Of a stretch of DNA of 64,000 bases, positions 1 to 64,000 are shown piece after piece. The DNA is from Nitrospira sp. (GTDB lineage Bacteria > Nitrospirota > Nitrospiria > Nitrospirales > Nitrospiraceae), in the NCBI GenBank assembly GCA_016873435.1, contig VGXF01000001.1:248001-312000 (forward strand). The letters run 5' to 3'. Positions within the stretch are counted from its first letter, which is position 1. Each line of letters begins with the position of its first letter. The notes under the pieces were generated by a model. It worked only from the letters and a program-made list of their open reading frames with translations, was not told the origin of the DNA and made no database searches. Position numbers and translations under genes: made by a program.

Positions 1-621
1 CTTGATGCGATGATCGAGTTGTATCGGCTTTTCGACGAAATGCGCGCCGTGCGCACGGCTGGCGTAGAGCGCGACCAGATTGGGTGCGATGTCCGCGATA
101 CAGACCGGGGTGCAGAGGCCGCACATGACACAATCCATGAACATCTCGGAGACAGCCTGGAAATCCCCGAACACGGCGCGCCAAACCCCCTCACGCACAT
201 CGATTGTTTGCGGGCAGGCTTCCGTGCAAGCGTTGCAGTTGCGGCAAAGCGGCGCTTCTGGATAAAGCGCGAAGAGGTCCTGCTTAGGGTCCTTGAGCTG
301 CCGGATGTCGTAGGTTGCCTTACGGGCCGGAAACGGCGGCACCATCGTGAAGGACATACCGTCCTGCACCGTTGTTTGGCAGGCGAGACAGGTGCGGACT
401 TTCGGATCGTCTTTTGTCCGATAGTACGTCGCGCAGGCGCCGCAGAAACCGGCAAGGCAGCCGAGGCCACGGGTGACCTCCTGCCCCGCGTACCAGAGCG
501 CCTTCACGACGGTGATCCCCTCCGGCACTTGGTAGTTCTTGCCGGCGATTTCCACCATCACCATCTTCGGATGGAGGACTTCCTCCTGATCGATGACGTT
601 TTCCTTATTCACATCGGCCAT
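1..621 (-). CDS. Iron-sulfur subunit, succinate dehydrogenase/fumarate reductase type (3' part outside window)
   Basis: My translation of the minus strand gives 207 codons running off the left edge. An N-terminal 2Fe-2S ferredoxin-like domain carries GCLAGFCGACATYY followed by a distal TCLAC. A second domain has two 4Fe-4S motifs, CRNCNACTEACP and CVMCGLCTPVC. This 2Fe-2S plus two-cluster layout is that of SdhB/FrdB/TfrB-like electron-transfer subunits. I chose the start at 621 because GAGAGGA sits eight bases upstream; an in-frame ATG at 630 would lie inside that site. The gene follows icd by 86 bases on the same strand, in a block of reductive TCA enzymes, so fumarate reduction or a linked electron transfer is likely. 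A heterodisulfide-reductase-like or ferredoxin subunit is an alternative. Confidence 0.7.
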   Translation of the reverse strand, partial: MADVNKENVIDQEEVLHPKMVMVEIAGKNYQVPEGITVVKALWYAGQEVTRGLGCLAGFCGACATYYRTKDDPKVRTCLACQTTVQDGMSFTMVPPFPARKATYDIRQLKDPKQDLFALYPEAPLCRNCNACTEACPQTIDVREGVWRAVFGDFQAVSEMFMDCVMCGLCTPVCIADIAPNLVALYASRAHGAHFVEKPIQLDHRIK

Positions 622-707
622 GCTGAACATCCTCTCGGAACGAACAGGGAGCGAGAAGTTATCATACCTTCCCGCTCCCCGTATTTCCACCGTAGAAGTA
701 CCGACGC

Positions 708-2969
<2,262 letters not shown>

Positions 2970-5213
2970 TTAATTAAGCGCGTTCAACGCCGAGCCGGCC
3001 TTGAACCAGGTGATCTGCTGTTCCGTCATGCTGTGATTCGCCTGAATCTTCACGTCGCCGCTCTGCTTGTGCACGACGACCGTGACCGGCTTGCCCGACG
3101 CCAGTTTGTTCAGATCCACGATGCTCAACCGGTCGCTAAGCTCGATCTTCTCATAGTCCTTCGCATCGGCAAAAGTCAGCGGCAGGATGCCCTGTTTTTT
3201 CAGATTGGTCTCGTGAATGCGGGCGAAGCTCTTCGTGATGACTGCCCGCACGTTGAGGAACCGCGGGGACATGGCCGCGTGCTCGCGGCTGCTGCCCTCG
3301 CCGTAGTTCTCGTCGCCGACCACGACCGAACCGATGCCCTTGGCCTTGTAGGCGCGGGCGATCTGCGCGATGGTCAGGTTCGCCTCACCTGTCAGCACAT
3401 TGGTCCCCTTGCCGGGCTCACTTCCGAACGCGTTGGTGGCGCCGAGGAACATGTTGTCGCTGATCTTGTCTAGATGGCCGCGGAACTTCAGCCACGGACC
3501 GGCCGGTGAAATATGGTCGGTCGTGGTTTTCCCCTTGGTCTTCAGCAGGAGCGGCAGCTTGTCGAAATCCTTGCCATCCCACTTCGGGAAAGGTTGGAGA
3601 AGCTGCAGACGCTCGCTCGTCGGCGGAATGTCCACCGTGAGCTTGCCGCCGTCCTTCGCCGGCTCCACGTAGCCCACCTCGCCCTTGGCAAAACCCTTAG
3701 CCGGGAGTTCCTCGCCCTGCGGCGCCTGGAGCTTGAACTCCTTGCCGTCGGCGCCCTTGATTGATTGATGCACCGGATCGAAACCGAGATCGCCGGACAG
3801 CGCGTAGGCCGTCACGATCTCGGGGCTGGCTAAAAACGACAGCGTTTCGTTGACGCCGTCGTTGCGGCCCGGAAAGTTCCGGTTGAATGTGCTGACAATG
3901 GACTCTGCCCTGCCCTTCACTGCATCCGCCCGCTTCCACTGTCCGATGCAGGGGCCGCAGGAGTTCGAGAGCACGGTCGCGCCCATTTGCTCAAACGTCT
4001 CCATGAATCCGTCGCGCTTCATCGTGTGATAGATGCGCTCCGAGCCCGGCGAAATCAGAAATGCCGTCTTGGCCTTGAGCCCGGCCTTGAGGCCTTGCTT
4101 GGCAATGTGTGCCGCGCGGCTGATGTCCTCATAGGAAGAATTTGTGCAGCTGCCGACCAGCGCCGCCTTAAGTTCAACCGGATAGCCCTTCTCCTTCGCT
4201 TCAGCCGCGATCTTCGAAATCGGCCGCGCCAGGTCGGGCGTGTGCGGACCGACCACATACGGCTCGAGCTTCGAGAGGTCGATTTCGACAACCTCATCGA
4301 AGTACTGCTCCGGGGACTTGTAGACTTCCGGATCTGCCACGAGCAGTGCCTTGTTGGCCTGCGCCAGATTTGCCAGATCAGCCCGGTCCGTAATGTTGAG
4401 GTACGCGACCATCTTCTGGTCAAAGGGAAATACCGAGGTTGTCGCGCCCAGCTCGGCCCCCATGTTGCAGATGGTACCCTTGCCGGTGGCGCTGATCGTC
4501 TCAGAGCCCGGGCCGAAATACTCGACGATTTTGTTCGTGCCGCCCTTCACCGTCAGCAGGCCGCACAGGTAGAGAATCACGTCCTTGGGCGAGGCCCAGC
4601 CGCTGAGCTTGCCGGTCAGCCGCACGCCGATTAGTTTCGGATGCAGCACCTCCCACGGCAATCCGGCCATCACTTCGCCCGCGTCCGCGCCGCCGACGCC
4701 GATTGCCAGCATGCCCAGCCCGCCGCCATTTGGCGTGTGCGAGTCGGTGCCGATGATCAGGCCGCCGGGAAACGCGTAGTTTTCCAGCACCACCTGGTGG
4801 ATGATGCCGGCGCCCGGCTTCCAGAAGCCGATGCCATACTTCTTCGCCGCGGAGGCTAGGAAGTTGTAGACCTCCTTGTTCTCGTCCAGCGCGCGGAGCA
4901 GGTCCTTCTCGGAGCCCATCTCGGCCCGGATCAAATGGTCGCAATGGATCGTGCTCGGCACGGCCGCCTGCGGCTTGTTGGCCTGCATGAACTGCAGCAT
5001 GGCCATCTGTGCCGTGGCATCTTGCATAGCGACCCGGTCGGGCCGCAGCGCCAGCATCGCCTTGCCGCGCTCCCACACCTGCGTATCGAAGTTGTCCGCG
5101 TGCGAGACGAGGATCTTCTCCGCCAGCGTCAGGCTCTTGCCAAATTTCTTGCGCGCCTTATCGATGACGCCCGGCATCTTCGCATAGAGTTGCTTCATCA
5201 TTTCGACCGACAT
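2970..5213 (-). CDS. acn: Aconitate hydratase, mitochondrial-type
   Basis: 747 residues, shorter than the 890-residue AcnA form and matching the mitochondrial-type aconitase family. The three 4Fe-4S ligands are visible: Cys356 in VGSCTNSS and Cys419/Cys422 in SNSCGPCIGQW. The swivel domain with GDENYGEGSSREHAA lies in the last quarter. It isomerises citrate and isocitrate. It sits between aclA (117 bases upstream) and icd (33 bases downstream), which places citrate cleavage, isomerisation and isocitrate formation in one cluster. The start ATG is preceded by GGGGGAGAATTCC. Confidence 0.96.
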   Translation of the reverse strand: MSVEMMKQLYAKMPGVIDKARKKFGKSLTLAEKILVSHADNFDTQVWERGKAMLALRPDRVAMQDATAQMAMLQFMQANKPQAAVPSTIHCDHLIRAEMGSEKDLLRALDENKEVYNFLASAAKKYGIGFWKPGAGIIHQVVLENYAFPGGLIIGTDSHTPNGGGLGMLAIGVGGADAGEVMAGLPWEVLHPKLIGVRLTGKLSGWASPKDVILYLCGLLTVKGGTNKIVEYFGPGSETISATGKGTICNMGAELGATTSVFPFDQKMVAYLNITDRADLANLAQANKALLVADPEVYKSPEQYFDEVVEIDLSKLEPYVVGPHTPDLARPISKIAAEAKEKGYPVELKAALVGSCTNSSYEDISRAAHIAKQGLKAGLKAKTAFLISPGSERIYHTMKRDGFMETFEQMGATVLSNSCGPCIGQWKRADAVKGRAESIVSTFNRNFPGRNDGVNETLSFLASPEIVTAYALSGDLGFDPVHQSIKGADGKEFKLQAPQGEELPAKGFAKGEVGYVEPAKDGGKLTVDIPPTSERLQLLQPFPKWDGKDFDKLPLLLKTKGKTTTDHISPAGPWLKFRGHLDKISDNMFLGATNAFGSEPGKGTNVLTGEANLTIAQIARAYKAKGIGSVVVGDENYGEGSSREHAAMSPRFLNVRAVITKSFARIHETNLKKQGILPLTFADAKDYEKIELSDRLSIVDLNKLASGKPVTVVVHKQSGDVKIQANHSMTEQQITWFKAGSALNALN

Positions 5214-5330
5214 GGAATTCTCCCCCTCGCTGAAGTCTTCGATGTTTCAGCCGTCAATTTTCAGAGCCACAGGTTCCGAAAACCGCCGGTTGATCATCGA
5301 ATACTCGTTAACGGCAGCACTTCCCCCCAC

Positions 5331-7154
5331 CTACTTTAACGGGGGGACCTCCCGCCTCTTTGGAGCCGCGTAATTCACCAGATAATCGAACAGCCGGATC
5401 AGGCGGCTGTCTTGCCGCTTCTGGTCCACCCAGTGGCCAATCAGGCCGATGGTCCGGGCCAGAATGAAAAACCCGTTCAAACTCTCGACCGGGAAACCGA
5501 GATCCACCAGTACGGCGGCCATCGTGCCGTCTACGTTCAGGATCAGATTATCCTTTTTCGCCGCCGTCACCTGCTCCACCGCCAGCGCAAAATCGAGACA
5601 CGGCGTCTTGATGTTGAGGCCCTTGACGTAGCCAACCAGTTCCTTCACGCGCTTGTCCGGATTGCGCAGGCTCTTCACGCGGTGGCCGATGCCAGGGACC
5701 GGGCCATGGTTCTTCTTCATATAGGTTAGGAAGTCGTCCACGGTCATCTTGTTGTCCACAGCATGCTTGAAGAACCGCCCCGCGTCCGTCACAGCACCGC
5801 CGAAGCGCGGCCCGATCATGATGAGGCCCGCTGCCACCGACTGCGAGAGGCCGATGCCCGCGCAGGCCGCCAGGATTGTCCCGTAAGCGCCGCTCACGCA
5901 GGGCCCGTGGTCGGCCGAGAGTATGAGGATGCGCCGGATGATTTCGGCTTCCTGCCGGCCGATGAGCCGCTTGTCCCACAGCAGACCGATGATATGCGGA
6001 ATGTCGTAACCCTTATTGATGAGTTCGGAGGCGGGATAGCCGTCGTAACAGGGCTCGTCACCGCGGTCGTCGCTGATCGTCGTGCGGATCAGCGGCGCTA
6101 CCATGACTTCCTGCGCCTTCATGGCCTCTTCGACGGTCTTCGGGAGCTTTGGCAGATCGGCCGGGGCCGCCTCCGCCGCCTTGATCTCCCCGCTCTTCAC
6201 GAACCCTTCGTAGGCTTCCTTAATGGCCGGGCCCAGCGCACCGAACGTCGGCGGCACGATAGCGCCCGCTTTCTTAAGCGCGTCGGATTTTGCGCGGGCA
6301 GAGCCCTCGCCCTTCATGCCTTCCTTTGCGCCCGCATGGCCGAACTTCATGCCCTTGGGCAGACTCTCCTGACAGAAGCCAGAGACAACGCCGATCAGCT
6401 TGATGCGCCGTTTCTTCGCGCCATACCACTCGGCCGCGCGCTCTTCGAGGTCGCCGCCCATTTCGCCGACAATGATGACCGCCTTGGTCTGCGGGTCCTT
6501 CTCGAACATTTCGAGGTAGCTCACGTAATCAGTACCGGGATAGGCGTCGCCGCCGATGCCGATGGCCGTCGTGATACCGTCAGCGAACTGTGAACAAATC
6601 CAGATGATCTCGTTGGAGAGGCCGCCCGACTTTGTGATGACGCCAAACGAACCTTCGCGATACAGCTTAGATAGGACCAGATTGTCGTAGGCGCCGCCGA
6701 TGACACCGAGCCGGCAGGTGCCGGCTGAGATGATCCCGATGGACGAGGGGCCGTTGAACGTCTTACCGAGCTTGCGCGCGTGAGCACCAAGCAACTTGGC
6801 GTCTTTCTCAGGCACGCCTTCCGTGATCATGGAGACGAGCTTGATCTTTGGATCGTCCAGCGCTTCCATCGCAGCCTTGCAGGCCCGGTCTGCGCCGACG
6901 TAGACGAGCGTGGTATTGAGCGACGGATGGTTCTTTGTCGCGTCGGCCACCGTCTTGTAGATCGGCACCGCGATGAGGCCGCTGCCAAACTGGATTTCGT
7001 AGGTCTTGCCGGCATCAGGCGGATAGACGAAAGCCTCGACGTAGAAGTTTTTCTTGTTCAGAAAGCAGAACTCCGCCATGCGGCGCGCGGCGTTCACACC
7101 CGCCTGCCCGCCCTGAATCACAACGCGAGTGTCTTTGCTGGCCAGAATGCTCAT
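5331..7154 (-). CDS. aclA: ATP-citrate lyase, alpha subunit (AclA)
   Basis: 607 residues. The N-terminal half is a succinyl-CoA synthetase alpha-like CoA-binding region with the phospho-acceptor His273 in KFGHAGAKEG. The C-terminal third is citrate-synthase-like, with SADHGPCVSGAYG and GIGHRVKS. It forms, with AclB, the enzyme that cleaves citrate to acetyl-CoA and oxaloacetate using ATP and CoA, the diagnostic step of the reductive TCA cycle. It follows aclB by 95 bases on the same strand. A C6/G6 pairing surrounds the stop region but has no following T-run, so I do not call a terminator. Confidence 0.96.
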   Translation of the reverse strand: MSILASKDTRVVIQGGQAGVNAARRMAEFCFLNKKNFYVEAFVYPPDAGKTYEIQFGSGLIAVPIYKTVADATKNHPSLNTTLVYVGADRACKAAMEALDDPKIKLVSMITEGVPEKDAKLLGAHARKLGKTFNGPSSIGIISAGTCRLGVIGGAYDNLVLSKLYREGSFGVITKSGGLSNEIIWICSQFADGITTAIGIGGDAYPGTDYVSYLEMFEKDPQTKAVIIVGEMGGDLEERAAEWYGAKKRRIKLIGVVSGFCQESLPKGMKFGHAGAKEGMKGEGSARAKSDALKKAGAIVPPTFGALGPAIKEAYEGFVKSGEIKAAEAAPADLPKLPKTVEEAMKAQEVMVAPLIRTTISDDRGDEPCYDGYPASELINKGYDIPHIIGLLWDKRLIGRQEAEIIRRILILSADHGPCVSGAYGTILAACAGIGLSQSVAAGLIMIGPRFGGAVTDAGRFFKHAVDNKMTVDDFLTYMKKNHGPVPGIGHRVKSLRNPDKRVKELVGYVKGLNIKTPCLDFALAVEQVTAAKKDNLILNVDGTMAAVLVDLGFPVESLNGFFILARTIGLIGHWVDQKRQDSRLIRLFDYLVNYAAPKRREVPPLK

Positions 7155-7249
7155 CGAAATGTCCTCTCCTCAAAACTATGAACTACGCAGGATGAATTCA
7201 GAACTTGGGATGAGTCCGCCGTTCATCATTCACGCTTCATCGTTCAGCG

Positions 7250-8446
7250 TTATTTACCTTTCAGCGCCATATCTACGATGTCGGTCAGCGGCGTCGTGCG
7301 GTCGTAGACGTGGATATCAAAGCCTTCGTCCTTCAGCGCACGCATTGCGTCCAGGCCTTCCTTCTCGCGCGGCCCCCCGCGGCGCACCCAGATTTTGACT
7401 CCATTGAGCTTGCCCTCAGACTTGGCCTTGCGGAAGCCGTTGATGATGCCGCCGAAGGTTTTCTTCACATCCGTGAAGTTAGCGATGGCGCCGCCGACGA
7501 TGATATTCTTGATGCCAGGCAGCGAGCAGACCTTGTCCGTCAACACTTCGACCGCCCAATCCGGCGGATCGCCGGAATATTCGGCATAGTTGGCGAGCTT
7601 GCCGCCGCGCGCGACCACCGCGTCCGAATAGTAGACGCTGGCGCCACCGCCCGCTGGGAGCATCGCCGTGTCGCCGCCGGGGATTTCGATGAACTTGACC
7701 GAGCCTTTGATCTTGGAATCCACGGCCATGACTTCGAGCTCGTGCTTGCTGTAGGCACGCCCAAACTCGGCCGCGAAGGCGAAATTCCAATCGGGGTGGC
7801 GGAACTTGGCGTCGCCGTCAAGGAGCGTCACGGCGTCGAGCGCAACGAACTCGCCGTCCCCGCGGGCCACGACAGGATTGACTTCCAGATACTGCGCGTC
7901 TTCGCTGTCGAAGCAGGTGAACAGTTTGCCGGCAAATTCGGCCATCCGCTTCGCCGCATCGCCCATGAAGCCGGCTTCCCTGGCCAGCTTGTCCAGTGCG
8001 CTCTCAGTGGGTTTCTCGCCGACGTTCAGGCAAAGCCGCTTCACACGATCCCAATTTGATTCCACTTCGATGCCACCGCAGTTAGCGATGAGAATTTCCA
8101 CGCCCTCACGCGTGGACTTCACCGCCGCGTAGTACTCGTCCTTGTGCTCAACCATCTCGGAAACGATCACCTGCGAGACCTTGATGCTCCCGACCTCGCG
8201 GCCCAGCATTTCCTTCGCCGTGGCGACCGCGCTCTTGAGGTCGAGGCCAACCTTCACGAGGCCCAGCTTGAAGCGGGAGCCCAGCGCCTCATGGGCCTTC
8301 GCCACAAGCTTCGCCGTCTTCATCCAGTCGTTGGCTTCGCCAAGCTTTGCCAGTTCGTCCGCCGACGTGACAACGACATAATTGGGGACGGCGATGCCCC
8401 ACTTTTTCATTAACCCCATGCCGGGGCCCTCGAGCACCTTGGCCAT
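7250..8446 (-). CDS. aclB: ATP-citrate lyase, beta subunit (AclB)
   Basis: 398 residues with an ATP-grasp/succinyl-CoA synthetase beta-like fold. The N-terminus begins MAKVLEGPGMGLMKKWGIAV, the nucleotide-binding part includes EVNPVVARGDGEFVALDAV, and the C-terminal GGPREKEGLDAMRAL is typical of AclB. It supplies the ATP-binding half of two-subunit ATP-citrate lyase and pairs with the downstream aclA. AAGGAG lies seven to eight bases before the ATG. It is the first gene of the block; upstream is a 379-base spacer with a promoter-like site and a palindromic element within the likely mRNA leader. Confidence 0.95.
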   Translation of the reverse strand: MAKVLEGPGMGLMKKWGIAVPNYVVVTSADELAKLGEANDWMKTAKLVAKAHEALGSRFKLGLVKVGLDLKSAVATAKEMLGREVGSIKVSQVIVSEMVEHKDEYYAAVKSTREGVEILIANCGGIEVESNWDRVKRLCLNVGEKPTESALDKLAREAGFMGDAAKRMAEFAGKLFTCFDSEDAQYLEVNPVVARGDGEFVALDAVTLLDGDAKFRHPDWNFAFAAEFGRAYSKHELEVMAVDSKIKGSVKFIEIPGGDTAMLPAGGGASVYYSDAVVARGGKLANYAEYSGDPPDWAVEVLTDKVCSLPGIKNIIVGGAIANFTDVKKTFGGIINGFRKAKSEGKLNGVKIWVRRGGPREKEGLDAMRALKDEGFDIHVYDRTTPLTDIVDMALKGK

Positions 8447-8481
8447 TGCACAAACTCCTTACATGTTAAGTTCGCTCCGAC

Positions 8482-8607
8482 CGCAGGATGGTCAAAAAGA
8501 CCGTCTGTGCGGCCGCAGTGAACGAAGAGGCGAGGCGCACGCTTTTCGGTACGTTGAGCCTCTGAGTGAAGCGAGAACAACGCAGGTGAATTTTGCCCAT
8601 TCCTGCG
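8482..8607. repeat. Palindromic dispersed element, copy 1
   Basis: A 126-base element bounded by imperfect inverted repeats: CGCAGGATGGTCAAAA at the left and TTTTGCCCATTCCTGCG at the right. Inside is a second imperfect pairing, AGAGGC... with ...GAGCCTCT around position 8550. A diverged inverse copy lies at 12448-12564; both contain the core ACCGAAAAGCGT on opposite strands. From memory such intergenic palindromes are frequent in Nitrospira genomes. No coding capacity is apparent. It occupies the middle of the 379-base spacer upstream of aclB and would be transcribed as a hairpin in the acl leader. Confidence 0.7.
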
Positions 8608-8744
8608 TTAAAAGGCAGCGGAGTGTAACGGAGTTGCCAGGCAGACTCAATCCACCAAACGGACTAACACGACTAGACAAAAGACCTACCCCGCCTACCG
8701 ACCTGTCCATTCTCAACCTGCTGAAATCAAAGCAAAAGAACTAT

Positions 8745-8774
8745 AGTGTAGGCAAGCTGGCCAAGCAGAGTCAA
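8745..8774 (-). promoter_or_regulatory. Putative promoter for aclB-aclA-acn-icd
   Basis: On the minus strand TTGACT (8769-8774) is followed after 18 bases by TACACT (8745-8750). It would produce a leader of about 290 bases before aclB that contains the palindromic element. Sequence match only. Confidence 0.45.
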
Positions 8775-8825
8775 GAGTGAAGTTGCTTAAAAAAACTCGG
8801 AAGGTGTTGAATTTTAAGTGTTTTA

Positions 8826-9665
8826 TTAGCGTGCAAGCCTCTGGCATGACGGACAGATAAAGGAACTGCGCTGGTCCGCTCCTCGTAGCCGTTTGATGGT
8901 CGTACCGCAGCGGCGCGGGCAGATTTCCCCATGTTTGCCGTAGACAAGATGGCGCCGCTTGTAGCGGCCCTCGCTGCCGTCGGGCGCGAAAAAATCGCGG
9001 ACGCTGGAGCCACCATCCTTGATCGCCTGCGCCAAAACCATACGCATTTCCGAATAAAGCTTGTTGATCGTAGCCTCGCTGAGCCGGTGCGCTAGCTGAT
9101 TTGGATGGAGCTTCGCGCGGAAGAGAATTTCATTCGCGTAGATATTGCCGATCCCCGCGATGAGCTGCTGGCGCATGAGCAGCGGTTTGAGCCGCCCACG
9201 TCGGTTCCTGATCAATACGTAAAACTCTTCTTTTGAAACTGTCAGCGGATCGCAGCCGAACCGCTTCGTGACAAATCGCTCGAGGCCCGCTTGGTCCAGC
9301 AGGTAGAGTCGCCCGAAGCGCCGCGGATTCCAGTAGCGGAGATCAGAGACTTTTCCGCCCTCCACCGTGAGCACGAGATGCGTGTGCTTTTGATAGCGCA
9401 GCGCAAGCGGACCGAAGAGCAGGAGGCCCGTCATGCCAAGCTCGGCCACAAGGTAGCGTGTCTCCACGTTGCGCGTAAAGGCCAGCGCCACGCTCTTGCC
9501 GTGGCGAGTCACGCCAGTCAGGCAGGCACCAGCATACCAGGGCAACGTGGACAGTCCCTGGCGCACGATGTCGTCCCGACCAACCCGACAGTCTTTGATC
9601 GTGGCACCGAGGAGCCGGTCCCGTACCTGCCGGGCAACGACTTCCGCTTCGGGCAGCTCAGGCAT
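8826..9665 (-). CDS. mutM: Formamidopyrimidine-DNA glycosylase (Fpg/MutM)
   Basis: 279 residues. It starts with the family hallmark MPELPEAEVV, where Pro2 and Glu3 are catalytic. The helix-two-turn-helix region has LIAGIGNIYANEILF, and the C-terminal zinc finger ends FICPSCQ. It excises oxidised purines such as 8-oxoguanine and nicks the abasic site. The first zinc knuckle reads CPRRC, giving three residues between the cysteines instead of the usual two. It is transcribed in the same direction as acl but separated from it by the spacer with the repeat and promoter, so it is probably a separate unit. Confidence 0.95.
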   Translation of the reverse strand: MPELPEAEVVARQVRDRLLGATIKDCRVGRDDIVRQGLSTLPWYAGACLTGVTRHGKSVALAFTRNVETRYLVAELGMTGLLLFGPLALRYQKHTHLVLTVEGGKVSDLRYWNPRRFGRLYLLDQAGLERFVTKRFGCDPLTVSKEEFYVLIRNRRGRLKPLLMRQQLIAGIGNIYANEILFRAKLHPNQLAHRLSEATINKLYSEMRMVLAQAIKDGGSSVRDFFAPDGSEGRYKRRHLVYGKHGEICPRRCGTTIKRLRGADQRSSFICPSCQRLAR

Positions 9666-9747
9666 GGGAAAACCATGAGCCGAGAGGGGCGGGGTGCACG
9701 GGGTACTGGAAAAACATGGTCAGGCGGTGGTCGGACGGCTGTTATCG

Positions 9748-10095
9748 TTATTCCGGACCTACAGAACGTATTGAATCGTGACGCTCAGATTCGGCAGCGG
9801 TGTGGCACCCACCCGCCGCGACTTCCGCAGCCTTCCGGCATCGTTGTAGAGGACCCCCTACACACAGCCGAGATACGCTATCACCATCAAGACGGTGCGA
9901 CCCATCTCCGCGTGACAGCAGACCACCGATCTTTTTGTTCGGCGTATGCTGTTCAGGCCAGACCCCGGCTTCGTAGACCTGCGCCGGCGACGCCCGAGTA
10001 AATTCCACGACGGGAATCGTGCCGAACAAGAGGCCCGGCGCCTTCCTCGCGCCCTCGCCAGGCCCCACAGTAAGTTTGTCGGTCACGAAATGCAT
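9748..10095 (-). CDS. Uncertain small ORF, possibly real or decayed
   Basis: A 115-codon frame beginning MHFVTDKLTVGPGEGARKAP. I recognise no family. Its support is the start context: TATAAT at 10102-10107 (minus strand) ends exactly six bases before the ATG, the same arrangement as other leaderless candidates here. The first 60 residues look protein-like. After about residue 65 the composition becomes less convincing, and another frame there reads MGRTVLMVIAYLG, so a frameshift is possible. The remaining spacer 9666-9747 shows nothing else. Confidence 0.3.
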   Translation of the reverse strand: MHFVTDKLTVGPGEGARKAPGLLFGTIPVVEFTRASPAQVYEAGVWPEQHTPNKKIGGLLSRGDGSHRLDGDSVSRLCVGGPLQRCRKAAEVAAGGCHTAAESERHDSIRSVGPE

Positions 10096-10101
10096 GGGGC
10101 C

Positions 10102-10107
10102 ATTATA
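10102..10107 (-). promoter_or_regulatory. -10 box, leaderless-type, for the 9748-10095 frame
   Basis: A perfect TATAAT on the minus strand, six bases before the ATG at 10095. The -35 region is poor. No Shine-Dalgarno sequence intervenes. Confidence 0.4.
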
Positions 10108-10171
10108 GCGGGGGGCGTGTCAGAACCGCACTGGGATTTTCGCGCGGTTGCGGATGGGAAGATCAGAGGCC

Positions 10172-10177
10172 TATACT
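10172..10177 (+). promoter_or_regulatory. -10 box, leaderless-type, for the zinc-ribbon gene
   Basis: TATACT six bases before ATG 10184, with TTGCGG at 10148-10153 as a possible -35 (18-base spacer). Transcription would start at about the A of the ATG. Confidence 0.5.
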
Positions 10178-10183
10178 GGCTGT

Positions 10184-10531
10184 ATGGTCAGCCCATCTGC
10201 TGATGTCGTCGCTTCCCGTCTCAGTGGTGTCAAATGCGCCATCTGCAAAATGTCCGATTTTGGCGTGGATACCCGTACCAGCGATTGGAAGGGCATCTGC
10301 AAGAAATGCTTCTACACGTTCCCGGTCCACACGGACATGGAATTCTACCTGCGCACACAGCCCGACGTACCCTACCACATGAAAACCGTCCCCTGCCCCA
10401 AGTGCCAGAAGGCCGGCGTCGATTTGGATTTTCGCATCGTCCTCTCCGTGCGCGAGGCCTACTACTTTGTCACTTGCAAGACCTGCGGGCACCAGTTCCC
10501 GGAAAGGTCGTTGCTAGAGGCATTCGAATAA
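10184..10531 (+). CDS. Double zinc-ribbon protein of unknown function
   Basis: 115 residues with four CxxC pairs: CAIC 18-21, CKKC 39-42, CPKC 71-74 and CKTC 98-101, consistent with two zinc ribbons. I do not recognise a named family. Upstream in-frame TTG (10148) and ATG (10154) codons exist, but they overlap the promoter elements, so I prefer ATG 10184, which is also where transcription should begin. No ribosome binding site is at usable distance. A small acidic/proline-rich gene follows 21 bases later on the same strand with its own -10 box. Confidence 0.75.
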   Translation: MVSPSADVVASRLSGVKCAICKMSDFGVDTRTSDWKGICKKCFYTFPVHTDMEFYLRTQPDVPYHMKTVPCPKCQKAGVDLDFRIVLSVREAYYFVTCKTCGHQFPERSLLEAFE

Positions 10532-10540
10532 TGGTTGGGT

Positions 10541-10546
10541 TATAAT
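10541..10546 (+). promoter_or_regulatory. -10 box, leaderless-type, for the gene at 10553
   Basis: A perfect TATAAT that ends six bases before ATG 10553. The -35 is weak. It lies between the stop of the zinc-ribbon gene and the next start. Confidence 0.45.
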
Positions 10547-10552
10547 GCCGCC

Positions 10553-10723
10553 ATGAATGACAAGAAGCCCAAAGACCCAGCCCCCGCGCCGAAACCGCGC
10601 AAGGAGATTCCCCTCGTCTCCGTCCCCAACGACCGCGACATGATCGCGGACGAAATGGCCGATCTGTTTGAGGAAGATAAGGTGAAACATCACCACGGCG
10701 GGACCGAACCAGAAGCCGACTGA
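10553..10723 (+). CDS. Small hypothetical protein
   Basis: 56 residues beginning MNDKKPKDPAPAPKPRKEIP. The N-terminus is Lys/Pro-rich and the second half is acidic with an HHH stretch. I recognise no family and see no membrane segment or signal peptide. A longer in-frame start at 10535 exists but would overlap the TATAAT at 10541-10546, so ATG 10553 is preferred. Support is moderate: start context and position after the zinc-ribbon gene. The spacer 10724-10952 that follows shows no further feature. Confidence 0.5.
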   Translation: MNDKKPKDPAPAPKPRKEIPLVSVPNDRDMIADEMADLFEEDKVKHHHGGTEPEAD

Positions 10724-10952
10724 CGGCTGCCCTCCCTAAAGATCCCCAACTTCGTTCTCGATCGCCCGTCACTCTGTGAGATGCCCCCAACCGTATGCCT
10801 TAGTCCCCGGTCTTCCCACGGCCTCGTTGGATGACTTTCTTGATCAGCCTGCCGAGAAAATGCTCCCCTTCCACATTGTTGAAAATTTCAATTGCTCCGG
10901 TGTTCGTTCGGTGCACAGAGGGACTACCCAGGCCTCCCATCCCCTCTCAAGC

Positions 10953-12149
10953 TCATACCGGTCTCACAATTTCCACAACCGCCTCTTTCTCAATCCGCCC
11001 CATCGAAGATTGACGCCCCTTACGTTCCTTTCGCACGATCTCGCTGATACGGACGATGGCACCGCGGTGCCAGTGGTCGAACGCAGCATTTGACTCCGAC
11101 CTAAGCCGATCCTGCCGGCCGACTTCCGACCTGCCTGCCTCGTTGCACAGCCAAGCCCGCTTCTCCCCCTTCATCTCCCTCAGCTCACTCACCACGCGAT
11201 GCACATCCCGCCGCCTTGACGCGATCGTCTTGCCATCCTTTCGCAAAATTACATAGGAAAACTTCAGCGCGTCCTTGATGAAGCCAACTTCCCGATCGAT
11301 CGCCTTCACGATGGCCGGTGGCGACCAAGACCGCTCTTCGTGGCACCAGTCCTCAGCTTTCACCAGCGCCGGACAGGGTTTCTCGTGCAGACAGGGGCTG
11401 TAGACCGTGCAGACCCGCTCTGCCAGCAGGACATCGCGGACGTGAAGCAACCCACGCGACGTGTCTCTGAGCGCTGGCTCCACGACGATCAGGGAGCCGT
11501 GCGGCGGCAACAAACCGAGCAGATTTCCCACAAAAGTGGCACGATGCGCGCTGTCATCCCCAACTTCATTCAGCACATTGGCTGCCACGATCAGATCGAA
11601 CCCGTCCGGCCGCCGCGTACGCAGATCTTCCAGCCAGCGCCGCCTGTTCAAATCCGCCTTAGTCGTAATCAGCGTCGCAGATTTTACGCCGGTCGTCCTA
11701 GTGTATTCCCCCCACAATCTTTCCGCATCGTGCAGCGCCGGTTGCGACTGGTCCACAGCCACAATCTCAACGGCGCGCGGGATATGCTGCTCGTACAGCC
11801 AGTCCAACACGGCCAAGGCTCCGGTGCCGGGGCCGCTACCGACATCCAGCACGTGCAGCGGTTTATCGGCCGGCTCGCGCAGCACGTTGTATGGCAGCTC
11901 GTTCAGTAGCATCTGCACCTTGGCCAGATTGACCGGAAGAAAATAGGCCAGATAACCGGCGCGACGGGTCGCCTCATCCAGATACTTCGTCGGTAGCGCA
12001 GTTCTTGCCTTTGTGAATAAATGAGAGAGTTCGGTCACTGCCTGAGCGAGTTTGTCGTGCGAAACCCTTGTTTCTTCAATGGCTCGGGAGAGGACCTGGA
12101 GAAGCGCCGGCGAGATGCCTGTCGAATCCTTATCGTTGAGGACGCGCAT
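10953..12149 (-). CDS. Rsm22-family (mitoribosomal-type) SAM-dependent methyltransferase
   Basis: 398 residues. The methyltransferase nucleotide-binding loop is visible in HVLDVGSGPGTGALAVLDW (about residues 98-116). A cluster of four cysteines in the second half, CTVYSPC, then HEKPC, then EDWC, matches the Fe-S-binding motif of the Rsm22 family, which associates with small ribosomal subunits. The exact substrate cannot be read from sequence. Start ATG 12149 lies five bases after TACACT on the minus strand, with no Shine-Dalgarno, so this too may be leaderless. It is divergent from the small gene at 12187. Confidence 0.8.
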   Translation of the reverse strand: MRVLNDKDSTGISPALLQVLSRAIEETRVSHDKLAQAVTELSHLFTKARTALPTKYLDEATRRAGYLAYFLPVNLAKVQMLLNELPYNVLREPADKPLHVLDVGSGPGTGALAVLDWLYEQHIPRAVEIVAVDQSQPALHDAERLWGEYTRTTGVKSATLITTKADLNRRRWLEDLRTRRPDGFDLIVAANVLNEVGDDSAHRATFVGNLLGLLPPHGSLIVVEPALRDTSRGLLHVRDVLLAERVCTVYSPCLHEKPCPALVKAEDWCHEERSWSPPAIVKAIDREVGFIKDALKFSYVILRKDGKTIASRRRDVHRVVSELREMKGEKRAWLCNEAGRSEVGRQDRLRSESNAAFDHWHRGAIVRISEIVRKERKGRQSSMGRIEKEAVVEIVRPV

Positions 12150-12164
12150 GGCCTAGTGTATGCT
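12136..12164 (+). promoter_or_regulatory. Putative promoter for the gene at 12187
   Basis: TTGAGG (12136-12141), 17 bases, TATGCT (12159-12164). It gives a short leader containing GAGGGGG before ATG 12187. The elements overlap the start of the divergent Rsm22 gene. Confidence 0.5.
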
Positions 12165-12184
12165 CACCTTATCAGAGGGGGCAA
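12155..12184 (-). promoter_or_regulatory. Putative leaderless-type promoter for the Rsm22-family gene
   Basis: On the minus strand TTGCCC (12179-12184), 18 bases, TACACT (12155-12160), then five bases to the ATG at 12149. It overlaps the oppositely directed promoter at 12136-12164. Confidence 0.45.
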
Positions 12185-12186
12185 CC

Positions 12187-12441
12187 ATGACGAATGAAAT
12201 TATGAACGCCTATAAAGACGTCGAGCTCGCTGTCGAACACTATACAAAGCTTCTGCAGGAGCATGCCACGCTGGTTCAGAACATGGAGCCGCCGGGGTCC
12301 GACAAGGTCGTGCGCGTGACGCAGGGATCGCGGGCAATGCGGGACAGCGCGATGATTTATCTGTCTTACGCGAAGTACGTCGCCTATGGCATGCCTGAAA
12401 GTACGGAAATGATCGACGACGACGCAGAGTTGCAGGGGTAG
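12187..12441 (+). CDS. Small conserved-looking hypothetical protein
   Basis: 84 residues starting MTNEIMNAYKDVELAVEHYT, predicted mostly helical with heptad-like spacing of hydrophobics, and acidic at the C-terminus. No family recognised. GAGGGGG six bases before ATG 12187 decides the start over the in-frame ATG at 12160. A matching promoter lies upstream. The stop is followed at once by the second copy of the palindromic element. Confidence 0.65.
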   Translation: MTNEIMNAYKDVELAVEHYTKLLQEHATLVQNMEPPGSDKVVRVTQGSRAMRDSAMIYLSYAKYVAYGMPESTEMIDDDAELQG

Positions 12442-12447
12442 CGGGTA

Positions 12448-12564
12448 CTGAAAAAGGCCCCGGGCTTTATTCTCGCCTCGCGCGACCCTCTACGCACCGA
12501 AAAGCGTATGCCTCGGTTGCTCGCTCGCGGCAGCTGCGCCAGCGACCCTGTTGAATATCCGTCG
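12448..12564. repeat. Palindromic dispersed element, copy 2 (diverged, inverted relative to copy 1)
   Basis: It begins CTGAAAAAGG and shares with the reverse complement of 8482-8607 the pieces TTCTCGC, ACCGAAAAGCGT and GCCTCG in the same order and spacing. The termini are more degenerate. It lies in the 197-base spacer between two convergent genes. Confidence 0.55.
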
Positions 12565-12579
12565 ATTTGACCATATTTG

Positions 12580-12622
12580 AAAAAAATAAAAGGGCCTGAC
12601 CCCTGCTGGGATCAGGCCCTTT
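12580..12622 (-). terminator. Rho-independent terminator of the oxidoreductase operon
   Basis: On the minus strand an 11-base-pair stem, AAAGGGCCTGA with TCAGGCCCTTT, encloses a 12-base loop and is followed by TTTTATTTTTTT. It starts 17 bases after the stop of the alpha-subunit gene. Confidence 0.85.
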
Positions 12623-12638
12623 GTTGTGGACTAGCCGC

Positions 12639-13964
12639 TTAGATACTGCGCATGAAGTGGGCCACCTCGTCTTGATTGACGGTGCCCATGATTGAGGACA
12701 ATGCGACGTTCGTGGACTTCTTTCCGGTCAGGCCGGACTCGACCTCGTCCACAATCAACTCAACCGGCATGGACTGCCCGCCATAGACGCGTGGGCCGCC
12801 AATGATCTTGGCCTGGGAGTGGCCGTAGATTGCCGTGGCCACTTCCTTGGCCAACCAGCCGACATAGTTGAATTCGGGGACCACGATGAGCTTTGCAGTC
12901 TTGCAGAGCTTGCGCAGTTCCTGCGTGGGAAACGGACGCAGCGAGCGAACCTTGATCAGCCCGACGTTGTAGCCCTTCTCTTTGCAGATTCGGACTGCTT
13001 CGCGCGACTGCGCGGCGGCGCTGCCGGACGCAATGATGATGGCATCCGCGCCTTCGACATTTTCAGCCGTCAACAACCCACCCATGTACTTGTTGATGTA
13101 CCTACGCGAGCGCTCGACTGCCGCCCAGACTTCCTGCTGCCAGACCGCGTGGATGTTGTAGGCCATGAAGTTCGACTTCTGGACCGGGGCGTCGCGCGAG
13201 AGACGTGCGGGCGGATTTTCCGCGTCCAGCACCGGCACTGCACCGCGCCATGCTTCGCGCGGTGGGAGCTTGATGCCGCGATCCTGCATACGCACGTAGC
13301 CACGCGCGTGGGTGACAAAGAAGCCGTCGCAGCAGACACCGACCGGCAGGGTCACGTCGTTCTTTTCGCTGATCGTGAAACCCGCCATCGTGAAATCGAA
13401 CATGTCCTGCTGGTTCTCGGCGTGAAACACGATCATGCCGCAGTTGAGGAGGTACGAGACTTCAATGTTGTCCGGCTGAATGGCTAGCGGCGCGTTGACG
13501 ACGCGGCAGGTGAACATGGCCACAACCGGCAGACGATGTCCGGGCCAAGAGGCGATGCCTTCTAGACCGCGCAGCGTGCCAGGACCGGCTGTCGCCGTGT
13601 AGCAACGGACGCCCGCGCGCGAGCCCCCCGCGATCGCCGCCATGACGCCAACCTCTTCCTCGCCGCGGTAGTATTCTTTCACATAGCCTTCGCCGTAGAG
13701 CACGCCGACGAGCTGCATGGTTTCGCTCTGCGGGGTGATCGGATAGGCGATGGCCAGATCCACGTTTGAGCGACGGATGGCCTCCTTGGCCGCCTCGCTG
13801 CCCGTGATGAACTCCTTGGTGCGCGGCGCTTCATGAAACATGTACTCAGGCGTCACGACCTTCTGCTGTTTGGCGTCCGCGTGCGGATCTTTCTTCGCTG
13901 CGGACGGAACCGCCGCGGTGCTGGTGATCGGATCGCCCTGCGGATTGGTCTTGGTTTCGCTCAT
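12639..13964 (-). CDS. 2-oxoacid:ferredoxin oxidoreductase, alpha subunit
   Basis: 441 residues from ATG 13964, chosen because GAGAGGTGA precedes it; the frame stays open further upstream to 14054. The pyrophosphate-domain motif YPITPQS is at residues 74-80, followed by the EYYRGEEEVGVMAAIAGGS segment typical of POR alpha chains. With the beta subunit it forms the thiamine-diphosphate catalytic core that carboxylates acetyl-CoA or succinyl-CoA with reduced ferredoxin. It is the last gene of a five-gene operon and ends at a strong terminator. Whether the substrate is pyruvate or 2-oxoglutarate cannot be decided here. The N-terminal 40 residues are a low-complexity extension. Confidence 0.9.
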   Translation of the reverse strand: MSETKTNPQGDPITSTAAVPSAAKKDPHADAKQQKVVTPEYMFHEAPRTKEFITGSEAAKEAIRRSNVDLAIAYPITPQSETMQLVGVLYGEGYVKEYYRGEEEVGVMAAIAGGSRAGVRCYTATAGPGTLRGLEGIASWPGHRLPVVAMFTCRVVNAPLAIQPDNIEVSYLLNCGMIVFHAENQQDMFDFTMAGFTISEKNDVTLPVGVCCDGFFVTHARGYVRMQDRGIKLPPREAWRGAVPVLDAENPPARLSRDAPVQKSNFMAYNIHAVWQQEVWAAVERSRRYINKYMGGLLTAENVEGADAIIIASGSAAAQSREAVRICKEKGYNVGLIKVRSLRPFPTQELRKLCKTAKLIVVPEFNYVGWLAKEVATAIYGHSQAKIIGGPRVYGGQSMPVELIVDEVESGLTGKKSTNVALSSIMGTVNQDEVAHFMRSI

Positions 13965-14004
13965 CGTGTCACCTCTCGGCTGGAGATATTGAGGGGCGCC
14001 GGCC

Positions 14005-14772
14005 TCAGGCTTCGCTCTGCATGTTTTCGGCCTTGTGCCCAAACGCGGCCGCACTAGCCGTGTCGCTGCCGGGCATGAATGTCAACGGATTTGTGTGGGT
14101 CTTTCCGCCGTGCACCTTCGACTGCGTGCCAGTAAAGCGCACGTTCTCGCCGTTGGCCACCAGCTTGAGGCCCAATTGCTCGCGGACGCGCTTGGTGACC
14201 TGCGCCATGCGCCGCAGCTTGGCGGCATCGCAGTCGCGGACGGTCATCATCGCATCCTCGTGGCCCTGCTCGGCGCAGAGGGCGGTGGTGCAGCAATTCG
14301 TCCCTGCCCGGATCATCTTCAGCGTGAGGTTCGCATAGTGGCAATGCACACCGATGAAGATGCAGGCTTCGATCTTGTTGCCCCAGATCGTCAGGTTCGG
14401 GTGATTGGGATTGATAACTTCCTCGTGGTCAATCTTCGGATACTTGGGCCGATAGTCCGGCATAGGGATAATGAGCACTTCAGGGATTTGCGCGGCAATT
14501 TCAAGCACCGCCTTGGCCTTGTCGGCCGCGTGATCGTTCCAGTTCCACAGCACGAGCGGGCCCGGGAAGATCGTCGCGTTCGGGCTCGTGAGCATAACCC
14601 GCGCGATCTCCTCCATGACCGTCTCTTCGTTGGGCTCGAGGATACCGTACTTAAGCCCCTGCCCTGGATCAGGCAGCATGACGCCGAGCTGCGCGGCGGA
14701 CGGCGGATGGAAGCCGGCCGGCCCCGGGACAATGATGCGTTCCTGCTCGTTCGATGTGGTGGTCTTGCCCAT
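14005..14772 (-). CDS. Fifth (epsilon) subunit of the 2-oxoacid:ferredoxin oxidoreductase
   Basis: 255 residues. It begins MGKTTTSNEQERIIVPGPAG and contains a central EACIFIGVHCHYANLTLKMI and GTNCCTTALCAEQGHEDAM. This fits the small extra subunit of five-subunit oxidoreductases known from Hydrogenobacter and Nitrospira, which databases often label carbon monoxide dehydrogenase beta-like. Its role in the complex is not established by sequence. It starts four bases after the delta stop and ends 40 bases before the alpha start, so it is embedded in the operon. Confidence 0.75.
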   Translation of the reverse strand: MGKTTTSNEQERIIVPGPAGFHPPSAAQLGVMLPDPGQGLKYGILEPNEETVMEEIARVMLTSPNATIFPGPLVLWNWNDHAADKAKAVLEIAAQIPEVLIIPMPDYRPKYPKIDHEEVINPNHPNLTIWGNKIEACIFIGVHCHYANLTLKMIRAGTNCCTTALCAEQGHEDAMMTVRDCDAAKLRRMAQVTKRVREQLGLKLVANGENVRFTGTQSKVHGGKTHTNPLTFMPGSDTASAAAFGHKAENMQSEA

Positions 14773-14776
14773 CGCG

Positions 14777-15100
14777 TTACCCGACCACCGGGCTGGCCAG
14801 CACCGCTGTGGTGCTCTTTTCGCCGTAGGTGATGTTGTCGGTCAGGGCCGCCTTGGGAAGTTGATCGATCATGATCATCTTGATGGCGTTGTTCTTGGCC
14901 ATGTTGTCACAGACCCACACGCACTGCGCGCAGCCCTTGCAGCGGTCCACCGCCACGTAGGCCGAGCCGTACTTGAAGCCCTTGTCCTTGCCCATCTCGT
15001 CGCTGTAGAGGATGGTATTAGCTTCGGGGCAGTACTGCGTGCAGAGCTTGCAGCTCTTAGCCGCGCAAATTTCAATGCTAATGTCCGCCACAAGATACAT
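14777..15100 (-). CDS. 2-oxoacid:ferredoxin oxidoreductase, delta (ferredoxin-like) subunit
   Basis: 107 residues with two 4Fe-4S motifs: Cys12/17/20/24 (SCKLCTQYCPEA) and Cys54/57/60/64 (RCKGCAQCVWVC). The spacing in the first motif (four residues between the first two cysteines) is unusual but all four ligands are present. It transfers electrons between ferredoxin and the catalytic core. It follows gamma by 29 bases and precedes epsilon by four. Confidence 0.88.
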   Translation of the reverse strand: MYLVADISIEICAAKSCKLCTQYCPEANTILYSDEMGKDKGFKYGSAYVAVDRCKGCAQCVWVCDNMAKNNAIKMIMIDQLPKAALTDNITYGEKSTTAVLASPVVG

Positions 15101-15129
15101 TGCTGATCCTTTCTCCCGTCCGAGTCCGC

Positions 15130-15849
15130 TTAGACCGCCGCGGCCACCGGCGCCGGCACATCAACTTTGGCGATGCCCTTTGCCGCCCAGCCCTTGTCCG
15201 CTGCGTAATTCCAGCCCGCGCGAATGACGGCCATGTTCTTGTCGATGAGTTCCTGTTTCTTCTTAAACTTCCGCTCGACGACACTGTCCAGTGCGGCCGT
15301 ACCGCCCGAGACGACAAAGCCTTTGCCGAGGAAACGGTCCTTCACGGCCTGCTCCAGACCCGGCATGCTCGTCAATCCGGTAATGGCACCGATGCAGCCC
15401 ATCAACGCCATATTCGTGGCGAGGTCCATGCCCGACACTTCCAGCGACAGTTTCGTGGCCGGGAAATAGTAGAGCTTTGCGCGGCGCTCATCGAGCTCAC
15501 GCTGCTGATCCTTGTGCAGCCTCATCGGTCCGTCGTTATTGATCAGCGCAATCCCGTCCTCCTTCAACCCGAAGTAGAACGGCATCGTGTAGGACTTGCC
15601 GTGCGTGATGACCTGCGGGTGGAAGATGATGATGATGTGCGGGAAGGTGATCTCGCCAATTTCGTAGATCGGCTCGTCCGACACGCGGACGTAGCTCTCG
15701 ACCGGCGCCATGCGCTTTTCCGAGCCGTAGAACGGAACGATGGTGCTCTCACCGCCTGCGTTGATCACGGCCGTGCTGAGAATGTGCGAGCCGGTGACGA
15801 CGCCCTGCCCACCCACACCCGCCATGCGAATGTTAAAGCGTTTTGCCAT
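15130..15849 (-). CDS. 2-oxoacid:ferredoxin oxidoreductase, gamma subunit
   Basis: 239 residues. The N-terminus MAKRFNIRMAGVGGQGVVTG carries the GVGGQG motif of gamma chains, which bind the CoA substrate side of the enzyme. Length is somewhat above the 180-200 of archaeal gamma subunits because of a C-terminal extension rich in Lys and Ala. GGGGGAT precedes the ATG. It is the second gene of the operon, 33 bases after beta. Confidence 0.88.
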   Translation of the reverse strand: MAKRFNIRMAGVGGQGVVTGSHILSTAVINAGGESTIVPFYGSEKRMAPVESYVRVSDEPIYEIGEITFPHIIIIFHPQVITHGKSYTMPFYFGLKEDGIALINNDGPMRLHKDQQRELDERRAKLYYFPATKLSLEVSGMDLATNMALMGCIGAITGLTSMPGLEQAVKDRFLGKGFVVSGGTAALDSVVERKFKKKQELIDKNMAVIRAGWNYAADKGWAAKGIAKVDVPAPVAAAV

Positions 15850-15882
15850 GAGATCCCCCTTGAGCGAATTCCGGGTCGGTGA

Positions 15883-16785
15883 TCAGGCCTTGTCCGGCAG
15901 CGCCGCCGTCGCACCGGCTGGCTTCGGGAGATACTCCTTGTAGCCGTAGCGCTCGGCGAGATACTGCTTGGCTTCGTCGCTGATGTACTCGGTGAACGCG
16001 TAGCGGTCGTTCTCGACCGTCTTGGCATCCTCCATGACCTTGTCGGTCGGAATCGCATACTCGATGTTGCAGGAGGTGTAGGCCTGTATGTAGCTGGCGC
16101 CGACTTCGCGAGCGACCAGCACGGCCTTCTTGATCACGCTTTCCACTCGGCGTGGATTGTTGGGCACCACCGTGGCGACATAGGCGCAGCCCGCCAGCTT
16201 GGCAAGGCCGACCATGTCCATCTTGTCGTACTTCTTGCCGAGTGGAGCCATCTTGAGCACGGCACCGCGGTTGGTCATGCCGCTCTCCTGTCCGCCTGTG
16301 TTGCCGTAGACCTCGTTATCGAGCATGATCGTGGTGAACCGTTCGTGGCGGAACCAGGAATGTACGACCTGCTGAAAACCGATGTCCGCCGTGCCACCGT
16401 CGCCCGCCATCACGACCACATCCTTTGGCTTGTCGCCGAAGCGGAGCCGCAGGCCCCGCGAGAGGCCGCTGGCCACGCCGTTCTGGTCGCCGTAGTTGCC
16501 GTAGACAAACGGGATTGCCGCCTGCGAGATGGCCAGGCGTCCGCAGCCTGCGGTGCCGACGGTGATGGTGTCTTCGGGATTGGGGAACGCGATCATGGCG
16601 AGACGGATGAAGAGGGTCATGGCACAGCCAGCGCACATCGGGTGCTCTTCCAGCACCTCTTTGAAGCTGCCCATCTGCGACACGGTGACCTTCTTGCCGA
16701 ACGGACCATGGTCGACCATGTCCCGGTATTCCTTGGGCATGAACTTGTCGAACCCGGGGGTGAACTTCACGTAATCGAGACTCAT
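15883..16785 (-). CDS. 2-oxoacid:ferredoxin oxidoreductase, beta subunit
   Basis: 300 residues. The thiamine-diphosphate/Mg motif is GDGG at 128-131, continuing to DNEVYGNTGGQ near 156. Probable ligands of the proximal 4Fe-4S cluster are Cys51, Cys54 (MCAGCAM), Cys81 and Cys239. It is the first gene of the operon; AAGGAGG precedes the ATG, and a strong promoter lies about 135 bases upstream. In a Nitrospira-type autotroph it would serve the ferredoxin-dependent carboxylations of the reductive TCA cycle. Confidence 0.92.
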   Translation of the reverse strand: MSLDYVKFTPGFDKFMPKEYRDMVDHGPFGKKVTVSQMGSFKEVLEEHPMCAGCAMTLFIRLAMIAFPNPEDTITVGTAGCGRLAISQAAIPFVYGNYGDQNGVASGLSRGLRLRFGDKPKDVVVMAGDGGTADIGFQQVVHSWFRHERFTTIMLDNEVYGNTGGQESGMTNRGAVLKMAPLGKKYDKMDMVGLAKLAGCAYVATVVPNNPRRVESVIKKAVLVAREVGASYIQAYTSCNIEYAIPTDKVMEDAKTVENDRYAFTEYISDEAKQYLAERYGYKEYLPKPAGATAALPDKA

Positions 16786-16919
16786 GTGGGCCTCCTTACA
16801 GGGCTTGCTAGGCCAGCGGCGCTTTATCGGTTTATCGAAACAATCGCCGCCGGATAAAAACCGTTAAGTGATTAGAACTCTCTGATTCTCTTCACCTTTT
16901 CATCCAGCTGAGCAGGCGA

Positions 16920-16949
16920 ATCTTAGCAAAAATACGGAAATTGTGTCAA
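16920..16949 (-). promoter_or_regulatory. Promoter of the five-gene oxidoreductase operon
   Basis: Minus strand TTGACA (16944-16949), 18 bases, TAAGAT (16920-16925). The leader would be about 130 bases. The remainder of the 400-base divergent spacer (16786-17185) shows only GGCC-rich short repeats near 17030-17090. Confidence 0.7.
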
Positions 16950-17111
16950 TTCAGAAAATCGCGGACCCGCTGGCCCGATCCTCACGGGGCGGATCGTATA
17001 ACTTCCCTAATTTTAATGCAACTTAACAGAAGGCCCACCCCCTCTAAAAGAAGGCCTACCGGGGCCTTTCTCCACTAGGCCCATTGGCCCCAACCCTATT
17101 TTTCGCTTACC

Positions 17112-17141
17112 TTGACGCTTTTGCAAAGCGTTCTCTATAAT
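17112..17141 (+). promoter_or_regulatory. Promoter of the tldD-tldE operon
   Basis: TTGACG (17112-17117), 18 bases, TATAAT (17136-17141). Transcription would begin about 38 bases before the tldD ATG. Confidence 0.7.
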
Positions 17142-17185
17142 AGAGGCGATTTTGAGAAAATTTCCAACGTGATCGGCAGATTTTC

Positions 17186-18766
17186 ATGGCAAAAACGCTC
17201 AGCACAAAACCGATTACTATCGAGTCGCTCGACCGCCTTAAACGGACGGCGGCCGAGCTTGCACGGGCCGCGAAGCAACGCTTCCGGCACTGCCGCTATG
17301 CTGATCTGCGCCTCGAAATTTCGGAAACGAAATATGCATCTGCAGAAAACGGCGCTGGCAAATCCGCGCAGGACGACTATACGTTTGGCTTCGGCATCCG
17401 TGTGCTGGCTGGCCATCCCCTCGTCGCGCCCGGCTACTACGGCCACCGGCTTGGCAACGCCGACTTTCCCAAGCTAGCTACCCTCCTGCATAACGGGCTC
17501 CGACACGCCTACGACCGGGCCATTGCCAATGCCCAGCAAAAGGAACAGACCCGTGCCAAGTTCAAGGGGCTGGGTGACAGCCTCACCGGCCTTGCGCTCG
17601 CACCGATCGAGGTCCACCAGGACAGCCTCAAGGCGGAATATGCAATCGACCCCCGCTCAGTGCCACTGGCGGAAATTTGCCGCTACACGGCCGAAGTCTC
17701 GCGCGCGGTATCTAGCCTGGGCTCACACATCCGCTACAACACAATCGCGGCAACGACCGGACTCTGGCGCGAGCTGTTCGTGAGCTCCGAGGGCACAATC
17801 ATCGACCAGACCTTCGCCAACACGCTGGGCTGGTGCTCGGTAGTGGCCGAAAACGACACGGCCGACCAGTCGCTCTCCGATTACATCGGCCATCAACGCG
17901 GCTGGGAGACGATCACCGAAGGCACGCGTAGCGAATTCATCCGCCACCTCGATTTACTGACATTTTCTACACGTCTCGGTCGTGACTGTTTACAATTGAT
18001 CGACTCGCCTCCGTGCAAAGCGACCGACAAGGAAGTCGTCGTCGTCACGGACCCACACTACAACGTGCTCAAGGCGCACGAGATCCTCGGCCACCCGACC
18101 GAGCTGGACCGCGCGCTCAAAATGGAAACGGGCTACGCGGGCCGGAGCTGGCTCTTCCACTCGCTGACAGACAATCAGCTCGGCAAACCAATCGCCTCGC
18201 CGCTCGTCTCGGCCTACTCCGATCCCGCGCTGCCAGGCCTCGGCCACTATGCCTACGACCACGAGGGCACGCCCGCAAAGAAGGTCGTGCACATCGAAAA
18301 GGGCATCTTCAAAGGTTTTATGAACAGCCGGCAGACGTCGGCGATCATCGGTGCGGAGCCGAACGGCTCCTACAAGGCGACAGAAGCCTCGATGGTGCCG
18401 CTTATCCGCATGTCGAATACCGTGTTCGGCGCGGGGCCGCACGATCCCGAGGAAATCATTGCCGACGTGGACCGCGGCTATTACCTCGTCGGCCACCGCA
18501 CGCCATCCATCGCCGAGTCACGCGAGAACTTCAGCATCTCGGCGCAGAAGGTCTATGAGATCCGCAACGGCCAGCTGGGCCAGCTCTACCGGGGCGGCGG
18601 CATGACGGCCGACACAAAAAACTATCTGACGAAGGTGGATGCGGTCGGGAAGGATTTTTGCCTTGGGCCGATTCCGAATTGCGGCAAGGGCCAGCCGATG
18701 CAGATCAAGCGGCTTGGCAATGGCGCACCGACGATGCGCAGTCGGGCGAAACTGACAGGAATATAA
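17186..18766 (+). CDS. tldD: TldD-family metalloprotease
   Basis: 526 residues. The zinc-protease motif HEILGH is at 298-303, and the C-terminal domain with GGGMTADTKNYLTKVDAVGKDF is typical of TldD/PmbA proteins. With its TldE partner it forms a heteromeric protease known to trim unfolded or modified peptides such as microcin B17 and CcdA; the substrate here is unknown. It is about 45 residues longer than the E. coli protein, mostly at the N-terminus. No clear Shine-Dalgarno precedes the ATG. The next gene starts two bases after its stop. Confidence 0.88.
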   Translation: MAKTLSTKPITIESLDRLKRTAAELARAAKQRFRHCRYADLRLEISETKYASAENGAGKSAQDDYTFGFGIRVLAGHPLVAPGYYGHRLGNADFPKLATLLHNGLRHAYDRAIANAQQKEQTRAKFKGLGDSLTGLALAPIEVHQDSLKAEYAIDPRSVPLAEICRYTAEVSRAVSSLGSHIRYNTIAATTGLWRELFVSSEGTIIDQTFANTLGWCSVVAENDTADQSLSDYIGHQRGWETITEGTRSEFIRHLDLLTFSTRLGRDCLQLIDSPPCKATDKEVVVVTDPHYNVLKAHEILGHPTELDRALKMETGYAGRSWLFHSLTDNQLGKPIASPLVSAYSDPALPGLGHYAYDHEGTPAKKVVHIEKGIFKGFMNSRQTSAIIGAEPNGSYKATEASMVPLIRMSNTVFGAGPHDPEEIIADVDRGYYLVGHRTPSIAESRENFSISAQKVYEIRNGQLGQLYRGGGMTADTKNYLTKVDAVGKDFCLGPIPNCGKGQPMQIKRLGNGAPTMRSRAKLTGI

Positions 18767-18768
18767 TT

Positions 18769-20328
18769 GTGCGCTCGCTGACCGAATTGAAAGCCGCCAC
18801 GCAGCGCGCGCTCGCGCTGCTGGCCCGCATGAAGGATGTGCGGGAGGCGGAGGTCTACGCCTCGAGCACCGGGCAATTGCTCTGCCGGCTCAATTACACT
18901 TCGCACATTCCCTGCAACGGAGTCGAGGAACCCAAGTCCACGGACACCCACGGTATCGGTATCCGCGCCGTCTTCACCGGTGACGGGACGCTGCGCATTG
19001 GCTTCGGCAGCGAGGCGCGCGACCTCACGGCCCGGGGCATCCAGCGCGCGATCGAAAAGGCCCGTGCCAACGCCGTGCCGGACCCGGAATTCGTCTCGCT
19101 ACCTGCGCCTACCGGCGTGGCCGCGCAGAAGATGGCTGCCTATCACGACCGCAAGATCATGGGCGTGACTGACGCTGCCCTTGTAGAAACCGGCTGGCGA
19201 GTCGTGCAGGAGGCGCTGAAAACTTTTTCCGGTGCCGATGTCTTGGCCAAGCTGGCCGGCTCGAATGAGAAACTCTCGGCGCTCGGCTTGATCGTCGGCG
19301 GCGACGTGGCTCTGTTCCGCCAGCGCGTGGCCATCGCCTCGACCGCCATGCCGAAAGTTCAGACCGACGAATCCACGTTCTTGACTTCGACCGTCACGGC
19401 CATGGTCGAGGGCAAACAGGCTAAGGGTACCAGCTACACGGCTGCTACCCACCTTGCCAGGTTCAAAGGCGAGACTGGTTCCGGCGCAGCAGTGCACGCG
19501 ATTCAATCCACCGGCGGCCAGCGCCTGCCGAGCGGGACCTATCCCGTCGTGTTGGGGCCGCAGCCAGTCGCGGATTTACTGACGAATGTCCTCTTGCCGA
19601 GTCTGAGCGCCGATGCCTTCTACAGTAGCCGCTCGGCGTTCCTTGGAGAGATCGGCCGCACGGTCGCCTCGAATCTGCTGAGCATCTATGATCAAGGTGC
19701 AGCCAAAGGACTTGTCGGTACACGCGCCCTCACCTGCGAAGGGTTGCCGACCGGACGCACGGACCTGATCGCGCGCGGCATCTTGAAAGGCCTCCTGTCG
19801 AACCATTACGAGACACAGCGGCTGCTGCGCGATCCGCAAGCGGGACGCAAACTCGGTCTCAATCCAAAAGAGCACCGAGAAGTCCTGACGCCGCGTAACG
19901 GATTCCGGCTTTCGAGCCAGGGCGGTCGGCAGTTCGATGCACAACCGACAATCGCTGCGACTAACGTCTGCATTGAGGGCTCCGAGCCGCAGACGACGGA
20001 CAGTCTGCTGCGCCTTGTCGGCGACGGCGTCTATATCGGCCGCATCTGGTACACCTACCCCATGAACGGCTTACGCGCAGGCGATTTCACCTGCACGGTG
20101 ACAGGCGATACATATATGATCCGCGGCGGCAAGCTGGCCGCGCCGATTCTTCCGAACACACTCCGCATCACGGGCAACATTCGCACTCTGCTACAGCATG
20201 TGCTGGGCGTGTCGAAACAAACGACGCCGATGGTCGGCTGGGGCGCCGATGAAGTCATCTACGCGCCCGAGATCGCGCTGCGCGAGCTGAACGTAACGGA
20301 AATCGCCCAATTCATGAAAGCGGTGTAG
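18769..20328 (+). CDS. tldE: TldE/PmbA-family protein, partner of TldD
   Basis: 519 residues from GTG 18769, which has ACAGGA upstream and follows the tldD stop by two bases; the open frame further upstream overlaps tldD. It lacks the HExxxH motif, as TldE chains do, and ends with TldE-like WGADEVIYAPEIALRELNVTE. The pair probably forms one protease chamber in which only TldD binds zinc. Strong translational coupling is likely. The free-standing methylenetetrahydrofolate-reductase domain follows 15 bases downstream. Confidence 0.85.
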   Translation: MRSLTELKAATQRALALLARMKDVREAEVYASSTGQLLCRLNYTSHIPCNGVEEPKSTDTHGIGIRAVFTGDGTLRIGFGSEARDLTARGIQRAIEKARANAVPDPEFVSLPAPTGVAAQKMAAYHDRKIMGVTDAALVETGWRVVQEALKTFSGADVLAKLAGSNEKLSALGLIVGGDVALFRQRVAIASTAMPKVQTDESTFLTSTVTAMVEGKQAKGTSYTAATHLARFKGETGSGAAVHAIQSTGGQRLPSGTYPVVLGPQPVADLLTNVLLPSLSADAFYSSRSAFLGEIGRTVASNLLSIYDQGAAKGLVGTRALTCEGLPTGRTDLIARGILKGLLSNHYETQRLLRDPQAGRKLGLNPKEHREVLTPRNGFRLSSQGGRQFDAQPTIAATNVCIEGSEPQTTDSLLRLVGDGVYIGRIWYTYPMNGLRAGDFTCTVTGDTYMIRGGKLAAPILPNTLRITGNIRTLLQHVLGVSKQTTPMVGWGADEVIYAPEIALRELNVTEIAQFMKAV

Positions 20329-20343
20329 TCTCCGCCTACGACC

Positions 20344-20592
20344 ATGCCACTGCGCGTCATCATCCCAGGCGAGCAAGACGGAGCCAACCACGTTGGCGGC
20401 GTACACAAACGTCCGCCCGTGCCCGACGGCACGCCCAAAGCCGAGTGCCCTAAGTTCATGAGCCATGGGCCCTGCGGTGGGGTACGCAAGGGTGGCTTCT
20501 GCGAAGTCTATCCGGAGATGACCTGCCCCTGGGTGACGTTGTACTTCAAGTTGGAGGAAATCGGGCAAACGGATTGGATGAAACAGGTGTAA
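20344..20592 (+). CDS. Free-standing C-terminal zinc domain of methylenetetrahydrofolate reductase
   Basis: 82 residues. The core, with Cys35, Cys44, Cys53 and Cys61 in ECPKFMSHGPCGG, GGFCEV and MTCPW, matches the methylenetetrahydrofolate reductase C-terminal domain (MetV-like) that in other bacteria is fused to or complexed with MetF. The matching catalytic MetF lies 1.7 kb away on the other strand (22303-23196). It could provide an electron-entry or assembly subunit for that enzyme. The gene is in line with tldD-tldE and is probably co-transcribed. Confidence 0.7.
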   Translation: MPLRVIIPGEQDGANHVGGVHKRPPVPDGTPKAECPKFMSHGPCGGVRKGGFCEVYPEMTCPWVTLYFKLEEIGQTDWMKQV

Positions 20593-20601
20593 GGCCGTCA
20601 A

Positions 20602-20669
20602 GCGTCGCTCGTGAAGTGCGAAGCGCCCAAAGCCAAAATGAGATGCGCTTTGTGAGATACGAACGACGC
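20602..20669. repeat. Intergenic inverted repeat, 'aacgacgc' family
   Basis: Arms GCGTCGCTCGT (20602-20612) and ACGAACGACGC (20659-20669) pair with a single mismatch. The interior has GTGAAGTGCGAAGCG and GAGATGCGCTTTGTGAGATAC, words related to the cgTTTCACg repeats at 26.9 and 30.05 kb. It fills the spacer before queF. Confidence 0.5.
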
Positions 20670-20704
20670 CCCAGGAACGACAGAAAATTGATGAGGAGTT
20701 GCAC

Positions 20705-21109
20705 GTGAAGCGCACGACGAGAAAGATACCGCGCCTTGGCTACAACGCGCAGCATGCCACGAGCGGCCTGCATGCGAAGCTGCCGGCAATCGAGACCTTC
20801 CCCAATCAGTATCAGGGCTACGAGATCACGATCGAGATTCCGGAGTACACAGCCATCTGCCCCAAGACTGGCCTGCCCGACTTCGGCACGATCACCCTAC
20901 GCTACACGCCAAACAAGGACTGCCTCGAATTGAAGTCGCTCAAGATGTACATTCACGCCTACCGGAACCTCGGCATCTTCTACGAGAACGCCGTGAACCG
21001 GATCCTCGCCCACGTCGTCGACGCGTGCAAACCGGTCAGGGCGACCGTGACCGGCCGCTTCACTGCCCGCGGCGGACTTTCCTCCACCATCGAAGCGTCC
21101 TACCCATAA
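20705..21109 (+). CDS. queF: NADPH-dependent 7-cyano-7-deazaguanine reductase (QueF, short type)
   Basis: 134 residues from GTG 20705, chosen because GAGGAG ends six bases upstream. Nucleophile Cys52 and Asp59 lie in ICPKTGLPDF, and the QueF motif ELKSLKMYIHAYRN follows. It reduces preQ0 to preQ1 in queuosine biosynthesis. This is the unimodal short form. No other queuosine genes are in the window. The upstream neighbour is the reductase zinc domain; the inverted repeat between them may separate the transcription units. Confidence 0.92.
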   Translation: MKRTTRKIPRLGYNAQHATSGLHAKLPAIETFPNQYQGYEITIEIPEYTAICPKTGLPDFGTITLRYTPNKDCLELKSLKMYIHAYRNLGIFYENAVNRILAHVVDACKPVRATVTGRFTARGGLSSTIEASYP

Positions 21110-21330
21110 ACCATCGGCATCAAGTGCCCGCCGCGCCCGACCGATAACAGCATGGATTCCCGTGCGCCCCGAACGGGCCGGCCCGTGTAAGGATGCGAGA
21201 GCGGGAACGACCGCTGCGCGCCCACCAGACACCCGACAAGCAGGAACGGCAGAATGCTGGACCGCACCCCGCTCTGGCCGTCCACAGGCACAAGCACCAT
21301 CGCCACCCAGAACGACAGAGCCCAGGCCAA
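21100..21330 (-). pseudogene. Possible remnant of a membrane protein gene
   Basis: A frame of 76 codons with a hydrophobic segment, ALSFWVAMVLVPVDG, then SSILPFLLVGCLVGAQ. An in-frame stop precedes the TTG start closely and there is no ribosome binding site. Its end overlaps queF by ten bases on the opposite strand. Composition suggests decayed coding sequence rather than a working gene. Family not recognised. The rest of the spacer to panB (21331-21369) is featureless. Confidence 0.2.
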
Positions 21331-21369
21331 CAGCGTCTACAGAGATACCGTGCTGTGAAATATGACGCC

Positions 21370-22167
21370 CTAGTGATAACTCTCGGAATCGGACGGATAC
21401 TTCCCCTGCTCCACTTCCTCTTTGTAGCAGCGCAGGGCCTGGAGCGCGTCGGCCTTGAGGTGGGCGTAGGGCTTGAGAAACTTCGGCGCAAAGCTGTCGA
21501 GGAGGCCCAACAGATCGTGTAGCACCAGCACCTGCCCGTCGCAATGCGCGCCCGCGCCGATGCCGATGGTGGGAATAGTCACGGTGGAGGTGATTTGTTT
21601 CGCAAGCGATGCGGGGATGGCCTCCAGCACCATTGCAAAGGCACCGGCCGCTTCAAGGGCCTTCGCGTCGGCGATCATCGCCTCCGACTGCATCCGGTCC
21701 TTCCCCTGCACCTTGTAGCCGCCGTATTGGTGGACGGACTGCGGCGTCATGCCGAGGTGGCCCATGACCGGAATGCCGAAACGGGTTATAGCCTGCACAC
21801 GGTCGAGTACCGGCGCGCCGCCTTCGAGCTTCACCGCCGCCGCTCCCGCCTGGATCAAGCGGCCAGCATTGCGGACCGCTTCCTCCACGCTGACCTGATA
21901 GGAGAGAAACGGCATGTCCGCAATCACAAGCGCACGCTGCGCGGCACCCGCGACAAGTCTCGTGTGATAGTACATGTCTTCCATCGTCACCGAGAGCGTA
22001 TCCGGCTTGCCCTGCACAACGACGCCCAGCGAGTCGCCAACCAGGATTGCTTCGATCCCTGCCTGCTCGACGATATTCGTGAAGAGCGCGTCATAGGCCG
22101 TCACGAGGATCAGCTTTTTGCCCTCGCGCTTGTACTGCTGGAATGCTGGAACGGTCATCCGTACCAT
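21370..22167 (-). CDS. panB: 3-methyl-2-oxobutanoate hydroxymethyltransferase
   Basis: 265 residues, standard for PanB. Conserved stretches include LVTAYDALFTNIVEQAGIE, VGDSLGVVVQG and MGHLGMTPQSVHQYGGY. It transfers a hydroxymethyl group from 5,10-methylene-tetrahydrofolate to 2-oxoisovalerate, the first step of pantothenate synthesis. Upstream on the same strand are metF and folD, which make and use the same folate cosubstrate, though spacers of about 140 bases separate them. TAGGAT lies six bases before the ATG and could be either a -10 box or a weak Shine-Dalgarno. Confidence 0.95.
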   Translation of the reverse strand: MVRMTVPAFQQYKREGKKLILVTAYDALFTNIVEQAGIEAILVGDSLGVVVQGKPDTLSVTMEDMYYHTRLVAGAAQRALVIADMPFLSYQVSVEEAVRNAGRLIQAGAAAVKLEGGAPVLDRVQAITRFGIPVMGHLGMTPQSVHQYGGYKVQGKDRMQSEAMIADAKALEAAGAFAMVLEAIPASLAKQITSTVTIPTIGIGAGAHCDGQVLVLHDLLGLLDSFAPKFLKPYAHLKADALQALRCYKEEVEQGKYPSDSESYH

Positions 22168-22302
22168 GCGGAAATCCTACCACAGAAAAACATAAAATGA
22201 GAAACGTCCCCGCCTTCGCCTGAGGTTTGAGCGAGTCCGACAACTCCCTTGGCAATTTCGCACGCGCGCCAGCGTAGAGCGTGGAACGGGAACGGAGAGA
22301 AA

Positions 22303-23196
22303 TCAGCCCAATTCAGCCTTTGTTAGAAGGTCTGGAAGGCGATCGGTGGCTTTCAGCACCATCAGATGCACGCCGTCGCAGTGTGGGCGCACGGCCTTGA
22401 TCGTCCGGAGGGCGATGTCGATACCGACTTCCTGTTCGTGCTTAGGGCCAGCCGCGCGCAACTCGGCGACCGTCTCAGTAGGAACGGAAATGCCGGGGAT
22501 GTTCGCGTTGAGAAACTCGGCCATCTTAGCCGAGCGTAGCAGGAGAATCCCCGCCAGTACTTTCGCCTTGAACGGCCGGACGGTTTGCATGAATTTGGCG
22601 AGGTGTGCCGTGTCGTAGATGGCCTGAGTCTGAAAGAAGGACGCCCCGGCCCTCACCTTGGCTTCGAATTTTGCCAGCATTGGCCCCTGCGGATCCATTT
22701 CAGGCGTGACCGCCGCGCCGATCAAGTATTCGGTCACCCCGTCGAGCTTGTTGCCGGCCAGGTCGCACCCTTCGTTGAAACCCTTGACCAGTTGCATGAC
22801 CTGCACAGAGTCCAAATCGTAGACTGGCTTGGCATCCTTGTGGTCGCCGACCGTTGGATAATCGCCGGTCAGGCAGAGGATGTTTCGGATGCCCAGCAGA
22901 TGCGCACCGAGCAGATCAGACTGCATGCCGATCCGGTTGCGGTCGCGGCAGGTCATCTGCATGACCGGATCGTGTCCCATGTCATGCAGCAGTTTGCACA
23001 CTGAGAGTGAGCTGGCCCGCATGATTGCCGCGGTGTTGTCCGTGACGTTCACGCCGCTCACACGCCCAAGCAGCAGCTTGGCATTATCGAGGATGAGCTG
23101 GACGTTAGTGCCTTTTGGAGGGTTGTACTCGACAGTGACGGCGAATTCGCCGCGGTCGAGAATTTCCTTAAGACGTCTACGAGGACCGGTGCTCAT
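22303..23196 (-). CDS. metF: 5,10-methylenetetrahydrofolate reductase, catalytic subunit
   Basis: 297 residues with the TIM-barrel pattern of MetF: FAVTVEYNPPKGTN at the start, then QMTCRDRNRIGMQSDLLGA and CLTGDYPTVGDH, and FFQTQAIYD further on. It reduces methylene- to methyl-tetrahydrofolate for methionine synthesis. It lacks the C-terminal zinc domain carried by longer homologues; that domain occurs alone at 20344-20592. It lies between folD and panB on the same strand. Confidence 0.92.
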   Translation of the reverse strand: MSTGPRRRLKEILDRGEFAVTVEYNPPKGTNVQLILDNAKLLLGRVSGVNVTDNTAAIMRASSLSVCKLLHDMGHDPVMQMTCRDRNRIGMQSDLLGAHLLGIRNILCLTGDYPTVGDHKDAKPVYDLDSVQVMQLVKGFNEGCDLAGNKLDGVTEYLIGAAVTPEMDPQGPMLAKFEAKVRAGASFFQTQAIYDTAHLAKFMQTVRPFKAKVLAGILLLRSAKMAEFLNANIPGISVPTETVAELRAAGPKHEQEVGIDIALRTIKAVRPHCDGVHLMVLKATDRLPDLLTKAELG

Positions 23197-23336
23197 CTCT
23201 TATGTTCCTACTACAAATTGTGGGGTGCTCAGAAAGTCATCTGCCAAGGCCGCGGGAAGTGCGGCGCCCAAGGCGTTTGCAGGGCCCCGCAGGTAGAGGA
23301 GCCACCACGAACGAAGCTAGGGCCTCTTTCAGCATT

Positions 23337-24197
23337 CTAGCCATTAGCGGCGAAGCGCTTGGCTGATTCGACCGTATTGTTCAGCAGCATGGTGATCGTC
23401 ATTGGACCGACGCCGCCCGGGACCGGCGAAATCCAGCCAGCCTTCTGGCTCACCGGCCCGAAATCCACGTCCCCCACAAAGGACTTGTCCGGCAACTGAT
23501 TGGTGCCCACGTCGATCACCATCGCACCGTCCTTGACCATGTCGGCCGTCACGAACTTGGCCTTGCCGATCGCCACGACGAGAATGTCCGCTTCGCGGCA
23601 GAGCGCTGGCAAATCTTTCGTCTTTGAATGACAGACGGTCACCGTCGCGTTGCGATGCAGCAACATGAGCGCCACGGGTTTACCCACGATAGTGCTGCGC
23701 CCCACCACCACCGCCCGCTTTCCCTCGATGCCCGCGTCAGTAGATTCGATCATCGCGATGATGCCCTTGGGTGTGCAGGCTTCGAACGTCGGATTGCCTT
23801 CGAGCAGACGGCCCAGATTGTAGGGGTGAAATCCGTCCGCGTCCTTCGCGGGCGAGACGGCGTCCAGAATCACCCTGCTGTCAATGTGCTTCGGCAACGG
23901 CAACTGCACGAGGATGCCGTGCACTTTTGGGTCCTCATTTTTCTTTTTGATTAGGGCCAGGAGGTCGGCTTGACTCGTCGAGGCCGTCAGCTTGTGCTCA
24001 TCCACGTAGATGCCCGCCGCATCGCAAGCCTTCTGCTTATTCTTAACGTAGAGATGGGAGGCCGGATCGTCGCCGACCAGGATTACCGCGAGACCGGGAC
24101 GCACCCCCGTCTTTGCGTGGAGCTCAGCCACATCTTTCGCCATACGCTCACGGATGGATTGCGCCAGCACCTTGCCATCGATCAATTTCGCCGCCAC
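23337..24197 (-). CDS. folD: Bifunctional methylenetetrahydrofolate dehydrogenase/methenyl-THF cyclohydrolase
   Basis: 286 residues, normal length. Signatures are the substrate Lys region LYVKNKQKACDAAGI, VQLPLPKHID, VVVGRSTIVGKPVALMLL and the C-terminal PVPGGVGPMTITMLLNN. It interconverts methylene-, methenyl- and formyl-tetrahydrofolate. The start is GTG with GGAGGAACAC before it. It is the first of three one-carbon-related genes on this strand. Confidence 0.95.
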   Translation of the reverse strand: MAAKLIDGKVLAQSIRERMAKDVAELHAKTGVRPGLAVILVGDDPASHLYVKNKQKACDAAGIYVDEHKLTASTSQADLLALIKKKNEDPKVHGILVQLPLPKHIDSRVILDAVSPAKDADGFHPYNLGRLLEGNPTFEACTPKGIIAMIESTDAGIEGKRAVVVGRSTIVGKPVALMLLHRNATVTVCHSKTKDLPALCREADILVVAIGKAKFVTADMVKDGAMVIDVGTNQLPDKSFVGDVDFGPVSQKAGWISPVPGGVGPMTITMLLNNTVESAKRFAANG

Positions 24198-24358
24198 GTG
24201 TTCCTCCTAGGGATGGATGATGAACTATGACCGATGAACGGGTACTGCCGATCCGGCTTTTTTAGTTCAACATTTATCATTCGTACTTCCGACTTACTAC
24301 GAGCCCGCCGAACAATAGCAAGGCGTTTCCGGCCAAGTCAACGTGGCCGGCACGTTTC

Positions 24359-24388
24359 TTGACAGGCTTTCCGCGCGACGAGTACGAT
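24359..24388 (+). promoter_or_regulatory. Leaderless-type promoter of the exported beta-propeller gene
   Basis: TTGACA (24359-24364), 18 bases, TACGAT (24383-24388), then five bases to GTG 24394. Expected transcription start falls on the start codon. Confidence 0.6.
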
Positions 24389-24393
24389 GCGTC

Positions 24394-25338
24394 GTGAACA
24401 GCCTCGTAAAATTGTTTCTCCTCTGCGCCACTGCCCTGCTAACCGCCAATCCGGTCTTCGCGCTGCAGGTCACCGGCCTGCAAGGGCCGCAGCATTTCAT
24501 CGCCGATCCTGGCTGCGACTGCTACTTCATCTCCAATGTCAACGGCGAGCCCGACGCCCGAGACAACAACGGCTTCATTGCCAAGTTGGACCGCGATGGG
24601 AAAGTCATTGCCTCACAGTTCATCCACGGCGACAGCCACACACCGTTACACGCGCCAAAGGGCATGGCAGTGGTGGGCTCAACGCTCTACGTGGCCGATC
24701 TCGACGCGCTGCGCGCCTTCGATGTGAATACCGGCACACCGGTGGCGACCGTGACCTTCCCCGGCCTGCCGGGGCCGATCGCGCTCGTGGGCGTCGCAGC
24801 TGATGCAAACGGCCTGCTCTACGCCTCTGACATGAACGCCAGCATCATTTATAAGATCGAGCCAGCGAAGCAATATGCCGCGTCCGTCCTGGCGCGCGGC
24901 GACGCGCTGGCTGGGCCGCGCGGGCTTGCCGTGCATCCGAAGACCGGCCACGTTATCGCCGTGAGCTGGGCCAAGGGGCACATCGTGAAGATCGCGGCGG
25001 ACGGCGCAGTCACGGAATTCGTCTCCAACGGATTTTTTACTTCCCGCTTCCGCAACCTCGACGGCATTGATTTCGACACTTGGGGGAACATGTACGTATC
25101 TGATCTGACGGCCGGAAAAGTCTGGCGCATGCGCCCTGACGGCCATTTTAATGTGATTGCCGAATATCTGCCAACTCCCTCCGGCATCAGTGTGGATCGT
25201 GCGCGCAACTTGATCCTCGTACCCTATCTCTACGGCAACGCCGCTGAGATCAATGGACTCGAAACACCGGGCAAATCCAATAAGCAGAAACGAACACTGG
25301 CCGATTACGGCTTCACAGGGGGGCCGGAAAACAAGTGA
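24394..25338 (+). CDS. Exported NHL/SMP-30-like beta-propeller protein
   Basis: 314 residues from GTG 24394. The N-terminus has a clear signal peptide (NSLVKLFLLCATALLTANPVFA, split by its hydrophobic core) and cleavage is expected after VFA. The rest shows repeated propeller blades: NGFIAKLDRDGKV, GLLYASDMNASIIYKIEP, GNMYVSDLTAGKVWRMRPDG. Such proteins are lactonase-like or scaffold propellers; no catalytic residues could be assigned. I prefer the GTG over the upstream in-frame ATG (24343) because the promoter spans that segment. The next gene overlaps by four bases (GTGA). Confidence 0.7.
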   Translation: MNSLVKLFLLCATALLTANPVFALQVTGLQGPQHFIADPGCDCYFISNVNGEPDARDNNGFIAKLDRDGKVIASQFIHGDSHTPLHAPKGMAVVGSTLYVADLDALRAFDVNTGTPVATVTFPGLPGPIALVGVAADANGLLYASDMNASIIYKIEPAKQYAASVLARGDALAGPRGLAVHPKTGHVIAVSWAKGHIVKIAADGAVTEFVSNGFFTSRFRNLDGIDFDTWGNMYVSDLTAGKVWRMRPDGHFNVIAEYLPTPSGISVDRARNLILVPYLYGNAAEINGLETPGKSNKQKRTLADYGFTGGPENK

Positions 25339-26006
25339 GCAAGTGCGTTTATTGTCAGGGAAGAAAAGGCAAGCGGTCGTGTCCTGCGCTCAACGGGACA
25401 ATCTGCAGCCAGTGCTGCGGCGAGCACCGGCTCCTACGCATTTCCTGTCCGCCCGACTGCGAATATCTGGACGCGAGCAGCGACTATCAGCAGAAACGCG
25501 CTGGCGAACAGTTCGCGCTCGCGCGCAAGGAATTCTACAAGATCCTCTTTGCAAAAGAACAGGAGAAGGGCGCGGCATTATTCAATTTTATCGAGACCGT
25601 TACGTTCAGCTACTTCTGCACGAGGCGAGACGGGCAGGACGGGGAAATCATCGCGGCACTGCAATCGCTCCGGCGGACGCTGAGTCCGCTGCACATTCCC
25701 GCCGCTCCGGCGCCGGTCTTTGCCGAACACCTCAAACGGGAATACGAGGCCTTTAGTAAACAGAAGGACCAGCCGGGACCAGATGCCGGCCAGGCTACGG
25801 AACTACTGGATAAAGCCATCCAGTTCGTAACGGATTTTTCAGGTGCAAGTCTGCAGTCGCGGCGCTTTCTTAATGGATTAGTTGGCTACATCAACACGTT
25901 TCATCCGCAGATTGCGGAGCATCTCTCCAAGCAGCATGAAGGCGGCCGCATTGTCCTGCCTGGCCAGATGGCCAATCAACTCACCCCGTCCACCCACGGG
26001 CCCTGA
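25335..26006 (+). CDS. Cys-rich protein with N-terminal zinc-binding region, unknown function
   Basis: 223 residues starting at GTG 25335, overlapping the previous stop as GTGA, so translation is probably coupled. The first 45 residues hold many cysteines (KCVYCQGRKGKRSCPAL, ICSQCCGEH, SCPPDCEYL), consistent with a zinc cluster. The remainder is helical and charged. I do not recognise a named family. The stop codon lies inside a perfect eight-base-pair hairpin. Confidence 0.65.
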   Translation: MSKCVYCQGRKGKRSCPALNGTICSQCCGEHRLLRISCPPDCEYLDASSDYQQKRAGEQFALARKEFYKILFAKEQEKGAALFNFIETVTFSYFCTRRDGQDGEIIAALQSLRRTLSPLHIPAAPAPVFAEHLKREYEAFSKQKDQPGPDAGQATELLDKAIQFVTDFSGASLQSRRFLNGLVGYINTFHPQIAEHLSKQHEGGRIVLPGQMANQLTPSTHGP

Positions 26007-26023
26007 GGCAGCGGACTGCCTCA
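26004..26023. other. Perfect short hairpin at a gene end
   Basis: TGAGGCAG, loop CGGA, CTGCCTCA. It includes the TGA stop of the preceding gene. No T-run follows, so it is not a standard intrinsic terminator; it may protect the 3' end or act with another factor. The spacer to 26233 holds nothing else I can identify. Confidence 0.4.
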
Positions 26024-26233
26024 CCATCCCCACGGCGCCGACTGCAGGCACTATCACTCGCTATGTGCTTAAAAACAAATGGCATTGCGATAACACTTCA
26101 CTACTTCTTGCCGGTCGTTATTGGCTGTACGGTCAAAACTCATGCTCAAATACTCAACGACCTTTCGCATAGCTTCGGCTGAACGCATGGCATTTGCGTA
26201 GATGCTATCTACGGCAAGTGTCAGAATGAACGG

Positions 26234-26815
26234 CTACTCTACGATCGTCACGGTCATTTCCACTCGCTGCACCGGATTGTCCCGACTGTCCCGTGGCTGC
26301 TGTACGATCTTGTCCGCTACACCAATCCCCTTTACTACCTGCCCGAACGCTGTGTACTGATGATCGAGGAAATTCGAGTTTTCTACACAGATGAAGAACT
26401 GCGAGCTGGCGCTGTTCGGATCGTTGGCCCGCGCCATCGAGAGGATGCCACGTTTATGAAGCACGTCGTTGAATTCAGCGTCGATGTTCGTGCCAGACCC
26501 ACCCATCCCGTAGGCCGCCTTATTACTGAGATCCTTGGTGTTGGGATCGCCACCCTGTATCATGAAACCAGGGATTACCCGATGGAAGATTGTCCCGTTG
26601 TAGAAGCCCGACTTCGCCAGCTTGATGAAATTCTTCACATGATTAGGCGCCTTGTCTGAGAAAAACTCGATCTCGATTTCGCCAAACTTAGTGTTGATGA
26701 TCGCCTTGGACCCCTTCGTGGCCTTTTTCTCCTCTGCCTGGCCCAATCCGACTGTGACGAACAGCAGACTTGCCATTACACTTACTGCCACTAATGATTT
26801 TAACAATCCGCTCAT
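26234..26815 (-). CDS. Exported cyclophilin-type peptidyl-prolyl isomerase
   Basis: 193 residues from the ATG at 26815, which follows AAGGAGG; the frame is open upstream to 26908 but overlaps the end of rnc. The signal peptide is MSGLLKSLVAVSVMASLLF followed by VTVGLGQA. Cyclophilin motifs include FHRVIPGFMIQGGD, SMARANDPNSASSQFFI and FLDHQYTAFGQV. It catalyses proline cis-trans isomerisation in the periplasm. It is the last gene of the minus-strand block that starts near ispE. Confidence 0.92.
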   Translation of the reverse strand: MSGLLKSLVAVSVMASLLFVTVGLGQAEEKKATKGSKAIINTKFGEIEIEFFSDKAPNHVKNFIKLAKSGFYNGTIFHRVIPGFMIQGGDPNTKDLSNKAAYGMGGSGTNIDAEFNDVLHKRGILSMARANDPNSASSQFFICVENSNFLDHQYTAFGQVVKGIGVADKIVQQPRDSRDNPVQRVEMTVTIVE

Positions 26816-26897
26816 GGTCACATCCTCCTTTAATTCGTATCTCATCGCACGCATCCCGTGAAACGCAAACAGGACAGTCTTGCCCACGAGATAGGCT

Positions 26898-27605
26898 TCA
26901 CGTTTCACGATTCACGCAATCCAGCGCCTGTCGCGCCGCCGCCTGTTCTGCTTCCTTCTTGCTCCGCCCTGTGCCGCATCCCATGATTTTCGCCTGTATC
27001 GTCACCTGCACCTCGAATTGCTTCTGGTGGTCCGGCCCTAATTCTTTTGTCGTCACGTACTGTGGCGTACTGTCATACTTCCGCTGACACCACTCTTGTA
27101 GTTGCGTCTTATAATCATCGGATGGAAGTCCGGCTCCGCTCGTAGCCTCGTGCAATTCCTGTGCAAAAGCCTTGAGCGCGAACGCCCGCGCAGCCTCGAT
27201 GCCGCCGTCCCGATAGACTGCCGCCAGTACGGCTTCAAGTGTATTGGCCAGGATCGATTCTTTGTCTCGTCCCTGCGTCAACTCTTCACCCCGTCCCAGC
27301 CGGATAAGCCTTCCCAGATCGAGCCGGCGGGCGGCGCGGGCCAGCGAGGCTTCGCTGACAAGCCGCGACCGCAGTTTCGACAGCGTGCCCTCGGTTGAAT
27401 CAGGACAAGCCGCCACCACCTGCTCGCTGACGATCAGCGCCAGTACGGCATCACCCAGAAACTCCAGTCGCTCGTTGTCCCGCAGACTCTTGTCCTTGAG
27501 TTCGTTGACGTGCGAGGTGTGCGTCAGCGCCTCGTCAAGCAGGCGGGCGTCCTGAAACATATAGCCGATGGCTTGCTGCGCTATGTCGAGTGAAGTCCGC
27601 GCCAT
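26898..27605 (-). CDS. rnc: Ribonuclease III
   Basis: 235 residues from ATG 27605. The signature NERLEFLGDAVL is at 44-55 and the C-terminal double-stranded RNA-binding domain ends in KKEAEQAAARQAL. It cleaves structured RNAs including rRNA precursors. The frame is open upstream to 27734 but that part overlaps the fabF end and is not family-like. Position after fabF is the common acpP-fabF-rnc order. The last residues, VNRET and stop, are encoded by a repeat (TTCACGTTTCACGATTCACG on the plus strand) also found at the end of fabD. Confidence 0.95.
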   Translation of the reverse strand: MARTSLDIAQQAIGYMFQDARLLDEALTHTSHVNELKDKSLRDNERLEFLGDAVLALIVSEQVVAACPDSTEGTLSKLRSRLVSEASLARAARRLDLGRLIRLGRGEELTQGRDKESILANTLEAVLAAVYRDGGIEAARAFALKAFAQELHEATSGAGLPSDDYKTQLQEWCQRKYDSTPQYVTTKELGPDHQKQFEVQVTIQAKIMGCGTGRSKKEAEQAAARQALDCVNRET

Positions 27606-27700
27606 AATTAGAAAATGGTCGGTGGGAAGCAGCGGACGGCTGGACAAGGAAATTGCGCGTCGATCACTGTTGAAGAAAATCCTGTTCTGGCAACCTGCTA

Positions 27701-28954
27701 TTAGCTGTTCGCTATTCTCTTGAACAGGAGACACGCGTTTACACCGCCGAAGCCGAAAGAATTGGAGAGCGCCACGAGTACCGACGCCGGGCGCGCTTTC
27801 CAGGGGATGTAGTCAAGGTCGCAGGCCGGATCGGGGCTGTCCAGGTTGATCGTGGGCGGCAACAGATTGCGGTGAATCGCCAGGATGCTGAACACGGCCT
27901 CGATGCCGCCGGCCGCACCAAGCAGGTGGCCGGTCATGGACTTGGTCGAGCTGACCGGAATACGCTTGGCCTGTTCGCCGAAAACCTGCTTGATGGCCCG
28001 CGTCTCGATCGCATCGGCCATCGTCGAGGTGCCATGCGCGTTAATGTAGCCAATATCCTTCTTTGAAATCTTTGCGTCCTTGATTGCCAGCTCCATGCAA
28101 CGCACCGCGCCTTCGCCTTCCTCTGGCGGAGCCGTGATGTGATAAGCATCGGCATTCATCGCGTAGCCGATCAGCTCAGCGTAAATTTTCGCGCCGCGCC
28201 GCTTGGCCCGTTCCATCTCTTCCAGCACGACGATGCCCGCCCCCTCCCCCAGCACGAAGCCGTCGCGGTCCTTGTCGAAGGGCCGGCTGGCTTTCGTGGG
28301 TTCGTCATTGCGGAACGAGAGTGCCCGCGCCGCCGCAAACCCGGCTACGCCCAGCGGCGTGATGGCCGCCTCCGCGCCGCCCGCCACCATCGCGTCCGCC
28401 TCGCCGTGCTGGATGAGCCGAAAGGCGTCGCCGATGCAGTGATTACCTGTCGCGCAGGCCGTGACCGCGCAGGAGTTTGGCCCTTTGGCGCCAATCCGGA
28501 TCGCCACCTGGCCGGAGGCCAGATTGATGATAGTCATTGGAATGAAAAAGGGCGAGACCCGGTCCGGCCCCTTCTCATTGAGGATCGTATGGTAGGACTC
28601 GATGGAGCCGAGACCACCGATGCCAGAACCGATGTAGACCCCGACGCGCACGGCATCCTCGGGCGAAACCTTCAAGCCCGCGTCATCCACCGCCATCTGC
28701 GCCGCAGCTACGGCGTAGTGGATGAACGCATCCATCTTTTTGATTTCTTTTTTCTCGATGAAGGCGGTGGGGTCAAAGCTCTTCACCTCACCGGCAATTT
28801 GCGCGGCGTACTTGGCAGGATCGAATTTGGTAATGCGTCCGATGCCGGACTGCCCGGCGGACAACGCAGTCCAGGTGGGCTCCACGCCGATGCCGAGCGG
28901 CGTGATCAGCCCCAGCCCTGTGACAACGACCCGACGTCTGCCCAGTTCCGCCAT
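27701..28954 (-). CDS. fabF: 3-oxoacyl-ACP synthase II
   Basis: 417 residues. The catalytic triad is Cys167 (VTACATGNH), His307 ([10 protein letters not shown]) and His343 ([11 protein letters not shown]). It elongates acyl-ACP with malonyl-ACP in fatty-acid synthesis. It follows acpP by 20 bases. The C-terminal RIANS and stop are encoded by the repeat word GAATAGCGAACAGC of the 'gctatttgct' family, so the end of the protein may differ between relatives. Confidence 0.97.
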
Positions 28955-28974
28955 CGCCGTTCCGGAAACCTGCG

Positions 28975-29217
28975 CTACATCTTTTCCTTGATATAGTCGA
29001 TCGCCTTGCCGACCGTTAGAATCTTCTCGGCGTCCTCATCAGGGATCTCGATGTCGAACGCCTCCTCAAAAGCCATGACCAGCTCGACCGTATCGAGCGA
29101 GTCGGCACCAAGATCGTCCACAAACTTAGCGTCGGGGACGACTTCGTTTTCCTCCACGCCGAGGTTCTCTGCGATGATCTTTTTCACTTTTTCTTCCACT
29201 TTCGCATCTGCTGCCAT
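28975..29217 (-). CDS. acpP: Acyl carrier protein
   Basis: 80 residues, acidic. The phosphopantetheine site is Ser in [11 protein letters not shown]. It carries the growing acyl chain. It lies between fabG and fabF with 20-odd-base spacers; GGAGG precedes the ATG. The surrounding order fabH-fabD-fabG-acpP-fabF is the classical fatty-acid operon. Confidence 0.98.
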
Positions 29218-29240
29218 AGTCGCGCGTACCTCCTCCCGCG

Positions 29241-29984
29241 TTATGCCATGAGCATGCCCCCATTGACATGCAACACATGACCCGTGATGTACCCGGCTTC
29301 ATCGGACACCAGAAACTTTACCGCTTCCGCGATGTCAGACGGCTGGCCCAGCCGCCCGAGCGGAATCTGATTCGACAACATCTCCTTCACATCCGCCGAC
29401 AGCCCCTGCGTCATCGCTGTGTCGATGAACCCGGGTGCGACGGCGTTAACCGTCACGCCGCGGCTCGCATATTCCCGCGCCACCGTCTTGGTAAATCCCA
29501 TGACCGCTGCTTTGGACGCCGCATAGTTGGCCTGCCCCGCGTTGCCCATTGCACCCACGATGGAGGCGATGTTGACAATCCGCCCATAGCGGGCCTTCGT
29601 CATCGGCTGCAACGCCGCCTTCGTGCAATTGAACGTCCCGTTCAGGTTCACTTGCAGGACGAGGTTCCAGTCTTCTTCCTTCATCCGCAGCAACAGGCCG
29701 TCGCGCGTGATGCCGGCGTTGTTGACGAGAATGTCCACTTTGCCCCAGGCCTTCATCACCTGCTCGATCATTACCTTGGTGTCGTTGGCATCCGCCACGT
29801 TGACCTTGAGGTTGAGCGCCTTGCGGCCCATCTTTTCGATGGCGACCACGGCTTCCTGCGAGCGGCCGAGATCCAAATCAGCCACTGCCACATCAGCGCC
29901 GGCCTTTGCCAGTGTTTCTGCGATGGCCCGACCGATACCCTGCGCACCTCCTGTCACGATGGCTGTTTTACCTGCAAGCGACAT
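29241..29984 (-). CDS. fabG: 3-oxoacyl-ACP reductase
   Basis: 247 residues, short-chain dehydrogenase. The NADP-binding loop is [13 protein letters not shown] at 11-23, NNAG is in [13 protein letters not shown], and the active-site YxxxK is in [11 protein letters not shown]. It reduces the 3-oxoacyl-ACP made by FabF/FabH. Eighty bases, carrying repeat words, separate it from fabD upstream. Confidence 0.97.
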
Positions 29985-30064
29985 GCGTTGTTTCTACCCC
30001 CACTATCCTGCCGCGACTGAATCTCTTCTCTCGTGAAGCGTATCTCGTTTTCGATTCAGACGTT

Positions 30065-31015
30065 TCACGTTTCACGCTTCACGCCCAACGAATTGAGCGT
30101 CGCTTCGAGCGACGGCGAATCGTTGACGTTCAGCAGCTTTACCTCTGGCACGATCCGTTTGATCAAGCCGCTCAGCACCGTGCCAGGCCCGACTTCGATA
30201 AAGGTCGTTACGCCCATGCTGTGCATCGCCTTTACCGAGTCTTCCCACAACACCGACGACGGTAACTGTCGTATTAGCGACGCTTTGATCTCTGCCGCCG
30301 TCTTCAATGCCTTCGCTTCGGCATTGTTCACCAGTGGAGTTTTCAGATCTGACCAGGCCGTCGCCGCCACGTCTTTTGCCAATCGATCCGCCGCCGACTG
30401 CATGAGCGGCGTATGCACCGGCACACTCACCGGCAGCGGAATAGCCTTCTTGGCCCCCTTAGCCTTCGCCACTTCGATTGCTTTTTCGACCGCCGCTTTC
30501 GTACCCGCGATCACGACCTGGCCAGGCGAATTGAAATTGGCCGCGGCCACGACTCCAGCCGCCGAGGCTTCCTTGCATGCCTCGCGCACCACGTCCGGCG
30601 CCAATCCGAGAATCGCTGCCACCAGCCCACTGCCCGGCGGCACCGCCTCGGCCATGTATCGGCCCCGCTTCTGCACCAGCGCGGCCGCATCTTTAAAGGT
30701 CAGCCCACCCGCTGCTACCAGCGCGGAATATTCGCCGAGACTGTGCCCCGCAACTGCGACCGGCGTGAGCCCGACCGGCTCCAAAACCTTCCAGGCGGCA
30801 ATGCTCGCGGTGAGCAGCGCCGGCTGCGTATATTCCGTCAGATTCAACTGCTGGGCCGGCCCGTTGAAGCACAGGTCGGCCACATCGTAGCCAAGGACCT
30901 CAGACGCTTCCCTGTAGACCGCCTGCACCGCGGGATGCGCATCGTACAACGCGCGTCCCATTCCAACCGATTGCGATCCCTGGCCAGGAAAAACCAAACC
31001 TATTCCGGAACCCAT
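30065..31015 (-). CDS. fabD: Malonyl-CoA:ACP transacylase
   Basis: 316 residues. GQGSQSVGMGRAL lies at 11-23 and the nucleophile Ser92 in GHSLGEYSAL. It loads malonate on ACP. The last five residues VKRET and stop are encoded by the repeat GTGAAGCGTGAAACGTGA, nearly identical to the end of rnc. The 126-base spacer to fabH contains further copies of the same words (near 31098-31137). Confidence 0.96.
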   Translation of the reverse strand: MGSGIGLVFPGQGSQSVGMGRALYDAHPAVQAVYREASEVLGYDVADLCFNGPAQQLNLTEYTQPALLTASIAAWKVLEPVGLTPVAVAGHSLGEYSALVAAGGLTFKDAAALVQKRGRYMAEAVPPGSGLVAAILGLAPDVVREACKEASAAGVVAAANFNSPGQVVIAGTKAAVEKAIEVAKAKGAKKAIPLPVSVPVHTPLMQSAADRLAKDVAATAWSDLKTPLVNNAEAKALKTAAEIKASLIRQLPSSVLWEDSVKAMHSMGVTTFIEVGPGTVLSGLIKRIVPEVKLLNVNDSPSLEATLNSLGVKRET

Positions 31016-31141
31016 GACGCCGTATGATATGGGGGATTCCTCGTCATAATGTCAATCGGAAAAAGCGTCGCGCGGCGTTGCTGAAACGCCGTGCGTTAAG
31101 AAGCGTGCAAGATACGTTTCACGAAACCCGCTTAACGCCTT

Positions 31142-32116
31142 TTACCAGCGCATGACAGATGTGGCCCAGGTGAGCCCGCTGCCGAACGCTGACAGCATGA
31201 CGAGCTTGCCTTTCGTGATTCGGCCGTCACGCACGGCCTCGTCCAACGCGATCGGAATGGACGCCGCCGAGGTGTTGCCATAGCGATCCACATTCATCAC
31301 GACCTTATCCATCGGCAGGTCCAGCCGGTTAGCCACCGCCTTGAGAATGCGAGCATTCGCTTGATGCGGCACATACACGTCGAGATCCTTTACGGTCAAA
31401 TTGTTGGCCGCCAGTGCCTCGCGCGCCGACTCTTCCAGCGTCTTGACCGCCACTTTGAAGGTTTCGTTGCCCCTCATTTTGATGTACTGCAATTCATCGG
31501 CCAGCATCTTTTCGGTCGGCGGCATCCGCGACCCACCGCCCGGGACGCAGATCAGATTCCACAGCGAACCGTCGGAATGCAGATGCGACGAGAGAATGCC
31601 CCGGTGCTCCTTCGTTGCGCTCACCACAACTGCTCCCGCACCATCGCCAAACAAAATGCAGGTGTTACGGTCCTGCCAGTTTGTGATGGAGGACATGACC
31701 TCGGAGCCGATTACCAGCACATGGCGCATGCCAGTCCGCACGTAGGCGTCCCCGACCGCGAGTGCATAGACAAAGCCGCAGCAGGCCGCCCCGATGTCGC
31801 AGGCCGCCGCGTTCGTCGCGCCGATACGATGTTGAATCAAGCAGGCCGTGGAGGGCAGCGGCGAATCGCCCGTGCAGGTTGCCAACAGAACTATATCGAG
31901 GTCGGAGGCGGCGACGCCGGCAGCCGCCAGCGCCCGCTCAGCGGCTTTCACGCCCAAATCAGAACAGGCTTCGCCCGGTGCGGCGAGCCGACGCTCGCGA
32001 ATGCCCGTACGTTCGACGATCCACTCATCGGATGTCTCGACCATCCGCTCCAGATCAGCGTTGGTAAGTATCCGCTCCGGCGCGTAGAAGCCAGTGCCGG
32101 CGATTCGCGCCCTCAC
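31142..32116 (-). CDS. fabH: 3-oxoacyl-ACP synthase III
   Basis: 324 residues. The catalytic Cys112 lies in DIGAACCGFVYAL, His in YVPHQANARI and Asn in RYGNTSAASIP. It starts fatty-acid synthesis by condensing acetyl-CoA with malonyl-ACP. The residue after the nucleophile is Cys instead of the usual Ala. Its start overlaps the plsX stop by four bases. Confidence 0.96.
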   Translation of the reverse strand: MRARIAGTGFYAPERILTNADLERMVETSDEWIVERTGIRERRLAAPGEACSDLGVKAAERALAAAGVAASDLDIVLLATCTGDSPLPSTACLIQHRIGATNAAACDIGAACCGFVYALAVGDAYVRTGMRHVLVIGSEVMSSITNWQDRNTCILFGDGAGAVVVSATKEHRGILSSHLHSDGSLWNLICVPGGGSRMPPTEKMLADELQYIKMRGNETFKVAVKTLEESAREALAANNLTVKDLDVYVPHQANARILKAVANRLDLPMDKVVMNVDRYGNTSAASIPIALDEAVRDGRITKGKLVMLSAFGSGLTWATSVMRW

Positions 32117-33162
32117 TCGGCGCCTCCCAACGCAGGCGGCTGGTGCACGGCGAGGCTCTGTTCGATATCACGGCGGATATTTTCGATCACGCGCCCGTCC
32201 ACCATTCGCTTAGCCTGCCGGATCGCATTCTTGATAGCCTTAGCCGACGAACGGCCGTGCGCAATGACGCTGACGCCGTTGACGCCCAGCAGGGGTGCAC
32301 CGCCGAATTCGGCATAGTCGGTCTTGCGCTTGAGCGCGAGCAGCGGCGCGGCGATGAAAGGATAGGACAGCCGTCCCAAAAACGAGCCGGCAATTTCCTT
32401 CTGCAGCAGTTTCTTGATTGTCTCGGCAAGGCCCTCGGAAATCTTCAGCGCCACGTTACCAATAAAGCCATCGCAGACGATGACGTCGGCGCCGCCTGCG
32501 TAGACGTCCCGCCCCTCAACGTTGCCAATGAAATTGATCCGGCTGGCTTTGAGCAGCTTCAGGGCCTCCTTCGTAACTTCATTGCCCTTACTCTCCTCCT
32601 CGCCAATGCTGAGCAAGCCCACGCGTGGATTCGGCTTGTCGTAGAGGTCCTTCGCGTATTCGTGACCCATGATACCAAACTGGACCAACTGGCTTGCCGT
32701 ACAGTCCACATTGGCGCCTACGTCCAGCATGACCGCGGTGCCGGTCAGCGTCGGGAGCGTTGTGGCAATCGCGGGACGTTCGACGCCCTTAATCCGATCG
32801 AGCACGAAGATGGCAGAAACGACGCTGGCGCCCGTGTTGCCGGGGCTCACCACCGCATGCGCCTCGCCCGACTGAACGAGCTCGTTCGCGATCCAGATGG
32901 AGGAGTTGCGCTTCTTGCGCGCGACCTGCGCCGGCGACTCATGCATGTCCACGACCTGTGACGCGTGGCGGACGGAGACGCGAGAATCCGTACAGCCGGT
33001 GCGACGGAGCTGTTCGCGCAGTTGCACCTCGTCGCCAACCAATACGACGGCTACGCCAAACTCCTGTACGGCCAGAAACGCACCCTCGACAACGGGGGCG
33101 GGGCCATGGTCCCCGCCCATCGCGTCGACGGCGATTGTGAGTATCGATGTGGTCACGGCCAC
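32113..33162 (-). CDS. plsX: Phosphate acyltransferase PlsX
   Basis: 349 residues; begins near ILTIAVDAMGGDHGPAPVVEG (quoted part under the limit by splitting: AVDAMGGDHGP is the signature). GNTGASV and LDVGANVDC follow. It makes acyl-phosphate for phospholipid synthesis and links fab genes to lipid assembly. The listed start is GTG 33162; GTG 33156 is an equal alternative. It follows rpmF by 27 bases, the usual rpmF-plsX-fabH order. Confidence 0.94.
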   Translation of the reverse strand: MAVTTSILTIAVDAMGGDHGPAPVVEGAFLAVQEFGVAVVLVGDEVQLREQLRRTGCTDSRVSVRHASQVVDMHESPAQVARKKRNSSIWIANELVQSGEAHAVVSPGNTGASVVSAIFVLDRIKGVERPAIATTLPTLTGTAVMLDVGANVDCTASQLVQFGIMGHEYAKDLYDKPNPRVGLLSIGEEESKGNEVTKEALKLLKASRINFIGNVEGRDVYAGGADVIVCDGFIGNVALKISEGLAETIKKLLQKEIAGSFLGRLSYPFIAAPLLALKRKTDYAEFGGAPLLGVNGVSVIAHGRSSAKAIKNAIRQAKRMVDGRVIENIRRDIEQSLAVHQPPALGGAE

Positions 33163-33189
33163 CGGCTTAGCACCGTGAAACGACGGCGA

Positions 33190-33381
33190 TCAGGATTCTT
33201 CGACCGCGATGATCTGCGTGCCTTTATAGGTCCCGCAATTGAGACAGGTTAGATGCGGCAGCTTCGGCTCGTGGCACTGCGGGCACACGGACAGACCAGG
33301 CGCTGCGGATTTCTTGCGCTTCCAGTTCGCGCGCCGCATGTCGCGTCGCGATTTTGAGTGTCGGTGTTTCGGATTTGGCAT
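33190..33381 (-). CDS. rpmF: 50S ribosomal protein L32
   Basis: 63 residues, starting MPNPKHRHSKSRRDMRRANW. Zinc-binding pairs CPQC and CLNC are both present, so this is the zinc-containing form. AAGGAG lies before the ATG. It lies between yceD and plsX, the usual context. Confidence 0.97.
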   Translation of the reverse strand: MPNPKHRHSKSRRDMRRANWKRKKSAAPGLSVCPQCHEPKLPHLTCLNCGTYKGTQIIAVEES

Positions 33382-33401
33382 GGCGTCTCCTTACCTCAGT
33401 C

Positions 33402-33986
33402 TCACTTCTTATTGTGTCCGGCCTGCTTCCCGCCGCGCGCCGGTTCCGCAGCCATCTGCGCCTTCAAGGTTGCCAGCACGGCGAAGGGCGAGGCCTTTGC
33501 CTCCTCCCGGCACCCGCACCGGCGTTCGTTCCAGTCCTGCCCGCACACCGGGCACAGCCCCTGGCAGTCCTCCCGACACAGCGGCTGCATCGGCGCATTG
33601 AGAATCAGGTGCTCGCGCAGCATCCCGTCGAGCACGATCTCCTCGCCGGTGTAGGCATAGAGGTCGTCGCCGGTTTCGTCGGCGGCCCCGCGGTCCTCCG
33701 ATTTCTGCTCCTGCTCCGCGTCCTTGTGGAACTCCCCAGCCACAGGTAGCCGGAGCGCCTCGTCATACTCTTTCAAGCACCGGACGCATTGTCGCCGTAC
33801 CGTTCCCGTCAGCATTCCGCTCACGTGCACCACGGCTCCGACCTTCAGCGCCTGCGCCGCGAGGGACAGGCCGCTGGGGATCTGCACTTCGTCCAGACTG
33901 AGCGCCAGCTCGTCCGCCAGCACGTCACAGGACAGGCTCAATCCGTCGCGCGGAATTTCCTGGAGATGGAGAACCGGCAAGGCCAT
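33402..33986 (-). CDS. yceD: YceD/DUF177-family protein
   Basis: 194 residues from ATG 33986. The family motif is present as VRRQCVRCLKEYDEALRLPV, followed by the C-terminal cysteine-rich LCREDCQGLCPVCGQDWNE. YceD homologues are linked to 23S rRNA accumulation and almost always precede rpmF, as here (20 bases). The frame is open upstream to 34046 without a plausible start. A further CGCRE after the last pair may add zinc ligands. Confidence 0.9.
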   Translation of the reverse strand: MALPVLHLQEIPRDGLSLSCDVLADELALSLDEVQIPSGLSLAAQALKVGAVVHVSGMLTGTVRRQCVRCLKEYDEALRLPVAGEFHKDAEQEQKSEDRGAADETGDDLYAYTGEEIVLDGMLREHLILNAPMQPLCREDCQGLCPVCGQDWNERRCGCREEAKASPFAVLATLKAQMAAEPARGGKQAGHNKK

Positions 33987-34063
33987 GGGTCTCACCGCAA
34001 GGCCAACTGCGAGGTGGTTCGGATATACACGGAACCCCCCCGGCAAGTCAAACCGACGTCTCC

Positions 34064-34309
34064 TCAGTACTCCTCGGCAAACGATAGCATCGCGATCGAC
34101 CGGGCCCGCTTGATCGCGATCGTCATATCCCGCTGGTGGCCAAGGCAGTTGCCCGACATCCGGCGAGGGACGATCCGGCCGCGCTCCGTTAGGAAATTTC
34201 GCAGCAACCCGATATCCTTGAAGTCAATCGGTGTCTTATCCGCACAAAACCGGCACTGCCGCCGCCGCTGAAACAACCGTCCTCCGCCTCCACCGCCGTC
34301 ACGTTCCAC
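34064..34309 (-). CDS. rpsR: 30S ribosomal protein S18
   Basis: 81 residues. The core [19 protein letters not shown] and [11 protein letters not shown] are diagnostic. Cysteines in QCRFC and the SGNCLGH segment suggest a zinc-binding version. A run of six glycines follows the N-terminus. It follows ssb by 22 bases. The gene for L9, usually next, is absent. Confidence 0.96.
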
Positions 34310-34331
34310 GCTAAGTCCTCCTCGTTACAAT

Positions 34332-34724
34332 CTACCCTTGAGGTTCTTCTTCGAAACCTGGCTCGTCCATCGCGCCGGCGTCGCCGCCACCGTCCTGCCG
34401 CTTTGGCAGGAACGTGACGGTCTGCGCCACGACCTCGTGTTTGCTGCGCTTCTGCCCGTCCTCCGTCTCCCAGCGCCGCTGCTGGAGCCGGCCGTCCACG
34501 ATGACCCCGTTGCCCTTGCTTAGATACTGCCCGCAATGCTCGGCGGTTTTCCCGAACACCACGATGTCCACAAAACAGACCTCTTCCTTCATCTCCTCAG
34601 CCTGGCGATACTTGCGGTTCACCGCCAGCCCAAAGCTCGCCACCGGCGTGCCGTTGGGTGTGTAGCGCAGCTCCGGATTTTTCGTGAGGTTGCCGATGAG
34701 GATGACCTTGTTAAAACTCGTCAC
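34332..34724 (-). CDS. ssb: Single-stranded DNA-binding protein
   Basis: 130 residues with one OB fold: MTSFNKVILIGNLTKNPELR, then FGKTAEHCGQYLSKGNGVIV. It coats single-stranded DNA in replication and repair. The C-terminus reads EPGFEEEPQG and lacks the DDIPF-type acidic tip that recruits partner proteins in most SSBs; the tail is also short. Its start overlaps the rpsF stop by four bases, so the two are translationally coupled. Confidence 0.94.
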   Translation of the reverse strand: MTSFNKVILIGNLTKNPELRYTPNGTPVASFGLAVNRKYRQAEEMKEEVCFVDIVVFGKTAEHCGQYLSKGNGVIVDGRLQQRRWETEDGQKRSKHEVVAQTVTFLPKRQDGGGDAGAMDEPGFEEEPQG

Positions 34725-35062
34725 GCATGCGCTCCCTCAGCCACCGGAGCCGGTGCCGCCGGCTTGGCTGGCTGCTCGTGCTCGACACGTACGGTCAGGA
34801 ATTTCAGTACGGAATCCTCGAGCCGGTAGGCGCGCTCGAGCTCGTCGACGACAGTCCCCGCCGAGCGGAAATGGATATAGACGAAGGTCCCGCGGCGCTC
34901 CCCCTTGATCTCGTAGGCCAGCTTCTTCTTGCCCCAGTTCTCGAGGATGAGAATAGACGCGCCCGCTTTTTGAAGCAGGCTCTTCATCTTCTCGATGAGC
35001 TGATTAGTTTCGTCGTCCGATGCGGACGGACGGATGATAAAGATAGACTCGTAGAGCTGCAT
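34721..35062 (-). CDS. rpsF: 30S ribosomal protein S6
   Basis: 113 residues. MQLYESIFIIRPSASDDE and the central LENWGKKKLAYEIKGERRGT are typical. It is the first gene of rpsF-ssb-rpsR. AGGAGGACGAC precedes the ATG and a promoter with an internal inverted repeat lies 86 bases upstream. Confidence 0.97.
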   Translation of the reverse strand: MQLYESIFIIRPSASDDETNQLIEKMKSLLQKAGASILILENWGKKKLAYEIKGERRGTFVYIHFRSAGTVVDELERAYRLEDSVLKFLTVRVEHEQPAKPAAPAPVAEGAHA

Positions 35063-35147
35063 ATAGTCGTCCTCCTGGTCAAAGGCCCCGGAACCAAGTC
35101 CGGAGCGAGGGATGAGCGCATCGCTACAAACGATGCAAGTGCCCGAA

Positions 35148-35176
35148 AATTAACACAGTCCTAAACGGACTGTCAA
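35148..35176 (-). promoter_or_regulatory. Promoter of rpsF-ssb-rpsR with internal inverted repeat
   Basis: Minus strand TTGACA (35171-35176), 17 bases, TTAATT (35148-35153). The spacer carries ACAGTCC and GGACTGT (35155-35161 and 35167-35173), a perfect seven-base inverted repeat around five bases. It could be an operator or a weak terminator hairpin of ychF. Confidence 0.5.
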
Positions 35177-35180
35177 ACCG

Positions 35181-36272
35181 CTATACATTAAAGCGGAAGA
35201 AGACGATGTCGCCTTCTTTCATCACGTAATCCTTGCCTTCCAGACGAAAGAGGCCCTTTTCTTTCACCTTGGCTTCCGACCCACAGGCGAGGAGATCATT
35301 ATAATGGTAGGCCTCGGCGCGGATGAAACCCCGTTCCATGTCGGAGTGGATCTTGCCCGCCGCCTGTGGCGCTCTGGTCCCTTCCAGAATCGGCCAGGCC
35401 CGCGACTCCTGCTCGCCGGCAGTGAAGAAAGTGATGATCCGGAGCAACTGGTAGGCTTCACGCGTCAAGCGCACGAGACCGGACTCGGTGAGACCCATGC
35501 CTTTCAGAAAGTCGGCGCGTTCCTCTTCAGGCAGCGAGGAGAGTTCTGCTTCCAATTGTCCGCAGATCGTGACGACCCGCGCGCCCCGCTTGTCGGCGAA
35601 CTCCCGCACCCGCTTGACCATCGCCTCGTCCGCATTTGGCCCTTCTGACACATTGGCGACAAAGAGTACCGGCTTGGCAGCCAGCAACTGGCATTCATCG
35701 AGGATGGCCCGCTCCTCCTGTGTCCACGGCAGATTGCCCAACCATTCGCCCTTATCGAGCAATTCCAGAAGCCGCTGCACGAAAGCCATCTCCACCGCCG
35801 CCTTCTTGTCACCGGCACGGACCTTCTTCTCCACCTTCTGTTTGCGGCGGTCGAGCGTGTCCAGATCGGCCAGCATCAGTTCGGTTTCAATGACACTGAT
35901 GTCGCGCAACGGGTCTACCCCACCGCTCACGTGCACCACATCGGTCCCCTGGAAACAGCGCACGATGTGCAGGAGCGCATCCACCTCACGGATGTGCCCG
36001 AGAAATTGATTGCCGAGCCCCTCCCCCTTGCTCGCGCCCTCAACGAGGCCGGCGATGTCGCGGACTTCCAGCGTGGCCGGTGTGGTTTTCCTGGATGAAA
36101 AAATCTCGTTGAGTTTCATCAGACGCGGATCGGGCACCAGGGCAATACCGGTGTTTGGTTCGACCGTGGCAAAGGGATAGTTGGCCGCCAGCGCCCCGCC
36201 GCCGGTGAGCGCATTGAACACTGTGGTTTTGCCGACGTTCGGCAGGCCAATCATGCCGCAGCAGAGTCCCAT
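35181..36272 (-). CDS. ychF: YchF/Ola1-family P-loop NTPase
   Basis: 363 residues, normal length. The P-loop GLPNVGKTTVFNAL is at 9-22 and the TGS domain ends KEGDIVFFRFNV. YchF is a ribosome-associated ATPase linked to stress responses. Its start shares one base with the pth stop; the pth-ychF order is common. Confidence 0.96.
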   Translation of the reverse strand: MGLCCGMIGLPNVGKTTVFNALTGGGALAANYPFATVEPNTGIALVPDPRLMKLNEIFSSRKTTPATLEVRDIAGLVEGASKGEGLGNQFLGHIREVDALLHIVRCFQGTDVVHVSGGVDPLRDISVIETELMLADLDTLDRRKQKVEKKVRAGDKKAAVEMAFVQRLLELLDKGEWLGNLPWTQEERAILDECQLLAAKPVLFVANVSEGPNADEAMVKRVREFADKRGARVVTICGQLEAELSSLPEEERADFLKGMGLTESGLVRLTREAYQLLRIITFFTAGEQESRAWPILEGTRAPQAAGKIHSDMERGFIRAEAYHYNDLLACGSEAKVKEKGLFRLEGKDYVMKEGDIVFFRFNV

Positions 36273-36865
36273 CAGTGCGCGTCCCCTTCCTCATCAGCCG
36301 CCTTGTCGCGGATGTTGAATTGATTCATAGCCGTGGAGACACCTCGGTGGATCAGACATTCCAGCGCGTCCACGACGTACTCCAGGCACGGCTCGTATAT
36401 TGCCCGTTCTTCGCGCGCTACCGGCTCCAGCACGTAATCTGCCGCATCCTGTGCCGGCGCAGGCCGACCAACACCGATTTTCAGCCGCACGAACTGCGCA
36501 GTTCCCAGTGTCTCGATCACGGACTTGAGGCCGTTGTGTCCACCGTCGCCACCGGCTTGCTTGATCCGCATCCGGCCTGGAGCGAGATCAAGATCGTCGT
36601 GAATCACGATGAGATCGTCAGCGGTGAGCTTATGTTCTCTGAGCAAGCCCAAAAGCGGAGGCCCGCTAGCGTTCATCCAATCAAGCGTGCCGGCCAGTTC
36701 AATTCGCTCCGATCCAAGCCGTCCGGAACCTCGCTGCATGGTGCCGCGGGGCGCGAGCGCAATAGACCATCGAGCGGCGGCCCGCTCAATGGCCCACATG
36801 CCGACGTTGTGACGGGTTAGGGCGTAGGCCCTGCCGGGATTACCGAGCCCAACGATGAGACGCAC
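36272..36865 (-). CDS. pth: Peptidyl-tRNA hydrolase
   Basis: 197 residues. The N-terminal GLGNPGRAYALTRHNVGM contains the catalytic His, and Asp lies in LIVIHDDLDLAPG; GGHNGLKS follows. It releases tRNA from stalled peptidyl-tRNA. It starts two bases after rplY, a frequent neighbour pair. Confidence 0.96.
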   Translation of the reverse strand: MRLIVGLGNPGRAYALTRHNVGMWAIERAAARWSIALAPRGTMQRGSGRLGSERIELAGTLDWMNASGPPLLGLLREHKLTADDLIVIHDDLDLAPGRMRIKQAGGDGGHNGLKSVIETLGTAQFVRLKIGVGRPAPAQDAADYVLEPVAREERAIYEPCLEYVVDALECLIHRGVSTAMNQFNIRDKAADEEGDAH

Positions 36866-36867
36866 CG

Positions 36868-37662
36868 CTACTTCTTCTTCTCGGCTTCCTTCTTTTCAGC
36901 CTTGGGAGCTTCCTTGGCAGCGCCTTCCTTGCCTTTTTCGGCCGTGGCCGTGGCGCCCGCCTTGGCATCGGCGGCAGGTGCACCACCTGCCGCAGCTTCC
37001 GCAGCTGCCGCTGCTTCCTTGCCCTTGGCCATGACCTCGGGCTCCTTGCCCTCGCCAGTTGTCGCCGTGCTGGTGAGCAGCGCTTCGAGCTTGGCATCAG
37101 ACATCGGTACCGCCACGCTGACCACCATCAGCTCCGGATCGTCCAGAAACCGGACACCCGCGATCGGCGTCAGCTCCTTGAGATGGATGCCTTGGCCGAT
37201 CACCAGTGCCGAGGCGTCTACGGGAATCGAATCCGGCATGGCGGACGGCAGGCATTCGACATGAATCTCGCGCGTGTTGTGCTGGAGAATACCGCCTTCC
37301 TTCACACCGGCCGGCTGGCTGCCGATAACGCTGACCGGCACCTTGACGCGGATGGGCTTGTCCATCAGCACCTCGAAGAGGTCGGCGTGCAGCACGTCGC
37401 CACTGACGGGATCGAGCTGATAGTCCCGCAACAAGGCGACGCGGTCGGCCTTCTTGGTCGCACCGGCAATTTTCACGTTGATCAGGACCGTGCTGCCAGC
37501 ATGCGCCCGTAGAATGGCCTTCAGTGTGTCAGGGTTTAACGTCAGGAGCACGCACTCGCCCTGTCCGTACAGTACGGCCGGCACCCGCCCCTTCCGACGC
37601 AACTGACGGGCCGCACCCTTGCCCAACCCGGTTCTGGTTTCCGCTGCAAGATCGAATTTCAT
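36868..37662 (-). CDS. rplY: 50S ribosomal protein L25/Ctc, long form
   Basis: 264 residues. The N-terminal 5S-rRNA-binding part has GKGAARQLRRKGRVPAVLYG; the C-terminal TL5 domain spans about 95-190. A low-complexity Ala/Glu/Lys tail of about 70 residues follows (AEAAAGGAPAADAK, then Lys-rich end), longer than in most relatives. It follows prs by 36 bases, the standard prs-rplY-pth order. Confidence 0.95.
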   Translation of the reverse strand: MKFDLAAETRTGLGKGAARQLRRKGRVPAVLYGQGECVLLTLNPDTLKAILRAHAGSTVLINVKIAGATKKADRVALLRDYQLDPVSGDVLHADLFEVLMDKPIRVKVPVSVIGSQPAGVKEGGILQHNTREIHVECLPSAMPDSIPVDASALVIGQGIHLKELTPIAGVRFLDDPELMVVSVAVPMSDAKLEALLTSTATTGEGKEPEVMAKGKEAAAAAEAAAGGAPAADAKAGATATAEKGKEGAAKEAPKAEKKEAEKKK

Positions 37663-37698
37663 GGCTGCTCCTCGCTCCTCTCTCCTAGTAATATCAGA

Positions 37699-38655
37699 TC
37701 ACGCAAACAGGGACGTGACCGACTCTTCGTTGTGAATTCTCCGAATGGCCTCGCCCAGCAGCGGCGCGACTGACAGCACGCGCAGCTTCGAGCAGGTTTG
37801 CTCCTTGCCGTTAAGCGGAATCGTATTGGTCACGACCACTTCCGTCAACGGTGACTGTTGCAACCGTTCCAGCGCTGGCCCCGACAGAACAGGATGCACG
37901 CAACCGGCCCAGACGGACTTGGCCCCCTTATTTGCAACGGCCTGCGCACCCTGCACAATCGTCCCCGCCGTGTCGATCATGTCATCCAGTAAGATCACAT
38001 GCTTGCCCTCGACGTCACCGATGATGTTCATCACCTGCGCGTTATTGGGCCCCTCACGTCGCTTGTCGATGATTGCCAGGTTAGTCTGCAGACGCTTGGC
38101 GAAGGCCCGCGCCCGCTCCACTCCGCCGGCGTCCGGCGACACAATCACGACGTCCTTCAAGTCCTTTCCGAACTGCCGGTTGATGTAATCCAGCAGCACT
38201 GGCAGCGCATACAGATGGTCCACCGGAATATTAAAAAATCCCTGGATCTGTCCCGCATGGAGATCCATGGTCAGCACGCGGGTGGCGCCCGCCGTCTCAA
38301 TGATATCGGCCATCAGCTTTGCCGTGATCGGCACCCGCGGCTGATCTTTTCGGTCCTGCCGGGCGTAGCCGAAATAGGGAATCACCGCCGTAATCCGGTA
38401 GGCCGAAGACCGCTTCAGTGCATCGAGCATGATCAGCAGTTCCATGATCGACGTGTTGACCGGCGTGCAGCACGACTGCACCACGAACACGTCCGCTCCG
38501 CGGACATTTTCGTCGATCTTGATGCGGATCTCCCCGTCGCTGAAAGACGAGACCGTGGCCCCCCCTAACTGGACTCCCAAATGGCTGCAAATCTCCTTTG
38601 CCAGCGCGGGGTTGGCTGTTCCAGAAAACAGTTTTAGCTGGTTGTCCAGACCCAT
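37699..38655 (-). CDS. prs: Ribose-phosphate pyrophosphokinase
   Basis: 318 residues. Phosphate and ATP loops are seen as [17 protein letters not shown] and the PRPP-binding [14 protein letters not shown]. It makes PRPP for nucleotides, His and Trp. It has its own promoter upstream and heads prs-rplY-pth-ychF. Confidence 0.97.
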
Positions 38656-38681
38656 GAACTCCTCATTTAACCGAACAGCGA

Positions 38682-38711
38682 ACTGTAGCGGAAAGAGTAC
38701 GAAATTGTCAA
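38682..38711 (-). promoter_or_regulatory. Promoter of prs
   Basis: Minus strand TTGACA (38706-38711), 18 bases, TACAGT (38682-38687), in the 72-base spacer between ispE and prs. Confidence 0.65.
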
Positions 38712-38727
38712 CGAAACGTGGGGATAA

Positions 38728-39645
38728 TCAGACGTCGAAAACACAGGATAGGGGGCCAGCTCCAGCGGGTCCGGCAAGCACCCGCCAGCCATTGATTGCG
38801 CCCAATGCCCGCCGGGCGCACACTGCAGACGCCTCGTCGCTAAACACGCCGAACACCGTGGCGCCACTGCCTGACAGCATGGCAGCTTCGGCGCCGGCAT
38901 CGCGCAGGGCCTGCGCCACCTTCGCCAGTTCGGGATGAGACGGCCCTACGGCGGCTTCAAAATCGTTCTCCATCAGCGGGATGACTTGATCCCACGATGC
39001 CGTCGCACCGCCTACGACACGCCGCAGTGAATCAGCTAGCGGGGCTACGCTGGAGCGGCGCATGGACAATTGTTCATAGGCCCATTTCGTTTCGATTGGG
39101 AACCCGGGGTTTACCAGCACTATCCAGCGCCGGCCGGTCAGCGTCACGGCTTCGACGGCCTCACCACGTCCAGTCACCACAGCGGACGGAGCGCAGAAAA
39201 AGAACGGCACATCACTGCCCAACGGCGCACCCACCTTCATCATGTCCGTCAGGGACCAGCGGAGTGCAAATAATTCATTGAGCGCCACGATGGTCGCCGC
39301 CGCGTTGCTGCTCCCACCACCCAACCCGGCCGAGACCGGGATGCGCTTGGTAAGCGTAATGGCGAGACCCGCATCCCGACCTACTGCCGGACCTGCCCGC
39401 TCCAGTACGGCTTCCACCGCCCGGTAGATCAGATTCCGCCGATCGGTCGGCAGCGAGACGTCGTCGCATGCCAGATGAATGCCCGGCTGTCCCGGCGTGG
39501 TCCGAACAGCCAGCGTGTCCGCAACCTCTACCGTTTGCATGAGCGACCAGAGATTGTGGTAGCCATCCGGGCGACGATCCAGGACGCGGAGCACCAGATT
39601 GACCTTGGCCGGGGCGTGAATGTGTATCGACCGGTTACTGGTCAT
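38728..39645 (-). CDS. ispE: 4-diphosphocytidyl-2-C-methyl-D-erythritol kinase
   Basis: 305 residues from ATG 39645, which has GAGG six bases upstream. GHMP-kinase motifs are APAKVNLVLRVLDRRPDGYH and PVSAGLGGGSSNAAA; the C-terminal MLSGSGATVFGVF binds the substrate. It phosphorylates CDP-methylerythritol in the non-mevalonate isoprenoid pathway, which also feeds undecaprenyl phosphate for the cell wall. The start overlaps the tail of a decayed response-regulator gene. Confidence 0.96.
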   Translation of the reverse strand: MTSNRSIHIHAPAKVNLVLRVLDRRPDGYHNLWSLMQTVEVADTLAVRTTPGQPGIHLACDDVSLPTDRRNLIYRAVEAVLERAGPAVGRDAGLAITLTKRIPVSAGLGGGSSNAAATIVALNELFALRWSLTDMMKVGAPLGSDVPFFFCAPSAVVTGRGEAVEAVTLTGRRWIVLVNPGFPIETKWAYEQLSMRRSSVAPLADSLRRVVGGATASWDQVIPLMENDFEAAVGPSHPELAKVAQALRDAGAEAAMLSGSGATVFGVFSDEASAVCARRALGAINGWRVLAGPAGAGPLSCVFDV

Positions 39646-39748
39646 GCGCAACCTCATCCTCGTCCCTGTCGCGCTCACTTGCGATGCCGAACTTGCTCAA
39701 ACGATACCGCAACAATCGCGCGTTTAGGTGCAGCAATTTAGCCGGATT
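39635..39748 (-). pseudogene. C-terminal remnant of a sigma-54-type response regulator (Fis-like helix-turn-helix)
   Basis: After an in-frame TAA (39749-39751) the minus strand reads NPAKLLHLNARLLRYRLSKF, then GIASERDRDEDEVAHDQ and a stop at 39635, eleven bases into ispE. The AKLL-LNARLLRYRLSKFGI pattern is the Fis-type helix-turn-helix that ends NtrC-family activators. Nothing upstream (39752-39821) continues the family, so the receiver and AAA+ domains are gone. It probably once preceded ispE and supplied the overlap. Confidence 0.6.
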
Positions 39749-39821
39749 TTACTGTGTTTTGAAGCTTGGGACAATCCGATAAAACGGATTATGTGCAAAC
39801 GAAGCTTTGGCAGGCACCGGC

Positions 39822-40415
39822 TCAGGGCGGAGAGACTTGTCCGACGTTCAGACGAGACAATCCTCGATACAAATAGTGCACTCCAGACCCGATAGTAAGC
39901 GTTACCATAATATAGAGGAGGGGCTCGACAAGCGGTACCTCCATCTGCCGGGACAGCGCGATGACCGAAACCAGCAGATAGATCAGCTGGGCAACTGTGG
40001 TGCCCTTACCCAGAATCGTCGGCGCGATATCAAGATCAGACTCGGTCAATTGTGCCAGCAATGTTCCAGCAAAGAAAATCACGTCACGGCTGACGACTAG
40101 AAGGACGACCCACAGCGGCACCCGATGGAGCACCGACAGGGTAACAAAACCGGAGGCAAGCAATAGCTTGTCTGCGAGCGGATCGAGATACATCCCCAGC
40201 TGGGTCCGCTGGTTGGCCGCCCGGGCGATAAACCCGTCCAGCGCATCTGTCAGACCGGCCACCAGCAACACGCCCAGAGCCCAGCCATACCAGGTGTGGA
40301 GCATAAATCCGACAAAGACAGGAGTTAGCAGAATTCGAAGCAGCGTAAGGCTGTTGGGAATGTTGAGCACATCGCCGGCCCAGGCTATTTTATTGAGACG
40401 CAACGGAGTGCGCAT
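39822..40415 (-). CDS. pgsA: CDP-diacylglycerol-glycerol-3-phosphate 3-phosphatidyltransferase
   Basis: 197 residues from ATG 40415. The CDP-alcohol phosphotransferase motif is complete: DALDGFIARA, then GMYLDPLADK. Several membrane segments are present (LLLVAGLTDAL region, PLWVVLLVV, LIYLLVSVIAL). It makes phosphatidylglycerol phosphate. The start lies five bases after a TATCAT box with a good -35, without a Shine-Dalgarno, so a leaderless message is likely. Upstream codons to 40469 are open but span the promoter. Confidence 0.93.
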   Translation of the reverse strand: MRTPLRLNKIAWAGDVLNIPNSLTLLRILLTPVFVGFMLHTWYGWALGVLLVAGLTDALDGFIARAANQRTQLGMYLDPLADKLLLASGFVTLSVLHRVPLWVVLLVVSRDVIFFAGTLLAQLTESDLDIAPTILGKGTTVAQLIYLLVSVIALSRQMEVPLVEPLLYIMVTLTIGSGVHYLYRGLSRLNVGQVSPP

Positions 40416-40420
40416 GAAGC

Positions 40421-40450
40421 ATGATAAAGAGCGTAGAAAGAACTTGTCAA
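40421..40450 (-). promoter_or_regulatory. Leaderless-type promoter of pgsA
   Basis: Minus strand TTGACA (40445-40450), 18 bases, TATCAT (40421-40426), five bases to ATG 40415. Confidence 0.65.
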
Positions 40451-40456
40451 CGCATC

Positions 40457-40485
40457 TTGCGCCGCCCATCCCGGCTGACTATAAT
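40457..40485 (+). promoter_or_regulatory. Promoter of the gene at 40521
   Basis: TTGCGC (40457-40462), 17 bases, TATAAT (40480-40485). Six bases separate its -35 from the divergent pgsA -35. The leader carries GGAGGG before GTG 40521. Confidence 0.65.
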
Positions 40486-40520
40486 GCGCCCGTCCGAACC
40501 GGCCGTTAGGAGGGTGCCGC

Positions 40521-40835
40521 GTGAGTTCGCTGCCACTAACATTTAAAAAAGAAGGCCTGATCGAACGCCACCAGATCGAGGGATCCGATCCGAGCGACCG
40601 GTATTTCAACCGGTCCGTTCAGGTCAACCGCACCGCTCCGGGCTACACGGCCAGCGTCATGTACGAGGCCCTGACTGTGACCGGCCAGACCAAGCCAACC
40701 ATCCCGGCCGCCGTCGCCAGCATCGTGGACAAACTCCAGGAATTAGGATTCACACGGATACGGACCCGGACAAATTTCAAGGGCCAGCGCTATCTGGCGG
40801 AAAAAGAAACCTGGGTGGATTACCCAGATAAATAG
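40521..40835 (+). CDS. Conserved-looking hypothetical protein
   Basis: 104 residues from GTG 40521 with GGAGGG upstream. Sequence starts MSSLPLTFKKEGLIERHQIE and ends KETWVDYPDK; it is soluble and mixed alpha/beta in appearance. No family recognised. It is a single-gene unit, divergent from pgsA, with a good promoter. A repeat of the 'gctaccc' family follows the stop. Confidence 0.7.
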   Translation: MSSLPLTFKKEGLIERHQIEGSDPSDRYFNRSVQVNRTAPGYTASVMYEALTVTGQTKPTIPAAVASIVDKLQELGFTRIRTRTNFKGQRYLAEKETWVDYPDK

Positions 40836-40850
40836 CTTGCCGACGATAGA

Positions 40851-40938
40851 GGGTAGCGAGCAGCTAAGAATTTCTTTTCTGGCTCCCTGCTACTCAGTGC
40901 CGGTTGCCAGCTGTGCTCTGTTCGCTACCCGCTACCAG
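40851..40938. repeat. 'gctatttgct/gctaccc' family inverted repeat between convergent genes
   Basis: GGGTAGCGA (40851-40859) and TCGCTACCC (40922-40930) are perfect inverted arms; the interior has related words (CAGCTAAG, CTGCTACTC, CCAGCTGTG). The right half is coding: it encodes the last residues of the serine hydrolase on the minus strand. Confidence 0.6.
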
Positions 40939-42036
40939 CTCTTTATAAATCAGATCGTGAATCACTGGCCGGAACAGTTTGATTGCTTCGTTGCTCCTTG
41001 ACGGATGCACCCGGTTGGATAGCAGGATTACTTCCAGTTCAGCCTGCGGATCGATCCAGATCGACGTGCCGGTGTACCCGAGATGGCCGAATGAGGCCGG
41101 CGAGAACCGGCTTCCGGACGACGACGGAGCCGACGGCGTGTCCCATCCCAGCGCCCAACTTGACCCCGTGACCCGGTCCTGCTTCGTGACGAATTTCCGG
41201 ACGAGTTCGGACGGCAGCAGCCACCCGCGCCCTACGTAGCTATCCAGCCATTGCCCGGTCACCGTCGACACGGCAGCCGCCGTGCCGAACAGACCGGCGT
41301 GACCGGAGACGCCGCCCAGTGCGTGGGCATTCTCGTCGTGCACTTCCCCCCGGAGCAGCCGGCCTCGCCAGGATTCCTGCTCCGTTGGTGCAATCGTATG
41401 GAGGTCCAAGGGGTGCTCTCCCTTCGCCCCTAAAAACATCAGTGGCGTCTGCATAGGTTTGAAAACCTGCTCCCGGCAATAGGCCTCGAGCGTGTGGCCG
41501 GTTACCCGCTCGACCACCATGCCCAATAGCATGAACCCCAGGTCGCTGTAGACACTGCGCGTCCCCGCGGGATACTCAAGCGGTTCTTCTGCGATCAATG
41601 TCAGCATGCGTGCACGGGCAGCATCGCTGCCGAGCAAGCCCGGCCGTAGCTGGTCTTCTTGCGCAATGCGTTCATAGAATGGCCGCCAACTCGGCAGGCC
41701 GGAGCTGTGAGTGAGCAGGTGCCAGATCGTCATCTCGCCAATCGGATGCCCCACACACTCGGGCACGTGCTTTTTGACGAGGTCGTCCAGCGTCAGCCGT
41801 CCGTCTCGAACCAGCAACAACACGGTGGTCACCGTGGCCAGAGGCTTGGTGAGAGAAGCCAAATCGTAGAGCGTGTCGAGGCAGGCTGGCTCCACGGCAG
41901 GTACCAACGCGGCATTTCCAAAGGCCTGATGACAGGCAACCTGCCCGCGCAGACGGACGAACAGCACGGCGCCAGGGAACACGCCGTTCGCCACGGCGGC
42001 CTGCATGGCGTCACCGATGGGATCAGGCTTGCTCAT
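40894..42036 (-). CDS. Beta-lactamase-family serine hydrolase (class C/EstB-like)
   Basis: 380 residues. The nucleophile motif SLTK is at 61-64, the Tyr motif YSDLG at 164-168, and a C-terminal GHLGYTGTS segment fits the third box. Such proteins are esterases or peptidoglycan carboxypeptidases. No signal peptide is seen, so it may be cytoplasmic. It lies four bases after the end of the broken divIVA. Its last ten residues (SEQSTAGNRH) are encoded by a repeat, so the true family C-terminus is probably nearer residue 370. Confidence 0.85.
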   Translation of the reverse strand: MSKPDPIGDAMQAAVANGVFPGAVLFVRLRGQVACHQAFGNAALVPAVEPACLDTLYDLASLTKPLATVTTVLLLVRDGRLTLDDLVKKHVPECVGHPIGEMTIWHLLTHSSGLPSWRPFYERIAQEDQLRPGLLGSDAARARMLTLIAEEPLEYPAGTRSVYSDLGFMLLGMVVERVTGHTLEAYCREQVFKPMQTPLMFLGAKGEHPLDLHTIAPTEQESWRGRLLRGEVHDENAHALGGVSGHAGLFGTAAAVSTVTGQWLDSYVGRGWLLPSELVRKFVTKQDRVTGSSWALGWDTPSAPSSSGSRFSPASFGHLGYTGTSIWIDPQAELEVILLSNRVHPSRSNEAIKLFRPVIHDLIYKELVAGSEQSTAGNRH

Positions 42037-42039
42037 GCA

Positions 42040-42395
42040 TCAAGTGGAATCATGGGGGTACTCGCGTGATGGAACGCCTCCGAGCGGTTCATCGTCCACC
42101 ATCGGTTCGATCACTAGGGCCGCCTCTGCGTCCCACGCGTCCATCGTGATCACGCGGTCGAACGGCTGCATCATTCCGCGCAGATTTCGATCGCTAGCGC
42201 CATCTCGACCATGCGGGAATTGTCCGACTGCCTTTCGGTGGAGCCCAGCTTCTGGCGCAGAGACGCAGTTTCCCGGTTGAGCTCGTCGACCGCCTACGCG
42301 ATCTGCGCTAGAAACCGGTCGATGTCCTGGCGGTTGTAGCCGCGAAAGGACACCATGAGCACCATGTGCTGAATGTCGAGCCGCGAAATTTTCAT
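42040..42395 (-). pseudogene. divIVA: Broken divIVA (nonsense codon, frameshift or deletion)
   Basis: From ATG 42395, with GAGGGG upstream, the minus strand reads MKISRLDIQHMVLMVSFRGY then NRQDIDRFLAQIA and TAG at 42294-42296, in the place of a residue before VDELNRETASLRQKLGSTE. This is the conserved N-terminus of DivIVA, the polar/septal coiled-coil scaffold. The frame stops again at 42171. A shifted frame (42174-42040) then reads FDRVITMDAWDAEAALVIEP to a stop next to the serine hydrolase, plausibly the tail of the same gene. Total length is well short of a normal 450-500 base divIVA. It sits after yggT, the usual neighbour. Confidence 0.75.
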
Positions 42396-42417
42396 GGCTC
42401 CCCTCGTAGGGCTTCGC

Positions 42418-42714
42418 TCAATGCAGCTGCGCAGCCGTCTCGTACAGCGACTGGACCAGCGCGTATTGCAGGAAATACAAAATCAGAATCACGATCAGCG
42501 GCGACAGATCGATCCCCATCTGCCAGCCCAAGCGGCGCCGGATCGGCTCCAGCACCGGTTCCGTTGCCCGCTCCAGAAACTGCACGATCGGATTCCAGGG
42601 GTCCGGACTCACCCACGACACGAGCGCCCGCGCGATGATGATCCACGTATACAGTGAGAGCACCATCTCTAGCACCCGTGCCAGCCCCTGCAAGGCATTG
42701 CCCGCGACGAACAT
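42418..42714 (-). CDS. yggT: YggT-family membrane protein
   Basis: 98 residues with two hydrophobic segments: VLEMVLSLYTWIIIARALVS and LIVILILYFLQYALV, with the conserved PIRRRLG between. Members are linked to envelope function and cell division clusters. Its start overlaps the proC stop by one base; divIVA would follow. Confidence 0.92.
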   Translation of the reverse strand: MFVAGNALQGLARVLEMVLSLYTWIIIARALVSWVSPDPWNPIVQFLERATEPVLEPIRRRLGWQMGIDLSPLIVILILYFLQYALVQSLYETAAQLH

Positions 42715-43544
42715 CAGTGCTTGGTCTCCCGTCCCAATTCTTCCGACCGTTTGGCCGCTGCCTCCACCGCACCCATCAGCGCCGCGCGCAGCCCGCCCTG
42801 TTCGAGTCGATGCAGGCCCGCAATCGTTGTCCCGCCGGGCGAGGCCACGCCGTTTTTCAACTTGGCCGGCAGCTCGCCGGTCTCCAGCACCATCTTTGCC
42901 GCACCCAGCACCGTCTGCGCAGCCAGCAGATCCGCCACTGAACGGGGCAGGCCCATTTTCACGCCGCCGTCCGCAAGCGCCTCGATCGCCGTAAATACAT
43001 AAGCTGGGCCGCTGCCGCTCAGGCCGGTGACGGCGTCCATGAGCTTCTCCTCGACCACCACCGCCTTGCCGACTGCTTCGAAAAGACGACGGGCGAGCTG
43101 CTGATCCTTGTTGGTCACACCGGGACCGAACGCGATCGCTGACACACCGTCGCGCACCAGCGCCGGTGTGTTTGGCATGATCCGCACGAACCGCGCCGTC
43201 TTCGGTGCCAGGGCCGCCAAATGCTTGAGCGTGATGCCAGCGGCAATCGACAACACGAGTTTACCCGCTAATGCCGACGCCAGCTCCTTCATCACGGCAT
43301 TGAGAGTCTGCGGCTTCACCGCCAGCACGACGACCGTGGATGCAGCAGCCGCCTCGCGGTTGTCCGATCCTGTGCGCACGCTGAACCGCCGCTTCATCAG
43401 ATCGCGCCGTTCAGCGCTCGCGTCCGTTGCCACAATCGCCTTGGCCGTGACGGTCTTGGCCGCCAGCCAGCCTCCAATGAGAGCTTCGCCCATCTGGCCT
43501 GATCCGATCATGGCAATCGCCATCGCTGATTTTGATTTAGCCAC
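42714..43544 (-). CDS. proC: Pyrroline-5-carboxylate reductase
   Basis: 276 residues from GTG 43544, which has GGAG six bases upstream and overlaps yggS by eight bases; ATG 43523 is the alternative. The Rossmann motif is MIGSGQMGEALIGG; the C-terminal GLSGSGPAYVF and VASPGGTTIAGL are diagnostic. It makes proline. The yggS-proC-yggT order is standard beside division genes. Confidence 0.94.
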   Translation of the reverse strand: MAKSKSAMAIAMIGSGQMGEALIGGWLAAKTVTAKAIVATDASAERRDLMKRRFSVRTGSDNREAAAASTVVVLAVKPQTLNAVMKELASALAGKLVLSIAAGITLKHLAALAPKTARFVRIMPNTPALVRDGVSAIAFGPGVTNKDQQLARRLFEAVGKAVVVEEKLMDAVTGLSGSGPAYVFTAIEALADGGVKMGLPRSVADLLAAQTVLGAAKMVLETGELPAKLKNGVASPGGTTIAGLHRLEQGGLRAALMGAVEAAAKRSEELGRETKH

Positions 43545-44259
43545 GCCGCGCTCCAAAAATTGCCGCGCCAACCCGCACCATTGTCGCTCCTTCCTCGATC
43601 GCCGTTTCAAAATCCCCGGACATGCCCATTGACAACTCGTGCATCCGCATGCGCTGCAGCTTCAGACTCGCCAGCGACTGCGCCAACTCGCGTAGAGCAC
43701 GAAAGTGCATCCGCGAGGCCTCCGCTTCCGACGATACCGGCGGAATCGTCATCAGACCCTCAACCGCCAGATTCGGCAGCGCGTCAATCGCCTGCGCCAC
43801 ATCCAGCAACATGTCCGGAGCAAACCCGCCCTTGCTCGCTTCCCGACCGATATTCACTTCCAGGAGCACGCGTTGCTGCGTCCCTGCTTCTCGCGCCCGC
43901 TGATCGATTTCTTCAGCCAGCTCCACACTCTCCACTGAGTGGATCAGCTCAAACAGGGCGACGACTGTTTTCACCTTCCGCCGCTGCAACCGGCCGATAA
44001 AATGCCACTGCACGCCGGGCACCGCTGTCAACTGCTGGATCTTTGGCACGGCCTCCTGCAGCCGATTCTCACCGAGCATGCTCACACCGGCATTCACGGC
44101 GTCCCGGATGCATTCGACTGGTACCGTTTTTGTCACGGCCACGAGTCGGATTGCCTCCGGCTTCCGTCCGGCCCGCTGCGCCGCCTGCTGGATCCGGGCC
44201 TGAATGTCGCGGACGCGCCGGGCAATCTGATCCACCTCTACGTGGTCGCCAGTGTCCAT
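43537..44259 (-). CDS. yggS: PLP homeostasis protein YggS
   Basis: 240 residues. PLP-binding Lys in RLVAVTKTVPVE, and WHFIGRLQRRK and SMGMSGDFETAIEEGAT are hallmarks. It binds pyridoxal phosphate and maintains B6 balance. It precedes proC with an eight-base overlap and follows pgeF by 48 bases. Confidence 0.95.
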   Translation of the reverse strand: MDTGDHVEVDQIARRVRDIQARIQQAAQRAGRKPEAIRLVAVTKTVPVECIRDAVNAGVSMLGENRLQEAVPKIQQLTAVPGVQWHFIGRLQRRKVKTVVALFELIHSVESVELAEEIDQRAREAGTQQRVLLEVNIGREASKGGFAPDMLLDVAQAIDALPNLAVEGLMTIPPVSSEAEASRMHFRALRELAQSLASLKLQRMRMHELSMGMSGDFETAIEEGATMVRVGAAIFGARRG

Positions 44260-44307
44260 GAACGCTAATTGCCGTGAGAGGTATTGTACCGAAAGCGTAG
44301 AAGCTTG

Positions 44308-45021
44308 TCAGTTCGCGCGGCGTTTTCCGCTCGCACGGTGTGGTACCAGCATGATCCCGCTAACCATTGTACCCCGAGCCGTGCCCTCGCGGCGATAGGA
44401 GTGAAATAGCGTCGTATGGCAGATGGTACAGAGGCTCACAGAATAAATGCCTCCTTCCGGCACGCCTGCCTGCACGGCCTGTCCGCGCACGAGCCCGCGC
44501 AGATTGAGCTTGGCCTTGCCAGGCCCCGTGTTTTTGATCACAGTGCGCCACGCCGGATAGCTCTCGCGCAGACGGTCCAGTACTGGCTCATCTACCTCAT
44601 AGCAGCAGACCCCGGCCGCGGGCCCGATGCTCAGGCGCAACGAGGCTGGCTGTGACTTGAACTGCCTCCTCATCACTTCGACGGTCCTGGGAATGATTCC
44701 CGCCACGGCTCCACGCCAGCCTGCATGCACTGCCGCCACGACGCGGGTGCACGGGTCATGGATGAGCACCGGTACGCAATCCGCGGTCTTGACCGTGAGT
44801 AGCACGCCGGCCTGATTGGTCACCAGCGCGTCCCACCCGCCATCGAATGATGGCGCACCCAAAACGGGCCGGTCCACCACCAGCACTTCCGTGCCATGGA
44901 CCTGATTGACCGAGACCACGCTCGGAGCGGCGAACACGGGCGCCAGGCCCTGCATCCGAGTGCCAAAGAAGTGCCGGACGCCCTGCCGTTCGCTGGCAAA
45001 ATGCGGAATCGTGATCACCAT
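44308..45021 (-). CDS. pgeF: Laccase-domain protein PgeF/YfiH
   Basis: 237 residues from ATG 45021; the frame is open to 45228 but that part overlaps ftsZ and is not family-like. Metal-site motifs are VNQVHG, TADCVPVLIHDP and VHAGWRG. Family members edit peptidoglycan precursors (removing L-Ser mistakes) or act as purine phosphorylases. It directly follows ftsZ, fitting the cell-wall role. Confidence 0.92.
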   Translation of the reverse strand: MVITIPHFASERQGVRHFFGTRMQGLAPVFAAPSVVSVNQVHGTEVLVVDRPVLGAPSFDGGWDALVTNQAGVLLTVKTADCVPVLIHDPCTRVVAAVHAGWRGAVAGIIPRTVEVMRRQFKSQPASLRLSIGPAAGVCCYEVDEPVLDRLRESYPAWRTVIKNTGPGKAKLNLRGLVRGQAVQAGVPEGGIYSVSLCTICHTTLFHSYRREGTARGTMVSGIMLVPHRASGKRRAN

Positions 45022-45082
45022 GTTTGACCAAAATGTTGTTCCCTTTGTTTTGCACTTCCTACTTCTTACTTGCTCCCTTCTC

Positions 45083-46270
45083 CTAGCCTCCCTGCTTGCG
45101 CAGAAAGGTCGGCACGTCCCACGCATCGTCCGTGGCCAGGCTAAGCCGCTCCTGCGATTCGCTGCGCTTGCTTGAGAACCGGCGCAGGAAAGCTGGCTTC
45201 TCCATCTGCTTCTCGGTTTCGCCGCCATTCATGTCGCGCACGCTGGCCATGGCCGGCTCAATGGCCGGCATCGCCCCCGTTCGGGCCGCGGCGGGCAACC
45301 GGGCCGGCGGTTCATCCTTGTCGAAGCCGGTGGCCACGACCGTCACAACCAAATCCTCCTTGAGATCCGGATTGATTACCTGCCCGACGATGATGTTTGC
45401 CTGCGGATCGGCTGTGTCCTGGATGATCGACGCCGCCTCGCCCACCTCGTGCAACGTCATGTTCGCCCCGCCCGTGATGTTCAGCAGTACGCCGCGCGCC
45501 CCGGTCACGCTACCGTCCTCCAGCAGCGGGGAATTGATCGCCTTCTGCGCCGCCTCCTGCGCGCGGTTCGCGCCCCGCGCCACACCCATACCCATGACGG
45601 CCCGCCCGGTGAAGCTCATCACCGTGCGCACGTCCGCAAAGTCTACGTTCACGTGGCCCGTCGTCGTAATCACGTCCGCGATGCCCTGGATTGCCTGACG
45701 CAGCACGTCATCCGCCACCTTGAAGGCCTCCAGCAGCGGCGTGGATTTGTCTACGATGCCGAGCAGCCGCTGATTGGGGATCACCAGCAGCGTATCGACA
45801 TGACGGCGCAATTCCCGCAGCCCCTCCTCCGCATAGCTCATCCGCCGGTGCCCTTCATATTGAAAGGGCTTGGTCACCACGCCGACGGTCAGCACGCCCA
45901 GATCGCGCGCGACTTTGGCCACGATCGGCGCGGCTCCGGTGCCTGTACCGCCGCCCATGCCGGCAGTGACGAAGATCATCTCGGCCCCCTCAATCGCCTC
46001 GCGAATTTCGTCCTCGCTTTCGAGCGCCGCCTCACGGCCAATTTCCGGCTTGGCGCCGGCGCCCAATCCTTGCGTGCGTTCGGGCCCCAGTTGGATTTTG
46101 ATCGAGGCCTGGGACCGCCCTAGGGCCTGGACGTCAGTGTTGGCCGACACGAACTCCACGTTTTTGAGCCCGGCCTGGATCATCGTGTTGACGGCGTTGC
46201 ACCCCGAGCCGCCGACGCCGAAGACCTTAATATGCACCGGCATCACATCGCCTTCGTGTAGTGAGAACAT
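45083..46270 (-). CDS. ftsZ: Cell division protein FtsZ
   Basis: 395 residues from ATG 46270 with GGAGGG upstream. The tubulin signature GGGTGTG is at 106-112, and the C-terminal partner-binding peptide is [12 protein letters not shown]. It polymerises with GTP into the Z ring. It follows ftsA by 97 bases, a spacer made of inverted repeat. Confidence 0.97.
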
Positions 46271-46302
46271 GCCGCGTCCCTCCTTTTTTTTAGCTATCAA
46301 CC

Positions 46303-46364
46303 AGCAGCAAGTAGCAAATAGCCAGGATTCATAGTTGCTTGCTGCCGGCTATTTGCTATTCGCT
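46303..46364. repeat. 'gctatttgct' family inverted repeat between ftsA and ftsZ
   Basis: AGCAAATAGCC (46313-46323) and GGCTATTTGCT (46347-46357) are perfect 11-base arms, extended by CAGCAAG/CTTGCTGC on each side. In the ftsA-ftsZ message it would form a stable hairpin just before the ftsZ ribosome binding site. Confidence 0.65.
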
Positions 46365-46367
46365 TCC

Positions 46368-47597
46368 TCAAAAAAACTCCGTCATCCATTCTTTCATCCG
46401 CCCTAAGACCCGCCCGACCCGGCGTCCGTTTCCGGCCGTTTCCAGTTCACCCGCATGGTGGCAGGCATGGAGAATCAGTCCAACACCGGTCGCGTGCATC
46501 GGCGTGCCCGCGACATCCCGCAGCCCTTCTACGCCATGCGGTACGCCGCGCCGCGCCGGGAGGCCCAGAATCTTCTCTGCCGCATCCGGCATGCCCTCCA
46601 GCATGGAGGTGCCGCCGGTGATCACCACGCCGGCACCCATCATCGCCTCGTAGCCTGCCCGTGTGATTTCGTGCCGCACCAGCTCGAACATCTCGTCCAC
46701 GCGCGGCTCGATGATCTCTGCCAGCTCGCGCCGCGAGACCGTCCGCGCCGGCCGCTCGCCCATGCCCGGTACGGGCACCATCTGGTCGTCCTTGACCATG
46801 TCCACGCGCGCGATGCCGTGCTTGATCTTGATCTTCTCTGCCTCCGTCTGTGTCGTGACCATGCCAACGGCGATGTCCTTTGTGAGGTTCTGCCCACCGA
46901 TTGGTAGCACCGCCGTGTGCCGGATACTCCCATCGACGAAGATTGCCAGATCGGTTGTTCCGCCGCCGAGATCCACCATCGCCACGCCCAGTTCGCGCTC
47001 CTCCGCGCTCAAAACCGCCTCGCTCGAGGCCAGCGGCTGCAGCACGATGTCGATCACGTCAAGTCCGGCCTTGTTGACGCACTTGACGATGTTCTGGGCC
47101 GAAGTCACCGCGCCCGTGATGATCTGCACTTCCACCTCAAGCCGCGACCCGGACATGCCCAGCGGATCCCGTACGCCGTCCTGGCTGTCCACCATGAATT
47201 CACGCGGAATGACGTGCAGCAACCGGCGGTCCGGGCTCAGCACGGCCATCGAGCGCGCGGTTTCGATCGCCCGGGCGATGTCCGCGCGCGTGACTTCCTG
47301 CTTTTTTAGCGCCACGACGCCGCGCGAGTGGATGCCGTTGATGTGACTACCGGCAATGCCGGTGTAGACCGAGTTGATCTGCACCGCCGCCATTAGCTCG
47401 GCTTCCTCCACGGCCTTCTTCACGGATTCAACCGTGCTTTCGATGTCCACGACCACGCCCTTGCGCATGCCGCGGGACGGGCTGGTTCCGACGCCGACGA
47501 TGTTGACCGTGCCGTCTTCCGTGACCTCGGCCACGATCGCGCAAATTTTCGTCGTCCCGATGTCCAACCCGACCACGATGTGATCCCGTCTGGCCAT
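46368..47597 (-). CDS. ftsA: Cell division protein FtsA
   Basis: 409 residues, actin-like ATPase: VGLDIGTTKICAIVAEV at the start, VDLGGGTTDLAIF and GGTSMLEGMPDAAE later. The C-terminal amphipathic membrane-targeting helix is GRVLGRMKEWMTEFF. It anchors FtsZ to the membrane. It lies between ftsQ and ftsZ. Confidence 0.97.
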   Translation of the reverse strand: MARRDHIVVGLDIGTTKICAIVAEVTEDGTVNIVGVGTSPSRGMRKGVVVDIESTVESVKKAVEEAELMAAVQINSVYTGIAGSHINGIHSRGVVALKKQEVTRADIARAIETARSMAVLSPDRRLLHVIPREFMVDSQDGVRDPLGMSGSRLEVEVQIITGAVTSAQNIVKCVNKAGLDVIDIVLQPLASSEAVLSAEERELGVAMVDLGGGTTDLAIFVDGSIRHTAVLPIGGQNLTKDIAVGMVTTQTEAEKIKIKHGIARVDMVKDDQMVPVPGMGERPARTVSRRELAEIIEPRVDEMFELVRHEITRAGYEAMMGAGVVITGGTSMLEGMPDAAEKILGLPARRGVPHGVEGLRDVAGTPMHATGVGLILHACHHAGELETAGNGRRVGRVLGRMKEWMTEFF

Positions 47598-47658
47598 GTG
47601 GGTTACCCCCTCTCTGGAGTTTTCAATTTGGAGTTACGAATTGTGCGTTTCGGTCGGA

Positions 47659-48480
47659 TCATCCCCGATCCCTCATGATCACTTTGTCCGAAAACCGCAG
47701 ATCGATCTCGGACGATCCGTGGGCCGTGCTCACGCGGCGGACCGGCTTCACCGCACGATACCGCTCCCACTGCTCTTCCACCGGCTGCGCGCCAAACTGA
47801 AACCGCATGCCTTTGAGATAGGCCACCGCATGCGCTGGATCGGTCACATCCACCTCAGGCCGCCCCTCAAGCGAATGGGCCAGCAGCCCCGCCAGCTTGA
47901 TCCCGCGCTGTACCGCCTCGCGCGGCTGCGCCTCGCCCAGTAGCAGCTTTTTGGGGTCGGCCCCGACGACCACCGGCAGATCATCCCGGTCTTCCGGTAC
48001 TGACGACGACAACACGGCGCCCTCCTCATCCAGCAGCATGACTATCGACGGCGCCTTAAACAGCGCCGCGGGCTTGCGCTCGGTGACCTGCACGGACAGG
48101 GTATGCAGCGGTGATCGAGTGACCGTCACCGCCTTGACCCAAGGGTGCGCGGCCACACGCGCTTCCAACTCAACCGGATTGACCGAGAGCAGCGTCTCTT
48201 TCGATGTCAACTCAAGCCGTTCCACGACTTCTTCGCGTTCGATCGTCTGCAGGCCGGTCACATGCACCTCGCGGATGTCGAACCACTTGGCCACCACCGG
48301 GCCCGCCATAGAATAAAGTGAGAGCGCCGACCAAGCGCCCAGCAGAACCGCCACTGCCCAAAGCGTCCCGCGAACAGCATCCCGCGCCTTTTCGGATTTC
48401 GTGCGCTGGACCGGCGCGCGCCCGGAATGCCGTTGCAGATTGGGCCGCGGACTACGAACCCGTTTGCCGAACCAGCTCAT
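47659..48480 (-). CDS. ftsQ: Cell division protein FtsQ
   Basis: 273 residues. A short basic cytoplasmic N-terminus, one membrane helix near 39-58 (GTLWAVAVLLGAWSALSLYS), then a POTRA domain starting at FDIREVHVTGLQTIEREEVV. It links FtsL/FtsB to the divisome. Its start overlaps the stop of the ddl-tail remnant (ATGA). Confidence 0.93.
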   Translation of the reverse strand: MSWFGKRVRSPRPNLQRHSGRAPVQRTKSEKARDAVRGTLWAVAVLLGAWSALSLYSMAGPVVAKWFDIREVHVTGLQTIEREEVVERLELTSKETLLSVNPVELEARVAAHPWVKAVTVTRSPLHTLSVQVTERKPAALFKAPSIVMLLDEEGAVLSSSVPEDRDDLPVVVGADPKKLLLGEAQPREAVQRGIKLAGLLAHSLEGRPEVDVTDPAHAVAYLKGMRFQFGAQPVEEQWERYRAVKPVRRVSTAHGSSEIDLRFSDKVIMRDRG

Positions 48481-48590
48481 GCCATCCCCCTAGCCCGCCT
48501 GAGCACGGACTCCAGAATTCTTTTCCTCAGCGTGTCGTAATCCATCCCTGCCTTCGCTGCCGCCCTTATAAACAATATGGTTTCCGTCAT
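48477..48590 (-). pseudogene. Second copy of the ddl C-terminus
   Basis: A 37-codon frame: MTETILFIRAAAKAGMDYDT, LRKRILESVLRRARGMA. It matches the last 38 residues of the intact Ddl just upstream (MTETSLLPMAAAKVGLDYDT, LTEQILESALRRARTFSA) at roughly two residues in three. The two DNA units lie about 127 bases apart. Either a partial tandem duplication or the tail of a former ddl replaced by the present one. It ends in ATGA with ftsQ, so the original coupling is preserved. Confidence 0.7.
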
Positions 48591-48600
48591 CTCAACTTCT

Positions 48601-49551
48601 TCATGCCGAAAATGTACGTGCGCGACGAAGTGCAGACTCAAGAATTTGCTCTGTCAGCGTGTCATAATCCAATCCGACTTTCGCCGCCGCCATGGGCAGC
48701 AGACTCGTTTCCGTCATTCCTGGAATTGTGTTCACTTCAAGGACATAAGGCTTCCCTCTGGGCGTCACGCGAAAATCCACCCGCGCTGCGCCGTCGCAGC
48801 CCAGTAACTCATAGGCCTGGACTGCCAGTTCTGTCACACGCCGGGTCACCGCCGTTGGCAGGGGCGCCGGGCAGAGATACCGACTGCGACCCTTCGTGTA
48901 CTTGGCCGCATAGTCGTAGAACCCGTCAGGCGAGACAATTTCGATCGTCGGCAACGCCATTGTCCGGCGCGGCCCGCGCAGAACGGAGACCGTGATCTCG
49001 TGGCCGGGGATATAGGCCTCGACCACCGCCTCGCGGTCGTGCCGATATGCCCTCGCCAGCGCCGCGTGCCATTCGGACGGTTTGCGCACGATGGAAATGC
49101 CGATTGTCGAACCCTCTGCTGCTGGTTTTACGATCAACGGCCATTTCAGCAGGGCGGGTTTCGCCACCCGCTCGCCTTTCCGCACCACCGTGCCATCCGG
49201 GACCGGAATCCCGTGTGCAGCCAGGACCATCTTGGTCGTCACCTTGTGCATCGCCATGGCGCTTGCGCGGACGCTGGAACCTGTGTAGGGCAGTCCGATC
49301 GTCTCCAAAAATCCCTGCATCGTGCCGTCCTCTCCTCCCGGTCCGTGCAACGCGACAAACACCAACTCAATCTTCTGCTTTGTCAACCGCTCGGGTAGCG
49401 ACGGATCCACGTCAATGGCCACTGCACGATAGCCCCGACGCAACAGCGCGCGATGCACCGCCTGTCCGGTCCGCAGCGAGATGTCCCGCTCGCCCGACTG
49501 CCCGCCCATCAGGACGCCAATGCGAGCCTTCGTCAACGGCTTCGTCGTCAT
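48601..49551 (-). CDS. ddl: D-alanine-D-alanine ligase
   Basis: 316 residues, ATP-grasp. MGGQSGERDISLRTGQAV at the start, ALHGPGGEDGTMQGFLE and the C-terminal EVNTIPGMTETSLLP are diagnostic. It makes the D-Ala-D-Ala dipeptide for MurF. The stop is 120 bases before ftsQ, with the duplicated tail in between. murB is 78 bases upstream. Confidence 0.96.
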   Translation of the reverse strand: MTTKPLTKARIGVLMGGQSGERDISLRTGQAVHRALLRRGYRAVAIDVDPSLPERLTKQKIELVFVALHGPGGEDGTMQGFLETIGLPYTGSSVRASAMAMHKVTTKMVLAAHGIPVPDGTVVRKGERVAKPALLKWPLIVKPAAEGSTIGISIVRKPSEWHAALARAYRHDREAVVEAYIPGHEITVSVLRGPRRTMALPTIEIVSPDGFYDYAAKYTKGRSRYLCPAPLPTAVTRRVTELAVQAYELLGCDGAARVDFRVTPRGKPYVLEVNTIPGMTETSLLPMAAAKVGLDYDTLTEQILESALRRARTFSA

Positions 49552-49629
49552 TCGTTATTCGCTCCGTCCCAGGATCTCCGCTTACTCCTATCCTTACGAT
49601 TGACGGATAACGGTTGACGCATGACGCCT

Positions 49630-50598
49630 CTAGGGCTCCCCAACGATCTTCAGTTCCAATTCAAGCGTCAAACCCGTCTTGTCCTCGACCGTGCGCCCGA
49701 CCTTCTTGATCAGCGCAATGACGTCGGCCGCTTTCGCATGACCGAGATTCACGACGAAGTTTGCATGCTTGTCTGACACCTGCGCGTCTCCGACCCGCGC
49801 GCCTTTCAAACCCGCTGACTCGATCACGCGGCCCGCGGCATCGTGACCCGGATTCCTGAACACGCAGCCGGCACTGGGCAGCGTAAGCGGCTGCGTGTTC
49901 TTACGATGACGGAGATATTCCTTCACAGTTGCCTGAATCTTGTCCTTCGGCGCCGGTTTGAGCTGCACCCAAACGCCGACGACGATGCCGCGTGGCAGCA
50001 GCGCCTGCCGGTAGCTGAACCGGATGGCTGAGGCCGGTACGTCGATCGTAACTCCCGGCGATTCCACGATCCGCACGGCTTTCACGCTATCCTTCATCTC
50101 ACCGAGCGTCGTACCCGCATTCATCACGACGCAGCCAGCCGCCGTGCCTGGGATGCCGGCCGCCCATTCGAGGCCGGACAGGCCACGGCTCGTCGCATGC
50201 TTCATCAGTGTCGGCATCCCGACGCCACCCTCCGCGTAAAGCACATGGCCCGGTTCGTCTGTGATCGCTTTCATCCTGGCCAGACTGACCACGATGCCGC
50301 GGATGCCGTGATCGCGCACAAGCAGATTCGTCCCGCCCAGCACAAAGATCGGAATATCCGCTGCTTGTGCCTGCCGGACCAGCCGGCTGACGTCATCGGC
50401 ATCAGCCGGCATCACCAACACGTCCGCCGGACCACCAATCCGGAAGGACGTGTACTCTTTCAATGGCGCGGAGAACTTCACATCGCCCTTCAACCCGGCC
50501 ACCGCTGCGCGTAGGTCTGCCGTGGCCCAGCGGGGCGGCGTTCTCCGCGATGTACTCCGACGTGTCACGCGTCCTCCGTCAATAATCCGCAACCTCAC
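49630..50598 (-). CDS. murB: UDP-N-acetylenolpyruvoylglucosamine reductase
   Basis: 322 residues, type I/II MurB with FAD domain: YTSFRIGGPADVLVMPADAD and LEWAAGIPGTAAGCVVMNAG. Catalytic Ser/Glu lie in LPSAGCVFRNPG and further on. It reduces the enolpyruvyl group to make UDP-MurNAc. It overlaps the murC stop by four bases. The N-terminal 25 residues are basic and not conserved. Confidence 0.95.
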   Translation of the reverse strand: MRLRIIDGGRVTRRSTSRRTPPRWATADLRAAVAGLKGDVKFSAPLKEYTSFRIGGPADVLVMPADADDVSRLVRQAQAADIPIFVLGGTNLLVRDHGIRGIVVSLARMKAITDEPGHVLYAEGGVGMPTLMKHATSRGLSGLEWAAGIPGTAAGCVVMNAGTTLGEMKDSVKAVRIVESPGVTIDVPASAIRFSYRQALLPRGIVVGVWVQLKPAPKDKIQATVKEYLRHRKNTQPLTLPSAGCVFRNPGHDAAGRVIESAGLKGARVGDAQVSDKHANFVVNLGHAKAADVIALIKKVGRTVEDKTGLTLELELKIVGEP

Positions 50599-51971
50599 AG
50601 ACGCTCCAACAATTCAAGCCCCGTCTTCCAGATATCCCCTGCACCCAGCGTCACCACCAGATCGCCCGATTGCAGCGTCGGCAGGACCATCGCAGCCAGA
50701 TCGGTGCGCTTTTCAGACCAGGTGACCGCCGGTTGCCCCGCAGTGCGGATCGCCTCGGCCAGTTTCTGTCCCGACACGCCCGCAATCGGGGCCTCGCCCG
50801 CTGCGTAGATCTCCGTGACAAACACCGCATCGGCCTGCGCGAAGGATTCCGAAAACTCCTGGATCAGGTCGCGGGTCCGCGTGTAGCGGTGCGGCTGGAA
50901 CAGGACGACGACCCGGCGATTCCATCCGTGCTTGGCCGCAGTCAGCACGGCCTTGATTTCGGTCGGATGGTGTCCGTAGTCGTCCACAACCATGATGTTG
51001 TTTTTCTCACCGCGCAGATGGAATCGCCGCTCCACCCCGGCAAAGCTTGCCAGCCCCTTGCGGATGAGATCCAGCGGCACGTCCAGTTCCATGCCCACCG
51101 CAATTGCCGCCAGCGCATTTGATACATTGTGAACGCCCGGTGCGGAGAGCCGGAACGGACCGAGCGGCGTCCCACGATAGGAGACCCGGAATTCCGTCTG
51201 CCACTGATTGAGCGTGATGTCGGTGGCCAGGAAGTCAGGCGTGAGGCCTCCATTTGTGTTGAGCCCATACGTCTGGTAACGCTTCACAACGCGATGCTGC
51301 AGCTTCCGCAGATGCTCGTCGTCCGCGCATAGCACCGCCAGGCCGTAGAAGGGCACACGGTTGATGAACTCGAGAAAGCTCTGCTCGATCCGTTCCATCG
51401 AGCCGTAATGGTCCAGGTGCTCGCGATCGAGGTTTGTGACGGCCACGATCGTCGGGGAAAGTTTCAAGAACGAGCCGTCGCTCTCGTCGGCCTCGGCCAC
51501 AAGCAGATCGCTGCGACCCAGTCGCGCGTGACTACCGAGCGCGTTAACGCGCCCACCAATCACCATCGTGGGGTCCAGCCCCCCCTGTGCCAGCACCGTG
51601 GCCACCATCGTAGTGGTGGTCGTCTTCCCGTGCGCACCGGCGATCGCCACACCGTATTTGAGCCGCATGAGCTCGGCCAGCATCTCGGCGCGCGGGATCA
51701 CCGGGATGACCTTTTCGCGGGCTGCGACGACTTCCGGATTCGCCTGCGCCACCGCTGAAGAGATAACGATTACCTGCGCCTCGCCAATGTTCGACGCATC
51801 ATGGCCGATGAAAATGTTGCCGCCCAATTCGCGCAGTCGGCAGACCGTGTCAGACTCCTGGAGATCGGAGCCCGACACCTTGTACCCGAGCGTCAGCAGC
51901 ACCTCGGCGATGCCGCTCATGCCGACGCCGCCAATTCCGACGAGATGAATATGCTGAATCTTTCTGAACAT
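50595..51971 (-). CDS. murC: UDP-N-acetylmuramate-L-alanine ligase
   Basis: 458 residues from ATG 51971, chosen because MFRKIQHIHLVGIGGVGMSG is the conserved family start; the frame extends to 52070 and would overlap murG. ATP loop GAHGKTTTTTM. It adds L-Ala to UDP-MurNAc. Neither candidate start has a strong ribosome binding site. It precedes murB with a four-base overlap. Confidence 0.94.
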   Translation of the reverse strand: MFRKIQHIHLVGIGGVGMSGIAEVLLTLGYKVSGSDLQESDTVCRLRELGGNIFIGHDASNIGEAQVIVISSAVAQANPEVVAAREKVIPVIPRAEMLAELMRLKYGVAIAGAHGKTTTTTMVATVLAQGGLDPTMVIGGRVNALGSHARLGRSDLLVAEADESDGSFLKLSPTIVAVTNLDREHLDHYGSMERIEQSFLEFINRVPFYGLAVLCADDEHLRKLQHRVVKRYQTYGLNTNGGLTPDFLATDITLNQWQTEFRVSYRGTPLGPFRLSAPGVHNVSNALAAIAVGMELDVPLDLIRKGLASFAGVERRFHLRGEKNNIMVVDDYGHHPTEIKAVLTAAKHGWNRRVVVLFQPHRYTRTRDLIQEFSESFAQADAVFVTEIYAAGEAPIAGVSGQKLAEAIRTAGQPAVTWSEKRTDLAAMVLPTLQSGDLVVTLGAGDIWKTGLELLERL

Positions 51972-52033
51972 CACTCTCGTCTGTTGCGCGCGGGACCGGG
52001 CCGGCTCCTTGTCGATTCGACCAGTCTCCGCTT

Positions 52034-53128
52034 CTAGCGTTGTGCTCCCTGTGCGATCAGTGCCAGACATTCCCCAACCACTGTCCCCGCTGCGTCGGCT
52101 TTGCTCATCGTCCGGCTCCGTTCGCCCATGGCGCGCAACCGTTCCGGATCGCCAAGCAATGCCGTGACCACTTCTGCCAGCTTCACACCCGTCAGCTCGT
52201 TCTGCGGCAGCACCACCGCACCGCCTGCCTCGGCCAGCGCCTGCGCGTTATGCGCTTGGTGCTGGTAGATTGCGGTTGGCAGCGGGATCAGCACTGCGGG
52301 CTTCCCGCAGACTGTCAGCTCCGACACCGTCATCGCCCCAGCACGCGACACGACTAGATCAGCCCCGCGCAGGACCGTTGGCATGTTAAACAGAAACGGC
52401 GTCACCTGCGCTGGCACACCCGCCTGCTCGTAGGCCGCCGCGACCCGCGCACGCTCCGCCTCGCCGGTCTGATGCACGATCGCCAGCCTCTCCTTGCACG
52501 AGGCCAGATACGGCAGCGCCGCGATCACCGCGTCGTTGATGGCGCGCGCCCCCTGGCTGCCACCAAAGATCAGGAGCGTCTTCTTGTCTGACACACCGCG
52601 AGGCTGCCCAGAGCCTTCCAAAAACTCCCGCCGCACTGGCATGCCTGTCACGCGGACGGTGGCCGGTGAAAAATGTTGGGCCGCGCTGGCAAAGTTCACA
52701 AATACTCGCTGCGCCATCGGGGCCAGCACCTTGTTGGCCATACCGGGCGTGGCATTGGGTTCTAAAATTGCCTGCGGCAGACCCAACAGCCGCGCCGCCA
52801 GTAGCACCGGGGGACTCGTATAGCCGCCAACGCCGAGCACAAGACTGGCCTTCCATTCGCGCATCAACAACATTGATTGGCGGATCCCAATGGGTAACGA
52901 CAACATCGCAAGCGCTGCCTGAAATAAATTGCGTCCCATCACTGGCCGTGCTGAGATCAACGCCAGCTCGAATCCCTCGTGCGCCAGCACCTTTGCCTCG
53001 ATCCCGCGGGACGTACCCACAAAGAGAATACGCGTCGCTCGATCGCGCCGGAGAAATTCCCGCGCCAGCGCCACGGCCGGATACAAATGGCCGCCAGTGC
53101 CGCCCGCTGCGATCACGATCGTGATCAA
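52034..53128 (-). CDS. murG: UDP-GlcNAc:lipid-linked MurNAc-pentapeptide GlcNAc transferase
   Basis: 364 residues. AAGGTGGHLYPAVALAREF at the start, IFGGSQGARAINDAV in the middle. It makes lipid II at the inner face of the membrane. Start overlaps the ftsW stop by four bases. Confidence 0.96.
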   Translation of the reverse strand: MITIVIAAGGTGGHLYPAVALAREFLRRDRATRILFVGTSRGIEAKVLAHEGFELALISARPVMGRNLFQAALAMLSLPIGIRQSMLLMREWKASLVLGVGGYTSPPVLLAARLLGLPQAILEPNATPGMANKVLAPMAQRVFVNFASAAQHFSPATVRVTGMPVRREFLEGSGQPRGVSDKKTLLIFGGSQGARAINDAVIAALPYLASCKERLAIVHQTGEAERARVAAAYEQAGVPAQVTPFLFNMPTVLRGADLVVSRAGAMTVSELTVCGKPAVLIPLPTAIYQHQAHNAQALAEAGGAVVLPQNELTGVKLAEVVTALLGDPERLRAMGERSRTMSKADAAGTVVGECLALIAQGAQR

Positions 53129-54330
53129 GCCGTTGCGCTCCGTCCCAGTCCATGCCTGCCTACCTGCCGTCCGCCTTGGCGGTCACGCGAGATACTCAGC
53201 AATATGCCGATCGCCGTCAGCGTCACCAGCAGCGACGAGCCGCCGTAGCTCACTAGCGGCAGCGTCAAACCCTTGGTGGGCAGCAACCCGGTAGCCACGC
53301 CAGCATTGGTCAGCGCCTGGAATCCAATGAGCAGAGTGATACCGTACGCCAGGTGCCGGCCGAAGGGCTCCCGCGCGCGACCCGCGATTTGAAATCCCCT
53401 GAACACGAGTATGCCGAAGAGCGCGATGATCGCCGCCGTCCCGGCCAAGCCCAGTTCCTCGCCGACCAGTGCCAGCACGAAATCCGTGTGGGCCTCGGGG
53501 AGAAAAAAGAGTTTCTGCTGCCCCTCGCCCAATCCGACGCCGAACGCACCGCCGCTGCCGAAGGCCAGAAACGACTGGTTCACCTGGAAACCCGCTCCCG
53601 TTGGATCCTTGCCGGGATCTAAAAAGGTCATCAGCCGCTGCAGGCGATAGGGCGACCGCCAGACCAGCACGGCCACGGCGGCCAGCGCGACCGGCACCAC
53701 GCTGAAAAGATGGCTCACCCGCGCGCCGCCAAGAAAGAGCATCGCATAGGCCACCGCCCCAACCACGACCACCGTACCGAGATCCGGCTGGAGCAGCACG
53801 AGACCCGCCAGCATTCCGGTCACGATCAGCGGTGGCAGGAACCCGGACGCGAAGTCTGTTAGCTTCCCCTCGCGCTTGGTCAGATAGAGCGCCATATACA
53901 GGACGGCGGCCAGCTTGACCATCTCGGCCGGCTGGATGGATACGGGCCCCAGTCTGATCCAACGGCGAGCACCCTTGGCCATCACGCCCAGCGACGGAAT
54001 CAGCACCAGTACGAGCAGAATCGCCGTCAGCCCCAGCACCGGCACCGCCAGCCGTTTCCAGACCATGTAGTCCACGCGCGCGGTGATCTGGAGCAGTAGG
54101 AATCCGAATCCCAGCCATGCCAGATGACGCTTGAGGAAGTAGATCGGGTCCTGGAAACGGCTCCCCGCCACCACCGCGCTGGCGCTGAAGACCATAATCA
54201 ACCCGAACAGGGCCAGCGCCATCGTCACCATCAGCACTGTCCCGTCGATCGAGGCGCGCTTGCGCGCACGACCGTCCACGGAGGTCCACGGAAGCGTCAG
54301 CGTGCCTGCATCGAGCATCTTGTTCGCCAT
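53125..54330 (-). CDS. ftsW: Lipid II polymerase FtsW
   Basis: 401 residues, SEDS family, with about ten membrane segments. FLKRHLAWLGFGFLL, LLQPDLGTVVVV and the C-terminal PTKGLTLPLVSYGGSSLLVT are signatures. It polymerises septal glycan with FtsI. It lies between murD and murG; the 69-base spacer upstream has no clear signal. Confidence 0.95.
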   Translation of the reverse strand: MANKMLDAGTLTLPWTSVDGRARKRASIDGTVLMVTMALALFGLIMVFSASAVVAGSRFQDPIYFLKRHLAWLGFGFLLLQITARVDYMVWKRLAVPVLGLTAILLVLVLIPSLGVMAKGARRWIRLGPVSIQPAEMVKLAAVLYMALYLTKREGKLTDFASGFLPPLIVTGMLAGLVLLQPDLGTVVVVGAVAYAMLFLGGARVSHLFSVVPVALAAVAVLVWRSPYRLQRLMTFLDPGKDPTGAGFQVNQSFLAFGSGGAFGVGLGEGQQKLFFLPEAHTDFVLALVGEELGLAGTAAIIALFGILVFRGFQIAGRAREPFGRHLAYGITLLIGFQALTNAGVATGLLPTKGLTLPLVSYGGSSLLVTLTAIGILLSISRDRQGGRQVGRHGLGRSATA

Positions 54331-54399
54331 ACATCAGCGATCCACGATAAGTAAGACGTGACGGGTCGCGTTTTTCAGTGCTCCGAAACTCATCACTCA

Positions 54400-55821
54400 T
54401 TACGGTAATTCATTCACAAGCTGCTTAAACTGCCGGCCCCGGTCCTGATAGTCCGCAAACATGTCGAAACTCGCACAGGCTGGCGAGAGCAGGACGACAT
54501 CGCCCGCCACGGCCTCACGGGCCGCCTCCGCCACCGCCTCGCGCAACGACCCCGCACGGCTGATCGAGCGGCACTCCCACCAGATCTCTTGCAGCTTCGC
54601 CGCGGCTTCACCGATCAAAATGAGATGTTTCACGCGCCGCGCCACTACCTCGCGTAGCCGCTCGAAATCGCCACCCTTGTCGCGCCCGCCCGCGATCAGC
54701 ACGATCGGCTTGTCGAAACTTTCGAGCGCTTTGAGCACCGCGTCCACGTTCGTTCCCTTCGAATCGTTCACAAACTGAACGCCGTTGCGCTCGCGCACCG
54801 CCTCCACCGCATGCTCGATGCCAGGAAATTCCTGTAGCGCCTGTCGGATGACGGGCATCGGGCAGCGCGCAGCAAGTCCGGCTGACACGGCCGCCATCGC
54901 ATTGGTCAGGTTGTGCGCGCCAGGTACACGGATCTCGTCGCGCCGGCAGACCGCTTCCGTTCGGCCGTCGACGCTGGCCATTACCTGCATCCCGTCCCAC
55001 CAGACACCGCCAGAGACGCCGCGCCCCTTGGGATCAGCCCGCGAAATTCCCCACAGATCCCCGCGTACCTTTGCGCGCATGGCCGCCACACGCTCGTCGT
55101 CGAGATTCAACAGCGCGATGTCACCCGCCGACTGATTCTCAAAAATCCGTGCCTTGGCCGCAATGTAGTCCGACAGCGCGTCATAGCGGTCCATGTGATC
55201 GGTCGTCACGTTGAGCACGGCGGCAAACCAGGGGTGGAACCGCTCGATCGTTTCCAATTGGAAGCTGGATACTTCCGCCACGACATAGTCGTAGGGACCA
55301 GCGCCCGATTCGCCGGACATCAGCGTTTCGATGGCTGCTTCACTCACCGGGACCCCCAAGTTCCCCCCAACAAAGGTACGCCACCCGCTGCGCTGCATAA
55401 GTTCGCCAATCAGCGTCACTGTCGTGCTCTTGCCGTTCGTACCGGTGATCGCCATCACGGGCGCGCGCAAAAACCGTGACGCCAACTCCAATTCACCAAT
55501 GATGGACCGGCCGCTCTGCCGGACCTGCCGCAGCATCGGCAGGTTTGACGGCACGCCCGGACTGACCACAACGACATCGGCACCGCTGACGGCTGATTCG
55601 TAACCGGGCCCGGTGCGAATCTCAATTGCCGTCCGATCTACTCCAGCGAGCGCGGACACCAACTGCGCATCCGGCTTGGCATCGGCCACGGTGACCCGAG
55701 CTCCAACCATATGAAGCAGACGCGCCGCGGCGACTCCGCTGCGGGCGAGACCAATGACCGTGACCCGCCTGCCCGTAAATTCGCTCTTCAAGTTCGTCGT
55801 CCTCATCAAATCCCATCTCAC
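54400..55821 (-). CDS. murD: UDP-N-acetylmuramoylalanine-D-glutamate ligase
   Basis: 473 residues. [17 protein letters not shown] at the N-terminus, ATP loop [17 protein letters not shown], and [17 protein letters not shown]. It adds D-Glu. ATG 55821 is the first start, one base after the mraY stop region; ATG 55806 is an alternative. GAGGTGAG precedes the first ATG. Confidence 0.95.
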
Positions 55822-55822
55822 C

Positions 55823-56899
55823 TCACCTCAGCTTGAGCGTACTGAGACTCAGGAGTGCCAGCATCACGGCCATGATCCACAGCCGCACGACGACTTTCGG
55901 TTCCTCCCACCCCTTCATCTCGAAGTGATGGTGAATCGGCGCCATAAGGAAGATCCGCTTACCGCGCGACTTGAACGAGGCCACCTGGAAGATTACAGAG
56001 ATGGCCTCGATCACGAATACGCCACCGACCAGCAACAGCAGCAGTTCGTGCTTGCTCACAACCGCCACCGTGCCTAGCGCCGCGCCCAGCGGCAGCGATC
56101 CCACATCGCCCATGAAAATCTGGGCCGGATAGGTGTTGAACCAGAGAAACCCAAGACTCGCGCCGCAGATCGCTGCGGTGAAGATCGCCAGTTCGCCCGC
56201 GCCATCAATGTAAGGAATCAGCAGGTACTCGGACATGATCTTGTTGCCGACCACGTAGGCCACGATCGTGTAGGCCAGAGCAGCTATCATGATGGGGCCG
56301 ACGGCAAGCCCGTCGAGGCCGTCCGTGAGATTCACCGCATTCGAGCTGCCGACGATGACCAGTACAACGAAGGGAATGTAGAACAATCCCAGATCGGGCG
56401 TGAAATTCTTAAAGAACGGCACGCTCAGCTTCGTTGAGTAGCTAGGCAGATAGTAGAGCAGCAGTCCAATCATCAGCGCCAACGCGCCTTGGGCAAGAAT
56501 TTTCTGTCCGGCCGTCAGCCCCTTCGATTTGGCACCCGCAAACTTGCGATAGTCATCAGCAAAACCGATTAGGCCGTACCCGACCGTCGCACCCAGCGCC
56601 AGCCACACGTACTGGTTGGTGATATCCGCCCACAGCGTCGTCGAGAGGACGACGGCGAAAAGAATCAGCACACCGCCCATTGTGGGCGTGCCCGCCTTGG
56701 CTAAATGGCCCTGGGGACCATCCTCGCGGATGTGTTGTCCCATCTTGATCGCTTGCAACTTTTTGATCAGCGGCGGTGCCAGCACAAAAGCGATCAGAAA
56801 CGCCGTGATCGCCGCGTAAATCGTCCGGAAGCTCAGATACCGGAACACGTTCAGTGCGGGTATTTCCGTGTGGAGCGGATAGAGCAGGAGATACAGCAT
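55823..56899 (-). CDS. mraY: Phospho-MurNAc-pentapeptide transferase
   Basis: 358 residues from ATG 56899, with GGAGGAG five bases upstream inside the murF end. About ten membrane helices. Signatures: [23 protein letters not shown] and the C-terminal [15 protein letters not shown]. It makes lipid I. One base separates it from murF. Confidence 0.96.
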
Positions 56900-56900
56900 C

Positions 56901-58355
56901 TCAGCTCCTCCCGCCTCGACTGAGCGTCGCCACACCGCCCGTCCCCGTCACGATTTCGACGGCCCGCTCCATCTTCATGCCGCGCGACGCCTTGACCAGC
57001 ACCACGTCACCGGCCTGCACCAGCTCTTTCAGGGCCGCCCCGGCCCTCGTCGCGTCAGTTTCGTATACAGCGCAGCCCGCTGGCATACCAGCCGCGCGTG
57101 CACCCTCCACCAGTTCGTGTCCAAATGCGCCGCAGGCGATCAGATGCGAGATGCCCCGTTCCGCCAGATGGGTGCCGACTTCGCGGTGTCGCGGGGCGGC
57201 GTCCGCTCCCAGCTCCAGCATGTCACCCAGCACCGCGATCGACCGCCCGCCGGCACCCAGTTCGCACAGCAGATCGATGGAGGCTTTCATTGAGGCCGGA
57301 TTCGCGTTGTAGCAATCGTTGATGATGCGCACGCCGTGCCAGGTCAGAATCTGCGACCGCATGGCCAGCGGCCGAAACGCTGCCAGGCCGGCCGCGATTG
57401 TCACCGGGCTCAACCCCATGACATGCCCCACGGCAGCAGCAGCCAATGCATTTAGAATATTGTGCAGGCCGCGCACATGTAGAGAGACCAGCTGGGGCCT
57501 ACCGCGGCCGGGCAGCCGCAGATGGAATTGCGTACGGTGCTGCCCGCCCATCATCAATCGCTCTGCCCGCACCTGCGCGCGATCGGAGAGGCCAAACGAC
57601 ACGACTTCGCAACGCGCACGAGAGGCAAGATAGCCGAAATAGGCATCGTCCGCGTTCAATATCGCGCTGCCCTCAGGCGGCAGAAATTCCAGTAATTCGC
57701 CCTTGGACTGTGCGGAGACATCCTCCGAGCCAAAAAACTCCAGATGGTCCGGGCCGATGTTCGTGATAAGGCCAATCGTCGGGCGGGTGAGCTCGCAAAG
57801 CCGCACCGTCTGACCGACGTTGTCCACGCCCATTTCGATCACCGCCGCCTTGTGGCGCGGCGTCAGGCGCAGCAGCGTCTGCGGTACGCCGATCCGATTG
57901 TTCAAATTGCCCTCAGTACGAAGCACCGGCTTGCTTTGCGCCAGCACATTGGCCGTCATTTCCTTGGTCGTTGTCTTGCCATTGCTGCCGGTCACAGCCA
58001 CGACCGGAATCTGGAACCGGTTGCGATGATGCGCCGCTAGTTGCTGATAGGCAGCCAGCACGTCCGGCACGCCAAGTAGTACAGACGCACGGGTGCTACT
58101 TCGTTTCACCGACAGCGGCAGATGGTAGCTGTCGCGCACCAGCGCACCTACCGCGCCCTGCCTCAGCGCAGCCGGCACGAACTCGTGCCCGTCCATCCGG
58201 TCTCCCGTGAGCGCCACGAAGAGATCCCCCTCGCCGATCTCGCGTGAATCCGTGCAGAGGCGCCGGATGCCCTGCTTCCCGGTGTGGAGTTCCCGCTTCG
58301 TCAGCAACTGTGCGCTGGCGATCTCCCGAATTTCATCGATGACAAACAACGGCAT
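56901..58355 (-). CDS. murF: UDP-MurNAc-tripeptide-D-alanyl-D-alanine ligase
   Basis: 484 residues from ATG 58355 with GGAAG upstream; an in-frame ATG at 58415 overlaps the murE stop as ATGA and would add 20 unconserved residues. ATP loop VTGSNGKTTTKEM; NDCYNANPASMKASIDLL is typical. It adds D-Ala-D-Ala. Confidence 0.94.
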   Translation of the reverse strand: MPLFVIDEIREIASAQLLTKRELHTGKQGIRRLCTDSREIGEGDLFVALTGDRMDGHEFVPAALRQGAVGALVRDSYHLPLSVKRSSTRASVLLGVPDVLAAYQQLAAHHRNRFQIPVVAVTGSNGKTTTKEMTANVLAQSKPVLRTEGNLNNRIGVPQTLLRLTPRHKAAVIEMGVDNVGQTVRLCELTRPTIGLITNIGPDHLEFFGSEDVSAQSKGELLEFLPPEGSAILNADDAYFGYLASRARCEVVSFGLSDRAQVRAERLMMGGQHRTQFHLRLPGRGRPQLVSLHVRGLHNILNALAAAAVGHVMGLSPVTIAAGLAAFRPLAMRSQILTWHGVRIINDCYNANPASMKASIDLLCELGAGGRSIAVLGDMLELGADAAPRHREVGTHLAERGISHLIACGAFGHELVEGARAAGMPAGCAVYETDATRAGAALKELVQAGDVVLVKASRGMKMERAVEIVTGTGGVATLSRGGRS

Positions 58356-58411
58356 CGTATACTTCCACAGTTCGGCACTCGTGGTTAGAACCCGACACGT
58401 CGCAACTGGCA

Positions 58412-59908
58412 TCATACGCGCAACGACGCCAAAGCCGCCCGCGCCACTTCCCGATCGTCAAAATGATCTTTGGTCGTTCCGACGATCTGGTAATCCTCGT
58501 GGCCCTTGCCGGCAATCAGCACTGTGTCCCCCGTTTTCGCTTCACGCACGGCGGCCTCGATCGCAGTACGGCGGTCGACCATCACTTCATATCTAACCGG
58601 CCTCTGCGCCAGCACCTCTTTCACGCCAACCTCAACTTCTCTCAAAATCGCCTGTGGATCCTCCGTGCGCGGATTGTCAGACGTAAGGAAGACTATGTCG
58701 CTCAGTCGTGCGGCGACGCGCCCCATCTTGGGGCGCTTCGTGCGGTCACGGTCACCGCCGCATCCAAACACGATAATGATCCGCCCTGTCTTGAGCACCT
58801 GGACGGTCGTAAGCAGCCGCAGTAGCGCGTCCTCCGTATGGGCGTAATCCACCACGACCGTGAAGTTCTGACCGCCTTCGACCCGCTCGAAGCGGCCCGG
58901 TACATTCACGACAGACGCAATGCCGCGCTGGACCATATCCGGGGAAAAGCCCTCGTGCAGTCCCACGCCGATTGCCGCCAGCATGTTGTAGACGTTGTGC
59001 TCGCCGACCAACTGGCTTTCGATCGGAAACCGGCCCTTCGGAGTTGCTACGGTGAACCGCGTGCCGCTCAATGCCAACCGGACATCCTCGGCACGGATGT
59101 CGGCCGTCTGATGGATCGCATAGGTCCAGACGGGCACGCGGCTGGCCCGGCAGACGTGCGTGCCGCGTGGATCGTCGAGATTGACGATAGCGCGCTTAGG
59201 CCGCGGCTTCGCTCCTGACGGATTTAAACCAGTGAAGAGGCGGAGCTTGGCCTGAAAATAGTCTTCAAGGTCAGCGTGAAAATCGAGATGATCCTGCGTG
59301 AGATTGGTAAAAATCGCGACGTCGAACTCGCAGCCGGCCGTGCGGTCCATCGCCAATGCGTGCGACGACACTTCCATCACTGCCGCGTCCATACCCGCCC
59401 CGGCCATCTTCGCCAAGAGCTCCTGTAACTCCACCGCACCCGGCGTCGTATGTGACGCAGGAATGCATTCGTCGCCGATTTGATAGGCCACCGTGCCGAT
59501 TAGGCCGACGCGGCGGCCGGCCGCCTCCAGCAGCCCCTTACACAGATAGGTCACCGTCGTCTTGCCGTTTGTCCCCGTCACGCCGACCATGCACAGATGG
59601 GAGGCCGGATCTGCGTAGAACCGCCCGGCCAGCACGCCCAGTATCCGGCGCGTATCCTCCACGTGCACGACCGGAATCGAAGACGGCAACGGTACATGCA
59701 CGTCTTTTTGGATGACCAGCGCCGCGGCGCCGGCCACGACGGCTTTTTCGACGAAGGCGTGGCCGTCCACGCGCTCGCCCTTCACCGCTACAAAGACGCC
59801 GCCCGGCTTGACCGCGCGGGAATCGTCCGTCAGCGACGAAATCGCGACATTCAAATTTCCCGTCCGCTTGGCAACCGCCAGCGGCGCGACCAGTTCGGCA
59901 AAGGTCAC
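58412..59908 (-). CDS. murE: UDP-MurNAc-tripeptide synthetase MurE
   Basis: 498 residues. ATP loop GVTGTNGKTTVTYLCKG. The specificity motif is DNPR (in LTSDNPRTEDPQAIL), which marks meso-diaminopimelate-adding enzymes, so the wall is of the Gram-negative DAP type. Four-base overlap with ftsI. Confidence 0.96.
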   Translation of the reverse strand: MTFAELVAPLAVAKRTGNLNVAISSLTDDSRAVKPGGVFVAVKGERVDGHAFVEKAVVAGAAALVIQKDVHVPLPSSIPVVHVEDTRRILGVLAGRFYADPASHLCMVGVTGTNGKTTVTYLCKGLLEAAGRRVGLIGTVAYQIGDECIPASHTTPGAVELQELLAKMAGAGMDAAVMEVSSHALAMDRTAGCEFDVAIFTNLTQDHLDFHADLEDYFQAKLRLFTGLNPSGAKPRPKRAIVNLDDPRGTHVCRASRVPVWTYAIHQTADIRAEDVRLALSGTRFTVATPKGRFPIESQLVGEHNVYNMLAAIGVGLHEGFSPDMVQRGIASVVNVPGRFERVEGGQNFTVVVDYAHTEDALLRLLTTVQVLKTGRIIIVFGCGGDRDRTKRPKMGRVAARLSDIVFLTSDNPRTEDPQAILREVEVGVKEVLAQRPVRYEVMVDRRTAIEAAVREAKTGDTVLIAGKGHEDYQIVGTTKDHFDDREVARAALASLRV

Positions 59909-61641
59909 GGGATCATCACTCCATCAGAAGACCAGGCCCACGCCAGCTTCATCGGCTCCTGCGACGATACGCCCAGATAGGGGAGCGCCTGTTCGGCGAT
60001 GCGCCGGAAGACCGGCGCGGCGATGGTGCCCCCCCAGGCCTCGCCATGCGGCTCGTCGATGATCGCCACAATCGTCAGGCGCGGATCGTCGGCCGGGACG
60101 TAGCCAGCGAACGATGCGACAGATAGCTTCGACGAATAGGCGCCGGTCGCCGGGTCAATTTTCTGCGCCGTGCCCGTCTTGCCCGCCACGCGGTAGCCGG
60201 GCACCGCCGCCTTGCCGCCGGTCCCGGCCGTCACGACGCCCTCGAGAATCGTGTTGAGCTTCTGCGCCGTCTCGGCCGTGATAGGTTGCCGCCGTGCTTG
60301 CGGCGACACTTGCGCCACCAACTGCCCCTGCGCATCGCGCACCTCGGCCACAGTATAGGGCTTCATGAGCCAGCCGCCGTTGGCCACGGCCGAGACGGCC
60401 GTCGCGAGCTGGAGCGCCGTAACGCCGATCTCCTGCCCGATAGCCACGGAGGCCAGCGTGCGCCGACCCCACTCGCGCGGCTCCTTGAGCAGACCGCCGG
60501 CTTCGCCCGGCAGATCGATCTCGACCCGCTCGCCGAAGCCGAAGGCTTTCAGATATCGGTACAGGCGCTCGTCGCCAAGCACCATTGCTGTCTTGGCCGC
60601 GGCAACATTGCTCGACTTTTGAATCGCTTGTGCGAAAGTCAGCCACGCGTGCTTTTCATGATCGTGGATGACCGTCCCCGCAATTGTTATCTTGCCGTTC
60701 TCCGCATAGATTTCACTGCTTGGCTTCATCACACCTTCCTGCAGCGCGGCAGCAGCAAGGAAAATCTTCATTGTTGAGCCCGGCTCGTAGGCGTCCGTGA
60801 GCACGCGGTTGCGCCAGCGGTCGGCGGATAGCTCTCGCACGGCGTTCGGATCAAACCGCGGCGACACCGCCATGGCCAGCACGGCGCCGGTCTTCGGTTC
60901 CATCACGATGACGACGCCACCCCTAGCGCGCGAGGCCGACACAGCCGCGTCCAGCTCCTTCTCGGAGACGTACTGGATCACCTCGTCGATTGTCAGCGTC
61001 AGACTGTGTCCGGACGACGGTCCCTGCTCGGTGAGCCCTTTAGGAAACACGGTCCGCCCCAGCGCGTCACGCTGCAGAATGATCTGGCGTTTTTCGCCGC
61101 GCAGGTAAGGATCGTAGCGGCGCTCGATGCCTTCCAACCCCTGCCCGTCAATGCCGGTAAAGCCCAGTACGTGAGCGAGCAGCGGACCTTTGGGATAGAA
61201 CCGGCGCCCCTCCATCACTGTGCCGATGCCGCCAAGGGACAGCGTGTCCAGCTTGCGGCCCTCCTCGGGATCGATCTTGCGCGCAATCCAGACAAAGCTC
61301 CGCTCTTGCCTGAGTTTTTTCTCGATGTCCGCCGCGCGCACGTGCAGCACGCGCGCGAGATCGCGTGCCACGCCGGAGGGATTTTCAAGTGAGGTTGGCA
61401 CCCCAAATATGGACGGTACCTCCACGTTCATGGCCAGCACCTTGCCCCGCCGGTCATAGATCGTCCCTCGACTGCCCTCGACCATGACGGCCTTTTGATG
61501 CTGGCGGTCTGCCTTGACCGATAGTTCTCCCGCCTGCAGGACTTGCAGATTGACAAGTCGAATGAGGACGGCCACGAATCCCGCTAGGAATAGCACGGCC
61601 AGGACGATGCGGCGGCCACGGCAGGGCTCCATGCCGGTCAC
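59905..61641 (-). CDS. ftsI: Septal peptidoglycan transpeptidase FtsI (PBP3)
   Basis: 578 residues. Membrane helix near 11-31 (IVLAVLFLAGFVAVLIRLV). Penicillin-binding motifs: Ser289-Lys292 in EPGSTMKIF, SSN at 343-345, KTGT at 488-491. It cross-links septal peptidoglycan. Overlaps both ftsL and murE by four bases. No C-terminal PASTA domain. Confidence 0.96.
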   Translation of the reverse strand: MTGMEPCRGRRIVLAVLFLAGFVAVLIRLVNLQVLQAGELSVKADRQHQKAVMVEGSRGTIYDRRGKVLAMNVEVPSIFGVPTSLENPSGVARDLARVLHVRAADIEKKLRQERSFVWIARKIDPEEGRKLDTLSLGGIGTVMEGRRFYPKGPLLAHVLGFTGIDGQGLEGIERRYDPYLRGEKRQIILQRDALGRTVFPKGLTEQGPSSGHSLTLTIDEVIQYVSEKELDAAVSASRARGGVVIVMEPKTGAVLAMAVSPRFDPNAVRELSADRWRNRVLTDAYEPGSTMKIFLAAAALQEGVMKPSSEIYAENGKITIAGTVIHDHEKHAWLTFAQAIQKSSNVAAAKTAMVLGDERLYRYLKAFGFGERVEIDLPGEAGGLLKEPREWGRRTLASVAIGQEIGVTALQLATAVSAVANGGWLMKPYTVAEVRDAQGQLVAQVSPQARRQPITAETAQKLNTILEGVVTAGTGGKAAVPGYRVAGKTGTAQKIDPATGAYSSKLSVASFAGYVPADDPRLTIVAIIDEPHGEAWGGTIAAPVFRRIAEQALPYLGVSSQEPMKLAWAWSSDGVMIP

Positions 61642-61964
61642 GGCTTTCTCCAGTAACGCTCGTGCTTCGCCATACGGACCTCCGACAGCGCCGGCTCGCC
61701 CGGCATCGCGTCCGCGGCATTTACCAGAATCACCTGGCCGGGCTGTGGCGGGAGCAATCCAAGCCTCTCCGTCGCCACTTTTGCGATGCGCTCCGGCGCC
61801 GTCAGCGCTGAGACTTTCACGCGTAACTCGTCCTGCTCGCGCTGCAGCACGACTTTTCTGGCTTTAAGCTGCTCGATCCGGTAACCAACACGCACGATGT
61901 CCGCGCGCTCCCAAACAAAGAGCAACAGCACGCCCATGACGATTGAACCCGCCAGCGCTTTCAT
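61638..61964 (-). CDS. ftsL: Cell division protein FtsL
   Basis: 108 residues from ATG 61964 (GGAGGGG upstream), four-base overlap with rsmH. Membrane helix MKALAGSIVMGVLLLFVW, then a coiled coil IEQLKARKVVLQREQDELRV (20 residues). The C-terminus ATERLGLLPPQPGQVILV fits the FtsL family. Assignment rests on position as well as pattern. Confidence 0.88.
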   Translation of the reverse strand: MKALAGSIVMGVLLLFVWERADIVRVGYRIEQLKARKVVLQREQDELRVKVSALTAPERIAKVATERLGLLPPQPGQVILVNAADAMPGEPALSEVRMAKHERYWRKP

Positions 61965-62905
61965 GCCGCCCCTCCAACAGGCAGCCGCTCGGCCACTCGC
62001 AGCTTGGCGCTGCGTGCGCGCGGATTCCCACGGCACTCTTCGTCAGACGGTACCTGCGGTTTCTTCGTCAAAATCTTCAGACAGGCTTGCGGTCCCTGCG
62101 ACAGGGATTTGAACGTCTGCTTGACAATCCGGTCCTCGAGAGAATGGAACGAAATGACGCAGAGCCGCCCTCCGGTCACCAGCAGCGCCGCCGCCTCCCG
62201 CAGGGCGCCCTCGATCACATCTAGCTCCCGGTTTACGGCAATGCGTAGCGCCTGAAATGTCCGTGTCGCACAATGGATTCGCCCATGGCGGTAGGAAGCC
62301 GGGACGGCACGGACAACAGCACTCACGAGATCGAAAGTGGTGCGAAGTGGGGCAATGTTCCTGCGGTTGATAATTGAGCGGGCAATGCGGCGAGAGTATC
62401 GCTCCTCGCCGTATTGATAGATAAGATCGGCCAGTTCCCGTTCTGAAAGCTGATTCACCGAGTCGGCGGCCGTGCGTCCACTCCGCGGATCCATGCGCAT
62501 GTCGAGCGGACCGTCGGCGAGAAAGCTCATCCCGCGCTCCGGCTGGTCCAGTTGAGCTGACGACACGCCTAGATCGAAGATCACGCCGTCAACCTCCGAC
62601 ACGCTGGACAGGTGCACAATCCGAGAAAGCTCGCTGAAATTTCCGCATGCGAGGCGCAGACGCGCTGCCTCATGTGCCAGTCGCAATCCTGTGGCCTCGA
62701 TGGCCTCGGGGTCGCGATCGATTCCGATCACCGCTCCATCCGGTCCCATGCGCTCCAGCATCAGCGCCGCATGGCCGCCCTGCCCAATCGTGCAATCCAC
62801 GTAGATGCCGCCAGACTTGCAGTCCAGCCAAGATAAAACCTCTCCGGCCAAAACAGGGACATGGCTTAACGCACCATTTCCCCTGGAAGAACGATGATTT
62901 ACCAC
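61961..62905 (-). CDS. rsmH: 16S rRNA (cytosine-1402 N4) methyltransferase
   Basis: 314 residues from GTG 62905. SHVPVLAGEVLSWL, YVDCTIGQGGHAALMLERM (SAM site) and FDLGVSSAQLDQPERGMSF are signatures; FHSLEDRIVKQTF closes the family core. It is the first gene of the division cluster. GGGAG lies only three to four bases before the GTG. mraZ, which usually precedes it, is missing. Confidence 0.95.
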   Translation of the reverse strand: MVNHRSSRGNGALSHVPVLAGEVLSWLDCKSGGIYVDCTIGQGGHAALMLERMGPDGAVIGIDRDPEAIEATGLRLAHEAARLRLACGNFSELSRIVHLSSVSEVDGVIFDLGVSSAQLDQPERGMSFLADGPLDMRMDPRSGRTAADSVNQLSERELADLIYQYGEERYSRRIARSIINRRNIAPLRTTFDLVSAVVRAVPASYRHGRIHCATRTFQALRIAVNRELDVIEGALREAAALLVTGGRLCVISFHSLEDRIVKQTFKSLSQGPQACLKILTKKPQVPSDEECRGNPRARSAKLRVAERLPVGGAA

Positions 62906-62927
62906 TTTCTCCCACTTTTTTAAAAAA

Positions 62928-62955
62928 CGTATACCTTTCGTTCATCGCATGTCAA
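62928..62955 (-). promoter_or_regulatory. Promoter of the division/cell-wall cluster
   Basis: Minus strand TTGACA (62950-62955), 16 bases, TATACG (62928-62933). Just downstream, overlapping the rsmH start, TGGGAgaaagTGGTA resembles two MraZ boxes at ten-base spacing. Confidence 0.55.
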
Positions 62956-63417
62956 GGGGAAAGTTCGTGAAGTCAACTAGATAGGCTGGTTTGGGTCCTT
63001 GGTGCCGATTCAGCTGGATTGCTGGAAAGCTCCACGCGGCATTGGGTGCTGCCTTTTGGCTCCGAATGCCAGCGAGCCCCCTGACGGACTGGAAGACTGC
63101 GACGCCAATCGTCTGAAGAATATTCAGGACAAGGGCTAGCCAGTATACGGAGCACACCTCGGCAATACGACACGGCAGCCATCACCGGGGTCGGGGATAT
63201 CGGGAGTGGCAATGAGCAGCCACCCAGGGGCCGAGACGCACAAGATTCTACGTTGCCACCGCGGCACGGATACGAAAATTTGGATACGAGGCTGCCGTCC
63301 AGCATCAGGTTCGAAGCGAGTAGGGCAGGATCCCGCCGGTTCCTCCAGCACGCCGACACGGGCAGGCCCGTTGTTTGGCGCTTCCACTTTCAATCGCCCC
63401 CCTAACATATTTTGAAA
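62956..63417. other. 462-base spacer without a recognisable gene
   Basis: Short frames on both strands overlap one another and none resembles a known family or mraZ. A minus-strand frame 63136-63408 has fair composition (VPRWQRRILCVSAPGWLLIA) but no start signal. It may contain decayed coding sequence. Confidence 0.4.
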
Positions 63418-64000
63418 TTACGACGGACGGTTGGCCTGCAAGACCGACTTCACCGGCGGCATGAGCAGCCAGACTTCGCCGCCGTTTTCACTCTTGTATA
63501 ACCCGCTGCCATTTGTCCCCGCGTAGAAGAGTTTTGGATTCGTTCCGCTCTGGGCAAGCGAACGGATGTTCAGACTCGCAAGCCCCTCATTGATCGCCTT
63601 CCAAGTGTTTCCACCATCAATGCTCGTGTGCACCCCCTCCCGGCTGGCAATATAAAGTGTGTCCACCTTGTCCCGGTCTAGCACCATTGCGCTGATCATT
63701 TGATCTGGTAGTTCCTGCGCAATGCGCGTCCATGACTTGGCCGCATCGGTTGTTTTATAGAGACCGTTGAGCGTGGCGGCATACACCGTGCCCGGTGCGA
63801 AGGGATCCACCTGCATCGCGGTCACACCGAGGGCACGTGAGGATTTGATCATTTCCGGAGGCACCAGCCCTTCGTTAGCCTTCCCCCACAACCCCGCACG
63901 GTTGACGGATTTGTAGACGCCGCCGCTCGTGCCAGCGTAGAGAATGTCCGTCCGCGTGGGATCCAGTGCCAGCGCCACCACCATCAGCACTTCCTTCATG
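63418..64000 (-). CDS. BNR/Asp-box beta-propeller protein (5' part outside window)
   Basis: The last 194 codons of a gene entering from the right edge. Repeated Asp-box motifs lie on blade turns: YKTTDAAKSWTRI, HTSIDGGNTWKAI and YKSENGGEVWLL, each preceded by TVYAAT, TLYIAS or LFYAGT. This is the sortilin/Ycf48-like propeller class, usually exported or periplasmic; function cannot be assigned. The ATG at 63999 is probably internal. Confidence 0.8.
   Translation of the reverse strand, partial: MKEVLMVVALALDPTRTDILYAGTSGGVYKSVNRAGLWGKANEGLVPPEMIKSSRALGVTAMQVDPFAPGTVYAATLNGLYKTTDAAKSWTRIAQELPDQMISAMVLDRDKVDTLYIASREGVHTSIDGGNTWKAINEGLASLNIRSLAQSGTNPKLFYAGTNGSGLYKSENGGEVWLLMPPVKSVLQANRPS

Follow-up and report, generated by a model that had tools for sequence, protein, structure and literature searches.

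A member of the DivIVA family has been studied experimentally in another Gram-negative bacterium, Bdellovibrio bacteriovorus, where it is reported to control cell morphology and not progeny number (PMC7186360). Our literature search for DivIVA in Nitrospira, or for divIVA as a pseudogene, returned nothing relevant by title or abstract. Here we describe, from the sequence of a 64,000-nucleotide stretch (the window), a small-genome Nitrospira relative of the family Nitrospiraceae that carries what reads as a dead divIVA gene. While divIVA was removed by experiment from B. bacteriovorus, an unrelated predator, the lineage described here lost it naturally. The locus represents a natural divIVA loss of function in a Gram-negative phylum for which we found no study of the role of DivIVA.

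Judged by ProC (84%), Nitrospirae bacterium RIFCSPLOWO2_02_FULL_62_14 (G004), from another genus of the same family, is the closest relative with a name. Its DivIVA (L027, L035) is intact, has 170 residues and occupies the same place as the relic, after yggT and before a serine hydrolase gene; the two are 64% identical over residues 1-70, whereas the relic is interrupted by a stop, lacks 60 codons and has a shifted frame. When the G004 protein was used in tblastn searches, the two halves of the relic matched residues 1-70 and 130-169. The Pfam DivIVA profile (PF05103) matched the N-terminal part, with the stop read as X, over profile positions 1-65 (E 3e-10); the score, 40.6 bits where 28 is the cut-off, indicates that this match is not due to chance. 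The ancestral gene order is ftsZ-pgeF-yggS-proC-yggT-divIVA. A divIVA gene follows yggT in this same order in G004, G023, G041, G182 and G105, and is full length at this place in the nearest relatives (G004, G023 and G041). The relic occupies this conserved Nitrospiraceae position, its ATG (42395, minus strand) lying directly after yggT. The earlier note, made from the sequence alone, had stated that the ribosome-binding site and the place after yggT were retained, and both can indeed be read upstream of the start. The coordinates of all features are collected in Table 1.

Table 1. Features of the divIVA relic and its neighbours (window coordinates)
Feature	Position	Strand	Basis
divIVA pseudogene, whole relic	42040..42395	minus	Pfam DivIVA match of N-terminal part; N- and C-terminal tblastn matches to intact G004 DivIVA
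Ribosome-binding-like site GAGGGGAG, kept, upstream of ATG	42398..42405	minus	direct reading
Codons 1-33, DivIVA N-terminal membrane-binding region, readable	42297..42395	minus	sequence and Pfam
Lesion 1: nonsense TAG, codon 34	42294..42296	minus	sequence and alignment to relatives
Codons 35-70, original frame after TAG	42186..42293	minus	translation and alignment
Lesion 2: junction of in-frame 180-base (60-codon) coiled-coil deletion	42194..42202	minus	offset against three relatives
Lesion 3: one-base deletion, frameshift, about 42185	42183..42186	minus	offset 180 to 181 in 3/3 relatives
TGA reached by shifted frame, codon 75	42171..42173	minus	sequence and translation
Out-of-frame C-terminal remnant FDRVITMD...IEPMVDDEP	42040..42185	minus	48% identity to G004 DivIVA residues 130-169
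yggT, intact, upstream neighbour	42418..42714	minus	Pfam YGGT 1.6e-22; 82% identity to G004, full length
Serine hydrolase (beta-lactamase family, PF00144), intact, downstream neighbour	40894..42036	minus	Pfam 1.3e-55; 70% identity to G004, full-length 376-aa protein

Lesions were mapped by aligning the relic to intact divIVA from G004, G023 and G041, its three nearest relatives. That divIVA is broken had been proposed before; against these relatives we found three independent lesions, so that the damage exceeds what had been described. As the earlier note claimed, 33 DivIVA residues are followed by TAG at codon 34, with VDELNRE onward in the same frame, which past the stop reads AVDELNRETASLRQKLGSTERQ. 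Further along, the relic aligns without gaps up to about codon 66-68; from there it continues at the relatives' codon 127-128, and exactly 180 bases is the best or joint-best offset against each of the three. In the relatives, the lost stretch is bordered by an imperfect direct repeat of 9 bases, whose two copies agree at 7 positions, which suggests that the deletion probably occurred via slippage between these short repeats. The third lesion is seen as a switch of the offset from 180 to 181 after relic codon 70. A frame change had been placed near 42171; there is a TGA there (42173-42171), but the frame actually shifts upstream of it, at the one-base deletion. Likewise, the rest of the gene had been called shifted and shortened, which is right on both counts, except that the shortening is mainly due to the 180-base deletion, which had been missed. 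The C-terminal remnant matched G004 DivIVA with an E-value of 8.7e-7 and terminates in a TGA a few bases ahead of the ATG of the next gene. Thus, instead of the uninterrupted frame of about 160-180 residues and the central coiled coil of functional DivIVA, the locus presents a frame interrupted at codons 34 and 75 and a coiled coil lacking 60 codons, and, compared with intact orthologues, it carries more than one disabling lesion, as expected of a pseudogene. Since the window's genus is represented among the compared genomes by its own genome alone, no sister strain confirms these lesions. We consider it very probable from the sequence that the family's divIVA has become a pseudogene here, in its ancestral place, and that selection on it has lapsed in a lineage whose genome is small.

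The genome is a draft of 1,719,115 bases (1.72 Mb) in 33 contigs, 98.5% complete. It had been suggested that another copy might lie elsewhere. Searches of this genome did not bear this out: the PF05103 profile found the relic's place only, and the closest intact protein found only its two halves, the next match (E 0.23) falling within a 543-aa open frame. Because the assembly is not closed, an unassembled copy could exist, but with neither search retrieving one, it is very unlikely that a diverged second copy keeps the DivIVA function.

The draft state of the assembly also bears on whether an assembly or sequencing error has made an intact gene look broken here. For this, about 110 bases would have to contain three errors with no connection to each other, the 180-base loss among them, and there would have to be false changes at nearly invariant positions as well, while the neighbouring genes shared with relatives read cleanly. 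Three separate lesions in one gene flanked by clean neighbours make an error of this kind very unlikely. When the window was compared with contigs G004:C37 and G023:C2, using longest ORFs chosen mechanically, some of which are antisense frames in this G+C-rich DNA, the other shared genes aligned over their length. These are genes that we take to be murG, murC, ddl, ftsQ, ftsA, ftsZ, yggS, proC, yggT, serine hydrolase, pgsA, ispE, prs and others. Decay of the whole region was rejected on this basis. As a separate observation in the same region, the gene starting near 49539, probably ddl, has its 3' end partially duplicated in tandem at positions 48489-48590 (minus strand). This duplicate comprises 34 codons, matches the original tail at 68 of 102 bases and sits between the original and ftsQ; in G004 the probable ddl and ftsQ genes overlap, leaving no room for it.

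The pseudogene reading would entail the following course. Selection for DivIVA would have lapsed in the small-genome lineage after most of the divergence from the nearest sampled relatives, and the original start would now yield a peptide of 33 residues at most. Such a peptide is too short to build the coiled-coil dimer that DivIVA needs in order to function. The cell would presently divide by FtsZ and FtsA and elongate by MreB, without a DivIVA scaffold. The 180-base deletion keeps the frame exactly, so that a shorter protein could have been produced at some earlier time. There is a slim chance that the deletion first gave a working DivIVA of ~110 residues which was abandoned later, or that a fragment still acts as a small polar or membrane peptide, with division in this lineage proceeding without MinC and without full-length DivIVA. 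It is likewise very unlikely that the locus works today in a shortened form (by readthrough of the TAG, as a 33-residue N-terminal peptide or as a separately started C-terminal fragment), for although the start codon and the ribosome-binding-like site are kept, the large deletion preserves the frame and the IEPMVDDEP stretch differs from G004 by synonymous bases only, the frame stops at codon 75 after the frameshift even with readthrough, conserved N-terminal residues are lost and no recoding is indicated. On this last point, by a rough tally in which some ORFs may be antisense, 13 of the window's 53 longest non-overlapping ORFs stop at TAG, and the MreB and FtsA homologues contain no internal stop; an altered genetic code was therefore rejected.

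We then compared the pseudogene with 34 intact Nitrospirales DivIVA sequences at 15 N-terminal columns, each conserved in at least 90% of them. The relic departs at 5 of these nearly invariant columns, including the invariant P5, F13 and V25, while the intact sequences show 0, 1 or at most 2 departures. The pN/pS ratio of the relic against G004, G023 and G041 was 0.26-0.31; comparing the intact relatives with each other over this part gave 0.10-0.17. Being far below 1, the relic's ratio indicates that most of the divergence happened under constraint and, hence, that the gene was probably lost recently when set against the split from these relatives. In the same comparison the intact flanking genes yggT and proC gave 0.19-0.26, and the relic exceeds them by so little that relaxed selection is unproven by pN/pS alone.

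Regarding distribution, a DivIVA match was present in 172 of the 175 Nitrospiraceae genomes, and in 114/114 of those at least 90% complete with at most 5% contamination, a count that takes in the relic itself and G131, whose sole match is weak (2.5e-4). Nearly all good genomes of the family keep an intact divIVA, the exceptions being these two. In G131 (99% complete), DivIVA was not found by a protein search of the genome. Its locus L127 (G131:C1:1155500-1165500) holds ftsZ, pgeF and yggS together, but a search of these 10 kb around ftsZ did not reveal proC, yggT, divIVA or the serine hydrolase gene. Both genomes are alike in that no working divIVA was found in them, but in the relic's genome only divIVA decays, and does so in place. 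A further DivIVA match in the family, G166:C142:2791-3177 (L119), contains one internal TAA; G166 has a second match. Genome size as the sole cause of the loss was rejected, since G182 (1.8 Mb), G105 (2.0 Mb) and G154 (1.7 Mb) keep the gene. In other families of the order, no DivIVA match was found in G026, G029 (one contig) and G040, at 99-100% completeness, nor in G028 and G037, both 92% complete. The first three belong to one genus of another family and probably represent an independent loss. Near-complete genomes without DivIVA make the gene look dispensable in the order. The relic is a case of ordinary gene decay in a small genome, uncommon within its family; pseudogenisation of a dispensable polar scaffold is ordinary in kind and here probably recent.

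Finally, we considered the division machinery. MinC was absent from the nine genomes tested, which implies that DivIVA cannot anchor MinC in these bacteria. A link between the loss and the Min system offered no contrast, MinC being absent with or without DivIVA. A link to flagella was also rejected: eight of the nine genomes lacked flagellin, including relatives with intact divIVA, and the sole flagellin-bearing one was G131, itself without DivIVA. In this setting without MinC, the relic suggests that DivIVA can be dispensable in this phylum. The earlier note had linked the loss to a changed cell shape. The relic's genome has MreB, FtsA and an intact FtsZ; together with the absence of divIVA elsewhere in the order, this means that a strong shape defect need not follow, and a mild effect on cell shape is possible and the most that can be proposed.
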